Made by a program: the position numbers and the translations under genes
Source of the DNA: Riemerella columbina
GTDB lineage: Bacteria; Bacteroidota; Bacteroidia; Flavobacteriales; Weeksellaceae
Reading direction: 5' to 3'
Length of the DNA: 64,000 nucleotides
Assembly: GCF_030517065.1 (NCBI RefSeq)
Contig: NZ_CP103950.1
Span: 248,001-312,000 of the forward strand
Part shown: positions 1 to 64,000 of the stretch, piece after piece
Numbering within the stretch: position 1 is the stretch's first letter
How the letters are laid out: every line of letters starts with the position of its first letter
Notes under the pieces: generated by a model
Database searches by the model: none
Seen by the model: the letters and a program-made list of their open reading frames with translations, nothing else
Told to the model about the DNA's origin: nothing

Positions 1-1
1 C

Positions 2-277
2 CAGTTGAACCGTTTCAAAAAGAGAAATACAGATTTTATCAGGCTCTTTACCGCTGGTGTAAAATCGGTGGAGATTGATAAATCTGAACGGATTTTAATC
101 CCAAAAGATTTGAAGGATTTTGCCCAACTGAGCCGAGATATTGTGATTTCTGGCGTGGGCGAATTTTTTGAAATTTGGGATAAAACAGCCTACGAAGAGA
201 ATATTCGCCTTAACGAAAATGATTTTGCGGAAATGGCGGAAGAGGTCATGGGGAATCCCGATACAGAGCAAGTTTAG
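2..277 (+). CDS. mraZ: MraZ, division/cell-wall cluster regulator (5' end missing)
   Basis: This is the C-terminal part of MraZ, a DNA-binding protein of the AbrB/SpoVT fold that in other bacteria binds repeats upstream of its own gene and tunes the dcw operon. The frame is open to the left edge, so the true start and roughly 60 N-terminal residues lie outside the window; the family is about 150 residues. Visible here is the second AbrB-like repeat (ILIPKDLKDFA, then an FFEIWD strand typical of MraZ). It is the first gene of the cluster, 33 bases before rsmH. The promoter and MraZ binding repeats would be outside the window. Confidence 0.9.
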   Translation, partial: QLNRFKKRNTDFIRLFTAGVKSVEIDKSERILIPKDLKDFAQLSRDIVISGVGEFFEIWDKTAYEENIRLNENDFAEMAEEVMGNPDTEQV

Positions 278-310
278 CCTTATTTTAAATTAAAAAATAC
301 AACAAAAAAA

Positions 311-1213
311 GTGTACCATCAGCCTGTTTTATTAAAACCCAGTGTAGATGCGCTCGTGACCAACGAGGGTGGTATTTATGTGGACTGCACCTTTGGCGGC
401 GGTGGCCACTCTAAGGAGATCCTTTCTCGGCTTTCGCCAGAGGGGCGTTTGTTTAGTTTTGATCAAGATTTAGATGCTTTGGAAAATGCCCTCAACCACG
501 AACAATTTACGCTCATCAATCAGAATTTTAGGTTTTTAGAAAATGCATTGTTGATGTACGGCGTACAGCAAGTAGATGGTGTTTTGGCGGATTTGGGCGT
601 GTCTTCTCATCAGTTTGATGCGGCAGAGCGTGGCTTTTCCATTCGCAGTGAGGCGCCTCTGGATATGCGGATGAACACTTTGCAAAAATTAGATGCCCAA
701 ATGGTGGTTAACGAGTATGAGGAAGAGCATTTGGCGGACATTTTCTACCTCTACGGCGAGCTGAGAGAGGCACGAAAGTTGGCAAGGGAAATTGTACACC
801 ATCGGAAAAATAAAAAGATAAAAACCACGGAAGATTTAAAGGCGCTATTCAGCTACATACCGCCACATCGGCAAAATAAATTTTTTGCTCAGGTGTTCCA
901 AGCGATCAGGATTGAGGTCAACCAAGAATTGGAAGCCTTGAAAGAAATGCTCACGCAAGCTTATAAAATCTTGAAACCAGGTGGGCGATTGGTGGTCATT
1001 TCTTACCATTCTTTGGAGGACAGGTTGGTAAAGCGTTTTCTTAAAAATGGAATGTTTGAGGGAGAGCCAGAGCGAGATTTATACGGCAACTACCATAAAG
1101 CGTTTGATTTGCTACAAACCAAAGCCATCGTGCCTTCTCAAGAGGAGATAGAAAAAAATTCAAGGGCGAGAAGTGCTAAAATGAGAGTGGGTATTAAAAG
1201 AGAACAACAATAG
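311..1213 (+). CDS. rsmH: 16S rRNA m4C1402 methyltransferase RsmH (MraW)
   Basis: SAM-dependent methyltransferase that adds the N4-methyl group to C1402 of 16S rRNA. The 300-residue length is normal. The protein opens with the family's YHQPVLL sequence, followed by the SAM-binding segment VDCTFGGGGHS near residues 23-33 and DLGVSSHQFD near residue 95, and ends with the conserved SRARSAKMRV-type tail. The start is GTG at 311, chosen because the family's N-terminal motif begins immediately after it. It is the second gene of the dcw cluster and is followed by ftsL. Confidence 0.96.
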   Translation: MYHQPVLLKPSVDALVTNEGGIYVDCTFGGGGHSKEILSRLSPEGRLFSFDQDLDALENALNHEQFTLINQNFRFLENALLMYGVQQVDGVLADLGVSSHQFDAAERGFSIRSEAPLDMRMNTLQKLDAQMVVNEYEEEHLADIFYLYGELREARKLAREIVHHRKNKKIKTTEDLKALFSYIPPHRQNKFFAQVFQAIRIEVNQELEALKEMLTQAYKILKPGGRLVVISYHSLEDRLVKRFLKNGMFEGEPERDLYGNYHKAFDLLQTKAIVPSQEEIEKNSRARSAKMRVGIKREQQ

Positions 1214-1258
1214 AAAAAACAAAACACACCGCTGAAATATTCGGTGATCATTGAGATA

Positions 1259-1621
1259 ATGGCAAAAAAGAAGAATCATAATTATAAAAAAAAGAAATTC
1301 AATTTCGGGAGCCTCATCAAGGGGAACTTTCTCAACCGGGAGGAAGTAAGGCTGTACTATCGCTATGCAGGGCTATTGATGGTGATGATGGTTTTTATGA
1401 TTTACATCAATAATTTAGCCAATAATAAAGTTAAACAAATCAACGCCCTGAAGGAGAAAACCGAAGAATACAAATCCAGAAATGCCTATGCGCAAAGTAA
1501 ATTGATCAAAATAAAATTAGAAAGCCAGCTGGGGAAAGCGGTCATCAAAGACTCTTTGGTACCATTAGAAAATCATCCACATAAAATTTTAGTGAAAATA
1601 GACTCTATCCATGAAAAATAA
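1259..1621 (+). CDS. ftsL: FtsL-like division protein
   Basis: Small bitopic membrane protein in the position of FtsL. It has a very basic N-terminus (MAKKKNHNYKKKK), one hydrophobic segment near residues 38-53 and a periplasmic stretch with coiled-coil character. In other bacteria FtsL forms a complex with FtsB and FtsQ and activates FtsWI. The ATG at 1259 is preferred over an in-frame GTG at 1244 because it gives the usual Lys-rich start. The 3' end overlaps ftsI by 11 bases, which suggests translational coupling. Sequence conservation in this family is weak, so the assignment leans on topology and gene order. Confidence 0.82.
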   Translation: MAKKKNHNYKKKKFNFGSLIKGNFLNREEVRLYYRYAGLLMVMMVFMIYINNLANNKVKQINALKEKTEEYKSRNAYAQSKLIKIKLESQLGKAVIKDSLVPLENHPHKILVKIDSIHEK

Positions 1622-3602
1622 TAGCGATTTTATAAAAAAACGAACCACAGCGCTTCATATGGGGTATTTTTTAGCCTTCATAGCGTTGCTTATTTTCGTG
1701 GCTTTTATTTTTAGAATTCTGATTATCCAGAACACCAATGTGGAAGAAATCAATGATGATATTAAGAAAAACTTCCGCGAGGCTAAACTAAAAGCGGCAC
1801 GTGGCAATCTCTATGCGGCAGATGGCTCTATACTGGCAACCACCGTGATGCGCTATGATATTTATGTAGATTTCAAAACCATTAGAGATACCGTTTATAG
1901 AGCCAATATCGGCGCTCTATCCGATTCTCTGGGGCGGATGTTTGGCAAGCCACGCAGCTATTTTAGAGATAAATTTGATAAAGAAAGAAAACGCGGCAAC
2001 CAATATTACAGCTTGGTTAAAGATTTAGATTTTGATGAATATAATAGAATTCGGCAATTTCCCATTTTCTCCAAAGGACAAAACCGAGGCGGCTTTATCG
2101 TAGAGAAAAAATACCAAAGAGAACTCGCTACCAATATGATTGGTAGAGGAACCATTGGGTTAGACAACGGCGTGTATAAATCTGGTTTAGAAGGTGCTTT
2201 CAGTCAATATCTATCAGGGAAAGATGGCTCTAGATTTGAGCAAAGAATCAACTCCTCCCAGTGGAAACCCATTGATTATTGGCAAATTAAAGAACCCGAA
2301 GACGGCAGCGATGTCTATACCACTTTAGACTTAAGAATTCAGGATATCGCCCATTCTGCATTAGAAAAGCAACTCATCAATTTTGATGCAGACCATGGCT
2401 CGGTGGTGGTGATAGAGACAGCCACGGGCAAAGTGCGCGCTATGGTCAACCTCCGCAGGCAAGAACCTGGCGTGTATATAGATGCCTATAATTATACCCT
2501 GAAAGATGCCACAGAACCAGGCTCCACTTTTAAGGTGGTTTCTCTGTTAGCTGCGATGGATGATGGCTTTATTGATGAAAACACAACCGTGAATGTGGGC
2601 AACGGCACTTGGACTTATGCTAAGCAAACTATTTCTGATGGCCACGGCGGCGGCACCTATGATATTAGTGATGTCCTCGCCAAATCCAGTAATGTAGGGT
2701 CTGCCAAACTCATTGTTAAATATTATGCGGATAATCCTCAAGTGTTTTTTGGGCACCTCAAGCGCTGGAAGATGTTTGACAAAATGGACATAGAACTGCC
2801 TGGCACCACCAAACCATTTGTGGTAACGCCTGATAACTCGCGCTGGAACAAAGCCACTTTAGCTTCTTTGGCGTATGGCTATTCTTCACGGTTTAATCTG
2901 TTACAACTGGCAACTTTCTACAACGGAATTGCCAATAAAGGTAAAATGGTGAAGCCGCTTTTCATCGATAAAATTGTGAAAAATGGCAAAGTCACCTACG
3001 AGGCAAAACCTGAGGTTATGGTCAATAAAATGGCATCAGATAAAGCTATAGAGATGATGACACACGCTCTTACCAAAGCCGTAGAAAAGGGAACGGCTAA
3101 GAGTATCTTTACGCCCAATCTCAAAATGGCGGGGAAAACAGGTACGGCAAGGTTTGAATATTGGATTCCAGGGGGCCCAATGAAGTACCAGTCTTCGTTT
3201 GCGGGCTTTTATCCTGCCGACAATCCTAAATACACTTGCTTGGTGATGGTCAATCAGCCAGATACTTCCAAAGGGTTTTATGGCGCAACGGTGGCAGCTC
3301 CTGTTTTTAAGGAAATTGCAGGTAAAACTTTCTTGAAAACGCCGCTCAATGTGGAAAAAGAAATGTTGGTAGATAAAAAAGTGAACCTCAATAAACTGAC
3401 GCCTGCGCAGACTAAAATCACAATCAATAACCATACAATGCCACATTTGGAAGGCTTGATTGGTAAAGAAGTGATTCCGCAATTGGAGAATTTAGGCTAT
3501 CGCGTGGAGTACAAAGGGGTGGGGAAAGTCTTAGAACAGTTTCCTAAAGAGGGGACTTATATTAAGAAAGATCAAAAAATATATCTAACGCTACAAAGAT
3601 AA
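1611..3602 (+). CDS. ftsI: Division transpeptidase, class B penicillin-binding protein (FtsI/PBP3) with C-terminal PASTA domain
   Basis: Septal peptidoglycan transpeptidase that works with the FtsW glycosyltransferase. There is one N-terminal membrane segment (about residues 19-38), then the PBP dimerisation region, then the transpeptidase domain with all three active-site motifs: S305-T-F-K308 (nucleophile Ser), S359-S-N361 and K509-T-G-T512. The last 60 or so residues (from about MPHLEGLIGKEVIPQLENLG) look like a single PASTA domain, as is common in Bacteroidetes FtsI but absent from the E. coli protein. The length is 663 residues. It overlaps ftsL and is 6 bases from murE. Confidence 0.96.
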   Translation: MKNNSDFIKKRTTALHMGYFLAFIALLIFVAFIFRILIIQNTNVEEINDDIKKNFREAKLKAARGNLYAADGSILATTVMRYDIYVDFKTIRDTVYRANIGALSDSLGRMFGKPRSYFRDKFDKERKRGNQYYSLVKDLDFDEYNRIRQFPIFSKGQNRGGFIVEKKYQRELATNMIGRGTIGLDNGVYKSGLEGAFSQYLSGKDGSRFEQRINSSQWKPIDYWQIKEPEDGSDVYTTLDLRIQDIAHSALEKQLINFDADHGSVVVIETATGKVRAMVNLRRQEPGVYIDAYNYTLKDATEPGSTFKVVSLLAAMDDGFIDENTTVNVGNGTWTYAKQTISDGHGGGTYDISDVLAKSSNVGSAKLIVKYYADNPQVFFGHLKRWKMFDKMDIELPGTTKPFVVTPDNSRWNKATLASLAYGYSSRFNLLQLATFYNGIANKGKMVKPLFIDKIVKNGKVTYEAKPEVMVNKMASDKAIEMMTHALTKAVEKGTAKSIFTPNLKMAGKTGTARFEYWIPGGPMKYQSSFAGFYPADNPKYTCLVMVNQPDTSKGFYGATVAAPVFKEIAGKTFLKTPLNVEKEMLVDKKVNLNKLTPAQTKITINNHTMPHLEGLIGKEVIPQLENLGYRVEYKGVGKVLEQFPKEGTYIKKDQKIYLTLQR

Positions 3603-3608
3603 AAATCA

Positions 3609-5069
3609 ATGAAAATCAGTGATTTATTACAAAATATATCGGTTCTCAATACCATCGGAAATCTGGAGCAAGAGGTGTCAGCCTTAGCTATGGATAGCCG
3701 TAAGGTGGAGGCAGGCACGCTCTACATCGCGATGAGAGGCACGGTGGCTGATGGTCATCAGTTCATCACTTCTGCGATTGAAAAAGGCGCCACGGCTATC
3801 GTTTGCGAAGACCTCCCACAAGAGCTCACCGAGGGCGTGGTTTACATCCAAGTGAAGGATACCACCGAGGCTTCAGGGCTGTTGGCGGCTAATTTTTATG
3901 GACGCCCATCAGAGAAGTTGAAGCTCATCGGCGTTACAGGCACCAATGGGAAAACCACGGTGTCCACTTTATTGTTTGATGTTTTCCAGAAATTAGGCTA
4001 TTCATCGGCGCTTATTTCTACGGTGGAATACCGCATCGGCACGGAGGTTTTCCCATCTACGCACACCACGCCAGATGTGATTACCCTCAACCAGATTTTA
4101 GCCAAGGCAGTCGCCAGCGGCTGCGAGTATGCCTTTATGGAAGTTTCTTCTCACGGCATTCACCAAGGGCGTATCCGTGGGCTTCGGTTTGCCGTTGCAG
4201 GATTTACCAACCTCACGCACGACCATTTGGATTATCACAAAACTTTCTTAGATTATCTGAATGCCAAAAAAGCATTTTTTGATGCCTTACCAAAGGAAGC
4301 CATTGCGATAACCAATATTGATGATAAAAATGGTAAGGTAATGCTCCAGAATACGCTTGCTCAAAAGAAAACCTACGCGATGAAAACCATAGCGGATTAT
4401 CACGGCAAACTTTTGGAGGCAGATTTTAACGGAATGCTGTTGAACTTTAACGGAAAAGAATTTTGGACCACCCTCACAGGGAAGTTTAATATTTATAATC
4501 TGTTATTGGTTTTCGGTATAGCACAAGAATTGGGCTTTGATGCTGTGGAAATCCTTCAAGCTTTATCCCAACTTAAACGCGTGAATGGCAGGTTTGAAAC
4601 CTTAAAATCAGATGGCGGTATTTTCTTCGTGGTAGATTATGCCCACACGCCAGACGCGTTGGAAAATACCTTAGATGCCATCAATGAAATCCGCACAAAA
4701 AACGAAAGGCTGATCACGGTATTTGGCTGTGGCGGCGATAGGGACAAAGACAAACGCCTTGCAATGGGCAAAATAGCCACGCGCAAATCTACCCTAGCGA
4801 TTATCACATCGGATAACCCAAGGACGGAAGATCCACAACAGATTATTCGCGAAATAGAGGCTGGCGTGGAGCCGCAGTATTTTAGTAAATACACGGTGGT
4901 GCCAGATCGGAAAGAAGCCATAAAAATGGCGATTAAATTCGCGGAACCTAAAGATATTGTATTGGTGGCAGGAAAAGGGCACGAAACTTATCAAGACATC
5001 AATGGTGTAAAGCATCATTTTGATGATAAAGAGGTGATAAAAACCCTTTGCCAAGCGATGTCTAAGTAA
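3609..5069 (+). CDS. murE: UDP-MurNAc-L-Ala-D-Glu:meso-DAP ligase MurE
   Basis: Cytoplasmic ATP-dependent ligase that adds the third residue of the peptidoglycan stem peptide. The Mur-ligase P-loop is at residues 111-117 (G-T-N-G-K-T-T). D402-N-P-R405 is the signature of meso-diaminopimelate specificity, so this organism should have DAP-type peptidoglycan, which agrees with lysA being present at 46 kb. The length is 486 residues, normal for the family. It lies 6 bases after ftsI in the same transcript. Confidence 0.96.
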   Translation: MKISDLLQNISVLNTIGNLEQEVSALAMDSRKVEAGTLYIAMRGTVADGHQFITSAIEKGATAIVCEDLPQELTEGVVYIQVKDTTEASGLLAANFYGRPSEKLKLIGVTGTNGKTTVSTLLFDVFQKLGYSSALISTVEYRIGTEVFPSTHTTPDVITLNQILAKAVASGCEYAFMEVSSHGIHQGRIRGLRFAVAGFTNLTHDHLDYHKTFLDYLNAKKAFFDALPKEAIAITNIDDKNGKVMLQNTLAQKKTYAMKTIADYHGKLLEADFNGMLLNFNGKEFWTTLTGKFNIYNLLLVFGIAQELGFDAVEILQALSQLKRVNGRFETLKSDGGIFFVVDYAHTPDALENTLDAINEIRTKNERLITVFGCGGDRDKDKRLAMGKIATRKSTLAIITSDNPRTEDPQQIIREIEAGVEPQYFSKYTVVPDRKEAIKMAIKFAEPKDIVLVAGKGHETYQDINGVKHHFDDKEVIKTLCQAMSK

Positions 5070-5118
5070 AAAATAACGGAAACAAAATTATTGTTTTAAA
5101 TTTAAAAAATAATAAAAT

Positions 5119-6360
5119 ATGCTATATTATTTGTATGAATATTTAATCGCCAATGGCATCCATGTTCCAGGGCTTAATTTGCTGAAATACATTTCGTTTC
5201 GGGCGGCTATGGCGGTGCTTTTGTCTTTGGTTATCGCTTTGATTTACGGAAAGAAAATCATCAATATTCTGAGAAGAAAACAGATGGGAGAGCTGGTGAG
5301 AGATTTAGGCTTAGAAGGACAAAAACAAAAGGAAGGTACTCCCACTATGGGCGGACTGATTATCATCATCGCGACGCTAATTCCAGTGCTGTTGTTTACC
5401 AAAATTGACAATATTTATATTATCCTCCTTATCGTTTCGGTGGTTTGGATGGGCGTTATCGGCTTTATTGATGATTACCTCAAAAAAATTAAGAAAAACA
5501 AAGATGGGCTGAGCGGAAAATTCAAGGTGATTGGGCAAGTAGGCTTAGGACTCATCGTGGGCGTGACCATGTATTTCCACCCCGATATTACCGTGAAAAG
5601 AAAATATGCCGATGCCAAGGTGGTCAATAGAAATAATGTAGAGCAAAACTTTATGCCAGAAGAAAAAATCCCTGTTTCCACCGTGCCTATGATTAAAAAT
5701 AACGAGTTTGATTATAGTGGCATTCTCTTCTGGATGGATGAGCAAGAGGCGCATGAGTGGGCGTGGGTGGTGTTTATCCCTTTCGTGATATTCATCGTAA
5801 CGGCGGTGTCCAATGGCGCGAATATCACCGATGGTATTGATGGATTGGCGGCAGGAACCAGCGCTGTCATTTTGCTGACTTTGGCATTTTTCGCGTATAT
5901 TTCTGGGAATATCATTTTTGCGGATTACCTCAATATTATGTTCCTTCCAGATATGGGCGAGACCACCATTTTTGCCGTAGCAATGGTAGGTGCTGTCATC
6001 GGATTTTTCTGGTATAATACTTACCCCGCGCAAGTGTTTATGGGAGATACGGGCAGTTTGATGTTGGGCGGAGTGATTGCCGTTTTAGCCATCATCTTGC
6101 GGAAAGAATTGCTCATCCCTGTGCTTTGTGGTATTTTCTTGATAGAAAACATTTCCGTGATGCTGCAGGTGGCGGTTTTCAAATACCGAAAGAAAAAATA
6201 CGGCTTAGAATATGCCCAAAATAATAGACTCTTCAAGATGTCGCCGCTACACCACCATTATCAGAAAAGTGGCTATCACGAGAGCAAAATTGTCAACAGA
6301 ATGATTATCATTGGTGTGGTATTAGCGATTATCTGCCTTATTACGCTTAAGATTAGATAA
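5119..6360 (+). CDS. mraY: Phospho-MurNAc-pentapeptide transferase MraY
   Basis: Polytopic inner-membrane enzyme that transfers phospho-MurNAc-pentapeptide to undecaprenyl phosphate, giving lipid I. Family motifs are clear: FIDDYLKK (catalytic Asp-Asp region), [13 protein letters not shown] and the C-terminal [15 protein letters not shown]. At 413 residues it is about 50 longer than the E. coli enzyme, because of a polar insertion around residues 155-200 that is usual in Bacteroidetes homologues. It is flanked by murE and murD. Confidence 0.96.
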
Positions 6361-6437
6361 AAATTCTTTTTAAATCATTAAAAATAGAAAAAAAGATGTG
6401 ATGAGCATCTGATCATAAAAAACTGTTAGAAAAAAAT

Positions 6438-7766
6438 ATGAAAATCGTTGTATTAGGGGCTGGAGAAAGTGGTTTTGGCGCTGCCTACCTTGCTAAAAAG
6501 AAGGGGATGGAGGTCTTTGTTTCTGACAAAGGGCAGATTAAAGAGGAATACAAAACCCTACTCACGCAGCACGGTATTGAGTACGAAGAAGGTGGGCATG
6601 ATGAAGCGCGCATCCTCAGTGCAGATTGGGTGATTAAATCCCCAGGAATTCCTAAAAAAGCGGATATTATTTTCAAAATCAACTTGAAGGGCATTCGGTT
6701 ATCTTCGGAGATTGAGTTTGCCTCGGAGTTTACCAACGCGAAAATCATCGCGATTACGGGGAGTAACGGTAAAACCACCACCACCTCGCTCATCTATCAT
6801 ATCCTAAAAAATAACGGGATGAATGTGGGCATTGGTGGCAATATTGGAAAAAGCTTTGCCAAACAGGTGGCAGATGAAAATTTTGAGTACTATGTGCTGG
6901 AGGTGAGCTCTTTCCAATTAGATGATATTCAGAATTTTAGACCATATATTTCTTTACTTTTAAATTTGAGCCAAGACCATTTGGATCAATACAATTATAA
7001 TTATGAAGAGTATGCATTAGCTAAGTTTAAAATTGCTGAAAATCAAGAGAATGATAATTTCTTCATTTATAATAAAGATGATGAAATGAGCCAGAAAATC
7101 CTCCAAGAGTTGGATTTACGGGTGAAAAAAGTACCCTTCTCCATTAAGGAAAAACTGGAAGAAGGTGGCTATGTGGAAGATGACCGCTTGGTGGTGAAGC
7201 TCCAAGATGAATTCACAATGAAGATTGAAGATTTAGCCCTCATCGGCAATCATAATGTAGCGAATAGTCTGGCGGCATCCATCGCAGGGAAGTTGTTGGA
7301 CATTAAAAATGATGAAATCCGAAACTCGCTGATGACCTTCCAAGCAGTAGACCACCGTTTGCAAGAAATCGCGGTGAAAGAGGGCGTGCCTTACATCAAT
7401 GATAGTAAAGCCACCAATGTGAATGCTACTTATTACGCACTGGAGAGTATGACCCAGCCGACCATTTGGATTGTAGGCGGCGTGGACAAAGGTAATGATT
7501 ATACCGAGATAGAAGATTTAGTGAAACGGAAAGTGAAAGCCATCATCGCTATGGGATTGGATAACCAGAAGATTATTGACTTTTTCCGAGATAAAAAAGA
7601 ACGAATTTACGACACCAGTAGTATGGCGGAGGCGGTAAAAATAGCGCATACCATTGCCCAAGAGGGAGATGCCGTGCTGCTCTCGCCGTGCTGTGCCAGC
7701 TTTGACCTTTTTAAAAACTACGAAGACCGTGGCGAACAATTTAAAAATGAGGTGCTAAAATATTAA
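6438..7766 (+). CDS. murD: UDP-MurNAc-L-alanine:D-glutamate ligase MurD
   Basis: Cytoplasmic ligase that adds D-glutamate to UDP-MurNAc-L-Ala. It has an N-terminal Rossmann-like region (VVLGAGESGFGAAYLA), the ATP-binding loop G108-S-N-G-K-T-T114, and the conserved NDSKATNVNATYYAL stretch. The end, LLSPCCASFDLFKNYEDRGEQF, is the typical MurD C-terminal block. The length of 442 residues is normal. The gap to mraY (77 bases) is one of the larger ones in the cluster; ftsW follows after 4 bases. Confidence 0.96.
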   Translation: MKIVVLGAGESGFGAAYLAKKKGMEVFVSDKGQIKEEYKTLLTQHGIEYEEGGHDEARILSADWVIKSPGIPKKADIIFKINLKGIRLSSEIEFASEFTNAKIIAITGSNGKTTTTSLIYHILKNNGMNVGIGGNIGKSFAKQVADENFEYYVLEVSSFQLDDIQNFRPYISLLLNLSQDHLDQYNYNYEEYALAKFKIAENQENDNFFIYNKDDEMSQKILQELDLRVKKVPFSIKEKLEEGGYVEDDRLVVKLQDEFTMKIEDLALIGNHNVANSLAASIAGKLLDIKNDEIRNSLMTFQAVDHRLQEIAVKEGVPYINDSKATNVNATYYALESMTQPTIWIVGGVDKGNDYTEIEDLVKRKVKAIIAMGLDNQKIIDFFRDKKERIYDTSSMAEAVKIAHTIAQEGDAVLLSPCCASFDLFKNYEDRGEQFKNEVLKY

Positions 7767-7770
7767 ACCT

Positions 7771-9003
7771 ATGGAAGAGAATATCACCAAATACCATTTC
7801 TTTAAAGGCGATAGAATCCTGTGGATTGCGATTATCGCAATTTCGTTGTTTTCCATTTTGCCTGTTTATTCGGCGTCTTCCAATTTGGTTTATATCGTGA
7901 ATAATGGAACCACTTCGGGGCACTTGATTAAGCATATTATCTTTATTATCGCAGGATTATTTCTGATGAGAGGGATGAGCATCTTCAAATATGAATACAT
8001 CGGGAAACTGAGCATCATAGGGTTAATATGCTCTATCGTTCTACTTATTGTAACGATGTTTATGGGGCAAACCATAGAAGGTGCCAGCGCCTCTCGGTGG
8101 ATTACCATTCCAGGGATTGGGCTTTCGTTCCAGCCCTCTTCTATTGCTTATTTAATGCTGATTATCTACCTCTGTTGGTACCTGACCAAAAGCGTAAATC
8201 GCGAGCGGTTACCTATTGAAAATATCATCTATGTCTTTGGTCCTATTTTGCTCGTTTTTGTCTTAGTAGCGAAGGACAATGGCTCCACAGCACTGATGAT
8301 TTTAATGGTGTCCATAGCGGTGCTTATTTTAGGTGGTTTAGGCTGGAAGTATATTGTCGGTTTTATCTCCACCGCCGTTCTTGTGAGTGTGGTAGCGATT
8401 ACTGTTTTGCTCAAAACCGATGTTGCCAAAGATACCAGAATCCACACTTGGGCGAGCCGTATAGAAGCTTTTACCAAATCTAAAGACCAACTTTCCGAGG
8501 AAGAAAAAGAAGTTTTAAAAACGAAAAACTACCAAGTGAACCAAGCCAAAGCCGCCATAGTTCACGGTAAATACACAGGAGTAGGACCAGGGAAGAGCGC
8601 ACTTAAACAAAAGTTGCCACAGTCGGCATCAGATTTTATTTTTGCCATCATCATTGAGGAATATGGCATTGTGGGTACAATAGGACTTTTATTTTTGTAC
8701 TCGGTGATTATCTTTAGAATCATCATCATCGCGAATAAAATGCCCGCCTTTTTTGGAACGCTCTTGGTGCTGAGTTTAGGAGTAATGTTTTTCTTACAAC
8801 TCTCGGTAAATATTGCGGTGGCGCTTAACCTGATCCCCGTAACAGGGCAGCCACTCCCATTGATTAGTTACGGAGGAACCTCTATGTTGGTAACCTACGC
8901 TTTGTTGGGCATTATTCTCAATGTAAGCTCCAGAATCCAGATTTATGATGAAGAAGGCTTTGGCAGGCAACAAAGTATTGAGGAAATCAATGATATTGCA
9001 TAG
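7771..9003 (+). CDS. ftsW: SEDS peptidoglycan polymerase FtsW
   Basis: Multi-spanning membrane glycosyltransferase of the SEDS family that polymerises lipid II at the septum with FtsI. Family segments include the SASRWITIPGIGLSFQPS region in the first half and NLIPVTGQPLPLISYGGTS near the C-terminus, the classic FtsW/RodA signature. The length is 410 residues with about ten hydrophobic segments. Its place between murD and murG is the standard dcw position, which favours FtsW over RodA. Confidence 0.95.
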   Translation: MEENITKYHFFKGDRILWIAIIAISLFSILPVYSASSNLVYIVNNGTTSGHLIKHIIFIIAGLFLMRGMSIFKYEYIGKLSIIGLICSIVLLIVTMFMGQTIEGASASRWITIPGIGLSFQPSSIAYLMLIIYLCWYLTKSVNRERLPIENIIYVFGPILLVFVLVAKDNGSTALMILMVSIAVLILGGLGWKYIVGFISTAVLVSVVAITVLLKTDVAKDTRIHTWASRIEAFTKSKDQLSEEEKEVLKTKNYQVNQAKAAIVHGKYTGVGPGKSALKQKLPQSASDFIFAIIIEEYGIVGTIGLLFLYSVIIFRIIIIANKMPAFFGTLLVLSLGVMFFLQLSVNIAVALNLIPVTGQPLPLISYGGTSMLVTYALLGIILNVSSRIQIYDEEGFGRQQSIEEINDIA

Positions 9004-9027
9004 ACTATTTTAAATTTTTAAACGAAG

Positions 9028-10176
9028 ATGAACCATTTACATACCATAGAACAAGATGAACACTTTGCCCCTCGGGTGCTGATGAGCGGTGGAGGCACTG
9101 GTGGGCATATTTTCCCAGCCATAGCCATCGCTCAAGAAATTCAAAAACGCTATCCTAAGGCAGAGTTTCTTTTCATTGGTGCTTTGGGAAAAATGGAAAT
9201 GGAGAAAATCCCACAAGCGGGGTTCAGAATAGAAGGATTGAATATCGCAGGCTTTGATAGGGGTAATCTATTGAAAAACTTTAACTTACCGTTTAAAGTG
9301 ATCCAAAGTTTACGCAAAGCCAGACAAATCATCAAAGCCTTTAAGCCAGATTTTGCGGTGGGCACAGGTGGTTTTGCCAGTGGTCCAGCGCTGTTTGTCG
9401 CCTCTATGTTGGGCGTTCCTATTTTTGTGCAGGAGCAAAATTCTCTGCCTGGGAAAACCAATTTATTTTTAGCAAAAAGAGCGAAAGCCGTATTTACAGC
9501 CTACCCAGAAATGAACTCGTTTTTTGGGCAAACGCCTACTTATTTTTTAGGAAATCCCATCCGAGAGAATATAATAACGGATAAGATAGATGCACGCGAA
9601 GCCAAACAAAAATTGGGGCTTCATCCAGAGCAAATGGTGGTGCTTTCGGTGGGCGGCTCTTTGGGCTCTCGCACGCTTAATCAAGCTTGGGCAAAACATT
9701 TAGAAAGCTTGCAAGAAAAAGGTATCCAACTGATTTGGCAAACTGGAAAAACAGAAGGTCAAGCCATTAGAACGGCTCATCAGAAGTGGGCAGAGGAAGC
9801 TCAAACACCACTTTTGATTAAAGAATTTATCTCGGATATGGGCACGGCGTATGCGGCGGCAGATGTGATTGTCTCTCGTGCTGGCGCTATTGCCATTTCG
9901 GAGTTAGCGGTGGCGGCAAAGCCTGTACTTTTGGTACCTTTCCCTTTTGCTGCCGAAGATCATCAAACCAAAAATGCTCAAACTTTGGTAGATAGAAACG
10001 CTGCCAAAATGGTCAGAGATACCGAAATGGACGCCCGCTTTTGGGAAACTTTAACCACGCTAACGGATGATGAAGCTCTAAGACAGGAAATATCCAAAAA
10101 TATTGCATTTTTTGCGAAGCCTAATGCAACTCAAGATATTGTAAATCAGATGATCACAATGATAAAAAAGCCTTAA
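9028..10176 (+). CDS. murG: Lipid II synthase, N-acetylglucosaminyltransferase MurG
   Basis: Peripheral membrane GT28 glycosyltransferase that adds GlcNAc to lipid I. The glycine-rich acceptor loop G21-G-G-T-G-G-H27 followed by IFPAIAIAQ is intact, and the UDP-GlcNAc-binding part of the C-terminal domain (SRAGAIAISELA, later FPFAAEDHQTKNAQ) is clear. The length is 382 residues. The N-terminus has about 15 extra residues before the core. Gaps of 24 and 12 bases separate it from ftsW and murC. Confidence 0.96.
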   Translation: MNHLHTIEQDEHFAPRVLMSGGGTGGHIFPAIAIAQEIQKRYPKAEFLFIGALGKMEMEKIPQAGFRIEGLNIAGFDRGNLLKNFNLPFKVIQSLRKARQIIKAFKPDFAVGTGGFASGPALFVASMLGVPIFVQEQNSLPGKTNLFLAKRAKAVFTAYPEMNSFFGQTPTYFLGNPIRENIITDKIDAREAKQKLGLHPEQMVVLSVGGSLGSRTLNQAWAKHLESLQEKGIQLIWQTGKTEGQAIRTAHQKWAEEAQTPLLIKEFISDMGTAYAAADVIVSRAGAIAISELAVAAKPVLLVPFPFAAEDHQTKNAQTLVDRNAAKMVRDTEMDARFWETLTTLTDDEALRQEISKNIAFFAKPNATQDIVNQMITMIKKP

Positions 10177-10188
10177 AATCAAAGCGAA

Positions 10189-11559
10189 ATGAACACCCTA
10201 AAACAATATACCACATTTTATTTCATCGGTATTGGCGGCATTGGTATGTCGGCATTAGCGCGGTATTTTCACTCCATAGGCAAACAAGTTTTAGGCTATG
10301 ATAAAACCGAAACCAAACTGACCAAAACCCTACAATCCGAGGGGATTTCTATTCAGTTTGAAGATGAAATAACGCCAGAAATAACAGCGCTAAAACCAGA
10401 GACCACTTTGGTTATTTATACGCCTGCCATTAAGACTTTAGGGATTTTAGACCATTTTAAAAACCACCATTTTGAGGTTTTAAAACGCGCCCAAGTGTTG
10501 GGGCTGATTACCGCAGATACCCAGTGCATCGCTATTGCGGGCACGCACGGTAAAACTACGACTTCCAGCCTTGTGGCTCATCTTTGTCAGGAGGCAGGTT
10601 TGCCGTTTTCTGCATTTTTAGGCGGTATTTCGGAAAATTTTGGCTCTAATTTTTTCTATAACGGCAATGATTACACCGTGGTAGAAGCCGATGAGTACGA
10701 TAGAAGTTTCCTGCATCTTTCCCCAGATTGGGCAATTATCACCTCCACGGATGCCGATCACTTGGACATCTACGGCGATAAAGCCACCATAGAACAAGGA
10801 TTTAAAGATTTTGCTCATTTGGTACCTCATCTCCCTCAATTATTCGTGAGGAAAGGCATCAACATTGGTAGAAATGCCACTACCTACGCTGTGAATGAGA
10901 AAGCGGATTATTACGCCGATGGCTTAGAACTTCGTGGGGATCAGATGGCTTTTGATTTCCATACGCCAGAGGGCGAGGTGGCATCGTTTTCTTGGGATAT
11001 TCCAGGGATTCATAATGTGGAAAATGCTACGGCGGCGCTGGCGGTACTCCACCGTATGGGCGTAGATTTGTCGGTACTTAAGGAGGCATTATCTCGTTTT
11101 AAAGGAATTAAAAGAAGGTACACCAAACACAATTTTGAAAACGGCAAAATCTATATTGATGACTATGCTCACCACCCAACGGAGCTCAATGCGGTTCTCG
11201 GTTCTATCCGAACTTTTTACCCAGAGAAGAAGTTGTTGGTGCTTTTCCAGCCGCATTTATTCAGCCGAACCAAAGATTTTGCGGATGATTTTGCGAAAAG
11301 CCTTGCCCAAGGTGATGCTTTGCTGTTGTTGGATATTTACCCTGCCAGAGAGCGCCAAGAGCATTTTGAAGGGATTAACTCGGCGTGGCTTTTAGATAAA
11401 ATAGAGTTGGAGGATAAAGCGGAGGTATCGTTAGAAGAAACTTTGGAGGCGGTAAAAACCAAAGATTTTGATATCCTCCTTACGGTAGGCGCTGGGAATA
11501 TTGATACTTTGTATGAGCCGTTGGTAGAATATATATCGGCATTGCCAAAATCACAATAA
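10189..11559 (+). CDS. murC: UDP-MurNAc:L-alanine ligase MurC
   Basis: First of the Mur amino-acid ligases, adding L-alanine to UDP-MurNAc in the cytoplasm. The N-terminal FIGIGGIGMSALARYF is the UDP-binding Rossmann signature of MurC, and the ATP loop is G118-T-H-G-K-T-T124. The C-terminal block IDDYAHHPTE and FQPHLFSRT is diagnostic. The length of 456 residues is normal. It is followed by ftsQ after 16 bases. murF and ddl are not in this cluster, as is usual for Bacteroidetes. Confidence 0.96.
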   Translation: MNTLKQYTTFYFIGIGGIGMSALARYFHSIGKQVLGYDKTETKLTKTLQSEGISIQFEDEITPEITALKPETTLVIYTPAIKTLGILDHFKNHHFEVLKRAQVLGLITADTQCIAIAGTHGKTTTSSLVAHLCQEAGLPFSAFLGGISENFGSNFFYNGNDYTVVEADEYDRSFLHLSPDWAIITSTDADHLDIYGDKATIEQGFKDFAHLVPHLPQLFVRKGINIGRNATTYAVNEKADYYADGLELRGDQMAFDFHTPEGEVASFSWDIPGIHNVENATAALAVLHRMGVDLSVLKEALSRFKGIKRRYTKHNFENGKIYIDDYAHHPTELNAVLGSIRTFYPEKKLLVLFQPHLFSRTKDFADDFAKSLAQGDALLLLDIYPARERQEHFEGINSAWLLDKIELEDKAEVSLEETLEAVKTKDFDILLTVGAGNIDTLYEPLVEYISALPKSQ

Positions 11560-11575
11560 AAACCGACTTAGTGGA

Positions 11576-12325
11576 ATGAAGAATAAATATAGAATATTAA
11601 AAATCATTGTTACCGTAGTTGTTTTAGGGTTTCTACTAAGTTTTTCTTTGAAAAGATTTAGCGAGACCAAAATGCCTGGCGTTGCACTCAATATGATGCA
11701 AGGCGAGCATCCTGTTTATTTTATTGATGAGCAAGACATTCAGCAAATGATTGCGCAATATAACCCTTCGCAGAAAATAGGAAGCATAGATATTCCGCGG
11801 TTGGAAAAACAAATTCGCAGCCTACCAGCCATAGACAGCGCGAATGTTTACCTTAGCCTCAATGGAATTCTGCATTTGGATATCATCCAGAGAACGCCTA
11901 TTTTTAGACTTCAAAACGGAAAACAAGAGGTCTATATAGATGCGAAAGGCGTGGCGTTCCCGATGCAGAAGAACTACGCATACCCTTGTATGTTGGTTAG
12001 TGGCAATATCTCAAAAGAAGAATATCTCCCACTGATTCAGTTGGTTAATAAAATCAATAGAGATGAGTTCTGCCGAAAGTTTTTCATTGGCATCGTTAAA
12101 AAAGGTCAAAATTATCATCTCATTACCAACGAGGAGCATTACACCGTAGAGTTGGGCAGTTTAGAGAATATAGACTTTAAAATCCAAGGATTTAAAACCT
12201 TTGTAGAAAAATATTTGGTTTATCAAGAACCGCAGAAATATTCTAAAATATCATTAAAGTATAACAATCAGATTGTGACCACATTATCACGTCCGTATAA
12301 AACACAGCAAGAAGATAAAAAATAA
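11576..12325 (+). CDS. ftsQ: Division protein FtsQ
   Basis: Bitopic membrane protein of the divisome that bridges FtsA/FtsK-type early proteins and FtsL/FtsI. It has a short cytoplasmic N-terminus, one membrane segment around residues 10-26, and then a periplasmic POTRA-like region (VYFIDEQDIQQMI, LPAIDSANVYLSLNGILHLDI). At 249 residues it is in the usual range. Primary-sequence similarity in this family is low; the call rests on topology, the POTRA-like pattern and the murC-ftsQ-ftsA order. Confidence 0.88.
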   Translation: MKNKYRILKIIVTVVVLGFLLSFSLKRFSETKMPGVALNMMQGEHPVYFIDEQDIQQMIAQYNPSQKIGSIDIPRLEKQIRSLPAIDSANVYLSLNGILHLDIIQRTPIFRLQNGKQEVYIDAKGVAFPMQKNYAYPCMLVSGNISKEEYLPLIQLVNKINRDEFCRKFFIGIVKKGQNYHLITNEEHYTVELGSLENIDFKIQGFKTFVEKYLVYQEPQKYSKISLKYNNQIVTTLSRPYKTQQEDKK

Positions 12326-12338
12326 AGACATAAGCAAA

Positions 12339-13685
12339 ATGGAACATCAAGAATATTCAGTAGGATTAGACATCGGGACAACTAAAATTGTCGCTTTGGT
12401 AGGGCGTTATAATCAATTAGGAAAAATAGAAGTGATGGGCTTGGGCGTTGCCAAGAGCTTGGGCGTACAGAACGGAATTGTGAATAATGTATCCAGAACC
12501 ATAGACTCCATTAAAAAGGCGGTAGAGCTTGCCGAAAAAAGCGCAAAAGTAACGATAAAAAAAGTAACGGTGGGGATTGCAGGAAAGCACATCCGCTCGC
12601 TACAGCATTCGGATTATATTATGAGGGAAAACCCTGATGAATACATCACCGAAAAAGATATAGAAGCGCTTAAAGAGCAAGTGAAAAAACTGGTGATGCT
12701 CCCTGGGGAACAGATCATCCATGTTTTGCCACAGGAATACAAGGTGGATTCCGAAGGGGATATTAAAGACCCAATTGGGATGCACGGCAAGCGTTTAGAA
12801 GCGAATTTCCATGTGGTGGTGGGGCGCATTAGCAATATTAAAAACATCGCCCGTTGTGTAAAAGAAGCTGGTTTAGAGATGGTAGGCTTAACGCTGGAGC
12901 CCTTAGCATCGGCGGAATCTGTGCTAACCAAGGATGAGAGAGAAGCGGGTGTTGCCATCGTAGATATTGGCGGAGGCACTACGGATATTGCCATTTTTAA
13001 AGACCATACCATCAAACACACTTGTGTGATTCCTTACGCAGGCGGTATCATTACCCATGATATTAAAGAAGGTTGCTCTATCCTTGAAAGAGATGCCGAG
13101 ATTCTAAAAGTAAAATACGGCTCTGCATTGCCAGAAATGGAACAAGACAATGTGGTGATTGCCATAAAAGGGCTCGGTGGGCGTCCGAATAAAGAAATAT
13201 CTCAAAAAGCCTTGGCACAGATTATCCACGCGCGGTTGGAGGAAATTTTAACCATGGTCAATAGTGAATTGATTACTTACGGCGTACAAGAACCGAAGAA
13301 AAAGCTCATCGCAGGGGTGGTGCTCACTGGCGGAGGCTCTAACCTAAAGCATTTGAGGCAGTTATTTAATTTTGAATTGGGGATAGAGAGCCGCATTGGC
13401 TTTGCTAATGAATACATTGCTAATGATAAAGAGCAAATTTTAAAAAACCCAAGTTTTGCCACCTCCATCGGACTTTTAATGGAAGGCTTGCGAAACAATG
13501 CCAACTTAGTAGAAGAGGAAGAAGAAAAACAGCAAGAAACCACGCAACAAACACAGCAAGAGCCCACAAGAGAAGAGGCCAAAGAGACAGTGCTTGAGCA
13601 TAAAGAAAAAAGAACCGCTAAAAAAGAATCAATAGGACAAATCATCTTAAAAAAAATCAAAGAATTTTTGGATGATACAGAATAA
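12339..13685 (+). CDS. ftsA: Divisome actin homologue FtsA
   Basis: Cytoplasmic ATP-binding actin-like protein that tethers FtsZ filaments to the membrane. The phosphate-1 motif GLDIGTTKIVALVG is at residues 4-17, VAIVDIGGGTTDIAIF is phosphate-2, and GVVLTGGGSNLKHL is the adenosine motif. After the core there is a Gln/Glu-rich linker (about residues 390-425) and a basic amphipathic C-terminal helix (SIGQIILKKIKEFL), the expected membrane-binding tail. The length is 448 residues. ftsZ follows after 30 bases. Confidence 0.96.
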   Translation: MEHQEYSVGLDIGTTKIVALVGRYNQLGKIEVMGLGVAKSLGVQNGIVNNVSRTIDSIKKAVELAEKSAKVTIKKVTVGIAGKHIRSLQHSDYIMRENPDEYITEKDIEALKEQVKKLVMLPGEQIIHVLPQEYKVDSEGDIKDPIGMHGKRLEANFHVVVGRISNIKNIARCVKEAGLEMVGLTLEPLASAESVLTKDEREAGVAIVDIGGGTTDIAIFKDHTIKHTCVIPYAGGIITHDIKEGCSILERDAEILKVKYGSALPEMEQDNVVIAIKGLGGRPNKEISQKALAQIIHARLEEILTMVNSELITYGVQEPKKKLIAGVVLTGGGSNLKHLRQLFNFELGIESRIGFANEYIANDKEQILKNPSFATSIGLLMEGLRNNANLVEEEEEKQQETTQQTQQEPTREEAKETVLEHKEKRTAKKESIGQIILKKIKEFLDDTE

Positions 13686-13715
13686 TTAAGTATTTTCGTT
13701 TTTTTAAATCAACCC

Positions 13716-15551
13716 ATGGAAGAGAAAAATAATATAGGATTTGAATTAGATTTACCAAAAGGCAAGTCATCTATTATCAAAGTAATAGGCGTAGGCGGTG
13801 GCGGTAATAATGCCCTTAAGCATATGCACGAAAAAGGCATTCGTAATGTAGATTTCATCATTTGTAATACCGATGCCCAAACGCTGAATGAAAACCCTAT
13901 CACAAACAAAGTAAGGCTGGGAACCACCATTACCGAAGGTTTAGGCGCAGGGGCAGATCCAGAGGTGGGCGAAAAAGCCGCCATAGAGAATATAGATGAC
14001 ATCAAAGCCGCCTTGGGGCAGAATACCAAAATGGTCTTCATTACCGCAGGAATGGGCGGTGGCACAGGGACTGGGGCAGCGCCTATCGTGGCTAAAGTGG
14101 CTAAAGAAATGGGGATCCTTACCGTGGCTATCGTTACCGTACCTTTCGCTTTTGAAGGCAAAAGGAGATTGGAGCAAGCCGCTAAAGGTTTAGAAAAATT
14201 AAGAGAAAATGTAGACTCTCTCATTGTTATCAATAATGATAAACTTCGTCAACAGTTTGGTAATCTGAGTTTTACACAAGCGTTTTCTAAAGCTGATGAG
14301 GTTCTAACCAACGCCGCCAAGGGGATGGCAGAAGTCATTACCGCACCTTTCTCTGTGAATATTGACTTTAGAGATGCGAAATCTGTACTGGAAAATTCAG
14401 GTACAGCGCTGATGTCCACAGGGGTTGCCACAGGAGAAAACAGAGCGGAAGAGGCGGTGAGAAAAGCTTTAGACTCGCCACTATTGAACGATAACAAAAT
14501 CACAGGGGCTAAGAATGTGCTCTTATTGGTACTTAGTGGTAAAACACCTGACAATGTGGATAATACCAAACAAGAAGGCAAAGAAAATGAATTGTACGAA
14601 GCCACAATGGATGAGGTGGGACTCATCAGTGATTATGTACAAACGGAAGCTGGAGGGGATAACAGTGCCAATATTATTTTAGGTATCGGTATTGATGAAG
14701 AATTAGGAAACGCCATTAAAGTTTTGGTTATTGCCACGGGCTTTAATAAAGATAAACCCATTAACGATAATACCCCAAAGGAAAAGGTAAGGCGTTCCCT
14801 TGATGAAGAGCCTGCTCCAAAGCAAAATTCTAATGAGAAGCGTGAATCTCCATTTAAAAAAACAAAGGTATCATCAACTACTAACACGCAGAGTATCGAT
14901 AGAGAGGAGGACGGATATTCACACTCTTTTACTACAAGTAACTCTATTTCAACCCCAATTGAAGGCACGCTACAAACTCAAAAAATAGAGGTTTTAACCG
15001 AAATTTCAACTTCTGATGAGTTCCAAGAGGATGAGGGAGATAGCGCATCAGACTTAGGTTTTTCATCTTATGGAGATGATGATTTTTTCTCAGATGAGAT
15101 GAGTGTAACTTTTAATTATGAAGAGCAGTCACACCAGTATGAGGTGCAGGATAATGACGAAGAATTCCGGTATGATGAAGAAGTAGCGATGGAGATCAGA
15201 GAGGTTTCTAAAGAAGTTACCAGCGCTACACCAGTGACAGAAGAGCCTAAAGAGGACATCGCTTCAACTTCTTTTCCTACAGAGGAACAGAATTTATTTA
15301 GCATTATCGAGAAGCCAAGCGAAAGTACTAAAGTACAGGAGCGCAAAAATAAATTGAAAGAATTTAATTCTCGCTATTATCAAAAAAACGAGGGAGAAAA
15401 GTCTTTTGAGAATATTCCAGCTTTCAGAAGAAAAAACCTGAATATAGAGGACATCAACTCTTCCGAACAGCACATAGACCAGTTTATGACCAACCATAAT
15501 GGCAAAATAGAATTGCGAGAAAATCGTTACCTCAATAAAGATGTAGATTAG
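13716..15551 (+). CDS. ftsZ: Tubulin-like division GTPase FtsZ with long linker and extended tail
   Basis: GTPase that forms the Z ring. The tubulin signature GGGTGTG is at residues 114-120, and the globular core ends near residue 320. A polar, acidic, probably disordered linker of about 240 residues follows, so the protein is 611 residues compared with about 380 in E. coli; long linkers are common in Flavobacteriia. The conserved C-terminal peptide that binds FtsA-type partners is recognisable as NIPAFRRK from residue 566, but about 40 further residues follow it, so the peptide is not terminal. It is the last gene of the dcw cluster, with a terminator directly downstream. Confidence 0.96.
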   Translation: MEEKNNIGFELDLPKGKSSIIKVIGVGGGGNNALKHMHEKGIRNVDFIICNTDAQTLNENPITNKVRLGTTITEGLGAGADPEVGEKAAIENIDDIKAALGQNTKMVFITAGMGGGTGTGAAPIVAKVAKEMGILTVAIVTVPFAFEGKRRLEQAAKGLEKLRENVDSLIVINNDKLRQQFGNLSFTQAFSKADEVLTNAAKGMAEVITAPFSVNIDFRDAKSVLENSGTALMSTGVATGENRAEEAVRKALDSPLLNDNKITGAKNVLLLVLSGKTPDNVDNTKQEGKENELYEATMDEVGLISDYVQTEAGGDNSANIILGIGIDEELGNAIKVLVIATGFNKDKPINDNTPKEKVRRSLDEEPAPKQNSNEKRESPFKKTKVSSTTNTQSIDREEDGYSHSFTTSNSISTPIEGTLQTQKIEVLTEISTSDEFQEDEGDSASDLGFSSYGDDDFFSDEMSVTFNYEEQSHQYEVQDNDEEFRYDEEVAMEIREVSKEVTSATPVTEEPKEDIASTSFPTEEQNLFSIIEKPSESTKVQERKNKLKEFNSRYYQKNEGEKSFENIPAFRRKNLNIEDINSSEQHIDQFMTNHNGKIELRENRYLNKDVD

Positions 15552-15570
15552 TTTGAATAATTGAAATGAA

Positions 15571-15604
15571 AAAACACTCTAAAATAGCTTAGAGTGTTTT
15601 TTTT
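15571..15604 (+). terminator. Rho-independent terminator of the dcw cluster
   Basis: A perfect stem AAACACTCTAA / TTAGAGTGTTT with a short loop is followed by a run of T, 20 bases after the ftsZ stop codon. Confidence 0.85.
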
Positions 15605-15674
15605 GACATAATGGCACATATTTTTTTTGGAACGATTTTGATGCTTAAGTCCTCGCAGAATAAGATAAAAAATG

Positions 15675-15682
15675 TAATTTTG
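15675..15682 (+). promoter_or_regulatory. -7 box upstream of the bacilliredoxin gene
   Basis: TAATTTTG matches the flavobacterial -7 consensus TAnnTTTG. It ends 35 bases before the ATG at 15718. No convincing -33 TTTG is seen at the usual distance, so this is a partial match. Confidence 0.5.
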
Positions 15683-15717
15683 TAGTCAATCTTTTTAAAA
15701 ACTTAAATTATAATATT

Positions 15718-16128
15718 ATGTATCCACAAGAATTAGTGATGCCGATGAAGGCAGAATTAACAGATAATGGTTTCCAAGACCTTACAACACCAGAAGCCGT
15801 TAATGAGGCTCTTAAAAAAGAAGGAACCACCCTATTGATGGTCAACTCCGTGTGCGGTTGTGCAGCTGGAGCAGCAAGACCAGGCGTTCTTTATTCCCTA
15901 ACTGGCGATAAAAAACCAGACCATTTGGTAACGGTATTCGCAGGTTTTGATATTGATGCCGTGGCGGAAGCCAGAAAACACTTAGCGCCATTCCCTCCTT
16001 CTTCGCCTTGCGTGGCTTTATTTAAAGACGGCGAGCTGGTTCATATGGTAGAAAGACACCATATAGAGGGCAACCCTGCGGGCGCTATTGCGGCTAACCT
16101 CCAAGCGGCATATGAGGAATATTGCTAA
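15718..16128 (+). CDS. Bacilliredoxin, BrxA/BrxB (YphP/YqiW) family
   Basis: Thioredoxin-fold protein of the DUF1094 family, whose Bacillus members remove bacillithiol from oxidised proteins. The family's active site C46-G-C48 sits in VNSVCGCAAGAARPG, and the length of 136 residues is typical. It is encoded alone between the dcw terminator and its own strong terminator, so it is probably monocistronic. A role in thiol-redox repair is inferred from the family. Whether this organism makes bacillithiol cannot be judged from the window. Confidence 0.9.
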   Translation: MYPQELVMPMKAELTDNGFQDLTTPEAVNEALKKEGTTLLMVNSVCGCAAGAARPGVLYSLTGDKKPDHLVTVFAGFDIDAVAEARKHLAPFPPSSPCVALFKDGELVHMVERHHIEGNPAGAIAANLQAAYEEYC

Positions 16129-16157
16129 ACCACTGATTGATAATAAATAAAATCATA

Positions 16158-16203
16158 CACCACCCTCGCAGAATATTAAAACAACTTGCGGGGGTGGTTT
16201 TTT
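16158..16203 (+). terminator. Rho-independent terminator after the bacilliredoxin gene
   Basis: A 12-base stem, ACCACCCTCGCA pairing with TGCGGGGGTGGT (one G-T pair), has a 16-base loop and is followed by six T residues. Confidence 0.85.
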
Positions 16204-16279
16204 ATCGATTTGATGAAATTTTATAATTTTTTAGACTAAAATACTGTTGAGGCCCCGCTATTAAATCCTATTTTTTTCT

Positions 16280-16287
16280 TATCTTTG
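16280..16287 (+). promoter_or_regulatory. -7 box immediately before the GH3-family gene
   Basis: TATCTTTG matches TAnnTTTG exactly. It lies only 6 bases before the first ATG (16294) and 18 bases before the second (16306). Transcription would then begin at or near the first ATG, so the mRNA may be leaderless, or translation may start at 16306. No good -33 element is seen. Confidence 0.5.
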
Positions 16288-16293
16288 CTTGGT

Positions 16294-17814
16294 ATGGCTA
16301 CAAAAATGCTTTTTAATACGGTAGTTAATTGGTTTATCAAACAGCGGATAGACCAAATACAGAACTTTATTAAATACCCCATAGAAACCCAAAAAGGACT
16401 GTTGTTTTCTCAGTTGTTTTCCGCAGAAGAAACCCTCTATGGGAAGCGATGCGGCTTCAAGGATATTGCCACCTACCAAGATTTTTGTAACCAAGTGCCC
16501 ATTGTGACTTATGAAGCGTTTGAGCCATATATAGAGCGCGCACGCCGTGGCGAAAAGGACATCATATGGAAAGGAACGATTAGAAAATTTGCCAAATCTT
16601 CGGGAACCACTAATGCGAAGAGTAAATTTATCCCAATTTCCGATGAAAGTTTAGAAAACTGCCACTTTAAGGCAGGCAAAGATTTGATTTCTATCTATGC
16701 CAATAACCATCCAGAAAATACTTTGTTTCAGTATAAAAACTTGCGATTGGGCGGCAGTTCAGAGCTTTACGAAGATTTTAACACCAAGTTTGGAGACCTC
16801 TCCGCCATTCTGATTGAAAATCTACCATTTTGGGTAGAAATGACCACTACGCCGAGCAAAAAAACCTCCCTAATGTCCGAATGGGAAACCAAACTGAAAG
16901 CTATCGTTTCGGAGGTGGTTAAAGAAGATGTGGGCAGTTTAACGGGCGTTCCCAGCTGGATGATGGTGCTTCTACAGCGGATTTTAAAAGAAACAAAACA
17001 TAAAACTATCGCGGAGCTTTGGCCTAATTTGGAAGTCTTTTTTCACGGTGGCATCAGTTTTAAGCCTTACCGAGAGGAATATAAAAATCTCATCGGAAAA
17101 GAGATCAATTATTACGAAATTTATAACGCCTCAGAAGGCTTTTTTGGAATTCAAGACCGCTCCGATAGCGATGAAATGCTCTTGATGCTGGATTATGGAA
17201 TATTCTATGAATTTATTCCAATGGATCGTTTCAATCAAAATCAATTGGAAGCTATTCCACTGGAAGAGGTAGAGGTAGGGAAAAATTATGCTGTGGTCAT
17301 CACGACCAATGGTGGGCTTTGGCGCTATTTGATTGGGGATACCGTTCGTTTTACGAGCACTAACCCTTACCGCATTAAAATTTCTGGGCGAACCAAACAC
17401 CACATTAACGCTTTTGGTGAGGAGTTGATGATTGACAATGCGGAAATGGCACTCGCAAAAGCCTGCGAAGCCACGGGTGCCAAAATAACGGATTACACAG
17501 CGGCTCCAGTTTTTATGAAAGAAGGCGAAAGCGGTGCCCACGAATGGATAATAGAATTTCTCTGTCCGCCAGCGGATTTGTCGCAGTTCACGCATTTGTT
17601 AGATGAACACCTCAAAGCCATCAACTCTGATTATGAAGCCAAGCGCTATAATGATATGACGCTTAAAACCCCCGTAATCCACCAAGCGAAACCTCAGTTG
17701 TTTTATAACTGGTTGGCAAGCCGAGGTAAGTTGGGGGGACAGAATAAAGTGCCACGCCTCAGCAATAGCCGAGAATATATAGAGCCGCTTTTGGCGATGA
17801 ACCAAGAACCTTAA
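16294..17814 (+). CDS. GH3-family protein (acyl-adenylate/amide synthetase superfamily)
   Basis: A 506-residue protein of the GH3 family. In plants GH3 enzymes adenylate hormones such as jasmonate or auxin and join them to amino acids; bacterial members, frequent in Bacteroidetes, have no settled substrate. The KFAKSSGTTNAKSKFIP segment near residue 105 is the Ser/Thr-rich ATP-phosphate loop of the ANL superfamily, and LWRYLIGDTVRF and ISGRTKHHINAFGEEL are the usual hinge and C-terminal motifs. The start at 16294 is the first ATG; 16306 is possible given the promoter position. The gene appears to stand alone. Confidence 0.88.
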   Translation: MATKMLFNTVVNWFIKQRIDQIQNFIKYPIETQKGLLFSQLFSAEETLYGKRCGFKDIATYQDFCNQVPIVTYEAFEPYIERARRGEKDIIWKGTIRKFAKSSGTTNAKSKFIPISDESLENCHFKAGKDLISIYANNHPENTLFQYKNLRLGGSSELYEDFNTKFGDLSAILIENLPFWVEMTTTPSKKTSLMSEWETKLKAIVSEVVKEDVGSLTGVPSWMMVLLQRILKETKHKTIAELWPNLEVFFHGGISFKPYREEYKNLIGKEINYYEIYNASEGFFGIQDRSDSDEMLLMLDYGIFYEFIPMDRFNQNQLEAIPLEEVEVGKNYAVVITTNGGLWRYLIGDTVRFTSTNPYRIKISGRTKHHINAFGEELMIDNAEMALAKACEATGAKITDYTAAPVFMKEGESGAHEWIIEFLCPPADLSQFTHLLDEHLKAINSDYEAKRYNDMTLKTPVIHQAKPQLFYNWLASRGKLGGQNKVPRLSNSREYIEPLLAMNQEP

Positions 17815-17859
17815 AGAGCTTCTAAATCCAGCAAATCAACCAATTTTTAATGAATAAAT

Positions 17860-18405
17860 ATGGATTATAATCCAATGCAAATCAAGATGAGTCTAATGGC
17901 AGTAGTTTTAGGACTCGTTTTACAACAATGCACCTCTAAAAATAACACAGATATGAAACCTTTAGAAAACTCTAAAACCAACCCTTATTATTCTACAACG
18001 GACAATAATAATCTCAGTGTGAGTAACGAAGAATGGAAAGCCGTGCTCTCGCCAGAGCTTTATGCAATAGCTCGTGAAGCCGCTACAGAGCGACCATTCA
18101 CAGGGGTGTATAATGATTTTGATCAAAAAGGTGACTATTATTGTGCAGTTTGCGGCAATCATTTATTCAAGTCAGATGCTAAGTTTGCCTCCACTTGTGG
18201 ATGGCCGAGCTTCTTTGAAGCCGACAAAAATGGCGTGAAATACAAGCGAGATTCTTCCCACGGTATGGAGCGTATAGAAGTGGTTTGCAAACGCTGCGAT
18301 TCCCACTTGGGGCATGTGTTTAACGATGGTCCACCACCTACGGGCGTACGCTATTGTATGAACTCCATCAGTCTTAAATTTGAACCCGAAAAAGAGCAAA
18401 AATAA
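17860..18405 (+). CDS. msrB: Peptide-methionine (R)-S-oxide reductase MsrB, probably exported lipoprotein
   Basis: Reduces methionine-R-sulfoxide in proteins. The core has two zinc-binding Cys pairs (CAVCGNHL and [12 protein letters not shown]), CGWPSF, and the catalytic Cys at residue 166 in [11 protein letters not shown]. The N-terminus is hydrophobic and ends in VLQQC, a plausible though non-canonical lipobox, so the enzyme probably acts in the periplasm on a membrane anchor. Three Met codons (17860, 17875, 17887) could start the signal peptide; the first is given here. The length of 181 residues exceeds the cytosolic form because of this leader. Its own terminator follows. Confidence 0.92.
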
Positions 18406-18411
18406 AGAATT

Positions 18412-18450
18412 AAAATCGCCCATAGTGCCTTTGCTTTGGGCGGTTTTGTT
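18412..18450 (+). terminator. Terminator after msrB
   Basis: AAAATCGCCCA pairs with TGGGCGGTTTT around a short loop, just after the msrB stop codon. The T run is imperfect. Confidence 0.7.
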
Positions 18451-18481
18451 TATCAACATTTTTAAAGAAAGAAAAACTTAA

Positions 18482-18522
18482 AATAAAAAACTCTCGGTCA
18501 AGCGCAACACTTGACCGAGAGT
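18482..18522 (-). terminator. Terminator of the metal-receptor operon
   Basis: A 13-base perfect stem (ACTCTCGGTCAAG / CTTGACCGAGAGT) with a 7-base loop. On the minus strand it is followed by a T-rich run, 22 bases past the stop codon of the TonB receptor gene. Confidence 0.9.
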
Positions 18523-18543
18523 GAATTAAACTAAAAAATTAAA

Positions 18544-20913
18544 TTAAAAACTGATATCTACCCCAGCATAGACATTCGCGTTCATAATAGGAGTATAGAC
18601 CATACCGCCATCAAAGTAGTTGCCAAAAGGGTTTTCAGCATCTATAATCGGTTGTGGCTGGTGGTAAGAAGTCAGATTTTCGGCACCTAAATAAATGCGG
18701 ACTTTCTCGTTGAGGTGTCTGGCAATTTGGGCATTGAGCAACGCATACGGCTTGGAATAAGAAGGCAATTGAAAAGCCTCAGGATTTTGCTGAGTGAATG
18801 GCAATCGCTGTTTTCCAATGTATTGCAGCGTAGCATCAAAATTCCAATAACCGCCTTTTTCGTTCTTCGTGGTAGAATAGCTGGCGTTAAAAAAGCCTCT
18901 ATGCTTGGCTACAAACGGAATTTTGCGCCTTCCGCTTTCATAATCAGCCCAAACATCATAGTATTTATAAGCCAACCGAAGTTCTAAGTTTTGGATAGGG
19001 CTCCAGTCCAATTGGGTTTGTAGTGCATTGGCTTTAGATTTTCCATCTAAATTATAAAAAATAATTTTGTGGGTAGAAGCATCTAAATCCGTGAGCACTT
19101 GGCTGCTAAAATCGGTTCTAAAAATATCCGTTACCCACGATACCTTTCTACCGAAAAGTTTAAACTCTTGCTGAAGGCTGGCGCCATAATTCCACGCGAT
19201 TTCTGGCTTTAAACCATAGATTTTGCCATCGTTGGCTTTAATTTCTATACTTCTATTAGAGGCAAAATAGCGCTGACTTTCTGCAAAAATATTAGCCGTT
19301 CTAAAGCCACGCCCAGCACTCAACCTAAGCACGGTTTTGGGCGTAAGGTCGTATTTAAAATTTAACCTTGGCGAAACTTGTGTGCCTGCCAGATTATGAA
19401 AATCGGAGCGAAGCCCTGCCACAAGTGTCCAGTTTTCGCCCGTAGTGGTGTATTCGGCAAAAATGCCAGGCACCGTTTCCGTGCGACTAAAATTTTCGGT
19501 GAGGTAGGTTTCATCATAATGATCGTAGAGGAAACTCGCGCCCACTTTATATTTATGATTGGTATTGCCGATGATGCTTTCAAAAATCAAATTGGAATAA
19601 AAAGAAGTTTCTTTTCCTAAATAATTTCGTTTTCCGAAGAAGCTATCTTGCTGATGATAAGTGAATTGGTTCATCCAGCCAAGGCTTTGATAAGGGCGGT
19701 TGGGGAAGACAAAACCCGTTTTGTTCCACAGCTGTACTCTACCAATATTGATGCCCACACCATAAAGCGATTGCTCGCTCTGAGGGCGTTGCCAGTCGTA
19801 GCCTTTTTGCCCTGCTTTCCTTTCATCTCTAAGGAAATTGATACCAAAATGACTGCCCCAACCTGTGTGTTCTAAATCGCTATAATTGAGGAGATAAGTG
19901 GCGTTCAGCTGATGACCTTTGGGCTGGTCTAAGAAGCCATCTTTATTTTGATCCATTTCCGTAAAAGTGCCATTGGCGTGGAGCAATAGACTTTGGTTCC
20001 AATGGTGGGAAAGTAGCGTGGTATTGGTTACATTGAGCTCCGTTCTGCCATTGCCATCGGCAAAAATATTGAGGGTAGACTCTGGTTTTTTGTTCAGTTT
20101 TACCAACTCGGTGTTGATTTGCCCTGTAATACTTTCGTAGCCGTTAACCACAGTGCTACCACCTTTGGTCAGTTGTATGCCGCCAATCCATCTCCCAGGG
20201 ATAAAGTTGAGCCCATAGGCAGTTGCTAAACCACGAATTTCAGGCAATAATTCCTTGGTGAGGGCGGTGTATTTTTGGTCTAAACCGAGCATTCGGAGTT
20301 GCTTGGTGCCCGTAACGGCATTGCTAAACGAAACATCTACGGTTGCATTGGTTTCAAAACTTTCGGAAAGGTTACAGCAAGCGGCTTTAAGAAGTTCCTT
20401 GCTGCTGATATTAAAGGTTAATCCGACCTCTTTTTTGCGGAGCGCTGTGGCTTCTTTTAGTTTGGTCAAGGTAATCCGCTCTATATTTTTTTCATCTTTC
20501 TTATCTTTTTGATGTTGATGTGCGGGGTGGTTTTGATGCTCTATTTTGATGCTATCTTCTTTAAGATTTTTCTCAAAATCAGAAGGTTTTCTGGTATAAA
20601 GACAGCACTCGGGCAGTTGCTCGTACGCCTCTTTTGGGGCGGTGAATAGGGCATTGTCGTATCCAGCCTCCGCTACAGCTTTTAAGACTTGCTGTTCGGT
20701 AACAGGCGCCTCGGTTTCAAAGGTTAACAATTGGGTTTCCATATCCCAATGGGCGGTTTTTGCCCCTGCGTTTTTGGCAGTTTTTTCGATGCGTTCTTGG
20801 CACTCTCCACAATCTCCATTTACAAAAACAGTATGCGGTGTGCTTTGTCCAAAAGACCACCCATAAACCAACAGCAAGGCAAAAACCCATAGGTTTCTGA
20901 CAGTATTTTTCAT
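18544..20913 (-). CDS. TonB-dependent receptor with N-terminal heavy-metal-associated (HMA) domain
   Basis: Outer-membrane active transporter of 789 residues. A signal peptide (about residues 1-23, ending SFGQ) is followed by an HMA-type domain with metal-binding C35-G-E-C38 and a tail bearing C103-C104. A His-rich linker (residues 126-134) comes next, then a TonB plug (roughly 145-275) with another CC pair (AACCNLSES), then a 22-strand-type barrel ending in a C-terminal Phe. The HMA domain stands where most Bacteroidetes receptors carry a CarboxypepD_reg domain. It matches the stand-alone protein encoded 37 bases upstream in Cys spacing and in AGYDN and CC-Y-R tail motifs. Transport of copper or another soft metal is inferred from domains and neighbours; the substrate is not shown. 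Confidence 0.88.
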   Translation of the reverse strand: MKNTVRNLWVFALLLVYGWSFGQSTPHTVFVNGDCGECQERIEKTAKNAGAKTAHWDMETQLLTFETEAPVTEQQVLKAVAEAGYDNALFTAPKEAYEQLPECCLYTRKPSDFEKNLKEDSIKIEHQNHPAHQHQKDKKDEKNIERITLTKLKEATALRKKEVGLTFNISSKELLKAACCNLSESFETNATVDVSFSNAVTGTKQLRMLGLDQKYTALTKELLPEIRGLATAYGLNFIPGRWIGGIQLTKGGSTVVNGYESITGQINTELVKLNKKPESTLNIFADGNGRTELNVTNTTLLSHHWNQSLLLHANGTFTEMDQNKDGFLDQPKGHQLNATYLLNYSDLEHTGWGSHFGINFLRDERKAGQKGYDWQRPQSEQSLYGVGINIGRVQLWNKTGFVFPNRPYQSLGWMNQFTYHQQDSFFGKRNYLGKETSFYSNLIFESIIGNTNHKYKVGASFLYDHYDETYLTENFSRTETVPGIFAEYTTTGENWTLVAGLRSDFHNLAGTQVSPRLNFKYDLTPKTVLRLSAGRGFRTANIFAESQRYFASNRSIEIKANDGKIYGLKPEIAWNYGASLQQEFKLFGRKVSWVTDIFRTDFSSQVLTDLDASTHKIIFYNLDGKSKANALQTQLDWSPIQNLELRLAYKYYDVWADYESGRRKIPFVAKHRGFFNASYSTTKNEKGGYWNFDATLQYIGKQRLPFTQQNPEAFQLPSYSKPYALLNAQIARHLNEKVRIYLGAENLTSYHQPQPIIDAENPFGNYFDGGMVYTPIMNANVYAGVDISF

Positions 20914-20950
20914 AACGAAAAGGTTTAAAATCGGTTAAAAAATGATGATG

Positions 20951-21343
20951 TTATTGGACTTCGCAGGTTTGTCCTTTGTGTGTGACTTCCTCGTGTTTGC
21001 CTTCTGGGCGCTTGTACTGGCAGCATTGATGGAGTTTGCCATAGGCGACATCTCCCGCTCTATACAATTCATTGTCATAGCCCGCATCTGCCACTTTTTT
21101 CAAAATGGCTTTTCGGTTGGTTTTTTGAGTGTCGTAGGTAAAAGTAAGGATTTTGGTATTTTTATCCCAAGTGGCAGCTACTACATCTGGTTGATTGATA
21201 GCTTTTTCAATTGTTTTTTTGCACATTCCGCAGTTGCCATAAACTTTTGCGGTTTCAGTTTTAGCATTGCTGATTTGCGCTGAAAATAAGGTGGTTCCCA
21301 TACTGAATAGGAAAACCAAGGTATATTTAAAAAGATTTTTCAT
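20951..21343 (-). CDS. Secreted HMA-domain protein, probable periplasmic metal chaperone
   Basis: A 130-residue protein with a signal peptide (about 1-22, ending LFSAQ) and one HMA-like domain with C38-G-M-C41. The second half has ADAGYDNELYRA and a C107-C108 pair, then a Cys near the end. The distance from the first Cys to the CC pair is 69 residues, against 68 in the N-domain of the adjacent TonB receptor, so the two are relatives. It probably binds Cu(I) or a similar ion in the periplasm and may pass it to or from the receptor. It sits between the receptor and the Cys-rich gene, all co-oriented. Confidence 0.82.
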   Translation of the reverse strand: MKNLFKYTLVFLFSMGTTLFSAQISNAKTETAKVYGNCGMCKKTIEKAINQPDVVAATWDKNTKILTFTYDTQKTNRKAILKKVADAGYDNELYRAGDVAYGKLHQCCQYKRPEGKHEEVTHKGQTCEVQ

Positions 21344-21417
21344 TTTTTATAAGTGTTAATTTAAGATAAAACTGAATGATAAGACCCATTCTGAATGGCG
21401 TCTATTTTTATTTTAAA

Positions 21418-21774
21418 TTAACTGATTTTAGGCGGTTGCCAAATCTCTTTTAGCGGGTTAGGCGGTAAAAAATGAAGGTAAAAATCTACCACCATATGGT
21501 TGGCAATTTCCTTTTTTTCTTTAGCGATGAAATCTTTTTCAGTTTGTACAATGCCCATAGAAACCACAGGTGCGTGGCAGGTGGCACAGTCTGAACTGCA
21601 ATGCTCTTGTTGAGGCGTGTGCTTCTCTTTTTTATGCGATGAACAACAGTCGGTTTTGGTTGTTTTTATGGTGCAACAATCGGTGGCAGAAAATAGCATA
21701 GCAACATTAGATTTAGGGTAAATAAAGAAGCCTAAACCGATCATCATAAGCCAGATGGATATTTTCTTTGCCAT
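21418..21774 (-). CDS. Cys-rich HYC_CC_PP-type protein of the metal module
   Basis: A 118-residue protein with an N-terminal hydrophobic segment (about residues 7-30). A Cys/His/Lys-rich centre contains two CC pairs (DCCTIK and DCCSSH) and CSSDCATC, and it ends in FLPPNPLKEIWQPPKI. This pattern fits the Bacteroidetes HYC_CC_PP family, which tends to occur beside HMA proteins and TonB receptors. The abundant thiols suggest metal binding in or at the membrane; the function is otherwise unknown. A -7-like TACATTTG lies at 21785-21792 on the minus strand, so this may be the first gene of the three-gene unit. Confidence 0.75.
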   Translation of the reverse strand: MAKKISIWLMMIGLGFFIYPKSNVAMLFSATDCCTIKTTKTDCCSSHKKEKHTPQQEHCSSDCATCHAPVVSMGIVQTEKDFIAKEKKEIANHMVVDFYLHFLPPNPLKEIWQPPKIS

Positions 21775-21801
21775 TTTGATGCTACAAATGTATAAAATAT
21801 T

Positions 21802-22596
21802 TTATAATTCTATAGGGTTGTTTTCCTTTTTCATATTTTCTTTGAAGGTTTCTTCCACTTTTTTTCTTGCGGCACCATCGTTAATTTGTATTCTCGCTCT
21901 CCCAGAGTTGTTGATGAAAGAAAGTGGATTTTCCTTATAGCGTTGTTCTTGTTTCAGATAGTCTTTTTTCTCAATTTCTATGGCAGGGCGCCGCGAGGAA
22001 AATACCGCAGGAGCTTCCACCTTTTTGCTTTCTTTTAGGTCAAAACTATAATCGCCTTTATCATCTTCCACTTTTACGATCAGTCCTGGAAGTCCGTAGA
22101 ATTTATAGGGTCCATCAGGCAGAGGAATATCCATCGTAAACCACGCGTACCAAAGTCTTCCGCCATATTGTGTTTTCGCTTTTTGAACGGTATATTCTCC
22201 AATTTTGGAGGTTTCTGGCAACACCTCCCAAGTCATCGGTTGGGTTTCTTTGTAAAGATATTCATCAGCGCCCAATCGGTTTTTAAAGGTGACCAAAGCT
22301 TGCGGGTAGTCTTTGGATACCACATAATTAACCTTGGTGCGGTAGTTTTCCATACTACTTCTATCAAAATTGAAATTTTTAGTTTCTCGCATTTTGGTCA
22401 TCACCGAATCTCTTTGAAATCTCTTCTCCGAGTAGAAAATAGAGTGCTGCCCTGTAATATCTAACACCACATTTTCGGTTACGGTTTGCTCTCGGTTGGT
22501 GGTGTCTGGCTTCATTCTTAGCTCATAAATAAAGCGCGTGGTTTGTGCGGCACAAAATTGAAATCCTAATATTAAAATTAAAATGGAGGCTCTCAT
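21802..22596 (-). CDS. GLPGLI family protein
   Basis: A 264-residue secreted protein of a Bacteroidetes-specific family named after the GLPGLI motif, here in YGLPGLIVKVEDDKGDYSF near residue 165. A signal peptide covers roughly residues 1-17. The function of the family is unknown; many copies occur per genome and a second one lies at 54.9 kb here. It ends 27 bases before the Cys-rich gene of the metal module, so read-through into that operon is possible, but no metal-binding motif is seen. Confidence 0.85.
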   Translation of the reverse strand: MRASILILILGFQFCAAQTTRFIYELRMKPDTTNREQTVTENVVLDITGQHSIFYSEKRFQRDSVMTKMRETKNFNFDRSSMENYRTKVNYVVSKDYPQALVTFKNRLGADEYLYKETQPMTWEVLPETSKIGEYTVQKAKTQYGGRLWYAWFTMDIPLPDGPYKFYGLPGLIVKVEDDKGDYSFDLKESKKVEAPAVFSSRRPAIEIEKKDYLKQEQRYKENPLSFINNSGRARIQINDGAARKKVEETFKENMKKENNPIEL

Positions 22597-22637
22597 TGAT
22601 AGAAATATTTTAAAAGTTGACGATATTTAGATGCGAG

Positions 22638-22645
22638 CAAAGATA
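22638..22645 (-). promoter_or_regulatory. -7 box for the GLPGLI gene
   Basis: On the minus strand this reads TATCTTTG, an exact TAnnTTTG match, 41 bases upstream of the start codon at 22596. The -33 region is not convincing. Confidence 0.45.
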
Positions 22646-22710
22646 TAAAGTTAAATACAATCGTTAAAATTTTTATCAATGGTAGAGATTGTTAAAATAA
22701 AAAAATGATG

Positions 22711-22742
22711 TTTGTCAGTCCATAAATTAGTTTGTATTTTTG
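22711..22742 (+). promoter_or_regulatory. Flavobacterial promoter for the sufA-like gene
   Basis: TTTG at 22711-22714, 20 bases, then TATTTTTG at 22735-22742. Both elements and the spacing match the flavobacterial -33/-7 consensus. The GTG start follows 38 bases later. Confidence 0.78.
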
Positions 22743-22779
22743 CCGTTGAAAAAAATCATTCTAAATAAATTTAAATATT

Positions 22780-23109
22780 GTGATAAAAGTATCAGACCAA
22801 GCCAAAAATAAAGCCATGCAACTGATGACGGAAGATGGGTTTAATCCCGAGCAAGATTTCATCCGTGTGGGCGTGAAAAGTGGCGGCTGCAGTGGGCTGG
22901 AGTATGTCTTGAAATTTGACAACCAACAGAACGATGCCGACCAAGTTTTTGAAGACAATGGCGTAAAAATTGTGGTGGATAAAAAATCTATCCTCTACTT
23001 AGCGGGTACCACTTTGGAATATTCTGGCGGACTCAACGGCAAGGGCTTTGTCTTCAACAACCCAAATGCCCAAAGAACCTGCGGCTGCGGCGAGAGTTTT
23101 TCGCTGTAG
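22780..23109 (+). CDS. Iron-sulfur cluster assembly A-type carrier (SufA/IscA family)
   Basis: A 109-residue A-type scaffold/carrier for Fe-S cluster delivery. The three conserved Cys are present: one in GGCSGLEYVL near residue 36 and two in the terminal RTCGCGESF. The start is GTG at 22780, giving IKVSDQAKNKAMQL, which aligns with the usual family start; a good promoter lies just upstream. The gene precedes sufB, but a broken four-helix-bundle gene separates them. Confidence 0.92.
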   Translation: MIKVSDQAKNKAMQLMTEDGFNPEQDFIRVGVKSGGCSGLEYVLKFDNQQNDADQVFEDNGVKIVVDKKSILYLAGTTLEYSGGLNGKGFVFNNPNAQRTCGCGESFSL

Positions 23110-23152
23110 AGAGAGATTAAAAGATTTAATGATTTAAAAATTCAAAAATATA

Positions 23153-23512
23153 GTGACCAAATCTTTTGAGGAATTTCAAGTCTACCAATTAGCGATGCAA
23201 CTCACTAAGAAGGTCTTTGATTTGCTGAAAGATCAAACTTTTGATAAAGAGTATGAATTTAAAAATCAGATGAAAAGAGCCGTGCTGTCCATCAGTAATA
23301 ACATTGCCGAAGGCGCAGAGTATAATAATAATTTACAGTTTATTCGATTTCTGAAATACGCCAAAGGGAGTTGTGCAGAAGTCAGAAATATGTTGCATTT
23401 AGCCCACTATATTTTTGGGATAAATACATGAAATTTAATACAAGATAGCAAAAATATATCCGTACAATTATCTAAATTCATTGATTATCTGAGGCTAAAT
23501 TATTGCAAATAA
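23153..23512 (+). pseudogene. Four-helix-bundle (23S rRNA IVS-type, S23) protein gene broken by an in-frame stop
   Basis: From GTG 23153 the frame encodes 92 residues typical of the S23 family (SFEEFQVYQLAMQLTK, ISNNIAEGAE, KYAKGSCAEVRNML). It then meets TGA at 23429-23431. The same frame continues with NLIQDSKNISVQLSKFIDYL and ends at TAA 23510-23512, which is the expected last helix of this family of about 120 residues. The gene is therefore interrupted by one nonsense codon, probably with loss of a few residues beside it. A functional truncated product cannot be excluded. It sits inside the suf region, between sufA and sufB. The role of stand-alone S23 proteins is unknown. Confidence 0.75.
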
Positions 23513-23555
23513 TCATTTTAATCTTTGAATTATTTAATTTTTTAATAAAAAAATA

Positions 23556-25019
23556 ATGAGTAAGTATACAGAGGACCATCTTAGGAAAGATTTAGAAAAT
23601 AAAGAATACGAAGCCGGTTTTTATACCGATATTGAATATGAGGATTTTCCGGTGGGGCTTAATGAGGACATTATCCGAGCTATTTCGGCGAAGAAAGAGG
23701 AACCCGAGTGGATGACACAATGGCGCTTGGAGTCCTTTCGGATTTGGCAAAAAATGGAAGAACCCGATTGGGCAAATGTGGAGTACGAAAAGCCTGATTT
23801 TCAGGCGATAAGATATTACGCAGCACCCAAGAAAAAACCGCAACTCGCCAGCTTGGACGAGGTAGACCCAGAACTATTGGAAACTTTCAAAAAATTGGGC
23901 ATCTCGTTGGAGGAGCAAAAACGCTTAACAGGCGTGGTAGAGAGCAATGTAGCGATTGATGTGGTGATGGATTCCGTGTCGGTAAAGACCACTTTTCAGG
24001 AGACTTTGGCGGAGAAGGGCATCATCTTTTGCTCCATTTCCGAAGCCATTCAAAAATACCCTGATTTGGTGAAAAAATACATCGGGTCGGTGGTGCCGAG
24101 AGCCGATAATTTCTATGCAGCGCTCAATTCTGCCGTGTTTTCCGATGGCTCGTTTTGCTACATTCCGAAGGGCGTGCGTTGTCCGATGGAATTGTCCACA
24201 TATTTCCGTATCAATCAGGCAGGTACGGGGCAGTTTGAACGAACTTTGGTCATTGCCGATGAGGGTAGCTATGTGTCTTATTTAGAGGGATGTACGGCGC
24301 CATCGAGAGATGAGAACCAACTTCACGCCGCTGTGGTGGAGCTCATCGCATTGGACAATGCCGAAATCAAATATTCTACCGTACAAAACTGGTTTCCAGG
24401 AGATAAGGACGGCAAGGGTGGCGTTTATAACTTCGTGACCAAGCGTGGATTGTGCGAGAAAAACGCCAAAATTTCGTGGACGCAGGTGGAAACAGGTTCT
24501 GCCGTTACTTGGAAATATCCGAGTTGCATCCTCAAAGGCGACCATTCCATCGGCGAGTTTTACTCCATCGCTGTAACCAACAACCACCAATGGGCGGACA
24601 CGGGCACGAAGATGATTCACATTGGTAAAAACACCAAATCCACCATTATTTCCAAGGGGATTTCGGCAGGAAAATCCAACAATTCGTACCGAGGGCTGGT
24701 GAAGGTAATGCCTTCTGCCAAAGGAGCGAGGAACTTTTCGCAATGCGATTCTTTGCTGATGGGCAACGAGTGCGGTGCGCATACTTTCCCATATATAGAA
24801 GTGAAAAATCCATCGGCACAGATAGAACACGAAGCCACCACGAGCAAAATCGGCGAAGATCAGATTTTCTATTGCAACCAGCGCGGCATCGATACGGAAA
24901 AAGCTATCGCATTGATTGTCAATGGATTTAGCAAAGAAGTTTTGAACAAGTTGCCGATGGAATTTGCCATAGAAGCCCAAAAACTGTTAGAAATCAGCTT
25001 GGAGGGGAGCGTGGGGTAA
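23556..25019 (+). CDS. sufB: Fe-S cluster assembly scaffold subunit SufB
   Basis: Subunit of the SufBCD complex that builds Fe-S clusters. The 487-residue length and motifs are standard: [22 protein letters not shown]-type core, [18 protein letters not shown], and [12 protein letters not shown] with a conserved Cys at residue 397, then [21 protein letters not shown]. sufC, sufD and sufS would normally follow, but the next genes are an AcfC-like remnant and a broken nitroreductase. The remaining suf genes must lie elsewhere or have been separated by rearrangement. Confidence 0.96.
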
Positions 25020-25064
25020 GTTGTTGTAAAGTTGTAAATATCAATCAATTAAAAACTAAAAACG

Positions 25065-25816
25065 ATGAAATTCCGATTATTCCTTGCGATGCTCCTTTGC
25101 CTCTGCCAAACTCTGTTGTGGGCACAAAATGATACGCTCTATGTCTACGGACCTGGTGCCCCTTATCCGCCGATACAAGAGGCGGCGAAGCGGTTTTCGC
25201 AACAGCACCAAGTGCCTGTAAAAGTGATCAAAGGACCGTTTGGAAAGTGGAAAAATGCCGCCACCTCATTTATAGCGGCTCGGAATTTATGATGACCAAC
25301 TTTATTCAAGATTTGGGTATCATTGATGAAGCGACAGTTTATCCGCTCTATTTGAGGGAGTTAGGACTGATTGTGCGAAAGGGTAATCCCAAAAATATCC
25401 GCAATTTTGAAGATTTGCTCCAGCCCAATACTAAAATTATGGTCGTGAATGGAGCAGGGCTCACGGGAACTTGGGAAGACTTGGTGATGCGTTATTCGGT
25501 TGATATTAAGAAACTTAGGTTGTTTAGAAAAAATATCGTGATGTTTGCTATCAATAGCGGTGCGGCGGCTCAGACGTGGAAAAACAGTCCAGAGATTGAG
25601 GTTTGGCTTTCGTGGAATATTTGGCAAAAACAAAACGAAACCACCGCTGATTTTGTATAGCTCCCAAGGGACAAACGCCTCTACCGAGATTGTGGTATCG
25701 CCCTTACCCAATATGCTCTACAATACCCTAAGGCTCAACAATTTTATGAATTTCTAAAAACTCCCGAAGTTCAAAAAACCTTTACCCAATGGGGCTGGAT
25801 AGCGCATGAGGAGTAG
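25065..25816 (+). pseudogene. Decayed AcfC-like extracellular solute-binding protein
   Basis: Three pieces of one protein are visible. First comes a signal peptide and VYGPGAPYPPIQEAAKRF (25065 to about 25260). Then, one frame over, LIYSGSEFMMTNFIQDLG through WLSWNIWQ (to 25657). After a TAG at 25658-25660 the same frame goes on with LPRDKRLYRDCGIAL and ends QKTFTQWGWIAHEE at 25816. The motif order matches the AcfC-type periplasmic substrate-binding proteins. A frameshift near 25255-25280 and a nonsense codon (GAG to TAG would restore Glu) break the gene. The ligand of the intact family is uncertain. Confidence 0.8.
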
Positions 25817-25915
25817 GGGAGTATTTTTGAAAGAAACAAGGTCATTTTAGTTTGGTTAAAAATGGTTTTTTGGTAATATAAAATTCCTCAAAATATTAAA
25901 AATGAGATCATTATA

Positions 25916-26647
25916 TTACTGATGAAAATGGTAATTTTCCTCAAAAGGCACTCGGTAGCGGTCGCCGTGAATACCTTGTGTGCTGCGAATACCACAGTTG
26001 ACTACCATATTGATTTCGCTCCCTCGTGGTAGGCGGAGAATTTTCTTAAGTCTGAGGCTGCCAAACCCTTCAATGGGGCAGGTGTCATAGCCTTGTTCCG
26101 CCATTGCGAGCATAAAAGTTTGAGCCACCAAACCGCAGGATTTATGCACAACCATATACGCATATCTGTTTCGGAAACTTGGCGTACCATAGGCTGAAAA
26201 ATCCCGATGAGTTAGGAAATCAAAACCCGCACCCAACCGAGTATTCCAAAGAAACGAGCGTATAAAAAAGGGATGACTTTTTGATAATAATCTTGCTTTT
26301 CTTTAAAGCGTTTTGCCACTCGCTCCGGCGGACTATTCCGCTGAATATTGTCTTTTTCAAACGCCATAATCTGTCGGATACGCTTTCGATAGAGGTCTTG
26401 TCGTGTTACAAAAACCACGATTTGCTGTGCTGTTTTCGTTGTATTTTGGTTTAAACAAGCGTGAGAAATCCGTTGTAAAAGTTCAGGATTGGCGATATGA
26501 TGGGCTTCCCAAAGCTGCATATTGGAGCTGGTAGGTGCTAATTGGGTTAATCGCAATGCGTTTTTTAACCCTTTCTGTATCAATTGATTGTGAGGTATTG
26601 TGTCCACGAACGGCTCTGCGGTGCTGAAGGATTTTCTCTAAATTCAT
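25916..26647 (-). pseudogene. Decayed nitroreductase-family gene
   Basis: On the minus strand, ATG at 26647 gives MNLEKILQHRRAVRG and SIDTERV, the usual start of a nitroreductase. A frame change at a T6 run (26561-26566 on the + strand) leads into ALRLTQLAPTSSNMQLWEAH. A second frame change near 26212-26240 leads into SFRNRYAYMVVHKSCGLVAQTFMLAM and CPIEGFG, ending at 25916. All parts are collinear with an FMN-dependent nitroreductase of about 240 residues. Two frameshifts make it a pseudogene, unless the sequence has indel errors. Confidence 0.78.
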
Positions 26648-26835
26648 CTTCGTGTTTTTAATGAGGTAAAGGTAACAAAAGTTTTTAAAGTCCGTGTGGT
26701 TTTTAGGTTAATAAAGTTAAGACAGGCAGCACCTGCGAGCTATGATTCATTTTTGCAATTTATCATTAAAATCGCCTGCGGGTGCTACCCTTCCAATCCT
26801 CCGAAAGGAGAAGAATTGTGTGTGAAGTTGTAAAT

Positions 26836-26879
26836 AATTCCCCTCTTTTTTTAAAGAGGGGTGCCCGTAGGGCGGGGTG
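26836..26879 (+). repeat. Palindromic repeat, copy 1
   Basis: AATTCCCCTC, an A/T spacer, GAGGGGTGCCC, a short spacer, then GGGCGGGGTG. The first two blocks pair as one hairpin and the CCC/GGG blocks as a second. Three more copies lie within 1.3 kb. Confidence 0.75.
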
Positions 26880-26950
26880 TTTGTCCAAAGGTATTGACTT
26901 CGCTAAGTTCGCAAGTTCGTGTCAAAAAACGCTATCGGAGACTCTCCGCT

Positions 26951-26988
26951 ACCCCGCCTTTCAGGCACCCCTCCGAAGGAGGGGAATT
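26951..26988 (-). repeat. Palindromic repeat, copy 2 (inverted)
   Basis: The same element as copy 1 read on the other strand: ACCCCGCC, a spacer, GGCACCCCTCC, a spacer, GGAGGGGAATT. It lies 71 bases from copy 1, head to head. Confidence 0.75.
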
Positions 26989-27105
26989 TACATCGGAATC
27001 CCTCTTTGGAGGAGGCAGAGGGAGGTAAAATCTTTCAATCTTTGAATCATTAAAAAATCGCCTACGGGTGCTCCCCGCAATTTTTAAATATTTTCCCTAC
27101 CTTTA

Positions 27106-27118
27106 CCCCCCCCCCCCC
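27106..27118 (+). repeat. Poly-C tract (13 C) in the leader of the VIT-type gene
   Basis: Thirteen consecutive C residues start directly after TACCTTTA (27098-27105), which resembles the flavobacterial -7 box, and 26 bases before the ATG at 27145. Such tracts slip during replication. A 10-G run at 27941-27950 lies on the far side of the gene. Confidence 0.85.
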
Positions 27119-27144
27119 ACTAAACCCATCAACGAACAAATATT

Positions 27145-27852
27145 ATGAAAGCGACAAATATAGATAACTATTTAGACAACCACTACATCCATCGGAGCAA
27201 TTGGCTTCGGGCAGCGGTTTTGGGAGCGAATGACGGCATCATTTCCGTATCCAGTTTGGCGATAGGGATAGCGGCAGCCAGCGATGCGCGACATCCTATT
27301 GTATTGGCGACGGTGGCAGGATTGGTGGCAGGTGCCCTGTCTATGGCGGCTGGCGAGTATGTGTCGGTAAGTTCCCAAACGGACACCGAAAAAGCGGACA
27401 TCGAGCGCGAGGCACAAGAACTCCGTGACCAACCCGAAGTAGAGCTACAAATTTTAGCCGAAATTTACCAACAACGAGGCTTGAAAAAAGAAACCGCCTG
27501 GCAAGTTGCCCAAGAACTCACCGCCCACGATGCTCTTGCTGCCCACACCCGCGACGAGTTGGGCATCACCGAAATCTCTCAAGCCAATCCCATCCAAGCC
27601 GCATTGGCATCTGGAGCGTCGTTTTTGGTCGGTGGTGTGTTGCCTGTTTTAGTCACGCTCTTGGCACCGGTCTCGCAAATGGAATATTTCCTCTACGGTT
27701 TCACCCTCGTATTTTTACTGATTTTAGGCGCTATTTCAGCCAAAACCGGCGGTTCCAGTATGCTCAAAGCCGCCATTCGCATCACGATTTGGGGTACCTT
27801 AGCGATGGGTATTTCCGCCTTAGTAGGCTATGCTTTTGGCGTAAGCGTGTAG
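27145..27852 (+). CDS. VIT1/CCC1-family transporter (probable Fe2+/Mn2+)
   Basis: A 235-residue membrane protein of the VIT/CCC1 family, which in eukaryotes moves iron or manganese into vacuoles; bacterial members probably export or store these metals. The opening HRSNWLRAAVLGANDGIISVSSLAIG is diagnostic, and AAGEYVSVSSQTDTEKADIERE is the conserved first-helix-pair and metal-binding linker region. Five hydrophobic segments are visible. The gene is isolated between repeat-rich flanks and has a higher C content than its neighbours. The poly-C tract upstream could vary its expression. Confidence 0.9.
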   Translation: MKATNIDNYLDNHYIHRSNWLRAAVLGANDGIISVSSLAIGIAAASDARHPIVLATVAGLVAGALSMAAGEYVSVSSQTDTEKADIEREAQELRDQPEVELQILAEIYQQRGLKKETAWQVAQELTAHDALAAHTRDELGITEISQANPIQAALASGASFLVGGVLPVLVTLLAPVSQMEYFLYGFTLVFLLILGAISAKTGGSSMLKAAIRITIWGTLAMGISALVGYAFGVSV

Positions 27853-28000
27853 CAAGCGAATACCTATTTTTAAATTTAAAAATTTAAATTATTTAATGAT
27901 TATATGATTCAAAGATTGGCTCTGCCCAATCCGCCTTTTTGGGGGGGGGGAGGGGGAGGTATCGCAAGCTTGTGTCAAAAATCGCTTGTGGAGGCTCTTT

Positions 28001-28039
28001 GATTCCCCTCCTCTGGAGGGGTGCCTGCAAGGCGGGGTG
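28001..28039 (+). repeat. Palindromic repeat, copy 3
   Basis: GATTCCCCTCC, a spacer, GGAGGGGTGCC, a spacer, GGCGGGGTG. Same orientation as copy 1. Confidence 0.75.
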
Positions 28040-28125
28040 GGTTTCACAAATCAACGACTTCACGAATCATTAAATCATTAAATCTTTGAATTTTAGAATC
28101 TGAAATCTGAAATTCCTTCGGATAA

Positions 28126-28172
28126 ACACCCCGTCACTTCGTGCCACCCCTCTTTAAAAAAAGAGGGGAATT
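28126..28172 (-). repeat. Palindromic repeat, copy 4 (inverted)
   Basis: ACACCCCG, a spacer, GCCACCCCTCTTT, an A-rich spacer, AAGAGGGGAATTG. Inverted relative to copies 1 and 3. The loop carries the same T/A run as copy 1. Confidence 0.75.
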
Positions 28173-28246
28173 GTTCACAACTTTACAACTTCACAAATCT
28201 TTCAATCTTTCAACCCTTTAATCCTTGAATATCTTAACTCTCTCCA

Positions 28247-28351
28247 TCACTTCCTATTGATGTTGTTTCTGGTGCTGTCTACTTCTACGTCGCTTTCAAT
28301 GTTGGAAGGGTATTGTAGGGCGACGCTTATTGGTCTGTAGTTTTTATGTTT
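28247..28351 (-). pseudogene. Possible C-terminal gene remnant
   Basis: On the minus strand 34 codons are open between a TAA and a TGA, reading in part YRPISVALQYPSNIESDV and DSTRNNINRK. The composition looks protein-like, but there is no start codon and no family was recognised. It lies just beyond the end of the TonB receptor gene, in repeat-rich DNA. It may be chance. Confidence 0.25.
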
Positions 28352-28385
28352 TTATAGGATTTTCAGCAACCTCCTTTGCTTTAAC

Positions 28386-30746
28386 TTAAAATCTCTGGCG
28401 ACTTTCGTTTTCGGATTTAACTTTATTGTTGCTTACATTTTTATGATTGTCAAATGTGTATGTAAAACTAAGGAAAAAGCTACGTGTAAGTCGTTTTTGA
28501 TAAAATTCAAAGTCAAAATCATTAAAATAGGAAATATTTCTATCTCTAAGCGTATTGAATATATCATCAACACCAGCGACCAATAAAAGTTTATTATCTA
28601 AAAACTTTTTTCTAATGCTTACATCCAAATAATACTTTTCATAAGCTTTAAGGTTTTTGCTTATTCGACTATGATGATATGAATGGTATAACTCCAACCC
28701 CCATTGATTAGGAAGTTGTATATCATTATACATAGTACCATAGAAAGAGGCTCCCGATGTATTTACACCATCTCCTGACTGAAAACTATTATAAAAAATT
28801 CCAGTAGCCATACTTGTATATAACCATTTTGTGATATTCCCCGCGTAAGAATAATCTAATCCCCATTCTTTATAATTACCAAAATTCTTTGGTTGGTAGT
28901 AATTGATATGGTTGGTGTCGGTATAGTATACATTAGTTATCAAATCTTTGGTATAAGCTGCATATAATGACAGACTATGGTTTTTATAGGTCATTTCTAT
29001 GTCTACAAGGTCTTTGTAAAAAGGTTGTAAATTAGCATTTCCGATTTGATATAAAAAATCATTTTGTTTAAATATAAATGGATTTAAGTCTTTGAATGAT
29101 GGACGCGAAATACTTTTTCGATAACTTGCTGAAATACTTTTTTGATTTCCAAAATTATATTTGTAGTAAAGCGTTGGGAACCACCGAGTGTATTCTTGAT
29201 CCACTTTTTGCTGATTTATCTTATTAACTCCTTCTATTTTAGTGTTTTCTAAGCGAACGCCTACTTTAAGGAAATGCTTCCCCAGAACTTTAGCCAAAGT
29301 CGTGTATCCTGCTAAAATTTGCTCTTGATTATCAAAATCTTGCTTTTTACTTATGTCCTCTATCCATTGGTGAGATTGTAAAAACTTAACATTCAAAAGA
29401 TTATCTCTACTGACGGCGTTAAATTTAGCCCCCGCATTCAATTCCCAATCATCATCCCATTTTTGAACGGCATCTAACTGAGCGGTATAATACTTAGAGC
29501 GAGCCTCTGAAGTAAACCAATGATTTGAGTTCAGAGATGAATTAGCGTCATATATTGAGGATACATTGTTTTGAGATGTTCCTTGATTTTCGCCCATATC
29601 GGCAATGAGTTTTAGGGAACTGCCTTTCTCATCGGTTTTTAAGGTGTAGTTAAAAGTTGTGTACCATAAATCACTCGGCAAATTCCATAATGATTGATTT
29701 TTACTTTGAATATTCATCGTTGGGCTAATGATCTCCATAGCCTCTTTGGAGTCAATTTCAAATTGATTGGTGCTGAAATATCCCTCAATCCCAAGCGTAT
29801 TCTTATCATTCAAATAATACATAGTCCCCAAACGAATGCCTATATTATTGTTGTCTTGTATAAAATCGCCATTGCTATCATTGCTATTTCCATTTTTGTA
29901 GTAAAAAGTCCCTCTTGATGTTCCTGAATCTCTATTTTTAGCATAAGAAAAATCTGAATATAAATTCCATTGTTCTGTCCCGTAATTCAAATTAAGACCG
30001 CCTTGATAGGTTCCAAAATTATTTTTTCGATGCAGATAAGACGATTTAGCTATTACGCGAATCCCTTTGGGGTTATTTTTCAATATGATATTAATCACTC
30101 CCCCTTGAGTTGCCGCTTCTTGATCTGCCGAAGCCATTTCTTGAATTTCAATCACCTTAATATCCTCCGAAGATAATGATTGAAGGTAAGTTCCGAGTTC
30201 ATCAGATGACAGATTCATCTTTCTGCCATTCACAAGCACTTCAACCGATTTATTTTTTAGCATAATACCTCCTGAAGAGGTAACGCTTAGTTTAGGGCTC
30301 TTTTTTAAAATATCTAAACCTGTATTTCCCTCAGCGAAAGGGGAGTTTTCTATATCAAATTGAAGTTTATCGCCGACTTGTTTAATGATTTTTCTTCTCG
30401 TATTGATGACAATCTCTTTTAACTGAACGGATTCTCGGATTTTTAACACTCCGAAGTCTATATCATTTGAAAGATCTACCGCCTTATTTGTGACGGTCTC
30501 TCCAAATTGCTCCAATTTCAGTGTATAGATCCCTTTTGGAGCGGTGATAAGAAAAACACCCAAGCTGTCCGTTGTAGTCCCACTAAAAACGCTGTCATTT
30601 TTTACCAAAACCACATTTACCCATTCCACAGGGTTATTTGAAGTACTTCCAACCACCTTGCCTTTGAGTTGGTATTGTTGGGCGTAAACATTGATACCTC
30701 CCCAAATGATCATAAGTGATAAAAACAAAAAACGGTAATCTCTCAT
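28386..30746 (-). CDS. TonB-dependent receptor, outer membrane beta-barrel family (paralogue A)
   Basis: A 786-residue outer-membrane protein. A signal peptide (about 1-22, ending NVYAQ) is followed by a CarboxypepD_reg-like domain (about 24-105, QLKGKVVGSTSNNPVEWVNV), a plug region (about 110-225, including VLVNGRKMNLSSDELGTYL) and a large barrel similar to the OMP_b-brl_3 group. The substrate is unknown. It is a paralogue of the next gene upstream; the first 60 or so codons after the signal peptide are almost identical in DNA while the rest has diverged. It may have its own promoter, since a 22-bp element is shared upstream of both genes. Confidence 0.88.
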   Translation of the reverse strand: MRDYRFLFLSLMIIWGGINVYAQQYQLKGKVVGSTSNNPVEWVNVVLVKNDSVFSGTTTDSLGVFLITAPKGIYTLKLEQFGETVTNKAVDLSNDIDFGVLKIRESVQLKEIVINTRRKIIKQVGDKLQFDIENSPFAEGNTGLDILKKSPKLSVTSSGGIMLKNKSVEVLVNGRKMNLSSDELGTYLQSLSSEDIKVIEIQEMASADQEAATQGGVINIILKNNPKGIRVIAKSSYLHRKNNFGTYQGGLNLNYGTEQWNLYSDFSYAKNRDSGTSRGTFYYKNGNSNDSNGDFIQDNNNIGIRLGTMYYLNDKNTLGIEGYFSTNQFEIDSKEAMEIISPTMNIQSKNQSLWNLPSDLWYTTFNYTLKTDEKGSSLKLIADMGENQGTSQNNVSSIYDANSSLNSNHWFTSEARSKYYTAQLDAVQKWDDDWELNAGAKFNAVSRDNLLNVKFLQSHQWIEDISKKQDFDNQEQILAGYTTLAKVLGKHFLKVGVRLENTKIEGVNKINQQKVDQEYTRWFPTLYYKYNFGNQKSISASYRKSISRPSFKDLNPFIFKQNDFLYQIGNANLQPFYKDLVDIEMTYKNHSLSLYAAYTKDLITNVYYTDTNHINYYQPKNFGNYKEWGLDYSYAGNITKWLYTSMATGIFYNSFQSGDGVNTSGASFYGTMYNDIQLPNQWGLELYHSYHHSRISKNLKAYEKYYLDVSIRKKFLDNKLLLVAGVDDIFNTLRDRNISYFNDFDFEFYQKRLTRSFFLSFTYTFDNHKNVSNNKVKSENESRQRF
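30510..30683 (-). repeat. 174-bp duplicated segment, copy in paralogue A
   Basis: Differs by about 11 bases from 33019-33192, counted by eye. It encodes the N-terminal CarboxypepD_reg-like part of the receptor. Flanking coding DNA on the 3' side is far more diverged. Confidence 0.8.
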
Positions 30747-30784
30747 TATTTTATATTTTTTCTCTACAAAAGAACTAAATTAAG

Positions 30785-30806
30785 TTTAAATAAACAAGCG
30801 TTTTTT
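30785..30806 (-). promoter_or_regulatory. Upstream element shared by the two TonB paralogues, copy 1
   Basis: A 22-base sequence (AAAAAACGCTTG then TTTATTTAAA on the minus strand) is repeated exactly at 33314-33335. Here it lies 39 bases before the start codon. It may hold a -33 TTG or an operator. Confidence 0.5.
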
Positions 30807-30867
30807 CACATTCCCTCCTCCTTCTCCACTAATTGCTTGCAAGTTGTTTTAAGCATTTATATATGAT

Positions 30868-33255
30868 TTATAACCTGCTTCTTTCTTCCTCGTTACTCTG
30901 TATGTTTTGTTGTTTCTGTAATGATTTTCCAAAATTCCAAATAATAGATAATCGTACTTTTTGTGTATCTCCATAATCGTAACTTTTTTGCTCTATGCCG
31001 TTTACGATTTGGGTGAATGTCGTTTTATTCGTTCTGAATATATCCGTTGCATTTATAGCTATTTGAAGTTGCTTGTTCAGCATTGAATATTTTAGTCCTG
31101 CATCTATATAATACCATGCTGTTGTGGTGTAACTTCCTGCAACTGACGGAGATAGATACGAGAAGCCTAACTCTGCTCTCAATGTCTTTTCTTTGTTTAG
31201 TATAAAACTGTTATTAGAATTAAAATATAGTACCCATCTATCTATTTTAGGTAATGTATTGGGTAAATCTGATGTTGTCTTGGAGTAGTATATTGTAGCT
31301 GAATTGTTGCTTTCCATCCAACTCCACTTATTAAAAGTGTAGTGTTGTGTTGTTCCAATATTGAGATGATTATAAAAATTGTAGGGAATAACTTTTTGAA
31401 TGGGATGATCTTTTGAAACGAATGTAACTTGATCAACACCATTTGTCATATAATTAGCATATAATGAAGCAAAATAATTTTTATATGTAAATGAAATTTC
31501 TGCGTTATCTATATAAAAAGGTTGCAAAAAAGGATTTCCCTCATTGTAATTATATTTAGAGCTGTAGAACCTAAAAGGATTCAAATTACTATAAGAGGGT
31601 CTGTTAATTCTTCTGCTATAATTCAACCCTAAAGTACTACTTTCAGACACTTTGTATGTCAGGTAAAAAGTAGGAAATAGTTTGAGATAATTATTTTTAT
31701 TCGTTTGGTTGAGTGTTTTTGAATAACCTTCAGTTTGTGTATTTTCTAATCGTAATCCCAATTGTGAGTCCCATCTTTCAGAAAGTTTTTTACTTCCTGA
31801 AATATACAATGCTTGGGTATTTTCTTTATAATCAAAACTATTGCTTTTTGAGGGGTCTAAAACAGGATTGTTTGTAGTTTTGTCAATATAAGAAACTTGA
31901 CTATTATTGTTAATGAAAGCCACTTTAGCACCAAATGAAAGGTTAATCCAATTCAGAGGCATTTCATAATCAAATTTAGCCGTATATATGTCAATATTTT
32001 GAAGGCTTAAATTTTTTGCAGAAGCATAACGATTAGGTACCGGAGTATTATTAGGAAAATAGGTATTCGTACTGAAATTGTTGTCTATGTCCGATTTATA
32101 TTTGAAATAGTCTATATCTATTGAATATTGCGTTCCAATAGTATCTACTTTAGTCGTGCTATGAAAATTTAAAGAATGTGTTTTTCTTTGTATTTCTAAT
32201 CGAGAAGGCGTAATTATTATAGAATCTAATGCATTATTTTTGGTGATATATGAGGTATTAGTTCCTTTAGAAATTGGCTTTGAAAGCATTCCCATATACT
32301 GAATTCCCATTGTCGTTTTGGGACTAATTTTGTAATCTAAGGCAATTCTACCGCTTAGACTGTTTATAAAAACCCTTTTTTTACTCTGCTCATTCCATAT
32401 ATAATTGGGGTAAAAGATCGTGTACTCTTGGTATGGCGCGATACTTCCATTTTGATAATTCAGATTGGAAGAAACCGTTAATCTATCTTTTTGATAATTC
32501 AAACCGCCCCCTAAATTCCCTAATGGATATGTAGCTTGCGTATATGAAGTGTTTAAATTACCACTAATATAATTTTGTTTTGTTTCTTTCAATTTAATAT
32601 TTACGATTCCACTATTTCCTTCTACTTCATATTTTGCCGGTGGCGTGGTGATGACTTCTATACTTTCTATATCATCTGATTTAATTGTTTTTAGAAAACT
32701 GAATAAATCATCTCCAGAAAGCTGTACCAATTTATCATCTATCATGACAGAAACCCCACTTTTCCCAATTATTGATATTTGGTCATTTTGAACTCTCAAA
32801 CTTGGAGTAACTTTTAAAGCATCTATAGCATCTCCACCTGTGGCAGATATAGAGTTTCCGACCTTAAAGACCAATCGATCTACTTTTCGTTGAATTAAAG
32901 GTTTTTTTACATCAATCACAATCTCTTGCAATTGAACAGACTCTTTGATTTTTAATATTCCTAAGTCTACATTACTTAAAATGTTTAATTCCTTATTTAT
33001 TGCAACTTCTCCAAAATACTCCAATTTCAGTGTATAGATCCCTTTTGGAGCGGTGATAAGAAACCCGCCCAAGCTGTCCGTTGTAGTCCCACTAAAAATA
33101 CTGTCATTTTTTACCAAAACCACATTTACCCATTCCACAGGTGCATTTGAAGTACTTCCAACTACTTTGCCTTTGAGTTGGTATTGCTGGGCAAAAGCAT
33201 TGGGGTTGATAAAAAACACAATGATGGACAGAAATAAAATGGTGAGGTTTTTCAT
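30868..33255 (-). CDS. TonB-dependent receptor, outer membrane beta-barrel family (paralogue B)
   Basis: A 795-residue receptor with the same plan as its downstream neighbour: signal peptide (1-22, ending AFAQQ), CarboxypepD_reg-like domain (QLKGKVVGSTSNAPVEWVNV), plug (about 115-230, with VMIDDKLVQLSGDDLFSFL) and OMP_b-brl_3-type barrel. The plug and barrel differ strongly from paralogue A, so the ligands may differ. The 121-base gap between the two genes contains a copy of the shared upstream element, so they are probably transcribed separately but under similar control. Confidence 0.88.
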   Translation of the reverse strand: MKNLTILFLSIIVFFINPNAFAQQYQLKGKVVGSTSNAPVEWVNVVLVKNDSIFSGTTTDSLGGFLITAPKGIYTLKLEYFGEVAINKELNILSNVDLGILKIKESVQLQEIVIDVKKPLIQRKVDRLVFKVGNSISATGGDAIDALKVTPSLRVQNDQISIIGKSGVSVMIDDKLVQLSGDDLFSFLKTIKSDDIESIEVITTPPAKYEVEGNSGIVNIKLKETKQNYISGNLNTSYTQATYPLGNLGGGLNYQKDRLTVSSNLNYQNGSIAPYQEYTIFYPNYIWNEQSKKRVFINSLSGRIALDYKISPKTTMGIQYMGMLSKPISKGTNTSYITKNNALDSIIITPSRLEIQRKTHSLNFHSTTKVDTIGTQYSIDIDYFKYKSDIDNNFSTNTYFPNNTPVPNRYASAKNLSLQNIDIYTAKFDYEMPLNWINLSFGAKVAFINNNSQVSYIDKTTNNPVLDPSKSNSFDYKENTQALYISGSKKLSERWDSQLGLRLENTQTEGYSKTLNQTNKNNYLKLFPTFYLTYKVSESSTLGLNYSRRINRPSYSNLNPFRFYSSKYNYNEGNPFLQPFYIDNAEISFTYKNYFASLYANYMTNGVDQVTFVSKDHPIQKVIPYNFYNHLNIGTTQHYTFNKWSWMESNNSATIYYSKTTSDLPNTLPKIDRWVLYFNSNNSFILNKEKTLRAELGFSYLSPSVAGSYTTTAWYYIDAGLKYSMLNKQLQIAINATDIFRTNKTTFTQIVNGIEQKSYDYGDTQKVRLSIIWNFGKSLQKQQNIQSNEEERSRL
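33019..33192 (-). repeat. 174-bp duplicated segment, copy in paralogue B
   Basis: Partner of 30510-30683, about 94 percent identical by eye. Confidence 0.8.
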
Positions 33256-33313
33256 GGTTTTGAGGATTATAGTTGATAAAATTCATTCTATTCTGTAAAT
33301 AAAATAAATTAAT

Positions 33314-33335
33314 TTTAAATAAACAAGCGTTTTTT
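33314..33335 (-). promoter_or_regulatory. Upstream element shared by the two TonB paralogues, copy 2
   Basis: Exact repeat of 30785-30806, here 59 bases before the start codon of paralogue B. On the minus strand a TTG in the element is followed after 17 bases by TATTTTAT, a weak promoter-like pair. Confidence 0.5.
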
Positions 33336-33412
33336 TTAATCAAAACACTGGTTTTGTTGTATTTAATGGTTTTTTCATTCATTTTTATTTGGACTTTCGT
33401 TTTTTCATCCGT

Positions 33413-33460
33413 TAAGAAAAAAATAGCGGAGAGAAGTTTTTATCAACTTCTTCTCCGCTT
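33413..33460 (-). terminator. Terminator of the MarR-TolC-HlyD-ABC operon
   Basis: On the minus strand, AGCGGAGAAGAAGTT pairs with AACTTCTCTCCGCT and is followed by a run of seven T residues. It lies about 110 bases beyond the permease stop codon. Confidence 0.85.
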
Positions 33461-33568
33461 AAAGATATTAGCATCTATAAATATTCTCTTGTTGGGAATT
33501 TGAAATGCGTTTTTAATTTTTCAATTTTCTTAATACCTAAACTTGTCAATTTGCCCACTAAAAAGGTT

Positions 33569-34720
33569 TTATTCCTTAACTTTTCTCACTTTGATGTAGA
33601 GGGCGATGTAACTCAGCACAGCACAGACTCCGCCGATGATCAGCAAATTTTGAATGTAGGGATAAGTCAGGTCAAAATCGCCGTTTTCAATAACTAAAAT
33701 TCGGAAAGCGGGGAGAAAATGCGTGAGCGGAATACCGCTGGCGAGCCATTGGATCCATTCGGGCATTTGGCTGAGGGGCCATGTAAATCCAGAAATCATA
33801 AAACTCGGAGTGGCAACCACCATTAAGATTTCCGTGGCTTTCAGCTCACTGGGAATCAATATGCTGACCAGTATTCCGATAAAACTCACGGCAACGATAA
33901 ACAGCCCTGCAATCAAGGTGAGTTCTCCCAAATGATGCTCAAATGGAATGGAAAACCAAAAGGTAAAGCCCCAATACATCAGCCATATCAAGAAGCTCAT
34001 CAGCCAGTAGGGCAATAATTTGACTGCCATCAGCATCAGTGTGTTAGGGCATTGCTGAACCAAATTTTTAAAGCTGCCTTTCTCAAATTCCGAAGCGAAA
34101 GACAACGCCAACGCCAACAGTAAAACTTGCTGAAGCACCGTTGCCAACACCCCTGGCCAAAGGAAATACATATAATTGGAGCTGCGGTTATTTTTCTTGA
34201 TATAAGTGGTTTTGAAGGGCTCGTATTGACTGAGGAGCAACTCTTCTGGCGTGCCTTGTTTGCGGAGAATTTCAATCTGTGTGCCTGCTTTTAGCGTCCC
34301 TAAAACCACTTGTAGCGCGGAGGAAGCATAGTTGGCGGTAACGAAATTAGCCGTATTCACCATGGTAGTAACCTCTGGATTTTGTTTGGTCAGCACTTTT
34401 CGCTCAAAATCTTTGGGGATTAATACCACGCAGGCGGCGTCTTTTTCAGCCATCAATCGGTCTAAGTTTTGGGTGTCAAACTTCAATTGAGCAATGTGCA
34501 GCACCTCGTTGTCCTGTATCATTTCCACCATTTTTTGGCTCATACTACTTTGGTCTTCATCTACCACAATGATGGGCAAATCCGTCACTTTTCCCTTGCT
34601 ATAGACATAACCGATGAGCAAGCCGTACGCCAGTGGAGCGCCGAAAAAGAGCATTTTCAAGACATCATTTTTCCAAAAATGCCGAAACTCTCTGCGGAGT
34701 AATTGTATAAAGGTTTTCAT
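33569..34720 (-). CDS. ABC-2 type transporter permease
   Basis: A 383-residue inner-membrane protein with one N-terminal membrane segment (about 24-40), a periplasmic domain of about 130 residues, and a cluster of hydrophobic segments in the second half, ending in a basic tail. This is the ABC2_membrane_3 (YhhJ-like) layout found in export systems together with HlyD and TolC partners. It lies 4 bases after the hlyD-type gene. No ATP-binding subunit is encoded in the operon, so the ATPase must come from elsewhere, or the permease works differently. Confidence 0.85.
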   Translation of the reverse strand: MKTFIQLLRREFRHFWKNDVLKMLFFGAPLAYGLLIGYVYSKGKVTDLPIIVVDEDQSSMSQKMVEMIQDNEVLHIAQLKFDTQNLDRLMAEKDAACVVLIPKDFERKVLTKQNPEVTTMVNTANFVTANYASSALQVVLGTLKAGTQIEILRKQGTPEELLLSQYEPFKTTYIKKNNRSSNYMYFLWPGVLATVLQQVLLLALALSFASEFEKGSFKNLVQQCPNTLMLMAVKLLPYWLMSFLIWLMYWGFTFWFSIPFEHHLGELTLIAGLFIVAVSFIGILVSILIPSELKATEILMVVATPSFMISGFTWPLSQMPEWIQWLASGIPLTHFLPAFRILVIENGDFDLTYPYIQNLLIIGGVCAVLSYIALYIKVRKVKE

Positions 34721-34724
34721 CGTT

Positions 34725-35690
34725 TTATTTTTTGAGGATAACGGTAGATTTGGTGAGCCATTTTTCTGTATTCTGAGGCTGTTCTGGGCTTACAGTCAGC
34801 TCGTACAATTGGTCTTGAAGTTCATAATCAGGATAAGCATTGGCGATGTTGGCATAAGCGCCTATCAGTTTGATATTCTTGATTTTACCCTTGATGCTTT
34901 GGTTGAGGTAAGGGCTAAACACCTGAACTTCTTGCCCTTGTTGGTAGGCTTTGAGCTGGCTCTCGGCGAGGGTAAATCGGAAGTAGGTGGATTGTGCCAA
35001 ATTACCTTTAAATAAAGTATATCCTGGCAAGGCTAACTCGCCTAATTTTAGCGTGATATTACTGATTTTCATATCTTGCGGTGCTATAATGTACCGCTCT
35101 TTTTCGGCAACGCTCACCTCTTGTAGCGCTCCCAAAGCACGGTCTTGCTGCCCCAAAGCCATTGTCTGTTGCTCTATCCGAACGCCGTTCTGAACATCGG
35201 CAATTTCGGCATCTACAGCGATGAGTTGGGCTTGGGCACCTTGATATTTCGCAAAAACTTCATCGTATTTCTGTTGCGGAATCAGGGAATCATCTACCAT
35301 TGCTTGCATTCTTCTGAGCGATTTTTTGGCAAATTCATACTGCTCGGTAAGGGCGGCTTTTTTGGCTCTTAGTTGTTTCAATTGATTAGCGGTAGCGCCA
35401 CGATGTGCCATATTGTACTGGGCTTCAGCGGATTTTACGGCGCCTTGGGCTTGGGCTTTTTTAGCTTCCACTTCGGGAATGTCTAAAATCGCGAGGGTAT
35501 CGCCTTTCTTCACCCAATCTCCTTCTTGGACCAATATTTTCTGGATACGCCCAGGGATTTTACTCACCACAGCGAGGTCTTCACGCTCTACTTTGCCTTG
35601 GATTTCGGTGGTTTTATCTTGATTTTGGCACGATATTATTGAAAGTGCGGTGCCTATTACTAAACTGATTTTATTGATGTTAAGATGCAT
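34725..35690 (-). CDS. HlyD-family periplasmic adaptor (membrane fusion protein), lipoprotein
   Basis: A 321-residue adaptor linking the inner-membrane permease to TolC. The N-terminus ends in ALSIISC, a lipobox giving a lipidated Cys near residue 21. A biotinyl-lipoyl half-domain follows (VVSKIPGRIQKILVQEGDWVKKGDTLAILD), then a coiled-coil hairpin (about 75-180, rich in Ala, Gln and Lys) and beta-barrel segments. It is the third gene of the marR-tolC-hlyD-permease operon, 10 bases from tolC. Confidence 0.9.
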   Translation of the reverse strand: MHLNINKISLVIGTALSIISCQNQDKTTEIQGKVEREDLAVVSKIPGRIQKILVQEGDWVKKGDTLAILDIPEVEAKKAQAQGAVKSAEAQYNMAHRGATANQLKQLRAKKAALTEQYEFAKKSLRRMQAMVDDSLIPQQKYDEVFAKYQGAQAQLIAVDAEIADVQNGVRIEQQTMALGQQDRALGALQEVSVAEKERYIIAPQDMKISNITLKLGELALPGYTLFKGNLAQSTYFRFTLAESQLKAYQQGQEVQVFSPYLNQSIKGKIKNIKLIGAYANIANAYPDYELQDQLYELTVSPEQPQNTEKWLTKSTVILKK

Positions 35691-35700
35691 AGTTATAATT

Positions 35701-37083
35701 TTATAAGGTTGAATTGATGGATTCTTGCAAAATGCCAGCGGCTTTATAGGTCTCGATGGCAGCTTTTCTCTCGTTGATGATGGTTTCCATTTTGTTTAAA
35801 GCCTCTTTATAAGTGTCGTTCTCTGCGGCAAGGCGTTCTGTAATGCCGATGAGCCCATTGCGGTACTGTTTCTCCGCCAAAATATTGTTGTTCTGAGCGA
35901 TTTTTTCGCGTTGTTCCGCAATATCGATTTGATGAAGCATAGTTTCGTATTCAGCTTGATTTTTAAGAAGTTGAAGTTTCATTTTTTCTTTGGCATCTGC
36001 CAATTTATTCGCAATTTGTTGGGCGTTCAATTCGGCTTCTTCCACTTTGTGCAGGCGTTCAAAACCGCTAAAAATCTCCCATTTCATCGCCACGCCTACC
36101 ATAAAGCTTGGGTGCAGGGTCAGGTGGTTCATTTTCAGATGAGTGGTGGTATTGAGCGCCCCGATAGGCACTTGAGTTTCAGCATTGAAAAGAGAGGAAT
36201 AACTGTATCCCGCAAACGCGCCGAGGGTGGGTAAATACGCACCTTTTTCCTTTTTGATGGCGTATTCTGAGGCTTTTTGAAACGATTCCAAAGCCTTAAT
36301 TTCATTGCGATTTTCGGTGTCCAGTGTGCTCAAAATCACAATGGGTGTTACTTGGTGCTGGATGCTCAAAATCTCATCGGTTTCCAATCCTGTCAACTGG
36401 TTGATTTTCAGCGCGAGGAGTTGTTGTTTGTTGTGAACATCGGCGCGTTTGGTTTCCAATTCTAAGCGTGCCAACTTGATTTTATCTCGGTCGTACGGAA
36501 TGGCAAGCCCAAGGGCGATGGCTTTTTGCACGCGTTCGGCTTCTTTGGCGAGGCGTTTGTCGCTATCGTTGATGAGGACTTCGGCAGTTTTTAGGAGTTC
36601 TAGTTGGTCAAAACTCTGCAAAAGGTCTTGCAAAACCTCGTCTTTTCGCAGTGCCATCATATAAATTTGTCCTTGATTTTTTTCTTGCAAAGCCTTGGCA
36701 CCATTGGGAATTTGTCCACCGCTGAAGAGCACCATTTTTGCCGTAATGCCGCCGTGGAAAGCCTGTCCTTCCGCAGAAAAATCAGTGCTGCCGTTGAACA
36801 GCGTAAGCCCTGTCAGAGGGAGTTTGAGCGGAGGTAAATCCAAATTCGCTTGGCTGTGGAGGTAGCCATAGAGGGCGTTGGCTTCCACTCTGGGAATGTA
36901 TTTTTGAAGCACGGCTTTGTGCTCCAGCGCCATTTTCTTCTGTTCCAAACTTTGGTTGCGGAGCTCTACATCTTTATGAAGTGCTTGGTTGATCGCCATT
37001 TCTACCCCTTCTGATACGAAAATCTGTCCGTAACCGATGAGGGAGAATGCTGCCAATATGCAACTTAGAATCCATTTTTTCAT
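35701..37083 (-). CDS. TolC-family outer membrane efflux protein
   Basis: A 460-residue outer-membrane channel subunit. It has a signal peptide (about 1-19, ending IGYGQ) and two homologous halves dominated by long helices, typical of the OEP/TolC fold (for example ALQEKNQGQIYMMALRKDEVLQDLLQ, and a C-terminal coiled-coil region). It follows the MarR regulator gene and precedes the adaptor gene, forming a tripartite drug or toxin export unit. The substrate is unknown. Confidence 0.9.
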   Translation of the reverse strand: MKKWILSCILAAFSLIGYGQIFVSEGVEMAINQALHKDVELRNQSLEQKKMALEHKAVLQKYIPRVEANALYGYLHSQANLDLPPLKLPLTGLTLFNGSTDFSAEGQAFHGGITAKMVLFSGGQIPNGAKALQEKNQGQIYMMALRKDEVLQDLLQSFDQLELLKTAEVLINDSDKRLAKEAERVQKAIALGLAIPYDRDKIKLARLELETKRADVHNKQQLLALKINQLTGLETDEILSIQHQVTPIVILSTLDTENRNEIKALESFQKASEYAIKKEKGAYLPTLGAFAGYSYSSLFNAETQVPIGALNTTTHLKMNHLTLHPSFMVGVAMKWEIFSGFERLHKVEEAELNAQQIANKLADAKEKMKLQLLKNQAEYETMLHQIDIAEQREKIAQNNNILAEKQYRNGLIGITERLAAENDTYKEALNKMETIINERKAAIETYKAAGILQESINSTL

Positions 37084-37119
37084 TGTTGATAGGGTTTAAA
37101 TTTTTAGGATAAATAAATT

Positions 37120-37569
37120 TTATTCGTATTTTTTGATATTTTGATAAACTTTCTCAAAACCATTTTTGATGGTTAATATTTCCTCATTGGAGAGGTTTTC
37201 TGTGGCTTTGCTGATGGTATCATTGACCACTTTTAGAACTTTCTGTTCCATTTTTTTCCCTTTGGGCGTGAGGAAGATGAGGTTCAAACGCCTGTCGTTC
37301 GGGGCATTGTGGCGTTCTACCAATTGCTCTTTTTCTAAATTGTCAATCAGGCGGGTGATGCTCGGTTTATCCCGAAAAGTTGCATCTGCGATGTGCTGTT
37401 GCGAGCAACCATCAGATTTCCAAAGCACTGCCAACACCGACCATTGTTCGCGGGTGAGCGGCACACCCTCGTTTTTCAATTGCTGAGACAGAAAGCGGTT
37501 GACCAGCATCGGCACGCGCCCTGCCAAAAGGTTGTAACGGTTTTCGTTAGATAATATGGTGTCTTCCAT
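37120..37569 (-). CDS. MarR-family transcriptional regulator
   Basis: Winged-helix regulator of about 149 residues with REQWSVLAVLWKSDGCSQQHIADATFRDKPSITRLIDNLEKEQLVER as the DNA-binding part and the basic wing NDRRLNLIFLTPKG. The ATG at 37569 (MEDTILSNE) is chosen over an in-frame start at 37608 because a promoter (-7 box at 37594-37601) would place the mRNA start downstream of 37608. It probably represses its own operon with tolC, hlyD and the permease, responding to an exported compound. Confidence 0.9.
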   Translation of the reverse strand: MEDTILSNENRYNLLAGRVPMLVNRFLSQQLKNEGVPLTREQWSVLAVLWKSDGCSQQHIADATFRDKPSITRLIDNLEKEQLVERHNAPNDRRLNLIFLTPKGKKMEQKVLKVVNDTISKATENLSNEEILTIKNGFEKVYQNIKKYE

Positions 37570-37593
37570 TGTGTTATTTTTCTTTTGAAGTTG

Positions 37594-37625
37594 CAAAGTT
37601 AATACCATTACTGTTGTTTACGCAA
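37594..37625 (-). promoter_or_regulatory. Promoter of the marR export operon
   Basis: On the minus strand TTG (37625-37623), 21 bases, then TAACTTTG (37601-37594). The -7 box fits TAnnTTTG exactly. It decides the marR start at 37569. Confidence 0.65.
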
Positions 37626-37792
37626 CTATTTTGAAGATAAATCTAATAAAATTTTTTAATATTTTGATTATCAGTAATTTAAAATAGCATTTAAAATTAG
37701 ATTCTTGAGAAATAATGACAGCTGGAGGCTTAATGGCGATAATTTTGTGATGGTGGGCGCACGCTGGGGCGAGGAATTTCGGTTTTTATTCG

Positions 37793-37800
37793 TAATTTTG
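37793..37800 (+). promoter_or_regulatory. -7 box of the hchA-like gene
   Basis: TAATTTTG, an exact TAnnTTTG match, ends 29 bases before the ATG at 37830. The -33 element is unclear. Confidence 0.5.
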
Positions 37801-37829
37801 GACTTCAATCAACTAAAAATTTAAAAAAG

Positions 37830-38678
37830 ATGACACAAGAATTAAGCAAAGAACCTATATTTGATGGTGTGGGCTACGAGCCATCGCCGTTTTCTCGCGC
37901 GCAGTTTGTAGCGGCAAAAACCGATTATGATTTTACCCAATACGACCGCCCCAACACAGATAAAAACAAGAAAATATTGGTGGTTTGTACCCAAGAACAA
38001 TATATGACCATGCAGAATGGCAAAATGTTCTCTACGGGCAATCACCCTGTGGAAACGCTGGTGCCGATGCTGCACTTAGAGGCGGCAGGGTTTGAGTCGG
38101 TGATTTTTACGCCAACAGGAAAACCTGTCGTTTTGGAAATGTGGGCTATGCCAAGCGAAGATGAGGCGGTAAAAGGGATTTATGAAAAATACCGCGCTCA
38201 GTTTGAGCATCCAAGAAGTTTAAAGGATTTCGTAGAGAATGGTATGCAGTCAGAAGAGGATTTTGTGGCGGTGTTTACCCCTGGTGGGCACGGCGCTATG
38301 CTTGGGCTTCCTGCCAATAACGACCTCAAAAAGGTGATCTATTGGGTTTTAGATGAAGATAAATATATGCTGTCTATTTGTCATGGTCCCGCTACGCTGC
38401 TGGCAGCTGCACACGAGGAAGCGCCAGAAAACTACCCTTATAAAGGTTACAAAATCGCTTCGTTTCCTGATGTGATAGACACACAAACGCCAGAAATAGG
38501 CTATGTGCCAGGCAAAATGCCTTGGTTCTATGGCGAGAAACTCCAGAAATTGGGTGTGGAAATTATCAATGAAGGCATTTCAGGGCTTTGCCACACGGAT
38601 AGAAAACTCATTACAGGGGATAGCCCTTTGGCAGCCAATAATTTTGGAAAAATGAGCGCAGAAGCGTTATTGTCTTAA
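37830..38678 (+). CDS. hchA: DJ-1/PfpI family protein, HchA (Hsp31)-like glyoxalase III/deglycase
   Basis: A 282-residue member of the Hsp31 branch of the DJ-1 superfamily, known in E. coli as a holding chaperone and methylglyoxal-detoxifying enzyme. The nucleophile elbow is C184-H185 in SICHGPATLL, TPGGHGAMLGLP precedes it, and the N-terminal extension (YEPSPFSRAQFVAAKTDYDF) is characteristic of HchA rather than PfpI. It is monocistronic, with its own promoter box and terminator. Confidence 0.9.
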   Translation: MTQELSKEPIFDGVGYEPSPFSRAQFVAAKTDYDFTQYDRPNTDKNKKILVVCTQEQYMTMQNGKMFSTGNHPVETLVPMLHLEAAGFESVIFTPTGKPVVLEMWAMPSEDEAVKGIYEKYRAQFEHPRSLKDFVENGMQSEEDFVAVFTPGGHGAMLGLPANNDLKKVIYWVLDEDKYMLSICHGPATLLAAAHEEAPENYPYKGYKIASFPDVIDTQTPEIGYVPGKMPWFYGEKLQKLGVEIINEGISGLCHTDRKLITGDSPLAANNFGKMSAEALLS

Positions 38679-38702
38679 AATTAAACGGTACTTCAAACTT
38701 AT

Positions 38703-38737
38703 AAAGCCTCCTGCACAGTTCGGGAGGCTTTGGTTTT
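38703..38737 (+). terminator. Terminator of the hchA-like gene
   Basis: AAAGCCTCC pairs with GGGAGGCTTT around a 10-base loop, followed by a T-rich tail. Confidence 0.8.
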
Positions 38738-38905
38738 AACCGATTGTCTCTTGGATGAATAAGAAAGCGGTTAAAAATACATCAATCAATTATTTAGATT
38801 GGATATAAATTGGAATTCAGGCACGAAATCATAGCCTATTTTTTGAATAAAACCATTGTGATGCGTAATTTTACCAAAAATTATTTCGTAATTAAAATTT
38901 AAATC

Positions 38906-40513
38906 ATGGAATTTAATTATCAAAAACCATTTCCTATTCAGAAAGACGATACCCAATACAAAAAAATAAGTTCAGATTATGTGACTGTGGAGCAACTGGG
39001 CGACCGCGAAATTTTGCGTGTAGACCCCAAAGGCTTGGAGCTTTTAGCGGAAAAAGCCTTGGCAGATGTTTCCTTTATGCTGAGAACTTCGCATTTGGAG
39101 AAGCTTAAAAAAATTATAGACGACCCAGAAGCTACGGATAACGACCGCTTTGTGGCTTATAATTTATTGGAAAATGCTGCGGTAGCCGTGGAGGGCGCAT
39201 TGCCATCTTGCCAAGATACAGGAACGGCCATTTGCGTGGCTAAAAAAGGTGAAAATGTCTATACAGGCGTGGAGGATGCCGAGTGGTTAAGCAAAGGTAT
39301 TTTTAACACTTATCAGGATAGAAATTTAAGATATTCTCAATTGGTGCCGCTAAAAATGTTTGAGGAGAAAAACTCGGGCAGCAATCTACCAGCACAAATT
39401 GACATCTACGCGGAGAAAGGCAATGAATACCATTTTTTATTTTTAGCCAAAGGTGGAGGCTCTGCCAATAAGACTTTTTTATATCAAAAAACAAAATCTT
39501 TGCTTAACGAGGAGAGCTTTGAGGCGTTTGTACGAGAAAAAATTATGGATTTAGGCACCGCGGCTTGTCCGCCTTACCATTTGGCGTTTGTTGTTGGTGG
39601 CACTTCTGCCGAGGCGAATTTAGCCGCCGTGAAGAAAGCCAGCGCGGGTTATTACGATAATCTCCCTACCGAAGGTAATATGGGAGGGCAAGCCTTCCGA
39701 GATTTAGAATGGGAGAAAAGAATTCAGGAAATTTGCCAAGAAAGTGCCATTGGCGCGCAGTTTGGAGGGAAATATTTGACCCATGATGTTCGCGTGATTC
39801 GTTTGCCGCGCCACGCTGCTAGTTGCCCTGTGGGTATGGGTGTTTCTTGCTCGGCAGACAGAAATATCAAGGCTAAAATAACCAAAGAAGGTTTGTTTTT
39901 AGAACAATTAGAGGCCAACCCTAAACGCTTTTTACCAGAGGTGCCGCCGCATTTGGAAGCTCCTGTGGAAGTCGATTTGGATAGACCAATGCCTGAGATT
40001 TTAGCCGAGCTTTCACAATATCCAATTAAAACGAGATTGAAACTGAAAGGAACGCTCATCGTAGCGAGAGATACGGCTCACGCCAAGATTAAAGAAATGA
40101 TAGATGCAGGTCAGCCGATGCCAGACTACTTTAAAAACCACCCGATTTACTACGCGGGACCGGCAAAAACGCCAGAAGATATGCCATCAGGAAGTTTTGG
40201 ACCGACTACGGCCGGCAGAATGGACCCTTATGTGGCACCATTTCAAAAGCACGGCGGTAGTATGATTATGCTCGCGAAAGGCAACAGAAGCAAAGAAGTG
40301 ACAGAGGCTTGTGCTAAATATGGCGGTTTCTATTTAGGGTCTATTGGTGGTCCAGCAGCTATTTTAGCGAAGGAAAATATTAAATCTGTTGAGGTGGTGG
40401 ATTTCCCAGAATTAGGAATGGAAGCCGTGAGAAAAATAGAGGTGGATAATTTCCCTGCGTTTATTATCACAGATGATAAGGGGAATGATTTCTTTGCGAG
40501 CATTGCCCACTAA
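38906..40513 (+). CDS. Class I fumarate hydratase (4Fe-4S)
   Basis: Oxygen-sensitive fumarase of the TCA cycle, converting fumarate to malate. The 535-residue single-chain form joins the alpha and beta domains. Cluster-ligand Cys candidates are C102 in [10 protein letters not shown], the Cys in [12 protein letters not shown] and the Cys in [11 protein letters not shown]. The C-terminal domain has [11 protein letters not shown] and [12 protein letters not shown]. It stands alone on the transcript. Confidence 0.93.
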
Positions 40514-40561
40514 ACCTTGTATTTTAGATTAAAAATAAATTAAAAAATAATACGGTTTTCT

Positions 40562-40592
40562 TTTGTAGAAAAATAAAATTGTGTTAATTTTG
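40562..40592 (+). promoter_or_regulatory. Flavobacterial promoter of the 90-residue membrane protein gene
   Basis: TTTG (40562-40565), 19 bases, TAATTTTG (40585-40592). Both elements and the spacing are ideal. The ATG follows 20 bases later. Confidence 0.82.
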
Positions 40593-40612
40593 CCTTATTA
40601 AAATAATTAGTA

Positions 40613-40885
40613 ATGATGTTATCCGCATTTTGGCCATTTTATCAGTTCCTTTGGACCATCTACTTTTTTACAATGATGATGGTAGGTTTTTGGTGTATTA
40701 TGATGTTCGCGACTTTCATTGTGCCACTATGGCTTACAGAAGGTTTAGCGGAATATTTTGGAAAAACCAAACCTTTTGATCCAGAGAAAGTAAGATATAA
40801 AAGACTCTACGAGCAAGAAGGCGTAGAGGTGATCTACAGAAGGCCTGTAGGCGAGGCTACAGAAAATGCTGCAGCACACCACTAA
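40613..40885 (+). CDS. Small membrane protein of unknown function
   Basis: A 90-residue protein with two closely spaced hydrophobic segments covering about residues 4-42 (rich in Phe, Met and Trp) and a charged cytoplasmic-type tail (FGKTKPFDPEKVRYKRLYEQEG), ending in His-His. No family was recognised. A second ATG immediately follows the first (40616). The ideal promoter and strong terminator around it argue that the gene is real and transcribed alone. Confidence 0.75.
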   Translation: MMLSAFWPFYQFLWTIYFFTMMMVGFWCIMMFATFIVPLWLTEGLAEYFGKTKPFDPEKVRYKRLYEQEGVEVIYRRPVGEATENAAAHH

Positions 40886-40955
40886 AAAAGGCTAAGGACA
40901 AGTTTTTCATAATAAATATTTTTTATTGGCTTTAACGAGTCAAGTATTTTACTAC

Positions 40956-40992
40956 AATCATTCCTCCGATTTTTCGGAGGAATGATTTTTTA
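40956..40992 (+). terminator. Terminator after the small membrane protein gene
   Basis: A perfect 14-base stem, AATCATTCCTCCGA with TCGGAGGAATGATT, has a TTTT loop and is followed by a T run. Confidence 0.9.
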
Positions 40993-41068
40993 TATTAAGT
41001 TTTCTTAACAATAGTAATCATTTCTAAAAAAAGTCTTAGAATTGCTTCAATAAAAAATAAAAAGAAAA

Positions 41069-43330
41069 ATGGAATATTTTGTTATTGTAGTGGTTTTGCT
41101 ATTTGTTTTAGCAATTTCAGATTTAGTAGTCGGTGTGAGTAATGATGCCGTGAACTTCCTCAACTCCGCAATAGGCTCTAAGGCGGCACCGTACAAAGTT
41201 ATTATCATCACGGCTATTGTGGGGATTTTGCTGGGTTCCGTCTTTTCCAGCGGTATTATGGAAATCGCAAGAAAAGGCATTTTCTATCCGCAATATTTTA
41301 CTTTTGATATCATTCTGATTGTCTTCTTGGCGGTTATGCTGACCGATATTATTTTGTTGGATGTTTTTAACAGCTTGGGGCTACCGACTTCCACCACGGT
41401 TTCTATTGTGTTTGAATTGCTGGGTGCCTCGTTGGTCAGTGGGATTTTATTCTCTATGGCCAAAGACGAAAAACTCAGCGAGGTGGGCAAATACATCAAT
41501 TTTGAGAGTACCTCCAATATCGTTTCAGGGATCTTTTTATCCATTTTGATTGCCTTTACAGCGGGAGTGGTCATTCAGTATTTATGCCGATTATTGTTCA
41601 CCTTTCAGTACCAAAACAAATTAGCAAGATATGGCGCGCTCTATTCTGGGGTGGGCATCACTTCGATTGTTTACTTCTTACTCATCAAAGGTTTAAAAGG
41701 AACCACAATCATCAGCAAAGAGAGTAGGGCTTTTATCAATGATAATACGGTGCTGATTTTAGGTATTATCTTTCTGGTGGCTACCGCTATTTTATTTTTG
41801 TTGCAAAAATCGTTCAAAGTCAATCCGCTCAAAGTGGTCGTGTTGGCAGGGACATTCTCTTTAGCGATGGCATTTGCGGGGAATGACTTGGTGAACTTCA
41901 TCGGGGTGCCGATTACAGGATTCTTGGCGTTTAAAAACTGGCAAGCTTCAGGTGTTCCCGCCCACGAGTTTTACCAAAATTATCTGGCGAGTAGTGATGT
42001 GGTGGTGCCCAACTATATGCTGATTATCGCAGGGATTATTATGGGATTGACCATTTGGCTCAGTGCCAAAGCTAAAAAAGTAACCGAAACGGAAGTGAAT
42101 TTAGGGCGACAAGATGAAGGCGATGAGCGTTTTAAACCCAATGCGATTTCTCGGAATATTGTCAATTCTTCCTTGGTGCTGAGCCGTATTTTGGGCGTGA
42201 TTATCCCGACCTCGGTGGTTAAGCGGTACAATAATAGTTTTGAAAAAAGTAAACTCCAAGAGGCTACCGTGGTGCAGGAACCGCCAGCGTTTGATTTGGT
42301 GCGTGCTGCAACCAATCTGGTGGTGGCATCTATTCTAATTGCGTGGGCAACCTCGCTCAAGTTGCCACTCTCTACCACTTATGTTTCTTTTATGGTGGCT
42401 ATGGGGTCTTCCTTGGCGGACAAGGCTTGGGGGCGAGAGTCGGCGGTGTACCGTGTGGCAGGGGTGCTTTCGGTGATTGGAGGCTGGTTTATTACGGCGC
42501 TTATCGCTTTTACCGTTTCGGCGCTTTTTGCCTTTATTTTGTATCAAGGTGGAGAGGTCGGCACCTATATATTGGTGGGGCTGGTATTCACTTTCATCAT
42601 CGTTTCCCAAGTTTCATTTAATAAAAAAGAAAAGAAAAATAAAACAGCGACAGACCGACTGAGCGTCCTTGACCAGAAGGATTTAAATTTAATAGAAAAA
42701 TACCGCTCTTTGGTAGGGTCTGTTATTTCTGAAATTGCCCAAAGTTATAACGATGTGATGAATGGGCTCCGCGAGGGTGATGTTCCTAAATTGCAAAAAG
42801 CCCACCAAGCGGTTTTGGAGTTAGAGGAACACGGCTATAAGGTGAGAACAAAAAGCATCAAATACATTAAAAATCTCACTTCTGGCGATCCTAACACCTC
42901 CGAGGTGCTTTTGCTGAGTAGTGATTTTATCCAAGATTTGGCACAGTCTACCAAGTCGCTCAGCAACGAAGCTTTGTTTTATATCAAAAATCTACATCAG
43001 ATTACCGACCCTCATTTCATCACAGATTTGGAGGTTTTAGACCAAAAGATGAATCAGTTTTTTAACCATATTCTGGTGTCTTTGGAGCAACCTGAAAGCG
43101 AAAGTTTAGAAGATATTAGACAACTGCGAAATGATGTGAGAGCCTTTATCAATCAGAGGTTAGAGGAGCAAATACAGGCCATCAACAAAAATAAACCTAG
43201 CACCAAACAAGGGATTTTGCAGACTAATGTTTATCTCCAAAGTAGAGACATCCAAGCCGTGCTGATGCGGATTTCTAAGATGTTTCTTCAGCTCTATGAT
43301 GCTAAAATTACCAGCACGCAACCTTCGTAG
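41069..43330 (+). CDS. PiT-family inorganic phosphate transporter with C-terminal PhoU-like region
   Basis: Low-affinity phosphate (or metal-phosphate) symporter of 753 residues. The PHO4 signature appears twice: DLVVGVSNDAVNFLNSAIGSKAAP at the N-terminus and AGNDLVNFIGVPITGF in the second repeat. After the membrane part (to about residue 520) there is a soluble helical domain of about 220 residues, resembling the PhoU-like DUF47 partner that other bacteria encode as a separate gene beside pit. It is probably monocistronic. Confidence 0.9.
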   Translation: MEYFVIVVVLLFVLAISDLVVGVSNDAVNFLNSAIGSKAAPYKVIIITAIVGILLGSVFSSGIMEIARKGIFYPQYFTFDIILIVFLAVMLTDIILLDVFNSLGLPTSTTVSIVFELLGASLVSGILFSMAKDEKLSEVGKYINFESTSNIVSGIFLSILIAFTAGVVIQYLCRLLFTFQYQNKLARYGALYSGVGITSIVYFLLIKGLKGTTIISKESRAFINDNTVLILGIIFLVATAILFLLQKSFKVNPLKVVVLAGTFSLAMAFAGNDLVNFIGVPITGFLAFKNWQASGVPAHEFYQNYLASSDVVVPNYMLIIAGIIMGLTIWLSAKAKKVTETEVNLGRQDEGDERFKPNAISRNIVNSSLVLSRILGVIIPTSVVKRYNNSFEKSKLQEATVVQEPPAFDLVRAATNLVVASILIAWATSLKLPLSTTYVSFMVAMGSSLADKAWGRESAVYRVAGVLSVIGGWFITALIAFTVSALFAFILYQGGEVGTYILVGLVFTFIIVSQVSFNKKEKKNKTATDRLSVLDQKDLNLIEKYRSLVGSVISEIAQSYNDVMNGLREGDVPKLQKAHQAVLELEEHGYKVRTKSIKYIKNLTSGDPNTSEVLLLSSDFIQDLAQSTKSLSNEALFYIKNLHQITDPHFITDLEVLDQKMNQFFNHILVSLEQPESESLEDIRQLRNDVRAFINQRLEEQIQAINKNKPSTKQGILQTNVYLQSRDIQAVLMRISKMFLQLYDAKITSTQPS

Positions 43331-43450
43331 ATTGAGGTGATAAAGCTGGGCAGTTTCGCAAAGCATAGGCTAAAAATTAAAGCAAAGATAAGTGATGGAG
43401 GGCGTGTTTTTACTTCATAGCGGCAACACGATAACCTCAAAAAAAATCCT

Positions 43451-43458
43451 TATCTTTG
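43451..43458 (+). promoter_or_regulatory. -7 box of prfA
   Basis: TATCTTTG, an exact TAnnTTTG match, ends 24 bases before the ATG at 43483. There is no clear -33 box. Confidence 0.45.
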
Positions 43459-43482
43459 CTTTTTTATTAGAGTACAAGAAAC

Positions 43483-44568
43483 ATGTCAAAAAGTTTAATA
43501 CCTAAATTAGAAGCCATAAAACAACGCTACAACGAAGTAGCAGACCTGATTATACAACCCGATGTGATCTCTGACCAAAAGCGCTATTCTTCTCTCAATA
43601 AAGAATATAGTGATTTAGGGAAAATCGTGAAGGTGTTTGATGATTATACCGCCACGCTCAATGTGATTTCGGAGGCTGATGAAATCATCGCCGATGGTTC
43701 GGATAAAGATTTGGTAGATTTAGCCAAAATAGAGAAGCAAGAAGCCTTAGACAAAATTCCGCAGATAGAAGAGGATTTAAAGTATCTACTCATCCCTAAA
43801 GATCCTGCCGATGATAAAAATGTAATGGTAGAATTACGCGCTGGAACGGGTGGAGATGAGTCGGCAATTTTCGTGGAAGATGTCTATCGGATGTACAGTA
43901 TGTACTTTAAAACCAAAGGCTGGAAACACGAAATTACCGATGCTAATGAAGCTTCAAAAGGATATAAAGAGCTCATCATGAGGGTGGAAGGTGATGGTGT
44001 TTATGGTATTATGAAATTTGAATCTGGCGTGCACCGTGTGCAGCGTGTTCCAGAAACAGAGTCTCAGGGGCGTGTGCATACTTCTGCCATCACGGTAGCG
44101 GTCTTGCCAGAAGCCGAAGAGGTGGATGTGGAAATCAACCCTGCAGATATAGAAATGCAAACCTCGCGGTCAGGCGGTGCTGGTGGGCAGAATGTGAACA
44201 AAGTGGAAACCAAAGTGCAACTGACCCACAAACCGACAGGTATTGTGGTGGTCTGCCAACAGGCGCGCTCGCAGCTGGCCAACAGAGAGTTAGCGATGGA
44301 AATGCTCAGAACCAAACTCTACGATATAGAGCTTCAAAAAGTGCAAGGCGACATTGCGGCACAGCGTAAAACAATGGTGTCCACAGGGGACCGCTCGGCA
44401 AAGATTAGAACCTACAACTATCCGCAAGGGCGCGTAACAGACCATAGAATCAACAAGTCTATTTATAATCTGGATAACTTTATGAATGGTGATATTCAGG
44501 AGATGTTAGATGCCCTCATTATGGCAGAAAATGCAGAGAAAATGAAGGGCGAAGAAGAAAGCGTTTAA
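43483..44568 (+). CDS. prfA: Peptide chain release factor 1
   Basis: Reads UAA and UAG stop codons and triggers peptide release. The catalytic GGQ is in [18 protein letters not shown]. The stop-codon recognition loop reads P-E-T ([14 protein letters not shown]), the RF1-type PxT motif rather than the SPF of RF2. The length of 361 residues is normal. A RapZ-C-like gene follows after 10 bases and is probably co-transcribed. Confidence 0.96.
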
Positions 44569-44578
44569 AATTAAAAAA

Positions 44579-44998
44579 ATGATGAAACAACCTCAATTGA
44601 CCATAAGAGTTTATAGTTTTTCGTATAAAAAAGGCGGTATTCCCAAAGATGAAACAGAGAATGGCGGTGGCTTTGTCTTTGATTGCCGAGGCATCTTAAA
44701 CCCTGGAAGACAGGAGGAATATAAAGCCCAAACAGGCGCCGATGCTCCCGTACAGCAATATTTGGAAGAGAAAACCCAGATGCCTCAGTTTTTGAGTTTG
44801 GTACATCCGCTCATTTCTATCAGCATAGAGGATTATTTGGATAGAGGTTTTGAAAACCTACAAGTGGCGTTCGGTTGTACAGGAGGGCAGCACCGCTCGG
44901 TTTACGCGGCAATAAAAACGGCAGAATTTATTAAAGCAAAATACCCGCAAACCGAGGTTATTCTGCAACATAACGAGCAACACCATCTCAATAATTAA
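44579..44998 (+). CDS. Stand-alone RapZ C-terminal domain protein
   Basis: A 139-residue protein matching only the C-terminal domain of RapZ (YvcJ). Motifs are YSFSYKKGGIP near the start, GFVFDCRGILNPGR, and VAFGCTGGQHRSVYAA near residue 100. In E. coli the C-terminal domain binds glmZ/glmY RNAs and glucosamine-6-phosphate; the N-terminal kinase-like domain is absent here. The function of the isolated domain in Bacteroidetes is not established. It is probably co-transcribed with prfA. The start is the first of two adjacent ATG codons. Confidence 0.85.
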   Translation: MMKQPQLTIRVYSFSYKKGGIPKDETENGGGFVFDCRGILNPGRQEEYKAQTGADAPVQQYLEEKTQMPQFLSLVHPLISISIEDYLDRGFENLQVAFGCTGGQHRSVYAAIKTAEFIKAKYPQTEVILQHNEQHHLNN

Positions 44999-45052
44999 AA
45001 TATTATAAAGAAATAAGCGTTGGTATTATAAATGATAAATAGAGTTTAGATA

Positions 45053-45955
45053 ATGAAAAAATGGCTTTTAATTCTCGTGGTGTTTTATGCTTCTATGGGC
45101 TTTGGGCAAGAGCTTCAAGCCAATGTGCAAGTCAACTATGCTCAGATTGGCGGGAGTAACACGCAGGTTTATAAAACCTTAGAAAAAAACCTTAGAGATT
45201 TTATCAATAATACCAGTTGGACAGGCAAAAAGCTTAAAAACTTTGAAAAAATCAAATGTAACTTTGCGATTATTATTTCTGAAAAAACAGGAAATAATGC
45301 GTTTAGAGGCAGTTTGGTGGTGCAGGCGGTACGCCCTGTTTTCAATACCCAATACGAAAGCCCGCTCCTTAATATCAACGATACCAATTTTAGCTTTGAA
45401 TACACCGAAAATGAAAATTTAGTCTTCAATGAAAGACAATTTTCGGGCAAAAACCTCATAGATGTCATTAGTTTTTACACTTATATGATTTTGGGTTATG
45501 ATGCCGATTCATTTCAAAATAAAGGGGGACAGCCGTGGTTTGAAAAAGCCCAACGGATTTCTCAAAACTCTCAAAATCAGAACTATAAAGGCTGGTCGCT
45601 CATAGAGGGCAACCGCACGCGTGGCGCTCTCATTGACAATTTGCTTAAAACCGAAAACAACACACTTCGGCAGGTTTATTATACTTACCACAGAAACGGG
45701 TTGGATAATTTATACAACACGAATAGCCCCAAAGCCAAACGCAGCATTGCAGAGGCTTTGCTGAAACTGAAGTATTACGAGAACAGCTTCCAGATGAATT
45801 ATCCGTTCAATCTCTTTATAGACACCAAAAAAGACGAGATTTTCAATATTTTTAGCCAAGGGAATAACGCTGCGGTGAATATTGCAGAACTCAAAACAAT
45901 GATGATGCTCTTCGCACCGAAAGATATAGATACCAAATGGAACAAGTGGAAGTAG
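45053..45955 (+). CDS. porD: PorD-like (DUF4835) type IX secretion-associated protein
   Basis: A 300-residue secreted protein with a signal peptide (about 1-19, ending MGFGQ) and the DUF4835 pattern: LQANVQVNYAQIGGSNTQVYKTLEKNLRDFINNT, ISFYTYMILGYDADSF and GGQPWFEKAQRI. In Porphyromonas gingivalis PorD is associated with the type IX secretion system. Its presence fits a Bacteroidetes that secretes through T9SS. The exact role is not known. Confidence 0.85.
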   Translation: MKKWLLILVVFYASMGFGQELQANVQVNYAQIGGSNTQVYKTLEKNLRDFINNTSWTGKKLKNFEKIKCNFAIIISEKTGNNAFRGSLVVQAVRPVFNTQYESPLLNINDTNFSFEYTENENLVFNERQFSGKNLIDVISFYTYMILGYDADSFQNKGGQPWFEKAQRISQNSQNQNYKGWSLIEGNRTRGALIDNLLKTENNTLRQVYYTYHRNGLDNLYNTNSPKAKRSIAEALLKLKYYENSFQMNYPFNLFIDTKKDEIFNIFSQGNNAAVNIAELKTMMMLFAPKDIDTKWNKWK

Positions 45956-46007
45956 ACTTCGGATTTCTTTTTCCTATTTTTATCGCTTAAAAATTTATTT
46001 TTTTATT

Positions 46008-47207
46008 ATGAATTCACAAAATTTGTTGAATATCGCCCAAGAATTTGGGACACCAGTATATGTGTATGATGCCGCTTCTATTAAGGCGCAATACGAAAAA
46101 CTTACTTCTTCTTTTTCCGAGAAAACCCGATTTTTTTACGCTGCAAAAGCCCTGACCAACATCAATATTTTAAAATATATTGAACAGTTGGGAGCGTCGT
46201 TAGATTGTGTGTCCATTAACGAGGTTAAATTAGGGCTTCGTGCTGGTTTTTCCAATGATAGAATCCTCTTCACGCCCAACTCTGTGGACATTGCAGAGGT
46301 GGAAGAGGCAGTGGATTTAGGCGTGCATATCAATATTGATAATATCTCCATTTTGGAGCAATTTGGGAATAAATTTGGTGGGTCGTATCCTATTTTTGTG
46401 CGCATCAATCCGCATATTTTTGCTGGCGGCAACTATAAAATTTCTACAGGACATATTGATTCCAAATTTGGGATTTCTATCCATCAGCTGCGCCATATTG
46501 AGCGTGTGGCTAAAACCACAGGTCTGAATATAGAAGGGCTGCATATGCACACGGGTAGCGAGATTAAAGACCCTGAGGTTTTTCTCCAAGGCTTAGAAAT
46601 TATGTTGGAGTTGGCAGAGCATTTTCCTCAATTAAAATACATTGATATGGGCAGCGGCTTCAAAATTCCGTATCAAGAAACCGATATGGAAACCGATGTT
46701 GCCAACTTAGGCACCAAGGTAGAACACGCCTTAGCCGAGTACAACCGAGCGCACGGCAAAGCCTTAGAACTTTGGTTTGAACCTGGTAAATTTTTGGTGG
46801 GGCAGTGCGGGCATTTTTTAGTGAAGTCTAATGTGATTAAACAAACCACAGCTACTGTATTCGTGGGGGTTAATTCGGGCTTTAACCATCTCATTCGCCC
46901 GATGTTTTATGATTCTTACCACAAGATAGAAAACCTCTCTAACCCTAATGGACCCGAGCGCATTTACACCGTGGTGGGGAATATCTGCGAAACGGATACC
47001 TTCGCGTGGGATAGAAAACTCAACGAGGTGAGGGAAGGCGATATTTTGGTGTTTAGAAATGCAGGGGCTTATGGCTTTGAGATGAGCTCTAATTTTAACT
47101 CTCGCCTAAAACCTGCAGAAGTCTTATGGATAGAGGGCAAAGCCCAATTGATCAGAAAACGCGATGAATTTGAAGATTTATTGCGCAATCAGATAGAAGT
47201 TTTGTAA
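46008..47207 (+). CDS. lysA: Diaminopimelate decarboxylase
   Basis: PLP enzyme that converts meso-diaminopimelate to lysine, last step of the lysine pathway. The PLP-binding Lys is in FFYAAKALTN near residue 46. GLHMHTGSEI and the catalytic Cys in GNICETDTFA are present, and YDSYHKI and AGAYGFEMSSNFNSR are family motifs. The length is 399 residues. It is followed by a hairpin shared with the opposite feo cluster. Confidence 0.95.
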   Translation: MNSQNLLNIAQEFGTPVYVYDAASIKAQYEKLTSSFSEKTRFFYAAKALTNINILKYIEQLGASLDCVSINEVKLGLRAGFSNDRILFTPNSVDIAEVEEAVDLGVHINIDNISILEQFGNKFGGSYPIFVRINPHIFAGGNYKISTGHIDSKFGISIHQLRHIERVAKTTGLNIEGLHMHTGSEIKDPEVFLQGLEIMLELAEHFPQLKYIDMGSGFKIPYQETDMETDVANLGTKVEHALAEYNRAHGKALELWFEPGKFLVGQCGHFLVKSNVIKQTTATVFVGVNSGFNHLIRPMFYDSYHKIENLSNPNGPERIYTVVGNICETDTFAWDRKLNEVREGDILVFRNAGAYGFEMSSNFNSRLKPAEVLWIEGKAQLIRKRDEFEDLLRNQIEVL

Positions 47208-47221
47208 AGAAAAAAATAGCG

Positions 47222-47248
47222 TGGGAGTTTTTGAGGCTCCCATTTTTT
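47222..47248. terminator. Bidirectional terminator between lysA and the feo cluster
   Basis: TGGGAG pairs with CTCCCA. A T6 run follows on the + strand and an A-rich run precedes it, giving a T run on the - strand as well, so it can serve both convergent units. Confidence 0.7.
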
Positions 47249-47261
47249 ATTGCTTTGATTT

Positions 47262-47408
47262 TTAAGAACATCCACAGTCTTTATCGCAGTGGGTTCTTTT
47301 GCTGTTGAACTTTTTAGGCGAAAAGTTTTTCTTAAAAATTTTAAAAATAGAATAACACGCAAAGCCAACAATCAAAGTGACTAAAATATACTGAATACTA
47401 CTATCCAT
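47262..47408 (-). CDS. FeoB-associated Cys-rich membrane protein
   Basis: A 48-residue protein with one membrane helix (about residues 6-22), a basic stretch (KIFKKNFSPKK) and a Cys-rich end (HCDKDCGCS), the layout of the small FeoB-associated Cys-rich family. The ATG at 47408 is used because a longer start would run into feoB. It lies 7 bases past the feoB stop. It presumably helps ferrous iron uptake, perhaps by binding metal on the cytoplasmic side. Confidence 0.82.
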   Translation of the reverse strand: MDSSIQYILVTLIVGFACYSIFKIFKKNFSPKKFNSKRTHCDKDCGCS

Positions 47409-47415
47409 GACCTTT

Positions 47416-49455
47416 TTACTTAAATAATTGATAAACGATAAGTGCTGCCACATATGCCAATCCAGACATTCCCACCAGCTGGATCATCGTCCATTTTAAA
47501 CTTTTGGTTTCTCGGTAAACCACCGCAATGGTGGAGATACACTGCATCGCGAAGGCATAATAAATCAAGATGGAAAGCCCTGTGGCAAGGTTAAACACCT
47601 TTTCGCCATTAGGTTTGGTGTCGTGCTGCATTTTATAGATGATTTTCCCCTCTGGTGCATCATCATCTAAACTATAGAGCGTGGACATCGTGCCCACAAA
47701 AACCTCTCGGGCGGCAAAGCTGGTTAAGATGCCCACGCCCATTTTCCAATCATAGCCTAAAGGTGCAATGGCGGGCTCCATACTTCTCCCAATTTTAGCG
47801 AGGTAAGAGCTTTTTAGGGGCACATCAGCGCTGATCCACTCGGAACTGTTTTGCTTAGGACCGAAATAACTTAGTGCCCATAAGATGATGCTCACTGCAA
47901 AAATAACGCGCCCAGCGCCTGTGATGAACTCCCAAACTTTGCCCAACACCAACTTAAAATCATAGCCGAAAAGTGGCATTTTATAAGTAGGCAAATCCAT
48001 CACGAGGAAAGATTTTTCTTTTGTTTTGATGATCTTCTTTAAGACCCAAGATGAGACCAAAGCCATTGCAAAGCCCAAAAGATACATCGCCATCAGGGCT
48101 AAAGCTCTATAGCCAATCCCAAAAGCATAACGGTCTGGAATGACCAAAGTGATGATGATGCTATAAATGGGCAGTCGTGCCGAGCAAGTCATAAAAGGGG
48201 TTACCAGAATGGTTATCAGCCGCTCCTTGATGTTTTCAATATTTCGGGTAGACATAATGGCAGGGATGGCACACGCTGTACCAGAAACCAGCGGCACGAT
48301 ACTTTTACCATTGAGCCCAAACGGTCGGAGGAGCCTATCCATCAGGAAAACCACCCGCGCCATATAGCCAGAATCTTCTAATAAATAAAGAAAATAAAGC
48401 AAAATACCAATCTGCGGCGCAAAGACAATAATGCCGCCCACGCCGGGGATAATGCCATTAGAAACCAAACTATTCAGCGGTCCTTCTGGGAGGTGGGTTG
48501 CCGCCATTTCGGAGAGCCAACTAAAACCGCTTTCTATCCAGTTCATAGGGTATTCCGCTAAGAAGAATACGCTTTGGAAAATTAAAAGCAACAAAAATCC
48601 GAAGATGATGTACCCCCAAAAACGATGCACTAAAATTTGGTCTAACTTTTCGGTTAGGCGTTCTTTTAATAAGGCTTTTTTGGTAATCACATCTCCGATG
48701 ATGCGGTCTATGCTTTGATAGCGCCTGATGGTTTCTTGGACTTGTAGCCGCTTGGGCACGGCGCAATTTTGGTCTTTCTTGGCTAACTCATCACGGATGG
48801 ATTTAATTTCTCCAGAGTGAATATCGGAGGAGAGGAGCGTCCAGATTTTATAATGATGAGGTTCGTTGAGCTGTGCGCTTAACTTTTCAACCAAACCCGC
48901 CTGAGCGGTTGGGATTTCAAAAAAGGGTGTGGTCTGGGTTTTAAAATCATTGTTGTAGATGGCTTCTCTTAGGGACTCCACGCCAATGTTGGCTTTGGCA
49001 TTCGTTGCGAAGACAGGCACGCCCAAATGTTGCTCTAACTGAGCGAGGTCTATGCTCAATCCACGCTTTTCGGCTTGGTCTATTTGATTAACCACCAGAA
49101 TAACAGGGATGCCCAAGTCCATAATTTGTTGCAACAACAGTAGCCCACGCTTAATGCTGATGGCTTCTAAAATGTACACCACCCCAGTATAGTGGGCGCG
49201 CTCTTCTATCAAGTATTGGCTAAACACCGCCTCGTCTTCGGAGGAAGGGTAGAGGCTATAAGCCCCAGGAAGGTCGGTAACTTCTACGGTTTCGTTTTTA
49301 TAGCGGTATTCCCCTTTTAGGCTGGCAACGGTAACGCCAGCATAGTTCCCCGTTTTTTGAGTTCTATTGCAGAGGATGTTAAAAAGGGTGGACTTCCCCA
49401 CATTAGGGTTCCCCACCAGCAGAATTTGTTTAGGCGTTTGAGTGTTGGGCATCAT
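47416..49455 (-). CDS. feoB: Ferrous iron transporter FeoB
   Basis: Inner-membrane Fe2+ transporter of 679 residues with an N-terminal G domain: G1 GNPNVGKST, G3 DLPGAYSL and G4 NQID. The membrane domain carries the two Gate segments (for example SGTACAIPAIMSTR and the later LTSFAAREVFVGTM). It overlaps feoA by 4 bases, which suggests coupled translation. FeoA and the Cys-rich partner are separate genes here, not fused to FeoB as in some Bacteroidetes. Confidence 0.96.
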   Translation of the reverse strand: MMPNTQTPKQILLVGNPNVGKSTLFNILCNRTQKTGNYAGVTVASLKGEYRYKNETVEVTDLPGAYSLYPSSEDEAVFSQYLIEERAHYTGVVYILEAISIKRGLLLLQQIMDLGIPVILVVNQIDQAEKRGLSIDLAQLEQHLGVPVFATNAKANIGVESLREAIYNNDFKTQTTPFFEIPTAQAGLVEKLSAQLNEPHHYKIWTLLSSDIHSGEIKSIRDELAKKDQNCAVPKRLQVQETIRRYQSIDRIIGDVITKKALLKERLTEKLDQILVHRFWGYIIFGFLLLLIFQSVFFLAEYPMNWIESGFSWLSEMAATHLPEGPLNSLVSNGIIPGVGGIIVFAPQIGILLYFLYLLEDSGYMARVVFLMDRLLRPFGLNGKSIVPLVSGTACAIPAIMSTRNIENIKERLITILVTPFMTCSARLPIYSIIITLVIPDRYAFGIGYRALALMAMYLLGFAMALVSSWVLKKIIKTKEKSFLVMDLPTYKMPLFGYDFKLVLGKVWEFITGAGRVIFAVSIILWALSYFGPKQNSSEWISADVPLKSSYLAKIGRSMEPAIAPLGYDWKMGVGILTSFAAREVFVGTMSTLYSLDDDAPEGKIIYKMQHDTKPNGEKVFNLATGLSILIYYAFAMQCISTIAVVYRETKSLKWTMIQLVGMSGLAYVAALIVYQLFK

Positions 49456-49745
49456 AGCGTATTACCGTTTATAGGGGGTGTTGATGAGGATAAAGGCTTC
49501 ACGAGGATGAATTCGGCTTCTTCTTCGCGCAGGGCTATTCTACTTTTTTCTTCGCCAAATTCTATATACAAAGGTCCACGGAAAGGGGCTTGGTAAAGAA
49601 TGCGGAATGCAGTATTGGGCAACAATCCCATTTCTATAATTTTGGTGGGCATCTCTAAGGCATCATCATCATAGCCTATAATTTCGCCGAGCTGCCCTTG
49701 CGGAAAACAGCATAGTTTTTCATTATGTTTTGCTTCTAATGCCAT
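49452..49745 (-). CDS. feoA: FeoA, SH3-like regulator of FeoB
   Basis: A 97-residue SH3-like protein that modulates FeoB. KIIEMGLLPNTAFRILYQAPFRGPLYIEF is the typical FeoA core. It is the first gene of feoA-feoB-small protein. A minus-strand TATATTTG lies at 49771-49778, 26 bases upstream, as a likely -7 box. No Fur-type operator could be identified with confidence. Confidence 0.9.
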   Translation of the reverse strand: MALEAKHNEKLCCFPQGQLGEIIGYDDDALEMPTKIIEMGLLPNTAFRILYQAPFRGPLYIEFGEEKSRIALREEEAEFILVKPLSSSTPPINGNTL

Positions 49746-49842
49746 TGTGTATTGGGTCTTTATCAGACTGCAAATATAATTATTTAAAACTAATCTAAAT
49801 AGAAAAGCCTCCAGAAAATCACCGAACTGGTGTAAAAGTCAG

Positions 49843-49880
49843 TTGGGAGTATCGGTTTTTCAATCCATCATACTCCCCAA
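49843..49880 (-). terminator. Possible terminator of the small beta-barrel gene
   Basis: TTGGGAGTAT pairs with ATACTCCCCAA (one bulged C). The T run on the minus strand is poor. Confidence 0.4.
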
Positions 49881-49903
49881 GTCAAAAAATACGAATGAAG
49901 CCC

Positions 49904-50416
49904 CTACAACCCAAACACCACCCCAGTATAAGGCACAAAGCCGCTGCCAAAATGACTCTTATTCGGTTGGTAGAGCACATTATAAGAGAACCCGAATTGC
50001 ATAGAGGCATTAGCCCCTAACCGATAGCGATAGCCGCCACCCAAATAGAGCGCTGTCTCTTGCGCATTGATGTTTTCATAAGCTTTGATGCGGATAAAAT
50101 ACTGTTGCAGCATAGAGTGCAAGAAGAAATTCTGCCCCACATAATAAGTCGCATAGGGGCCAATGCCGAGCATAGAGGAGTTATAATGCCTACCATCGCG
50201 GTAAGTATAATCCCCAGCCACACCCAGTTCTAAATCTTGTGCCGCCCGATAGCCCAACCTCGGCGAGAGGTAGATAGAAGTGCCCCCAGAGCCACCACCA
50301 AAACCAGCATAACCACCAAACACCCACCGAGAGGGCATTGGCTGAGGTTCTTCAAGTTGAGAAAAGCCCCAAGCAAAACTTAAAAGGGCAGTTAGTATTC
50401 CTATTTTTCTTATCAT
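49904..50416 (-). CDS. Small secreted protein, probable outer-membrane beta-barrel
   Basis: A 170-residue protein with a signal peptide (about 1-19, ending WGFSQ) followed by alternating hydrophobic/polar strands rich in Gly, Tyr and aromatic residues (GGYAGFGGG, LGYRAAQDLELGVAGDYTYR), ending in VVFGL. This fits an eight-stranded outer-membrane barrel. No specific family was recognised. A TACATTTG box lies at 50439-50446 on the minus strand, and an eight-unit 43-bp tandem array lies 117 bases upstream of the start codon. Confidence 0.7.
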   Translation of the reverse strand: MIRKIGILTALLSFAWGFSQLEEPQPMPSRWVFGGYAGFGGGSGGTSIYLSPRLGYRAAQDLELGVAGDYTYRDGRHYNSSMLGIGPYATYYVGQNFFLHSMLQQYFIRIKAYENINAQETALYLGGGYRYRLGANASMQFGFSYNVLYQPNKSHFGSGFVPYTGVVFGL

Positions 50417-50532
50417 TATATCTCATTTTAAAGGAATACAAATGTACTATATTTATTTTAATCCTCATAGCAGTTCTCTATTGTTCTGTACGCTGTTTTT
50501 TGAGGCTTTATTCTTTCAATTGAAGAAGTGAT

Positions 50533-50875
50533 AGGCTCAAAATTACCCCCATTAGGTATTGATTTAATGGTTGCAGGCTCAAAATTACACCCCATTAGGT
50601 ATTGATTTAATGGTTGCAGGCTCAAAATTACACCCCATTAGGTATTGATTTAATGGTTGCAGGCTCAAAATTACACCCCATTAGGTATTGATTTAATGGT
50701 TGCAGGCTCAAAATTACACCCCATTAGGTATTGATTTAATGGTTGCAGGCTCAAAATTACACCCCATTAGGTATTGATTTAATGGTTGCAGGCTCAAAAT
50801 TACACCCCATTAGGTATTGATTTAATGGTTGCAGGCTCAAAATTACATCCTATTAGGTATTGATTTAATGACTAT
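50533..50875. repeat. Tandem array of eight 43-bp units
   Basis: Units begin at 50533, 50575, 50618, 50661, 50704, 50747, 50790 and 50833, each starting AGGCTCAAAATTAC and containing TAGGTATTGATTTAATGG. The first unit is one base short, the six inner units are identical by eye, and the last diverges at its end. There are no spacers, so this is not a CRISPR. Each unit reads TAATTTTG on the minus strand, the flavobacterial -7 consensus, facing the beta-barrel gene. The array has stops in all frames and is non-coding. Confidence 0.92.
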
Positions 50876-50882
50876 AGGGAGT

Positions 50883-50923
50883 AAAAAAAGCCCCATAGGC
50901 TTTCTTTAGAAATCTATGGGGTT
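50883..50923 (-). terminator. Terminator of the 166-residue protein gene
   Basis: AGCCCCATAG pairs with CTATGGGGTT, and on the minus strand a run of seven T residues follows. It separates that gene from the tandem array. Confidence 0.8.
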
Positions 50924-50971
50924 ATAAAATTCAATTGTGGGTTGTTTCTTGAAACCTTATTGAATTAAGGT

Positions 50972-51472
50972 TTAGTCCTTTAGCGTTTCTTCTGGCGCCT
51001 CGGAGGTGCTATTGGTGGCACCTCGGGACTGGTAGTAACTACTCAGGTCTTTGTATATGCTGGTAGTACCCGCTTCGTTTTGAGAAGCCAAAAACTTGAT
51101 ATACCGATAGTAAGAAATGGATGCCGTGTAATTATCATAATCTAAAAGGGTCTTAGTATCGGTCATCATCTCAATAACTCTGTTGAGCTTCTTTAGCGGT
51201 GATTCTAACTGTGTTCTGGCTGAATAATCCATATCAAACTCTGCCTTGTCTATGGTAGGTGGCACAGTGCTGGGTTCTTGCTCCATATAGAACTTGCATT
51301 TGTCTACCAAGACCTTGTTTTTATCAGCTATACGCCCATATTGTCGCCGTTCATCAGGGCTTAGGTTAATCGCTTTAGGTCTTATAACATTAAAAATAGT
51401 GTTAATCGCTTCATCAATGGTTTGCAGTTCTTGGGCTGAAAACTCTACGGAAATTAAATTGTCAATTGCCAT
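50972..51472 (-). CDS. Uncharacterised cytoplasmic protein
   Basis: A 166-residue, probably helical, soluble protein with no signal peptide. Its middle has LSPDERRQYGRIADKNKVLV and its second half AEFDMDYSARTQLESPLKKL and YYRYIKFLASQNEAGTTSIY; the C-terminus is Ser/Thr/Glu-rich. I do not assign a named family, though similar proteins seem to occur in other Bacteroidetes. Its own terminator lies downstream, and no neighbour suggests a role. Confidence 0.7.
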   Translation of the reverse strand: MAIDNLISVEFSAQELQTIDEAINTIFNVIRPKAINLSPDERRQYGRIADKNKVLVDKCKFYMEQEPSTVPPTIDKAEFDMDYSARTQLESPLKKLNRVIEMMTDTKTLLDYDNYTASISYYRYIKFLASQNEAGTTSIYKDLSSYYQSRGATNSTSEAPEETLKD

Positions 51473-51673
51473 AATAATTAGATTTTTTAGGGTTAATAAA
51501 TTAAGTGATAGTTCTATCTATTAAAGATAATGGAACTGGTTGTAAATATATAAAAATTATTTGAAAACCCAATAGGGTGTTTTTATGATGATTTAATTTT
51601 CACTTCAAATTGAATAGAAAACATTTTGCCTTTTTCGCTGAAAGTACAATCATCAGAAGTCTTTTGAGGTGTT

Positions 51674-51707
51674 ATAAAAAATCCCTCACCTAATCAAGGC
51701 GAGGGAT
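51674..51707 (-). terminator. Terminator of the gene at 51.7-52.2 kb
   Basis: ATCCCTCGCCTT pairs with AGGTGAGGGAT on the minus strand, followed by a T-rich tail. Confidence 0.8.
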
Positions 51708-51713
51708 GGCGGG

Positions 51714-52226
51714 TTAAAAATGATAACCAATTCTTAAGTGGAGGTCTATTTCTCCATAATTAAGGTCATTAAACTGGTGGCGGAAACCAAAACCTGCACC
51801 TACTTCGTAATGAAAATGATCGCCTAAATTTCGTCTAATGCCCCATTTAGGTACTATAGAAATGCTTTGGTAGTCTGTATATTGACCACCAAAGGACTTT
51901 TCGGGTCTATAGGATATGCCCACAGTGAGAAAGTTGGCAGCATTAGCCGTAGTATTTTTGCCTTGCTCAGCTCTGCGTTTAATGTTATAGTAGTATCTTG
52001 GCTCTAAGGAGGCGTCTAAAAACCAACCTGTACCCACACCAGCATACCATTTAGGCAGCGTTCCTATTTCGGCGCGTACAGCCCATTGGTCTGATAAGCC
52101 TATTTCTGTATTGACCCAAGCCCCCACAAAACCGATTTCTGCATTATAAGTGTGGGCGGCTACTTTGTCCTCTTGCCCAAAACAAAGGGTAGAGGCTAAA
52201 CCTAATAAAAATGTTAATTTTTTCAT
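51714..52226 (-). CDS. Small secreted protein, probable outer-membrane beta-barrel
   Basis: A 170-residue protein with a signal peptide (about 1-17, ending TLCFGQ) and beta-strand-like repeats (YNAEIGFVGAWVNTEIGL, FHYEVGAGFGFRHQF), ending LRIGYHF with a C-terminal Phe, as in many outer-membrane barrels. The family is unknown. It is not obviously homologous to the barrel protein at 49.9 kb, despite the same length. It is divergently transcribed from mnmA across a 123-base gap. Confidence 0.7.
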   Translation of the reverse strand: MKKLTFLLGLASTLCFGQEDKVAAHTYNAEIGFVGAWVNTEIGLSDQWAVRAEIGTLPKWYAGVGTGWFLDASLEPRYYYNIKRRAEQGKNTTANAANFLTVGISYRPEKSFGGQYTDYQSISIVPKWGIRRNLGDHFHYEVGAGFGFRHQFNDLNYGEIDLHLRIGYHF

Positions 52227-52281
52227 AGATAAGTTATTGTTTTTTTAAGATTTAATCAATGGCGCCAAAATATAAAAATTA

Positions 52282-52311
52282 TTTGAACCCCAAATAAAAG
52301 TTGTAAATTTG
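52282..52311 (+). promoter_or_regulatory. Flavobacterial promoter of mnmA
   Basis: TTTG (52282-52285), 18 bases, TAAATTTG (52304-52311). Both boxes match, and the ATG follows 38 bases later. Confidence 0.8.
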
Positions 52312-52349
52312 CCTATCATTTGGCACCGTAGTGCCTTTAAATAAAGATT

Positions 52350-53537
52350 ATGAAAGTAGTGGTTGGATTATCAGGAGGCGTGGATAGCAGCGTGGCGGCT
52401 TACCTTCTACAGCAGCAGGGGCACGAGGTCATCGCCCTATTTATGAGGAATTGGAATGATGCTTCCGTAACTTTGGAAGATGAGTGCCCGTGGGTAGAAG
52501 ACAGTAATGATGCCTTGTTGGTCGCGCAGAAGTTAGGCATTCCCTTTCAAGTGATTGATATGAGCGAGCTGTACAAAGAACGCATTGTAGATTATATGTT
52601 CAGCGAGTACGAAAAGGGGCGCACACCCAATCCAGATGTACTCTGCAACCGCGAGGTCAAGTTTGATGTTTTTATGAAAACAGCCCTTTCTCTCGGTGCA
52701 GATAAGGTGGCAACGGGGCATTATGCCAGATTGCAGACCACCACTACCGAAGAGGGCGCGCCGCAATATCATCTCTTGGCAGGGAAGGACCACCACAAAG
52801 ACCAAAGCTATTTCCTCTGTCAGCTGAGCCAAGAGCAGTTGTCTAAATCCTTATTCCCAATAGGGGAGCTCACCAAACCCGAAGTCCGAGAGATCGCAAA
52901 GTCTATCGGTTTGGTTACGGCAGATAAGAAAGATTCACAGGGGCTTTGTTTCATTGGTAAAGTCAGCTTGCCACAGTTTTTACAGCAACAATTAAAACTC
53001 AAAGAAGGCGATATTGTGGAGATATTCAAAGATTTTGAGGCTTACCACCAACCCCTACCAGCATTCAACAACAAACACGAGGAATTGCAATATCTATCCC
53101 GAAAAATCAAATATCAAAAAACCGATGGCAAAGTGATTGGCAAGCACCAAGGCGCTCAGTTTTTTACCATTGGGCAGAGCAAAGGCTTGGGCATTGGTGG
53201 GCATAAAGAGAGTTGCTTTATCATCAGTAGAGATGTGGAGGAGAACCTGATTTTCGTTGGTGAGGGCAGACAGTTCCCAGGGCTCTTCCAAAAGGTGGTT
53301 AAGATACAACCTGCGGATATCCATTGGGTACGAGAAGATTTAAAACTCAACCACGGCGAAACGATGGAGGTTATGGCGAGAATTCGCTACCGCCAAGCCT
53401 TAGAAAAAGCCACCATCCACCAATACGAAGATGGGTTGTATCTTGAATTTCAACACCCACAGTCTGCTGTAGCCGAAGGACAATTTGCCGCTTGGTATAT
53501 CGGTGATGAACTGATAGGCAGTGGGGTGATGAGTTAA
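52350..53537 (+). CDS. mnmA: tRNA-specific 2-thiouridylase MnmA (TrmU)
   Basis: Adds sulfur to U34 of tRNAs for Glu, Gln and Lys. The ATP PP-loop [13 protein letters not shown] is at residues 8-20. The catalytic Cys pair is the Cys in [12 protein letters not shown] and the one in [18 protein letters not shown] and [10 protein letters not shown] are family motifs. The length is 395 residues. It has a clear promoter of its own. Confidence 0.96.
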
Positions 53538-53630
53538 ATCTAAAACCGAGAACAACGAGTTGAGTCACTACCGCTCTTGTTGCGGAAATGGTCTTTAATT
53601 TGTATATCTCAGCACTTTAAAAAAGCATTT

Positions 53631-54845
53631 ATGTTAGAAAAAAAAGAACATTTATATGAAAAAGCCGTTTTGGTGGGCTTAATCACCAAAGACCAAGATG
53701 AGGACAAACTCACCGAATATTTAGATGAGTTGGAGTTCTTGGCTTATACCGCAGGGGCTACCGTGGAGAAGCGCTTCACGCAGAAGCTCTCCCAGCCAGA
53801 TTCCAGAACTTTTGTGGGCAAGGGTAAGATGGAGGAAATTAGGGATTTCGTAAAAGAACACGAAATCGGTACCCTGATCTTTGATGATGAACTTTCGCCC
53901 TCACAGTTGAAAAATTTGGAGCGAGAGATGGAGATCAAAATTTTAGACCGTACCAACCTTATTTTGGACATCTTTGCACAGCGGGCGCAGACTTCCTATG
54001 CCAGAACGCAGGTGGAGTTGGCTCAATATGAATACCTACTGCCACGCCTCACAAGGATGTGGACGCACTTAGAGCGCCAGCGTGGGGGAATCGGGATGAG
54101 AGGTCCAGGGGAAACCGAGATTGAAACCGACCGAAGAATCATCCGCGATAGAATTTCATTGCTTAAAGACAAGCTGAAAACCATAGATAAACAGATGGCA
54201 ACCCAGCGCAACAACCGTGGCAAAATGGTGCGAGCAGCGTTGGTGGGCTATACCAATGTGGGTAAATCTACGCTGATGAACGCCATTTCTAAATCCGAGG
54301 TTTTTGCCGAAAATAAACTCTTCGCTACGCTGGATACCACGGTGCGAAAGGTGGTTATTGGCAATTTGCCATTTTTGTTGACAGATACGGTGGGATTCAT
54401 TCGCAAGCTGCCTACACAGTTGGTGGAGAGCTTTAAATCTACGCTGGATGAGGTAAGAGAGGCGGATTTGCTCATTCATGTGGTGGATATTTCGCACGAA
54501 AGTTTTGAAGACCACATCGCCTCGGTTAATCAGATTTTGCAGGAAATAGAGGCGAACCAAAAGCCAACGATTATGATTTTTAACAAAATCGATGACTTTA
54601 CCTACGAGAAAAAAGATGAAGACGACCTGACCCCAAGCACCAAGAAAAATATCTCGCTGGAAGAATGGAAAAAAACATGGATGGCTAAATCCAAACACCC
54701 TACAGTGTTTATATCGGCGCTTACCAAGGAGAATTTTCCAGAGATGAAAAAACTCATCTATGATACCGTGCACGATATCCACATTTCCAGATTTCCGTAC
54801 AATGATTTCTTATTTCAATATTACGATAACGATGAGGAAGCGTAA
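53631..54845 (+). CDS. hflX: Ribosome-associated GTPase HflX
   Basis: GTPase that binds and rescues or splits ribosomes under stress. It has an N-terminal HflX domain with QPDSRTFVGKGKMEEI, a helical linker with RLTRMWTHLERQRGGIGMRGPGE, then the G domain: GYTNVGKST (G1), DTVGFIRKLP (G3) and NKID (G4). The ATG at 53631 (MLEKKEHLYEKAVLVGL) is preferred; an upstream in-frame start at 53577 would add 18 residues not expected in the family. The length is 404 residues. Confidence 0.95.
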   Translation: MLEKKEHLYEKAVLVGLITKDQDEDKLTEYLDELEFLAYTAGATVEKRFTQKLSQPDSRTFVGKGKMEEIRDFVKEHEIGTLIFDDELSPSQLKNLEREMEIKILDRTNLILDIFAQRAQTSYARTQVELAQYEYLLPRLTRMWTHLERQRGGIGMRGPGETEIETDRRIIRDRISLLKDKLKTIDKQMATQRNNRGKMVRAALVGYTNVGKSTLMNAISKSEVFAENKLFATLDTTVRKVVIGNLPFLLTDTVGFIRKLPTQLVESFKSTLDEVREADLLIHVVDISHESFEDHIASVNQILQEIEANQKPTIMIFNKIDDFTYEKKDEDDLTPSTKKNISLEEWKKTWMAKSKHPTVFISALTKENFPEMKKLIYDTVHDIHISRFPYNDFLFQYYDNDEEA

Positions 54846-54902
54846 GGCGGCTTGATGGCGATTTCAAGGTTGGGCGGAATGATTTCAGCATGATAATAGA
54901 CT

Positions 54903-55724
54903 ATGAAACCAGCACTAAAAATCATCATTTGGGGTTTTCTTTTTGCGGCGGCGTATGGCTTTGGGCAAAATTATAAAATGGTGTATGCCTTTGATATGAA
55001 GTATAACCCACAGCACGAGGGCATTCGGGAGTATATGGCATTGCTACAGCAAGGGCAAGAATCGGAGTTTTTGAATCAGAAATATGTGACCATAGACTCG
55101 CTGAACCGCCAAAATCCAAAGCAGAAACAATATATAACGCCACGCTATGCCGACATTGTCAAAAATACCGCCGAACCGCAAAAATCTCTATTTTACAAAG
55201 CACTTGATGGCTTTATTTATGAATTTCCGAAAACCATAGACCTCCAGTGGCAAATTCATCAAGAGAAAAAAGAAATTTTAAGCTATCAGTGTCAAAGGGC
55301 AACTGTGGATTATGGAGGCAGACATTGGGAAGCGTGGTTTTCTGATGGAATTCCGATTCACTCGGGGCCGTATGTGTTTAGAGGCTTACCAGGGCTGATT
55401 CTCGCTATTGCCGACCAAGAGGGCTATTTTAAATATCAGCTCATCTCCATAGAGCAACAGCCTGAAATCCGATGGGTAGAGCCTCAAGCGGTGATGGATG
55501 GGCAATTGGATAGACTCAATGAAGACCATTGGCATCGCATCATCCAAAGTTATTATGAAAACCCTCTGGCGAATTATAAACTCAACCAATGGAAGCTCTA
55601 CAAATTCGATGGTACCGCCTATCAGGAGCAAGATTATAGAGCTTTGGCTGACCAAATTCGGCAGGAACTCAAAAGAAAAAATAATCCGATAGAAAAAGAA
55701 TATCAGCTCACCACCGCAGACTAA
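54903..55724 (+). CDS. GLPGLI family protein
   Basis: A 273-residue secreted protein with a signal peptide (about 1-21, ending AYGFGQ) and the family motif in FRGLPGLILAIADQEGYFKYQL near residue 160. VDYGGRHWEAWFSDGIPIHSGP is also conserved in the copy at 21.8 kb (YGGRLWYAWFTMDIP). The function is unknown. The run of LKRKNNPIE at the end resembles the same tail in the other copy. alkD follows after 43 bases. Confidence 0.85.
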   Translation: MKPALKIIIWGFLFAAAYGFGQNYKMVYAFDMKYNPQHEGIREYMALLQQGQESEFLNQKYVTIDSLNRQNPKQKQYITPRYADIVKNTAEPQKSLFYKALDGFIYEFPKTIDLQWQIHQEKKEILSYQCQRATVDYGGRHWEAWFSDGIPIHSGPYVFRGLPGLILAIADQEGYFKYQLISIEQQPEIRWVEPQAVMDGQLDRLNEDHWHRIIQSYYENPLANYKLNQWKLYKFDGTAYQEQDYRALADQIRQELKRKNNPIEKEYQLTTAD

Positions 55725-55767
55725 GGCTGTGTTTTTCTGTGGTGATGAAAATATCAACCGAAAAAAA

Positions 55768-56502
55768 ATGGGACTTAACGAAGACATCATTCAAGCGCTA
55801 AACGATTTAGCGCAACCAGAAAAAGCGGCATTCTTTCCGCGTTTCTTTAAGACCGGCAAAGGCGAATACGCCGAGGGCGACCAGTTCATTGGGGTTACTG
55901 TACCAGACCAACGCCAAGTGGCAAAAGCCTATGGAAAAGCCATCAGTCTGCCAGAATTGAAGGCATTGCTCTATGCGCCCATTCACGAATATCGGCTGAC
56001 CGCTTTATTGATGTTGGTACAGAAATACGAAAAGACCAAAAATCCAGAAGAAAAAGCCGAGTTGGTGCAATTTTATTTGGACAATTTAGAACCCGTTAAC
56101 AATTGGGATTTGGTGGATAGCACGGCATACAAAATTTTAGGTCGACATTGTTTTGAAACTCAAAATCCCTCATCAATAGAGGCTTTGGCAGGTATAGACC
56201 ATTTATGGCGACAGCGTATTGCGGTGGTGGCAACGCTCCATTACATCAAAAAACAAAGTTTTGATTTGCCGTTGAGGATAATCCTAAAAAACCTCCAACA
56301 TTCCCACGACTTAATGCAAAAAGCCAACGGCTGGATGCTCCGCGAGATAGGCAAAAAAGATGAAAAAACTTTGGTTCAGTTTTTAGAAAAACACCACCAG
56401 CAAATGCCTCGCACCACGCTGAGGTATGCCATAGAAAAATTAGATGAACTCTTAAGACAAACTTTTTTAAAGAAACCGACCTATGGAACCGATCGTATTT
56501 AA
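55768..56502 (+). CDS. AlkD-like DNA alkylation repair protein
   Basis: HEAT-like-repeat protein of the AlkD DNA glycosylase family, which removes 3- and 7-alkylated purines. FIGVTVPDQRQVAKAYGK and NNWDLVDSTAYKILG are family motifs, the latter carrying the Trp and Asp that in AlkD contact the lesion. The ATG at 55768 is chosen because it gives the normal start (MGLNEDIIQAL) and a 244-residue protein. The 3' end overlaps the following DUF1905 gene by 20 bases. Confidence 0.88.
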   Translation: MGLNEDIIQALNDLAQPEKAAFFPRFFKTGKGEYAEGDQFIGVTVPDQRQVAKAYGKAISLPELKALLYAPIHEYRLTALLMLVQKYEKTKNPEEKAELVQFYLDNLEPVNNWDLVDSTAYKILGRHCFETQNPSSIEALAGIDHLWRQRIAVVATLHYIKKQSFDLPLRIILKNLQHSHDLMQKANGWMLREIGKKDEKTLVQFLEKHHQQMPRTTLRYAIEKLDELLRQTFLKKPTYGTDRI

Positions 56503-56953
56503 AGCCGAAATCAAGCAACACCAAAACCAAAACGCCGCCTATGTAGATTTTCCGTTTTCTGTGGAAGAAATCTTTGGGAAGAAAGGTCAAGTGAAGATCA
56601 AAGCCACCTTTGATAACCGAGTGGATTACCGTGGGAGCTTAGCCAAAATGGGCGGAACTTGCCATAGATTAGGGCTAACGCAAGAGGTCAGAGCGGCTTT
56701 GGGAAAAACCTTTGGAGATGAGGTTTCTGTGGTACTGGTGCAAGATTTGGAAGAGCGTGTGGTGGAAATTCCAGAAGATGTACAGCCGCTTTTTGATGCT
56801 GCACCCCAAGCCCGCACGATGTATGATGCCCTTTCTTATACCCACCGCAAAGAATTTATGCGATGGATTACTTCAGCAAAAAAGCCCGAAACCCGCGAGC
56901 GCCGAAAAGCCCAACTTATCGATTTGATTTTATCAGGAAAGAAAGGTGTTTAG
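56483..56953 (+). CDS. DUF1905 and YdeI/OmpD-associated domain protein
   Basis: A 156-residue protein with an N-terminal DUF1905 region (about 1-95: FKAEIKQHQNQNAAYVDFPF, GTCHRLGLTQEVRAALGK) and a C-terminal YdeI/OmpD-associated region (LSYTHRKEFMRWITSAKKPETRERR). The molecular function is unknown. It overlaps alkD by 20 bases and so is probably translated together with it, hinting at a shared stress context; that link is inferred only from position. Confidence 0.82.
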   Translation: MEPIVFKAEIKQHQNQNAAYVDFPFSVEEIFGKKGQVKIKATFDNRVDYRGSLAKMGGTCHRLGLTQEVRAALGKTFGDEVSVVLVQDLEERVVEIPEDVQPLFDAAPQARTMYDALSYTHRKEFMRWITSAKKPETRERRKAQLIDLILSGKKGV

Positions 56954-57033
56954 CGTTAGTTTTTGAGAAATATCCGCCTCCACGAAAGCGAAAATCAGGA
57001 TGAAATTAAGCCTTTCCATCGCTAAAAATGAGG

Positions 57034-57804
57034 TTACGAATTTCTTCTAATCTCATCTAAATGCTCCCAAATATCCGTTTTTTTGAGTTGCGGCAATTCT
57101 TGAAAATCTTCAGGGTGTTCGGCTTTGTATTGTTGCCAGATTTTATCATCTCTCTCACTGTAATAGTTGGGATATTGCCAGATGAATTTTTGTTTTTTAT
57201 CGCCTTGTTTGCGGTACATCAGTGCTAAGGCGGTTCCTACGGCGGCACCCATCAGATGCGATTGCCAAGAAACGCGGCTCGGTTCTTCTAAAGTTGAAAA
57301 AAGTTCTTCAGGGAAGATGCCCCAAATTAAACTGCCATAATAGAACGCCACCAATAGCGAGATGATGAGCAACTTGACATCCCAGCGGAAAACACCACTA
57401 AAAAACAGGAAAAATGCCAGCATATATACCAAGCCACTCGCTCCAATGATGCAGGAATAAACCGTTTCGCCAGTGTAGAGGTCTATTTGAGGCATCAGCC
57501 AGACCAAAAATTCGGTGGAGAACCAGCCTAAGGCAAAGATGGTGGAGGCTATTTTAGGGTAAAACTGATACAGTAAAAACATCAGAACGGCTAAGGGAAC
57601 CGAGTTGCCCCAAATATGATCTAAGCCATCGTGTAAAAATGGCGAGAAGAAAATGCCTTTCAGTCCTTGTGGTGTTAGCGGGATGAGAGCGCCTTGGCAA
57701 TTGCTAAAAAAACCGAAGGATTGTAATAGAAAAGTGCCCCATATGGCTAATAGCATTACGGTGGGCATCAGTATTGCGCGGATATGTATCGATTTAAATA
57801 TCAT
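57034..57804 (-). CDS. Rhomboid family intramembrane serine protease
   Basis: Membrane protease of about 256 residues with six hydrophobic segments. The catalytic Ser is in IGASGLVYML and the catalytic His in SWQSHLMGAAVG; DHIWGNSVPL is the family's L1/TM2 His-Asn motif. A soluble C-terminal tail follows (about 205-256). ATG 57804 is preferred over a start at 57840. It is transcribed divergently from the DUF3078 gene. Substrates are unknown. Confidence 0.9.
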   Translation of the reverse strand: MIFKSIHIRAILMPTVMLLAIWGTFLLQSFGFFSNCQGALIPLTPQGLKGIFFSPFLHDGLDHIWGNSVPLAVLMFLLYQFYPKIASTIFALGWFSTEFLVWLMPQIDLYTGETVYSCIIGASGLVYMLAFFLFFSGVFRWDVKLLIISLLVAFYYGSLIWGIFPEELFSTLEEPSRVSWQSHLMGAAVGTALALMYRKQGDKKQKFIWQYPNYYSERDDKIWQQYKAEHPEDFQELPQLKKTDIWEHLDEIRRNS

Positions 57805-57888
57805 AAGTTTCAATCCCCACAAATGCTTTGCCAAGACCAAAAGCTTGTAAATAATGTCGGTTTATTTTCAAAAGTAGAAATTCTGTCC

Positions 57889-57896
57889 TATTTTTG
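57889..57896 (+). promoter_or_regulatory. -7 box of the DUF3078 gene
   Basis: TATTTTTG matches TAnnTTTG and ends 26 bases before the ATG at 57923. The -33 element is weak. Confidence 0.5.
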
Positions 57897-57922
57897 CAGT
57901 TGATTTAAACGATGCCTCTCAG

Positions 57923-59056
57923 ATGAATCCATATTTACTTTTATTGTTCTCTTGCTTGTTGGGTACGCTGGTGCAGGCACAGCGCTTGCCCTCGAAAAAG
58001 TTCATAGATTCCATAGCCCAACAGCGGTGGGAGCAACAAACTTTGAGTATAGACAGCCTCAGCCGCTTGACTTTGCATCCTTTAAAAACCAAGGCTGTTG
58101 ATACGCTGATGCCCCCCAACGAGGGGATGATAGAAGTGATCAAAGAAGAGCCTCCCGTTACGCCTTACCATTTCCTCAAAATGAAAACACCCCAAAAATG
58201 GTTCTTCTGGGGACAGAATAATATTGAATTTAACCAATCCAGCTTTTCGAATTGGAATGCGGGCGGGAACAACAGCATCGGCATTATTGCCAAGTTGGAT
58301 TACAATATTTCGTATAAGAAAAACGAGCATTATTGGGAGAACATCATCAAAATGGGTTATGGTTTTAACTCCACCCAAGGGCAATCATCAAGGAAAACCG
58401 AGGATTACCTTAACATTATGAGCAACTACGGCTATGAGATTGGCAAGAATTATTATCTCTCCACGGGCATTCAACTTTTAACTCAGTTTATGCCGGGGTA
58501 TAATTACAGCGCTACGCCTGATCCTTCTTATGCAGATCGCATTTCTAAATTTATGGCACCAGGGTATTTTAATGCAGGGGTGGGTATTTCCTACAATCCT
58601 AATAAAAATTTCCAAGCGATATTCCGACCTGCCAATGCCAAGCTGACCTTTGTTTTAGATAAAGACCTCCAGCGCAAAGACCGCTATGGTTTGGAGCGAG
58701 ATGGGCAAAGTTTAAGGGCAGAGTTGGGGGCGATGCTCACGCTTTTGTATAGAATACAACTGTATAAAGATATTTTGTTCACCAGCCGATTGGGGCTTTT
58801 TACCAACTATTTGGAGCATATGGAGCGCGTGGATGTGAATTATAACGGCACCATAGACCTTAAGTTTAACCAATTCATTTCCACAACTTTTAATATCAAC
58901 CTGCTCTACGACCATGACCAAATCCAGCGCGTACAGCTCAAGCAAACCCTTGGTGTTGGGTTTTTGTATAATTTTGGGGTAGATGAAAAGAAAAAAGCCC
59001 CGAAGAAAAAAAATAAACTCAAACCTTTCATTTTAAAACCGATAGAAGTCTTATGA
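57923..59056 (+). CDS. DUF3078 family secreted protein
   Basis: A 377-residue protein with a signal peptide (about 1-19, ending TLVQAQ) and the DUF3078 core: WGQNNIEFNQSSFSNWNAGGNNS, LDYNISYKKNEHYWENIIKMGYG and VGFLYNFG near the end. The repeated amphipathic strands suggest an outer-membrane barrel. The last 25 residues are Lys-rich (KKKAPKKKNK). The function is unknown. It overlaps tatD by 4 bases, so it probably heads a DUF3078-tatD-tcdA-rnpA unit. Confidence 0.85.
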   Translation: MNPYLLLLFSCLLGTLVQAQRLPSKKFIDSIAQQRWEQQTLSIDSLSRLTLHPLKTKAVDTLMPPNEGMIEVIKEEPPVTPYHFLKMKTPQKWFFWGQNNIEFNQSSFSNWNAGGNNSIGIIAKLDYNISYKKNEHYWENIIKMGYGFNSTQGQSSRKTEDYLNIMSNYGYEIGKNYYLSTGIQLLTQFMPGYNYSATPDPSYADRISKFMAPGYFNAGVGISYNPNKNFQAIFRPANAKLTFVLDKDLQRKDRYGLERDGQSLRAELGAMLTLLYRIQLYKDILFTSRLGLFTNYLEHMERVDVNYNGTIDLKFNQFISTTFNINLLYDHDQIQRVQLKQTLGVGFLYNFGVDEKKKAPKKKNKLKPFILKPIEVL

Positions 59057-59679
59057 TGTTTAATGCTCACCACCACGATTTAGGAGCGTTGGGGATTTAT
59101 AACCTCCCATTGCGGACGGAAGTATTACCGTCTTATTACTCCATAGGCTTGCACCCAGCAAAGGTCACGACAGACTACGCCAAAGCCTTACCTCAACTTT
59201 TGGAGTTAGCCGAATTCCCAGAATGTGTAGCCATTGGTGAGTGTGGGTTAGATGGTTTAGTGGAGGTACCGGAGGCACTTCAAGAGGAGGCTTTTAAAGC
59301 CCAAATAGCCATAGCTGAACAGTTGCAAAAACCACTGATAATCCATTGTGTAAAGCGCTATTACGAGGTGGCTAAACTCTGCGAAAACCTTAAAGTGCCT
59401 GTTGTTTTCCACGGTTTTAATAAAAATGAAACCATTGCCGAGATGCTTTTAGAAAAAGGCTATTATTTGTCGTTTGGCAAGGCACTACTGAATACGGAAA
59501 CATTGCAGGAAACTTTTAAGAAAACGCCCATAGAGCGTCTGTTTTTAGAAACCGATGCTGCCAAAGTGGACTTGTCAGAAATTTATTATACCGCAGCGAC
59601 TTTAAAGCAAATGAGCGTGACAGGGCTGGAGCGGCAGATTTTGGCTAATGTGAACACTGTTTTTAATCTGAATTTATGA
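59053..59679 (+). CDS. TatD-family metal-dependent hydrolase
   Basis: A 208-residue member of the TatD DNase/phosphohydrolase family, somewhat shorter than the 260-residue standard. NAHHHD at the start, YSIGLHPAK, AIGECGLDGL, LIIHCVKRYYEV, VVFHGFNK and LFLETDA supply the expected metal ligands. It may act as a DNA exonuclease. It starts inside the end of the DUF3078 gene and its stop overlaps the tcdA start by 4 bases. Confidence 0.88.
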   Translation: MMFNAHHHDLGALGIYNLPLRTEVLPSYYSIGLHPAKVTTDYAKALPQLLELAEFPECVAIGECGLDGLVEVPEALQEEAFKAQIAIAEQLQKPLIIHCVKRYYEVAKLCENLKVPVVFHGFNKNETIAEMLLEKGYYLSFGKALLNTETLQETFKKTPIERLFLETDAAKVDLSEIYYTAATLKQMSVTGLERQILANVNTVFNLNL

Positions 59680-60398
59680 TAGAACACTGGCAAGAGAGAA
59701 CAGAATTGCTTTTAAAAACCGAGGGCGTAGAGCGTTTGGAAGCTGCTTCGGTATTGGTGGTTGGCTTGGGTGGCGTGGGCTCTTTTGCGGCGGAATTTTT
59801 GGCGCGTGCTGGCGTGGGGCATCTCACCATTATTGACGGAGATGAGGTGGATATCACCAATGTTAATCGGCAGTTGCCCGCATTGCGCTCCACGGTGGGA
59901 CAGCCCAAAGTAGAGGTGGTGGCAGCCCGATTGTTGGATATCAACCCTCAGCTTCAGTTGACTGCCATCAACGAATTTTTAACGCCAGAACGCATGGAGG
60001 AAATCATCACGGCGCAGCCTTTCCACTATATTTTGGATTGTATAGACAGTGTTTCGCCTAAGATTGCGCTAATCAAAGCGGCAAAGCGTCATAAAGTAAA
60101 GATTATCAGTGCTATGGGGGCTGGCGGAAAAACAGATCCTGCCCAAGTGGTGGTGCGGGATATTAGCAAAACCAAAAATTGCTTTTTAGCTAAGCAAGTA
60201 CGAAAAAGATTGAGAAAAGACCACATCAATAAAGGGGTGAAGTGCGTATTTTCCACAGAACTCCAAAAAGAAGACAGCCTAAAACTGACTGATGGCACGC
60301 ATTATAAACGCTCGTTTTATGGAACGGTGAGTTTTATGCCAGCACTATTTGGGCTCTATGCTGCGGCTACGGTCATTAACTATTTAACAAAACCTTGA
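59676..60398 (+). CDS. tcdA: tRNA threonylcarbamoyladenosine dehydratase TcdA
   Basis: E1-like enzyme that uses ATP to cyclise t6A37 in tRNA to ct6A. The nucleotide-binding loop GLGGVGSFAAEFLARAGVG, the following IIDGDEVDITNVNRQ, and DCIDSVSPKIALI with GAGGKTDPAQVVVRDI are diagnostic. The length is 240 residues. It overlaps tatD by 4 bases, and its TGA stop overlaps the rnpA ATG (TGATG at 60396-60400). Confidence 0.93.
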   Translation: MIEHWQERTELLLKTEGVERLEAASVLVVGLGGVGSFAAEFLARAGVGHLTIIDGDEVDITNVNRQLPALRSTVGQPKVEVVAARLLDINPQLQLTAINEFLTPERMEEIITAQPFHYILDCIDSVSPKIALIKAAKRHKVKIISAMGAGGKTDPAQVVVRDISKTKNCFLAKQVRKRLRKDHINKGVKCVFSTELQKEDSLKLTDGTHYKRSFYGTVSFMPALFGLYAAATVINYLTKP

Positions 60399-60751
60399 TG
60401 CTCAACCAAAAATTTTATCCTCAAGAAAAACTCAAATCTAAGACACAAATTCGGTTGCTTTTTGAACAAGGGCAGTGGACTTCTTGTGGCAACCTCCGTG
60501 TGATTGCGCGCGCTGTTGATGAGGGAGAACAACCGAAAGTAGGCGTTTCGGTTTCTAAAAAATATTTTAAAAGAGCCGTGGATAGAAACCGCATTAAGCG
60601 TTTGTTGAGAGAATGCTACCGCCGACACAAAGCGGCATACCGAGACCAATTTGGACACCACGCTCACACGATGCTCTTCTGGACTTCGTATGAGATGCCT
60701 CAAAATTACCAAGAAATGGAGCGTACTTTTCTAAAACTTTGCTCGGAATAA
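60398..60751 (+). CDS. rnpA: Ribonuclease P protein component
   Basis: Small basic protein cofactor of RNase P. The RNR signature is present as KRAVDRNRIKRLLRECYRR, and KSKTQIRLLFEQG near the N-terminus is typical. It has 117 residues from the ATG at 60398, which overlaps the tcdA stop codon. rnpA is usually next to rpmH and yidC; here it is at the end of a tatD-tcdA unit. It converges with the minus-strand gene at 60753, with one base between the stops. Confidence 0.93.
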   Translation: MLNQKFYPQEKLKSKTQIRLLFEQGQWTSCGNLRVIARAVDEGEQPKVGVSVSKKYFKRAVDRNRIKRLLRECYRRHKAAYRDQFGHHAHTMLFWTSYEMPQNYQEMERTFLKLCSE

Positions 60752-60752
60752 T

Positions 60753-62270
60753 TTAAGCTTTGCCAGCGCGAAGCGCTTTTACTTCTTGTATTTTCTCCTC
60801 AAAATAAGCCGTTTTTTCAGGGTGTTTCTCCTTTAAAATTTCATAGGCCTCTATCCCTTTGCTAAAGAGGTGTTGCTCTACATAGAGGTTGGCAAGGGTT
60901 TCTGTCATCAGGTGCGAAATGTCATCGCCTTTGTCCTTAATAACGAATTCTTTTTCTTCCTTTACGCTGTTTTTTTCGTTTTTAGAAATGGTAGGATTGG
61001 TTTCTATAAATTTCTCAATAATTTGGGCTTTTTTATTCTCTGTCTCTTCGGTATTGGTGGCTTTGTCTTCTTCTCTATCGATTTTGAGCCAATTTTGCCA
61101 AGTATCAATAAATGAAGAAACATTGCTTTCCTTAGGTTGGACATCGGATAAATTGGTTGAGGTATCCTCTGATTTTGGCGTTTCGGTGGTTTCCTCTAAT
61201 TTACCCAAATGAGGGCTGAAGAAGGAGACATCAATCACTTGGCGCTCCTCTATTTTTTGAGGTTGGGGTTCTTCTATTTTTGGTGGTGCAGGCTTTGCCG
61301 AAGGCGCTGTTTTTTTGCCGATAAGGGCATCAGGCGTTTGGATTTCAACCTGCATCGGTTTCCACGCGGTAGGAGTGTCAGCGGTTGTGTTTTCGTGTTC
61401 TTCTACTGCGGTAGGGGTTTCTTTTGCGTGATTATCCACCATGATTTCCGTTTCGTTGGTTTGAGGTAAAGCCTCGGTGATTTCTGGCTGCGGTGGGGTT
61501 GGTGTTTTAAATTTAATGTGAGGGAGAAAAGCCTCCATTTGCTGAAAACTGAGCTCTATTTCTTCATTTTCTGAAGCCTCGGTTTCTGTATTTGCTACTT
61601 CTTCCGAAGTTGGAATTTCTTCGGTTTGAGGTTGCGTGGTTTCTGGTTTTGGCGTTGTTTCTATTGGGTTAAAATCAACGGTTGGACTGGAAATATCCGA
61701 AATATTTTCGGTTGCCGAGGTATTGATTTCTGTGACTTCTTCCGAAGTTGAATTTTCTTCGGTTTTGTGGTCTGTATTTTTTACTTTATTTTCTATTTCT
61801 TGCGTTTCTATTGGTTGAGGCAAAACCTCATCAATAGGCGGTTGCGCAAGGTTTTCATCGTGTTGTGGCAGAGCATCATCAAGGTTGTTCACTTGGAGTT
61901 CTTCTTCCTCTACGATAATGCCTGTTGCTTCTTCTTGTGGCTTGGCAGTTAGCGGCGTGGCAACTTCTGATGAAACGGCCTCAGGAGCGGTTACAGCGGT
62001 ATTTTCAAGCTGTGGTTTAATGGAAGGTTCGTTTTTTTTGTGGCGCCCTACAATCAGTTGGTATAGGATTTTTTTGTCTGTGGTGTAAGCTGCCGTTTCG
62101 GAAAGCATAGGTTGATAGAGTTCTGGCTGAAACTGGTGAACACCAATCAGTTTGAGCGCCCGCAGGGACTGCAGATAGGGATAATGATCCAGCTCCTTTT
62201 GCAAGAGGTCTAAATCTTCTTGTTGGAGGTTTTGGGGCTGTTTTATCAATTCTAAAATTCGTGTCTTCAT
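60753..62270 (-). CDS. Long acidic protein with folded ends and disordered centre, function unknown
   Basis: A 505-residue protein with no signal peptide. Residues 1-85 look folded and helical (LELIKQPQNLQQEDLDLLQ, HYPYLQSLRALKL). About 90-395 are low-complexity, dominated by Glu, Thr, Pro, Gln and Asn. The last 65 residues form a TPR-like helical pair (LANLYVEQHLFSKGIEAYEILKEKHPEK). I do not recognise a named family. It lies 3 bases after lptE, so it may be co-transcribed with it. Its codon use looks like that of its neighbours. Confidence 0.75.
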   Translation of the reverse strand: MKTRILELIKQPQNLQQEDLDLLQKELDHYPYLQSLRALKLIGVHQFQPELYQPMLSETAAYTTDKKILYQLIVGRHKKNEPSIKPQLENTAVTAPEAVSSEVATPLTAKPQEEATGIIVEEEELQVNNLDDALPQHDENLAQPPIDEVLPQPIETQEIENKVKNTDHKTEENSTSEEVTEINTSATENISDISSPTVDFNPIETTPKPETTQPQTEEIPTSEEVANTETEASENEEIELSFQQMEAFLPHIKFKTPTPPQPEITEALPQTNETEIMVDNHAKETPTAVEEHENTTADTPTAWKPMQVEIQTPDALIGKKTAPSAKPAPPKIEEPQPQKIEERQVIDVSFFSPHLGKLEETTETPKSEDTSTNLSDVQPKESNVSSFIDTWQNWLKIDREEDKATNTEETENKKAQIIEKFIETNPTISKNEKNSVKEEKEFVIKDKGDDISHLMTETLANLYVEQHLFSKGIEAYEILKEKHPEKTAYFEEKIQEVKALRAGKA

Positions 62271-62273
62271 AAT

Positions 62274-62801
62274 TTACCAGTTAGCAACAATATCATTAAA
62301 AATTTTATTGATAATCCTTTCATTAACGAGTTTTACCTGTGAGGCTTCTATTTGTGTGATGTCTAACTCACTACTGTAGGTGGCTTCATCGGTATAGGTT
62401 CTATCAAAGTTAAGTTTGGGGTCTATGGCGTTTTCGTAGTGGACTTTTACGGTAATCACCAATTTGTTCTGTGCCGCTTGTACAATGCCGCCCTGAGCCT
62501 CCACTCCAGAAGTGATGGTGGTAGGCTCGTTAAGGCGGTAGTCTGTGATTTCCCCTTCGATCAGCAAATCTGGATTTTGGTTGGTGCCTTTAAGCGTGGT
62601 TCTTTGTAGAAAGCGGTTTTGTAATTCTATGGTGAACTGTTGGCTTAAGTCGGGATTAACCAAAGCGGCATTATTCGGGAAGTTTTTAATCTGTATGGTG
62701 CGCATCTCTGGCGTTAGTGAGTTTCCTGTAAAGCTATAACAAGAAACCAAGAGCCACAGCGCGCCGAATATACCGCAGATGGAAAGGGAAGGTCTGAGCA
62801 T
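62274..62801 (-). CDS. lptE: LptE-like LPS assembly lipoprotein
   Basis: A 175-residue lipoprotein. The lipobox LLVSC puts the lipidated Cys near residue 21, followed by YSFTGNSLTPEMRTIQIKNFPN, the standard start of Bacteroidetes LptE-family proteins. LptE plugs LptD in the outer membrane during LPS export. The remaining sequence is beta-rich. It is downstream of a membrane protein gene (10-base gap) and of the sigma-54-type regulator, a gene arrangement seen in related genomes. Confidence 0.85.
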   Translation of the reverse strand: MLRPSLSICGIFGALWLLVSCYSFTGNSLTPEMRTIQIKNFPNNAALVNPDLSQQFTIELQNRFLQRTTLKGTNQNPDLLIEGEITDYRLNEPTTITSGVEAQGGIVQAAQNKLVITVKVHYENAIDPKLNFDRTYTDEATYSSELDITQIEASQVKLVNERIINKIFNDIVANW

Positions 62802-62811
62802 AATTTATATT

Positions 62812-63465
62812 CTAAAAAATAGTTGCTTTTGTTTTCGTTTGCTGGATGCCATCTTCATAAGAAGCGTATTGTATAGCATAAACTAAAGGGATTGATAAAA
62901 TAATTCCAATACAGAATAGGATAAAACCAGCAGCACTTATCAATGAAACAATGATGGCAAAACCGATAATATTGAGTCCATTGCCTTTGCTCATCTGTTT
63001 AGAGAGTTTCCAGCTGTCCATTAGCGAATGTCTTTCTAACTCCATCAGAGCTACCACATAGTAACCTTTAATCAGGAAATAAATCGCCACCAGATACATG
63101 GCTAAAATATAAAGACTAAATAATGGGGTAGGCTCTTGATTGGCATCAGTAAGGATAGTTAATGGAATTTGAATCAGTAAAGAAAACCCCCAAACAATAA
63201 GGCTTAATTTTAAAAAGTGCCTAAAGTCAGAGAAGTCAAAAATATCGCCTGCAGAAGCGTTTTCGCCACGGTTGAGCTTGCGGCATAGTTTAATAAAATT
63301 GCCCAGCGCCATTATACCACAGAGAGGGATAATGCTCATCACGATCAGCGCTAAAAATGCCAAGATGATGGTGGACATATGGTTTTTAAATAATTCAAAA
63401 CCTTGGTTCAAATATTCTCCTAATTTGAACTTTACAGGGGCTGGAGTAAAAGAATGTGTACTCAT
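62812..63465 (-). CDS. Polytopic membrane protein of unknown function
   Basis: A 217-residue protein with about five hydrophobic segments (near residues 33-58, 88-108, 118-140, 165-185 and 185-205). GEYLNQGFELFKNHMSTII at the start and DSWKLSKQMSKGNG in a loop recall DUF975-like membrane proteins, but I do not assign a family with confidence. It sits between the regulator gene (25-base gap) and lptE, and is probably in the same transcript. Confidence 0.7.
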   Translation of the reverse strand: MSTHSFTPAPVKFKLGEYLNQGFELFKNHMSTIILAFLALIVMSIIPLCGIMALGNFIKLCRKLNRGENASAGDIFDFSDFRHFLKLSLIVWGFSLLIQIPLTILTDANQEPTPLFSLYILAMYLVAIYFLIKGYYVVALMELERHSLMDSWKLSKQMSKGNGLNIIGFAIIVSLISAAGFILFCIGIILSIPLVYAIQYASYEDGIQQTKTKATIF

Positions 63466-63490
63466 AATAAATAATTTTTAATGGTTTATG

Positions 63491-64000
63491 TTAATCTTCT
63501 AAATGATATTGTTTAATTTTTCTATACAAAGTTCTCTGCGAAATTCCCAGCTCTTCTGCCGCCTTATTTCTGCGCCCTTTGTACTTTTCTAAAGCCTTTA
63601 TAATCAGCTCTTTCTCGTTGTTTTGTAACGATAATGAGGTGGCGGGCGCCTCTTCCGCTTCTATATCTTCTGCCTCTATATGCTCGTGCACAGGCTCTAC
63701 AATGCTGGGCTCTGCGTGGTGCGTAGGCGTTTCAAAATAAAGGAGCGAGTTGTTGCTAACGGGCGGTTGCTCTGGGGTATAAATTCGGTTGATCAGGCTC
63801 TTTTCTTGGAGGCTAAAATCCCCATTGCCACGGTTTTTAATCAGCTCTGAGGTAAGGGCTTTCAGGTCGTTAATATCATTGCGCATATCAAAGAGGATCT
63901 TATACATAATCTCTCTTTCGGTGTTAAACTCTGAGCTGGAAACCCCACTGCCGCCCTTCTGAACCACGGCAGGGAGGTTGGCTTGCATTGGGATGTATTC
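63491..64000 (-). CDS. Sigma-54-type transcriptional regulator, C-terminal part (cut by right edge)
   Basis: The frame is open through position 64000, so only the last 170 residues are seen. They contain the end of a probable AAA+ region (VQKGGSG, then a helical segment), a long acidic linker (about HAEPSIVEPVHEHIEAEDIEAEE) and a C-terminal Fis-type helix-turn-helix (ALEKYKGRRNKAAEELGIS, then QRTLYRKIKQY). This is the layout of sigma-54-dependent activators. The sensor and the catalytic Walker motifs lie outside the window. It is probably the first gene of the unit running to the acidic protein. Confidence 0.82.
   Translation of the reverse strand, partial: EYIPMQANLPAVVQKGGSGVSSSEFNTEREIMYKILFDMRNDINDLKALTSELIKNRGNGDFSLQEKSLINRIYTPEQPPVSNNSLLYFETPTHHAEPSIVEPVHEHIEAEDIEAEEAPATSLSLQNNEKELIIKALEKYKGRRNKAAEELGISQRTLYRKIKQYHLED

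Follow-up and report, generated by a model that had tools for sequence, protein, structure and literature searches.

In Bordetella pertussis, the CruR-CrtA (BfrG) operon carries a small exported cysteine protein before a TonB receptor (PMC9426467, PMC12914433), and arrest at the RAPP sequence of CruR has been demonstrated in vitro (PMC12992588). CutF-like leaders have already been surveyed in Bacteroidota, which are among the carriers, and TonB-like proteins are found among their neighbours (PMC9973294). OprC of Pseudomonas aeruginosa is described (PMC12914433, PMC11213822) as a TonB receptor for copper uptake with the motifs CxxxM/HxM.

The window analyzed here, a stretch of 64,000 nucleotides of the Riemerella columbina genome (contig NZ_CP103950.1), contains a set of three genes coding for a cysteine-rich protein, a secreted HMA protein and a TonB-dependent receptor (Table 1). 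We consider it fairly probable that this locus is an outer-membrane copper-acquisition operon with its own translational copper sensor. A receptor with its own carrier domain, together with an adjoining free copy and a sensor-like leader, probably makes a self-regulated copper importer, and CruR, standing before a TonB receptor, provides a precedent for copper import. We found no published description of an HMA-fused receptor.

Table 1. Predicted features of the locus (positions in the window)
Feature	Position	Strand	Basis
Cysteine-rich leader ORF of 118 aa, putative copper sensor acting as a nascent chain (CruR/CutF-like)	21418..21774	minus	motif spacing, context of relatives
Leader residues 63-66, CATC	21577..21588	minus	alignment of relatives
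IWQPPK motif near the leader C-terminus, residues 111-116	21427..21444	minus	alignment of relatives; codon usage in 90 leaders
TACATTTG, matching TAnnTTTG, at -18 from the leader start	21785..21792	minus	motif search
Predicted hairpin, beginning 14 nt past the leader stop codon	21382..21403	minus	folding energy of the 74-nt gap, -9.3 kcal/mol
Secreted free-standing HMA protein of 130 aa (C38-x-x-C41; CC107-108)	20951..21343	minus	Pfam
TonB-dependent receptor, 789 aa	18544..20913	minus	ORF, Pfam and model
Receptor HMA domain, residues 25-90, with C35-x-x-C38	20644..20841	minus	N-domain model
CC pair 103-104 closing the HMA extension	20602..20607	minus	alignment
Linker between HMA and plug, residues 110-153, predicted disordered, His-containing	20455..20586	minus	pLDDT <50, about 30
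Plug CC pair, residues 179-180, motif KAACCNLSESFETN	20374..20379	minus	alignment
Receptor barrel, Pfam-matched, residues 336-747	18673..19908	minus	Pfam

The receptor consists of a signal-peptide-like start, the HMA domain, the disordered linker, a divergent plug and the barrel. The latter matches TonB_dep_Rec_b-barrel (PF00593, E 5.4e-28), which identifies a TonB-dependent receptor. In the full model, read in blocks of ten residues, pLDDT is about 76-93 for the barrel and 87-95 for the HMA domain. The separate AlphaFold prediction of the N-domain gives a CopZ/MerP-like HMA fold with a pLDDT of 90, in which the last strand is a short bridge only. Using VIA-align, this model aligned with CopZ (2qif) over 66 residues with a Z-score of 10.6 and an rmsd of 1.1, and with MerP (1osd) with a Z-score of 10.0. 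The Pfam HMA profile (PF00403) matches the receptor with 24.5 bits (E 3.6e-5), 0.3 below the cut-off of 24.8 bits. The profile match and the predicted ferredoxin-like fold with its CxxC thus identify the start of the receptor, at the level of a model, as an HMA domain. The six cysteines of the receptor form three pairs: the CxxC and CC of the HMA domain, and the CC of the plug. Both HMA pairs are invariant in 48/48 aligned HMA domains. The fold and the CxxC are those of CopZ and MerP; the differences are the extension by a CC pair and the attachment to an outer-membrane receptor. No Plug family was listed for the receptor by Pfam at E 1, and the plug region of the model is mostly below a pLDDT of 50, so that it does not place the plug CC.

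The stand-alone protein lies above the Pfam HMA cut-off (33.5 bits versus 24.8, E 5.5e-8), and its gene is located upstream of the receptor gene. It shares with the receptor HMA domain the AGYDN and CCxYxR motifs, as well as 43% identity in a BLASTP alignment of 82 residues (E 1e-21, one comparison). The initial annotation had read from the letters a receptor HMA domain matched by an adjoining free paralogue; the CxxC, CC and AGYDN that it listed for each protein are all present in the translations, and the pairing was borne out by the identity and by the predicted fold, with the neighbour above the Pfam threshold and the receptor just below it.

The association is widespread. A receptor match (E <= 1e-60) was obtained in 110 of 120 genomes of the same family, and 87 of the 110 matches run through the HMA domain. 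Within a set of 108 loci, in which some genomes are counted twice, the receptor contains an HMA domain in 70 (two such domains in 47 of them), and 27 of the remaining 38 have a neighbouring HMA gene according to a strict distance rule. As judged from these sequence comparisons, the joining of HMA and receptor is not due to chance. Furthermore, in the tree the free HMA protein of the window groups (98/90) with the fused HMA domains of congeners without a free copy alongside, which suggests that a free form can take the place of a fused one and vice versa.

The receptor might nevertheless import another soft metal or metal complex (silver, zinc, a metallophore or heme), the HMA domains binding copper only for protection of the periplasm. 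We regard this as unlikely. It would agree with the barrel, whose nearest solved relatives by sequence are the ferric-enterobactin, siderophore and colicin I receptors, with the receptor sequence, in which neither pattern of the OprC copper motif (CxxxM, HxM) is present, and with the closest NCBIfam model to the free HMA protein, which is MerP (E 2.2e-9, below the cut-off). However, among the loci with this type of receptor from outside the family, the HMA is fused in 2 of the 27 best-scoring, adjacent in 23 and neither in 2, which ties the receptor to HMA genes well beyond this taxonomic family. In this genome a sister leader also stands with a multicopper oxidase, and in the family such leaders stand with oxidases, metal ATPases and pumps. 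The proposal made at the outset, hand-over of a soft metal such as copper, fits this linkage, the metal context of the sister leaders and the interchange of free and fused forms; copper, the most likely metal, and import as the direction are what we infer.

We then consider the cysteine-rich gene. Its product has 7 cysteines and, by eye, a hydrophobic, signal-peptide-like start, followed by a Cys cluster, C63-x-x-C66, 45 residues, WQPP, three residues and the stop codon. CruR has the same arrangement of CxxC, 45 residues, xxPP near the C-terminus and three residues, also before a TonB receptor. The leader likewise passes the published filters for CutF-like leaders, with 118 aa (<150), the signal-peptide-like start read by eye, PP three residues from the end (<=15), and a next gene on the same strand at a gap of 74 nt (<1000), and a predicted stem-loop follows the ORF as in that class (PMC9973294). 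The P-P-K is invariant in 19/19 aligned leaders, most relatives end in IWxPPK, and the CxxC-to-PP spacing of 44-46 residues is kept in 45 of 49 named relatives, many of them closely related; in leaders of other operon types the 45-residue spacing is mostly not kept. From its sequence, the cysteine-rich gene is probably no transport component and looks like a copper-sensing leader ORF of the CruR/CutF type.

The locus also differs from the known systems. The leader belongs to another sequence family than the CutF-like leaders and is followed by an HMA-fused receptor. It falls outside the threshold of DUF2946 (PF11162), with no match for the window leader and one of 19 relatives at E 0.089, below the cut-off, and has WQPP where CruR has RAPP. 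The receptor behind it carries an HMA domain and the plug CC instead of the OprC motif, and no PepSY gene was seen in the three-gene set of the window, unlike CruR-CrtA. CruR is followed by a gap of 162 nt and uses Rho, whereas the 74-nt gap of the window is predicted to fold.

The initial annotation had assigned the cysteine-rich gene as an HYC_CC_PP-type third component. This assignment was not retained: the protein gave no NCBIfam match to that family (NF047658), and its anatomy, promoter box and stem-loop fit a CruR/CutF-like leader. It does occupy the position held in Flavobacterium by a true HYC_CC_PP gene (L132, E 1.7e-38), and it is Cys-rich with PP like the HYC_CC_PP and DUF6660 (PF20365) proteins while matching neither model. 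In the HYC-type leaders of Flavobacterium, PP lies 12-16 residues before the end, too far for a ribosome pausing at it to reach the stem. CzcI and DUF6660 were too weak as leader families, each matched by one of 19 relatives (E 0.0017 and E 0.52, respectively); a pump-associated leader copy does match DUF6660. When the profile of the Cys-rich alignment was compared with that of six outgroup leaders, no more than 11 columns, all in the signal region, could be aligned (probability 44), which does not support a common ancestor for the two leader types.

A promoter-like box precedes the leader. TAnnTTTG, which we take to be the Bacteroidota -7 box, occurs within -90 to +60 of the called start in 100 of 104 leaders, against 11.9 expected from single-base shuffles. 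Transcription may also read through from upstream: in the window a same-strand GLPGLI gene precedes the leader by 27 nt, and of 100 leaders whose flank was long enough, 56 have a gene of their own strand within 100 nt.

Behind the stop codon, the hairpin of the window, which has no clear U-run, has a counterpart at 11-14 nt that covaries in 31 relatives; 95.3% of the cells are paired and 8 of 9 pairs show double changes. These rows were picked by eye for a visible stem out of 49 named loci that have a fused receptor and a leader, and some of the 18 left out have a stem elsewhere or none. A Flavobacterium-type set of 17 rows (21 loci tried; left out were L125, L137, L142 and the leaderless L147) also contains a covarying stem, and both pair counts are those of chosen rows. 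A stem search gave a score of at least 10 in 40/108 loci, with 2.8 expected from single-base shuffles. The 60 nt after the stop had z < -1 in 52/61 and 30/32 loci, versus 8/61 and 8/32 inside the receptor gene and 17/61 and 4/32 for the last 60 nt of the leader (93 of the 108 loci, with the leader in range). A scan for hairpins starting at 11-17 nt with fixed windows, of even lengths only and missing 23-nt stems, gave a weak difference (16/64 versus 28/192 shuffles), and 3/44 in other operons. The post-stop hairpin is not seen in every relative.

The cysteine-rich protein could still be a genuine third component that buffers copper in the periplasm together with the HMA proteins, as its cysteines and exported start would allow. 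This reading is improbable: outside the Cys motifs and the C-terminal IWQPPK the leader is poorly conserved (relatives are 18-43% identical to the window leader, and 55-73% to the receptor), it stands upstream of the receptor in 104/108 loci by a loose Cys plus PP rule, it has a promoter-like box, the chosen sets show a covarying stem behind it, and it precedes operons of several types. Outside the family a leader is present in 20 of the 27 best-scoring loci, L217 being excluded because its called leader is the HMA protein itself.

The leader's relatives often head other metal operons, coding for a multicopper oxidase, a P-type ATPase or an RND pump. Across 41 loci with 44 leader copies, 40 copies precede metal-handling genes, ten of whose proteins were checked in Pfam, and 3 of these 40 precede this receptor; 40 regions had been hand-picked among the matches listed. 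In the same genome a second leader (L002) heads a separate multicopper-oxidase locus; as one of the 19 rows building the leader profile, its recovery is not independent. Many of these sister loci resemble tolerance operons, and the locus itself could serve copper tolerance, both HMA domains acting as a periplasmic copper sink and the receptor carrying something else. We give this little probability, because TonB receptors move their cargo inwards, the plug CC is kept in 33/33 receptors, those without HMA included, and the genome already has the leader-headed oxidase locus.

For a copper importer we propose the following scheme. Binding of copper to the nascent leader cysteines would alter ribosome pausing at the C-terminal IWQPPK, and the stem-loop past the stop codon would convert this pausing into a rise or fall in expression of the two downstream genes. 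Powered by TonB, the receptor would import copper itself or a chelate of it. On its way in through the barrel, the copper would meet the conserved Cys pair of the plug, pass to the CxxC and CC of the HMA domain tethered on its flexible linker, and from there reach the free HMA protein, which would keep Cu(I) from ever being loose in the periplasm. The probable client is the assembly of cuproproteins in the periplasm, e.g. of heme-copper oxidases; the genome contains two COX1-family matches, one of them behind an ATPase-like gene. Tentatively, we propose that this built-in relay and a nascent copper gauge of IWQPPK and stem-loop combine import, delivery and control in one unit, found in several Bacteroidota lineages through repeated fusion of the adjacent HMA gene.

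Little seems to have been described of how Bacteroidota import copper, and the locus provides a widespread candidate receptor family. Receptor and chaperone are physically joined in it, and its proposed leader-plus-RNA switch offers a prediction of how copper is sensed by the operon. The locus further points to a role for the unnamed Cys-rich and HYC_CC_PP proteins encoded before such receptors, and for the DUF6660 proteins encoded before metal pumps.

The genome holding the window is a single contig of 2.04 Mb, and the receptor is the last of four genes transcribed in the same direction and separated, in order, by 27, 74 and 37 nt. The residues that the initial annotation had quoted for the receptor and the neighbouring free HMA protein were all in place in the translated ORFs; the two HMA domains share 43% identity across 82 residues. 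The first gap lies between the GLPGLI-family gene and the Cys-rich gene. A GLPGLI-like gene also precedes the leader in one congener (locus L013) and, by eye, in locus L025.

Genes of the receptor locus in order of transcription
Order	Feature	Coordinates	Strand	Remark
1	GLPGLI-family gene	22596-21802	minus	TIGR01200, E 5.7e-54
2	Cys-rich ORF (probable leader), 118 aa	21774-21418	minus	
3	Secreted HMA protein, 130 aa	21343-20951	minus	
4	TonB receptor, 789 aa	20913-18544	minus	

The Cys-rich gene is probably a leader. Its product carries C63-x-x-C66, followed by 45 residues, WQPP and then three residues. CruR of Bordetella pertussis, for which CxxC, 45 residues, xxPP and three residues are likewise published, is described as the first gene of a TonB-receptor operon and a nascent-chain copper sensor (PMC9426467), and its arrest was later demonstrated in vitro (PMC12992588). 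The CruR-like CutF is reported to work with a stem-loop behind it, in a study whose survey of CutF-like proteins names Bacteroidota among the carriers and TonB-like proteins among the neighbours (PMC9973294). The window leader agrees with the length, PP and neighbour filters of that survey (PMC9973294); its signal peptide was judged by eye.

At E <= 0.1, a profile of 19 relatives detected such an ORF in 106 of 120 Weeksellaceae genomes, many of which hold several copies. Apart from one wrong-frame ORF and one whose PP lies 11 residues before the end, most of the 94 hits in the examined loci terminate in IWxPPK plus one to four residues; a few have V or F in place of I, and the ending is PPN in L158, PPQ in L185 and IRLPPK in L169. 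The residue before PP varies (WNPPK, WHPPK or WYPPK at L162:7081-7458, L189:6997-7425, L028, L029 and L120), with W, PP and K constant. At 49 named receptor loci the spacing from CxxC to xxPP is 44-46 residues in 45 and 42 in one, three having no CxxC; in leaders of other operons CxxC is often absent or about 60 residues before xxPP, and in some 41-43. Among 90 leaders, selected for a PPK near the end and including close relatives, W and PPK are constant at the amino acid level in all but one (R for W). Because they are kept while synonymous codons vary, selection appears to act on the peptide itself. Where Ile follows PPK, its codon is ATA in 64 of 69 cases, as compared with 20.5% in receptor genes, and the first Pro is encoded by CCG in 68 of the 90 leaders (24.6% in receptor genes); this bias could reflect a slow codon or an RNA constraint.

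TAnnTTTG, the Bacteroidota -7 box, was found within -90 to +60 of the called start in 100 of 104 leaders, 11.9 being expected from single-base shuffles. The window has TACATTTG at -18 from the leader start, and many Chryseobacterium leaders have the box at +26, their called starts being probably too far upstream. Given the position of the box, transcription probably begins at the leader itself and leaves a very short 5′ end, even for the 56 of 100 leaders with enough flank that have a same-strand gene no more than 100 nt upstream (flank was too short in 9 more).

The RNA behind the leader is structured. The 60 nt after the stop codon gave z < -1 at 52/61 IWxPPK loci and at 30/32 loci with HYC-type (HYC_CC_PP-like, as in Flavobacterium) or other leaders, versus 8/61 and 8/32 inside the receptor gene and 17/61 and 4/32 in the last 60 nt of the leader. 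Chryseobacterium-like loci, of which 31 were chosen, have a stem that mostly starts 11-14 nt past the stop and often has a U-rich stretch behind it; 95.3% of its cells are paired (21-53% in slid versions), with double changes in 8 of 9 pairs. A different stem, starting at or next to the stop, was found in 17 chosen Flavobacterium-type loci (92.8% paired, slid versions 42-55%, double changes in 6 of 10 pairs). Behind HYC-type leaders of Flavobacterium loci such as L132:5658-5714 and L148:5786-5851, the 5′ arm of the stem runs from the stop codon and the 3′ arm extends almost to the receptor start. The 74-nt gap of the window folds similarly (-9.3 kcal/mol for the 74 nt), with a hairpin 14 nt past the stop and no clear U-run behind it.

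The leader is not restricted to this receptor. Copies in 40 further regions, chosen from the matches listed, and a second one in the window's genome make up a set of 44 leaders. Of these, 22 precede an HMA protein, mostly with DUF3347, 12 precede an RND pump, in some cases with one or two small genes in between, 3 precede a multicopper oxidase, likewise with or without intervening small genes, and 3 precede this receptor; 4, at a contig end or before other genes, were left unassigned. Ten downstream proteins were searched in Pfam, giving DUF3347 (two), HMA-MauE, multicopper oxidase (three, one with HMBD), a P-type ATPase with HMBD, ACR_tran-OEP, DoxX and, for one small protein, no hit; genes beyond these ten were assigned by likeness. 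In the first DUF3347 protein the Pfam HMA match fell short of E 0.001 (E 0.009 in the genome search), and the domain was found by a custom profile. The second leader of the window's genome (G000:C1:557447-561749, equivalent to L199:4448-8750) heads HMA-DUF3347, HMA-MauE and multicopper oxidase genes; this locus adjoins transposase-like fragments, is nearly identical in a congener (locus L156) and looks mobile. Leaders before an RND pump lie at L184:7066-7395, L194:1523-1846 and L195:1534-1875. The copy at L184 scores above the cut-off of DUF6660 (E 3.3e-10), which suggests that DUF6660 proteins are metal leader peptides.

The receptor barrel is recognized by Pfam (E 5.4e-28); the HMA domain scores 24.5 bits at a cut-off of 24.8, and no Plug family was matched at E 1. 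The HMA fold proposed from sequence for the N-domain was borne out by structure prediction of residues 24-125 from an alignment of 48 domains (pLDDT 90). Among solved structures it most closely resembles CopZ (2qif, Z 10.6, rmsd 1.1 over 66 residues; 6ff2, Foldseek E 1.3e-4) and MerP (1osd, Z 10.0). In the whole-receptor model the HMA domain has pLDDT 87-95 and the barrel mostly >80, residues 110-153 are disordered, and most of residues 173-274, in the plug, is below 50. Six cysteines in all occur in the receptor: CxxC 35/38, CC 103/104 and CC 179/180. The last pair, within KAACCNLSESFETN, is conserved in 33/33 aligned receptors, HMA-less ones included, as is H312; H506 is found in 31/33. By comparison with BtuB, the plug pair presumably follows directly on the TonB-box region of the plug, at or close to the periplasmic face; the model is too weak in this part to show its place. 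Neither CxxxM nor HxM, the motifs of the Pseudomonas aeruginosa copper receptor OprC, is present in the receptor sequence.

Receptor matches at E <= 1e-60 occur in 110 of 120 Weeksellaceae genomes; by hand count of the listed match starts, 87 span the HMA domain, 22 start after it and one is a fragment. Across 108 loci (18 Weeksellaceae including the window's, 10 from other families of the order and 80 named, some genomes twice), receptors carry two HMA domains in 47, one in 23 and none in 38; an HMA gene lies next to 27 of these 38 under a strict distance rule that misses some. In a sample of the phylum, 57/198 genomes give a match at E <= 1e-80, with values below 1e-100 in 50; the other seven score like a paralogue in the window's genome (5.4e-84) and are possibly not this receptor. 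Outside Weeksellaceae, the 27 best-scoring loci, of which L209 is already among the 108, comprise 2 HMA-fused, 23 HMA-adjacent and 2 with neither. Fused receptors outside the family (L131, L149, L032, and L218 and L215 from genomes G136 and G223) suggest several origins of the fusion, although in a tree of HMA domains L131 and L149 join on long branches, and L218 and L215 are absent from it.

In this tree (125 domains, 87 columns, many forks unresolved), the free HMA of the window clusters (98/90) with fused domains from three congeners without an adjacent free copy, with free HMA proteins from Soonwooa and Epilithonimonas and with the HMA domains found in DUF3347-type proteins, and its fused HMA is placed among other fused domains. 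From these groupings, free and fused forms seem to have replaced each other. In genome G007 the two copies are near-identical.

The leader class is already known. The IWxPPK form, the covarying stem and the tie to the HMA-receptor family are not described in the literature searched. No HMA-fused TonB receptor was described in the titles and abstract openings of that literature, most subscription papers lying outside the search; a Porphyromonas study lists an HMA gene and HmuR in one table, unconnected (PMC6417203).

We propose that TonB energy would drive copper entry through the receptor, where the plug CC would meet the incoming metal and pass it to the tethered HMA domain, from which it would move on to the free HMA protein. 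Candidate clients in the genome are two matches to the COX1 family; one of them lies downstream of an ATPase-like gene whose HMA match is weak. Copper on the leader cysteines would alter how the ribosome advances at PPK, and expression would be adjusted by the stem that follows the leader. Since the receptor is read as an importer, copper would more likely lower expression, as with CruR before an importer, rather than raise it, as with CutF.
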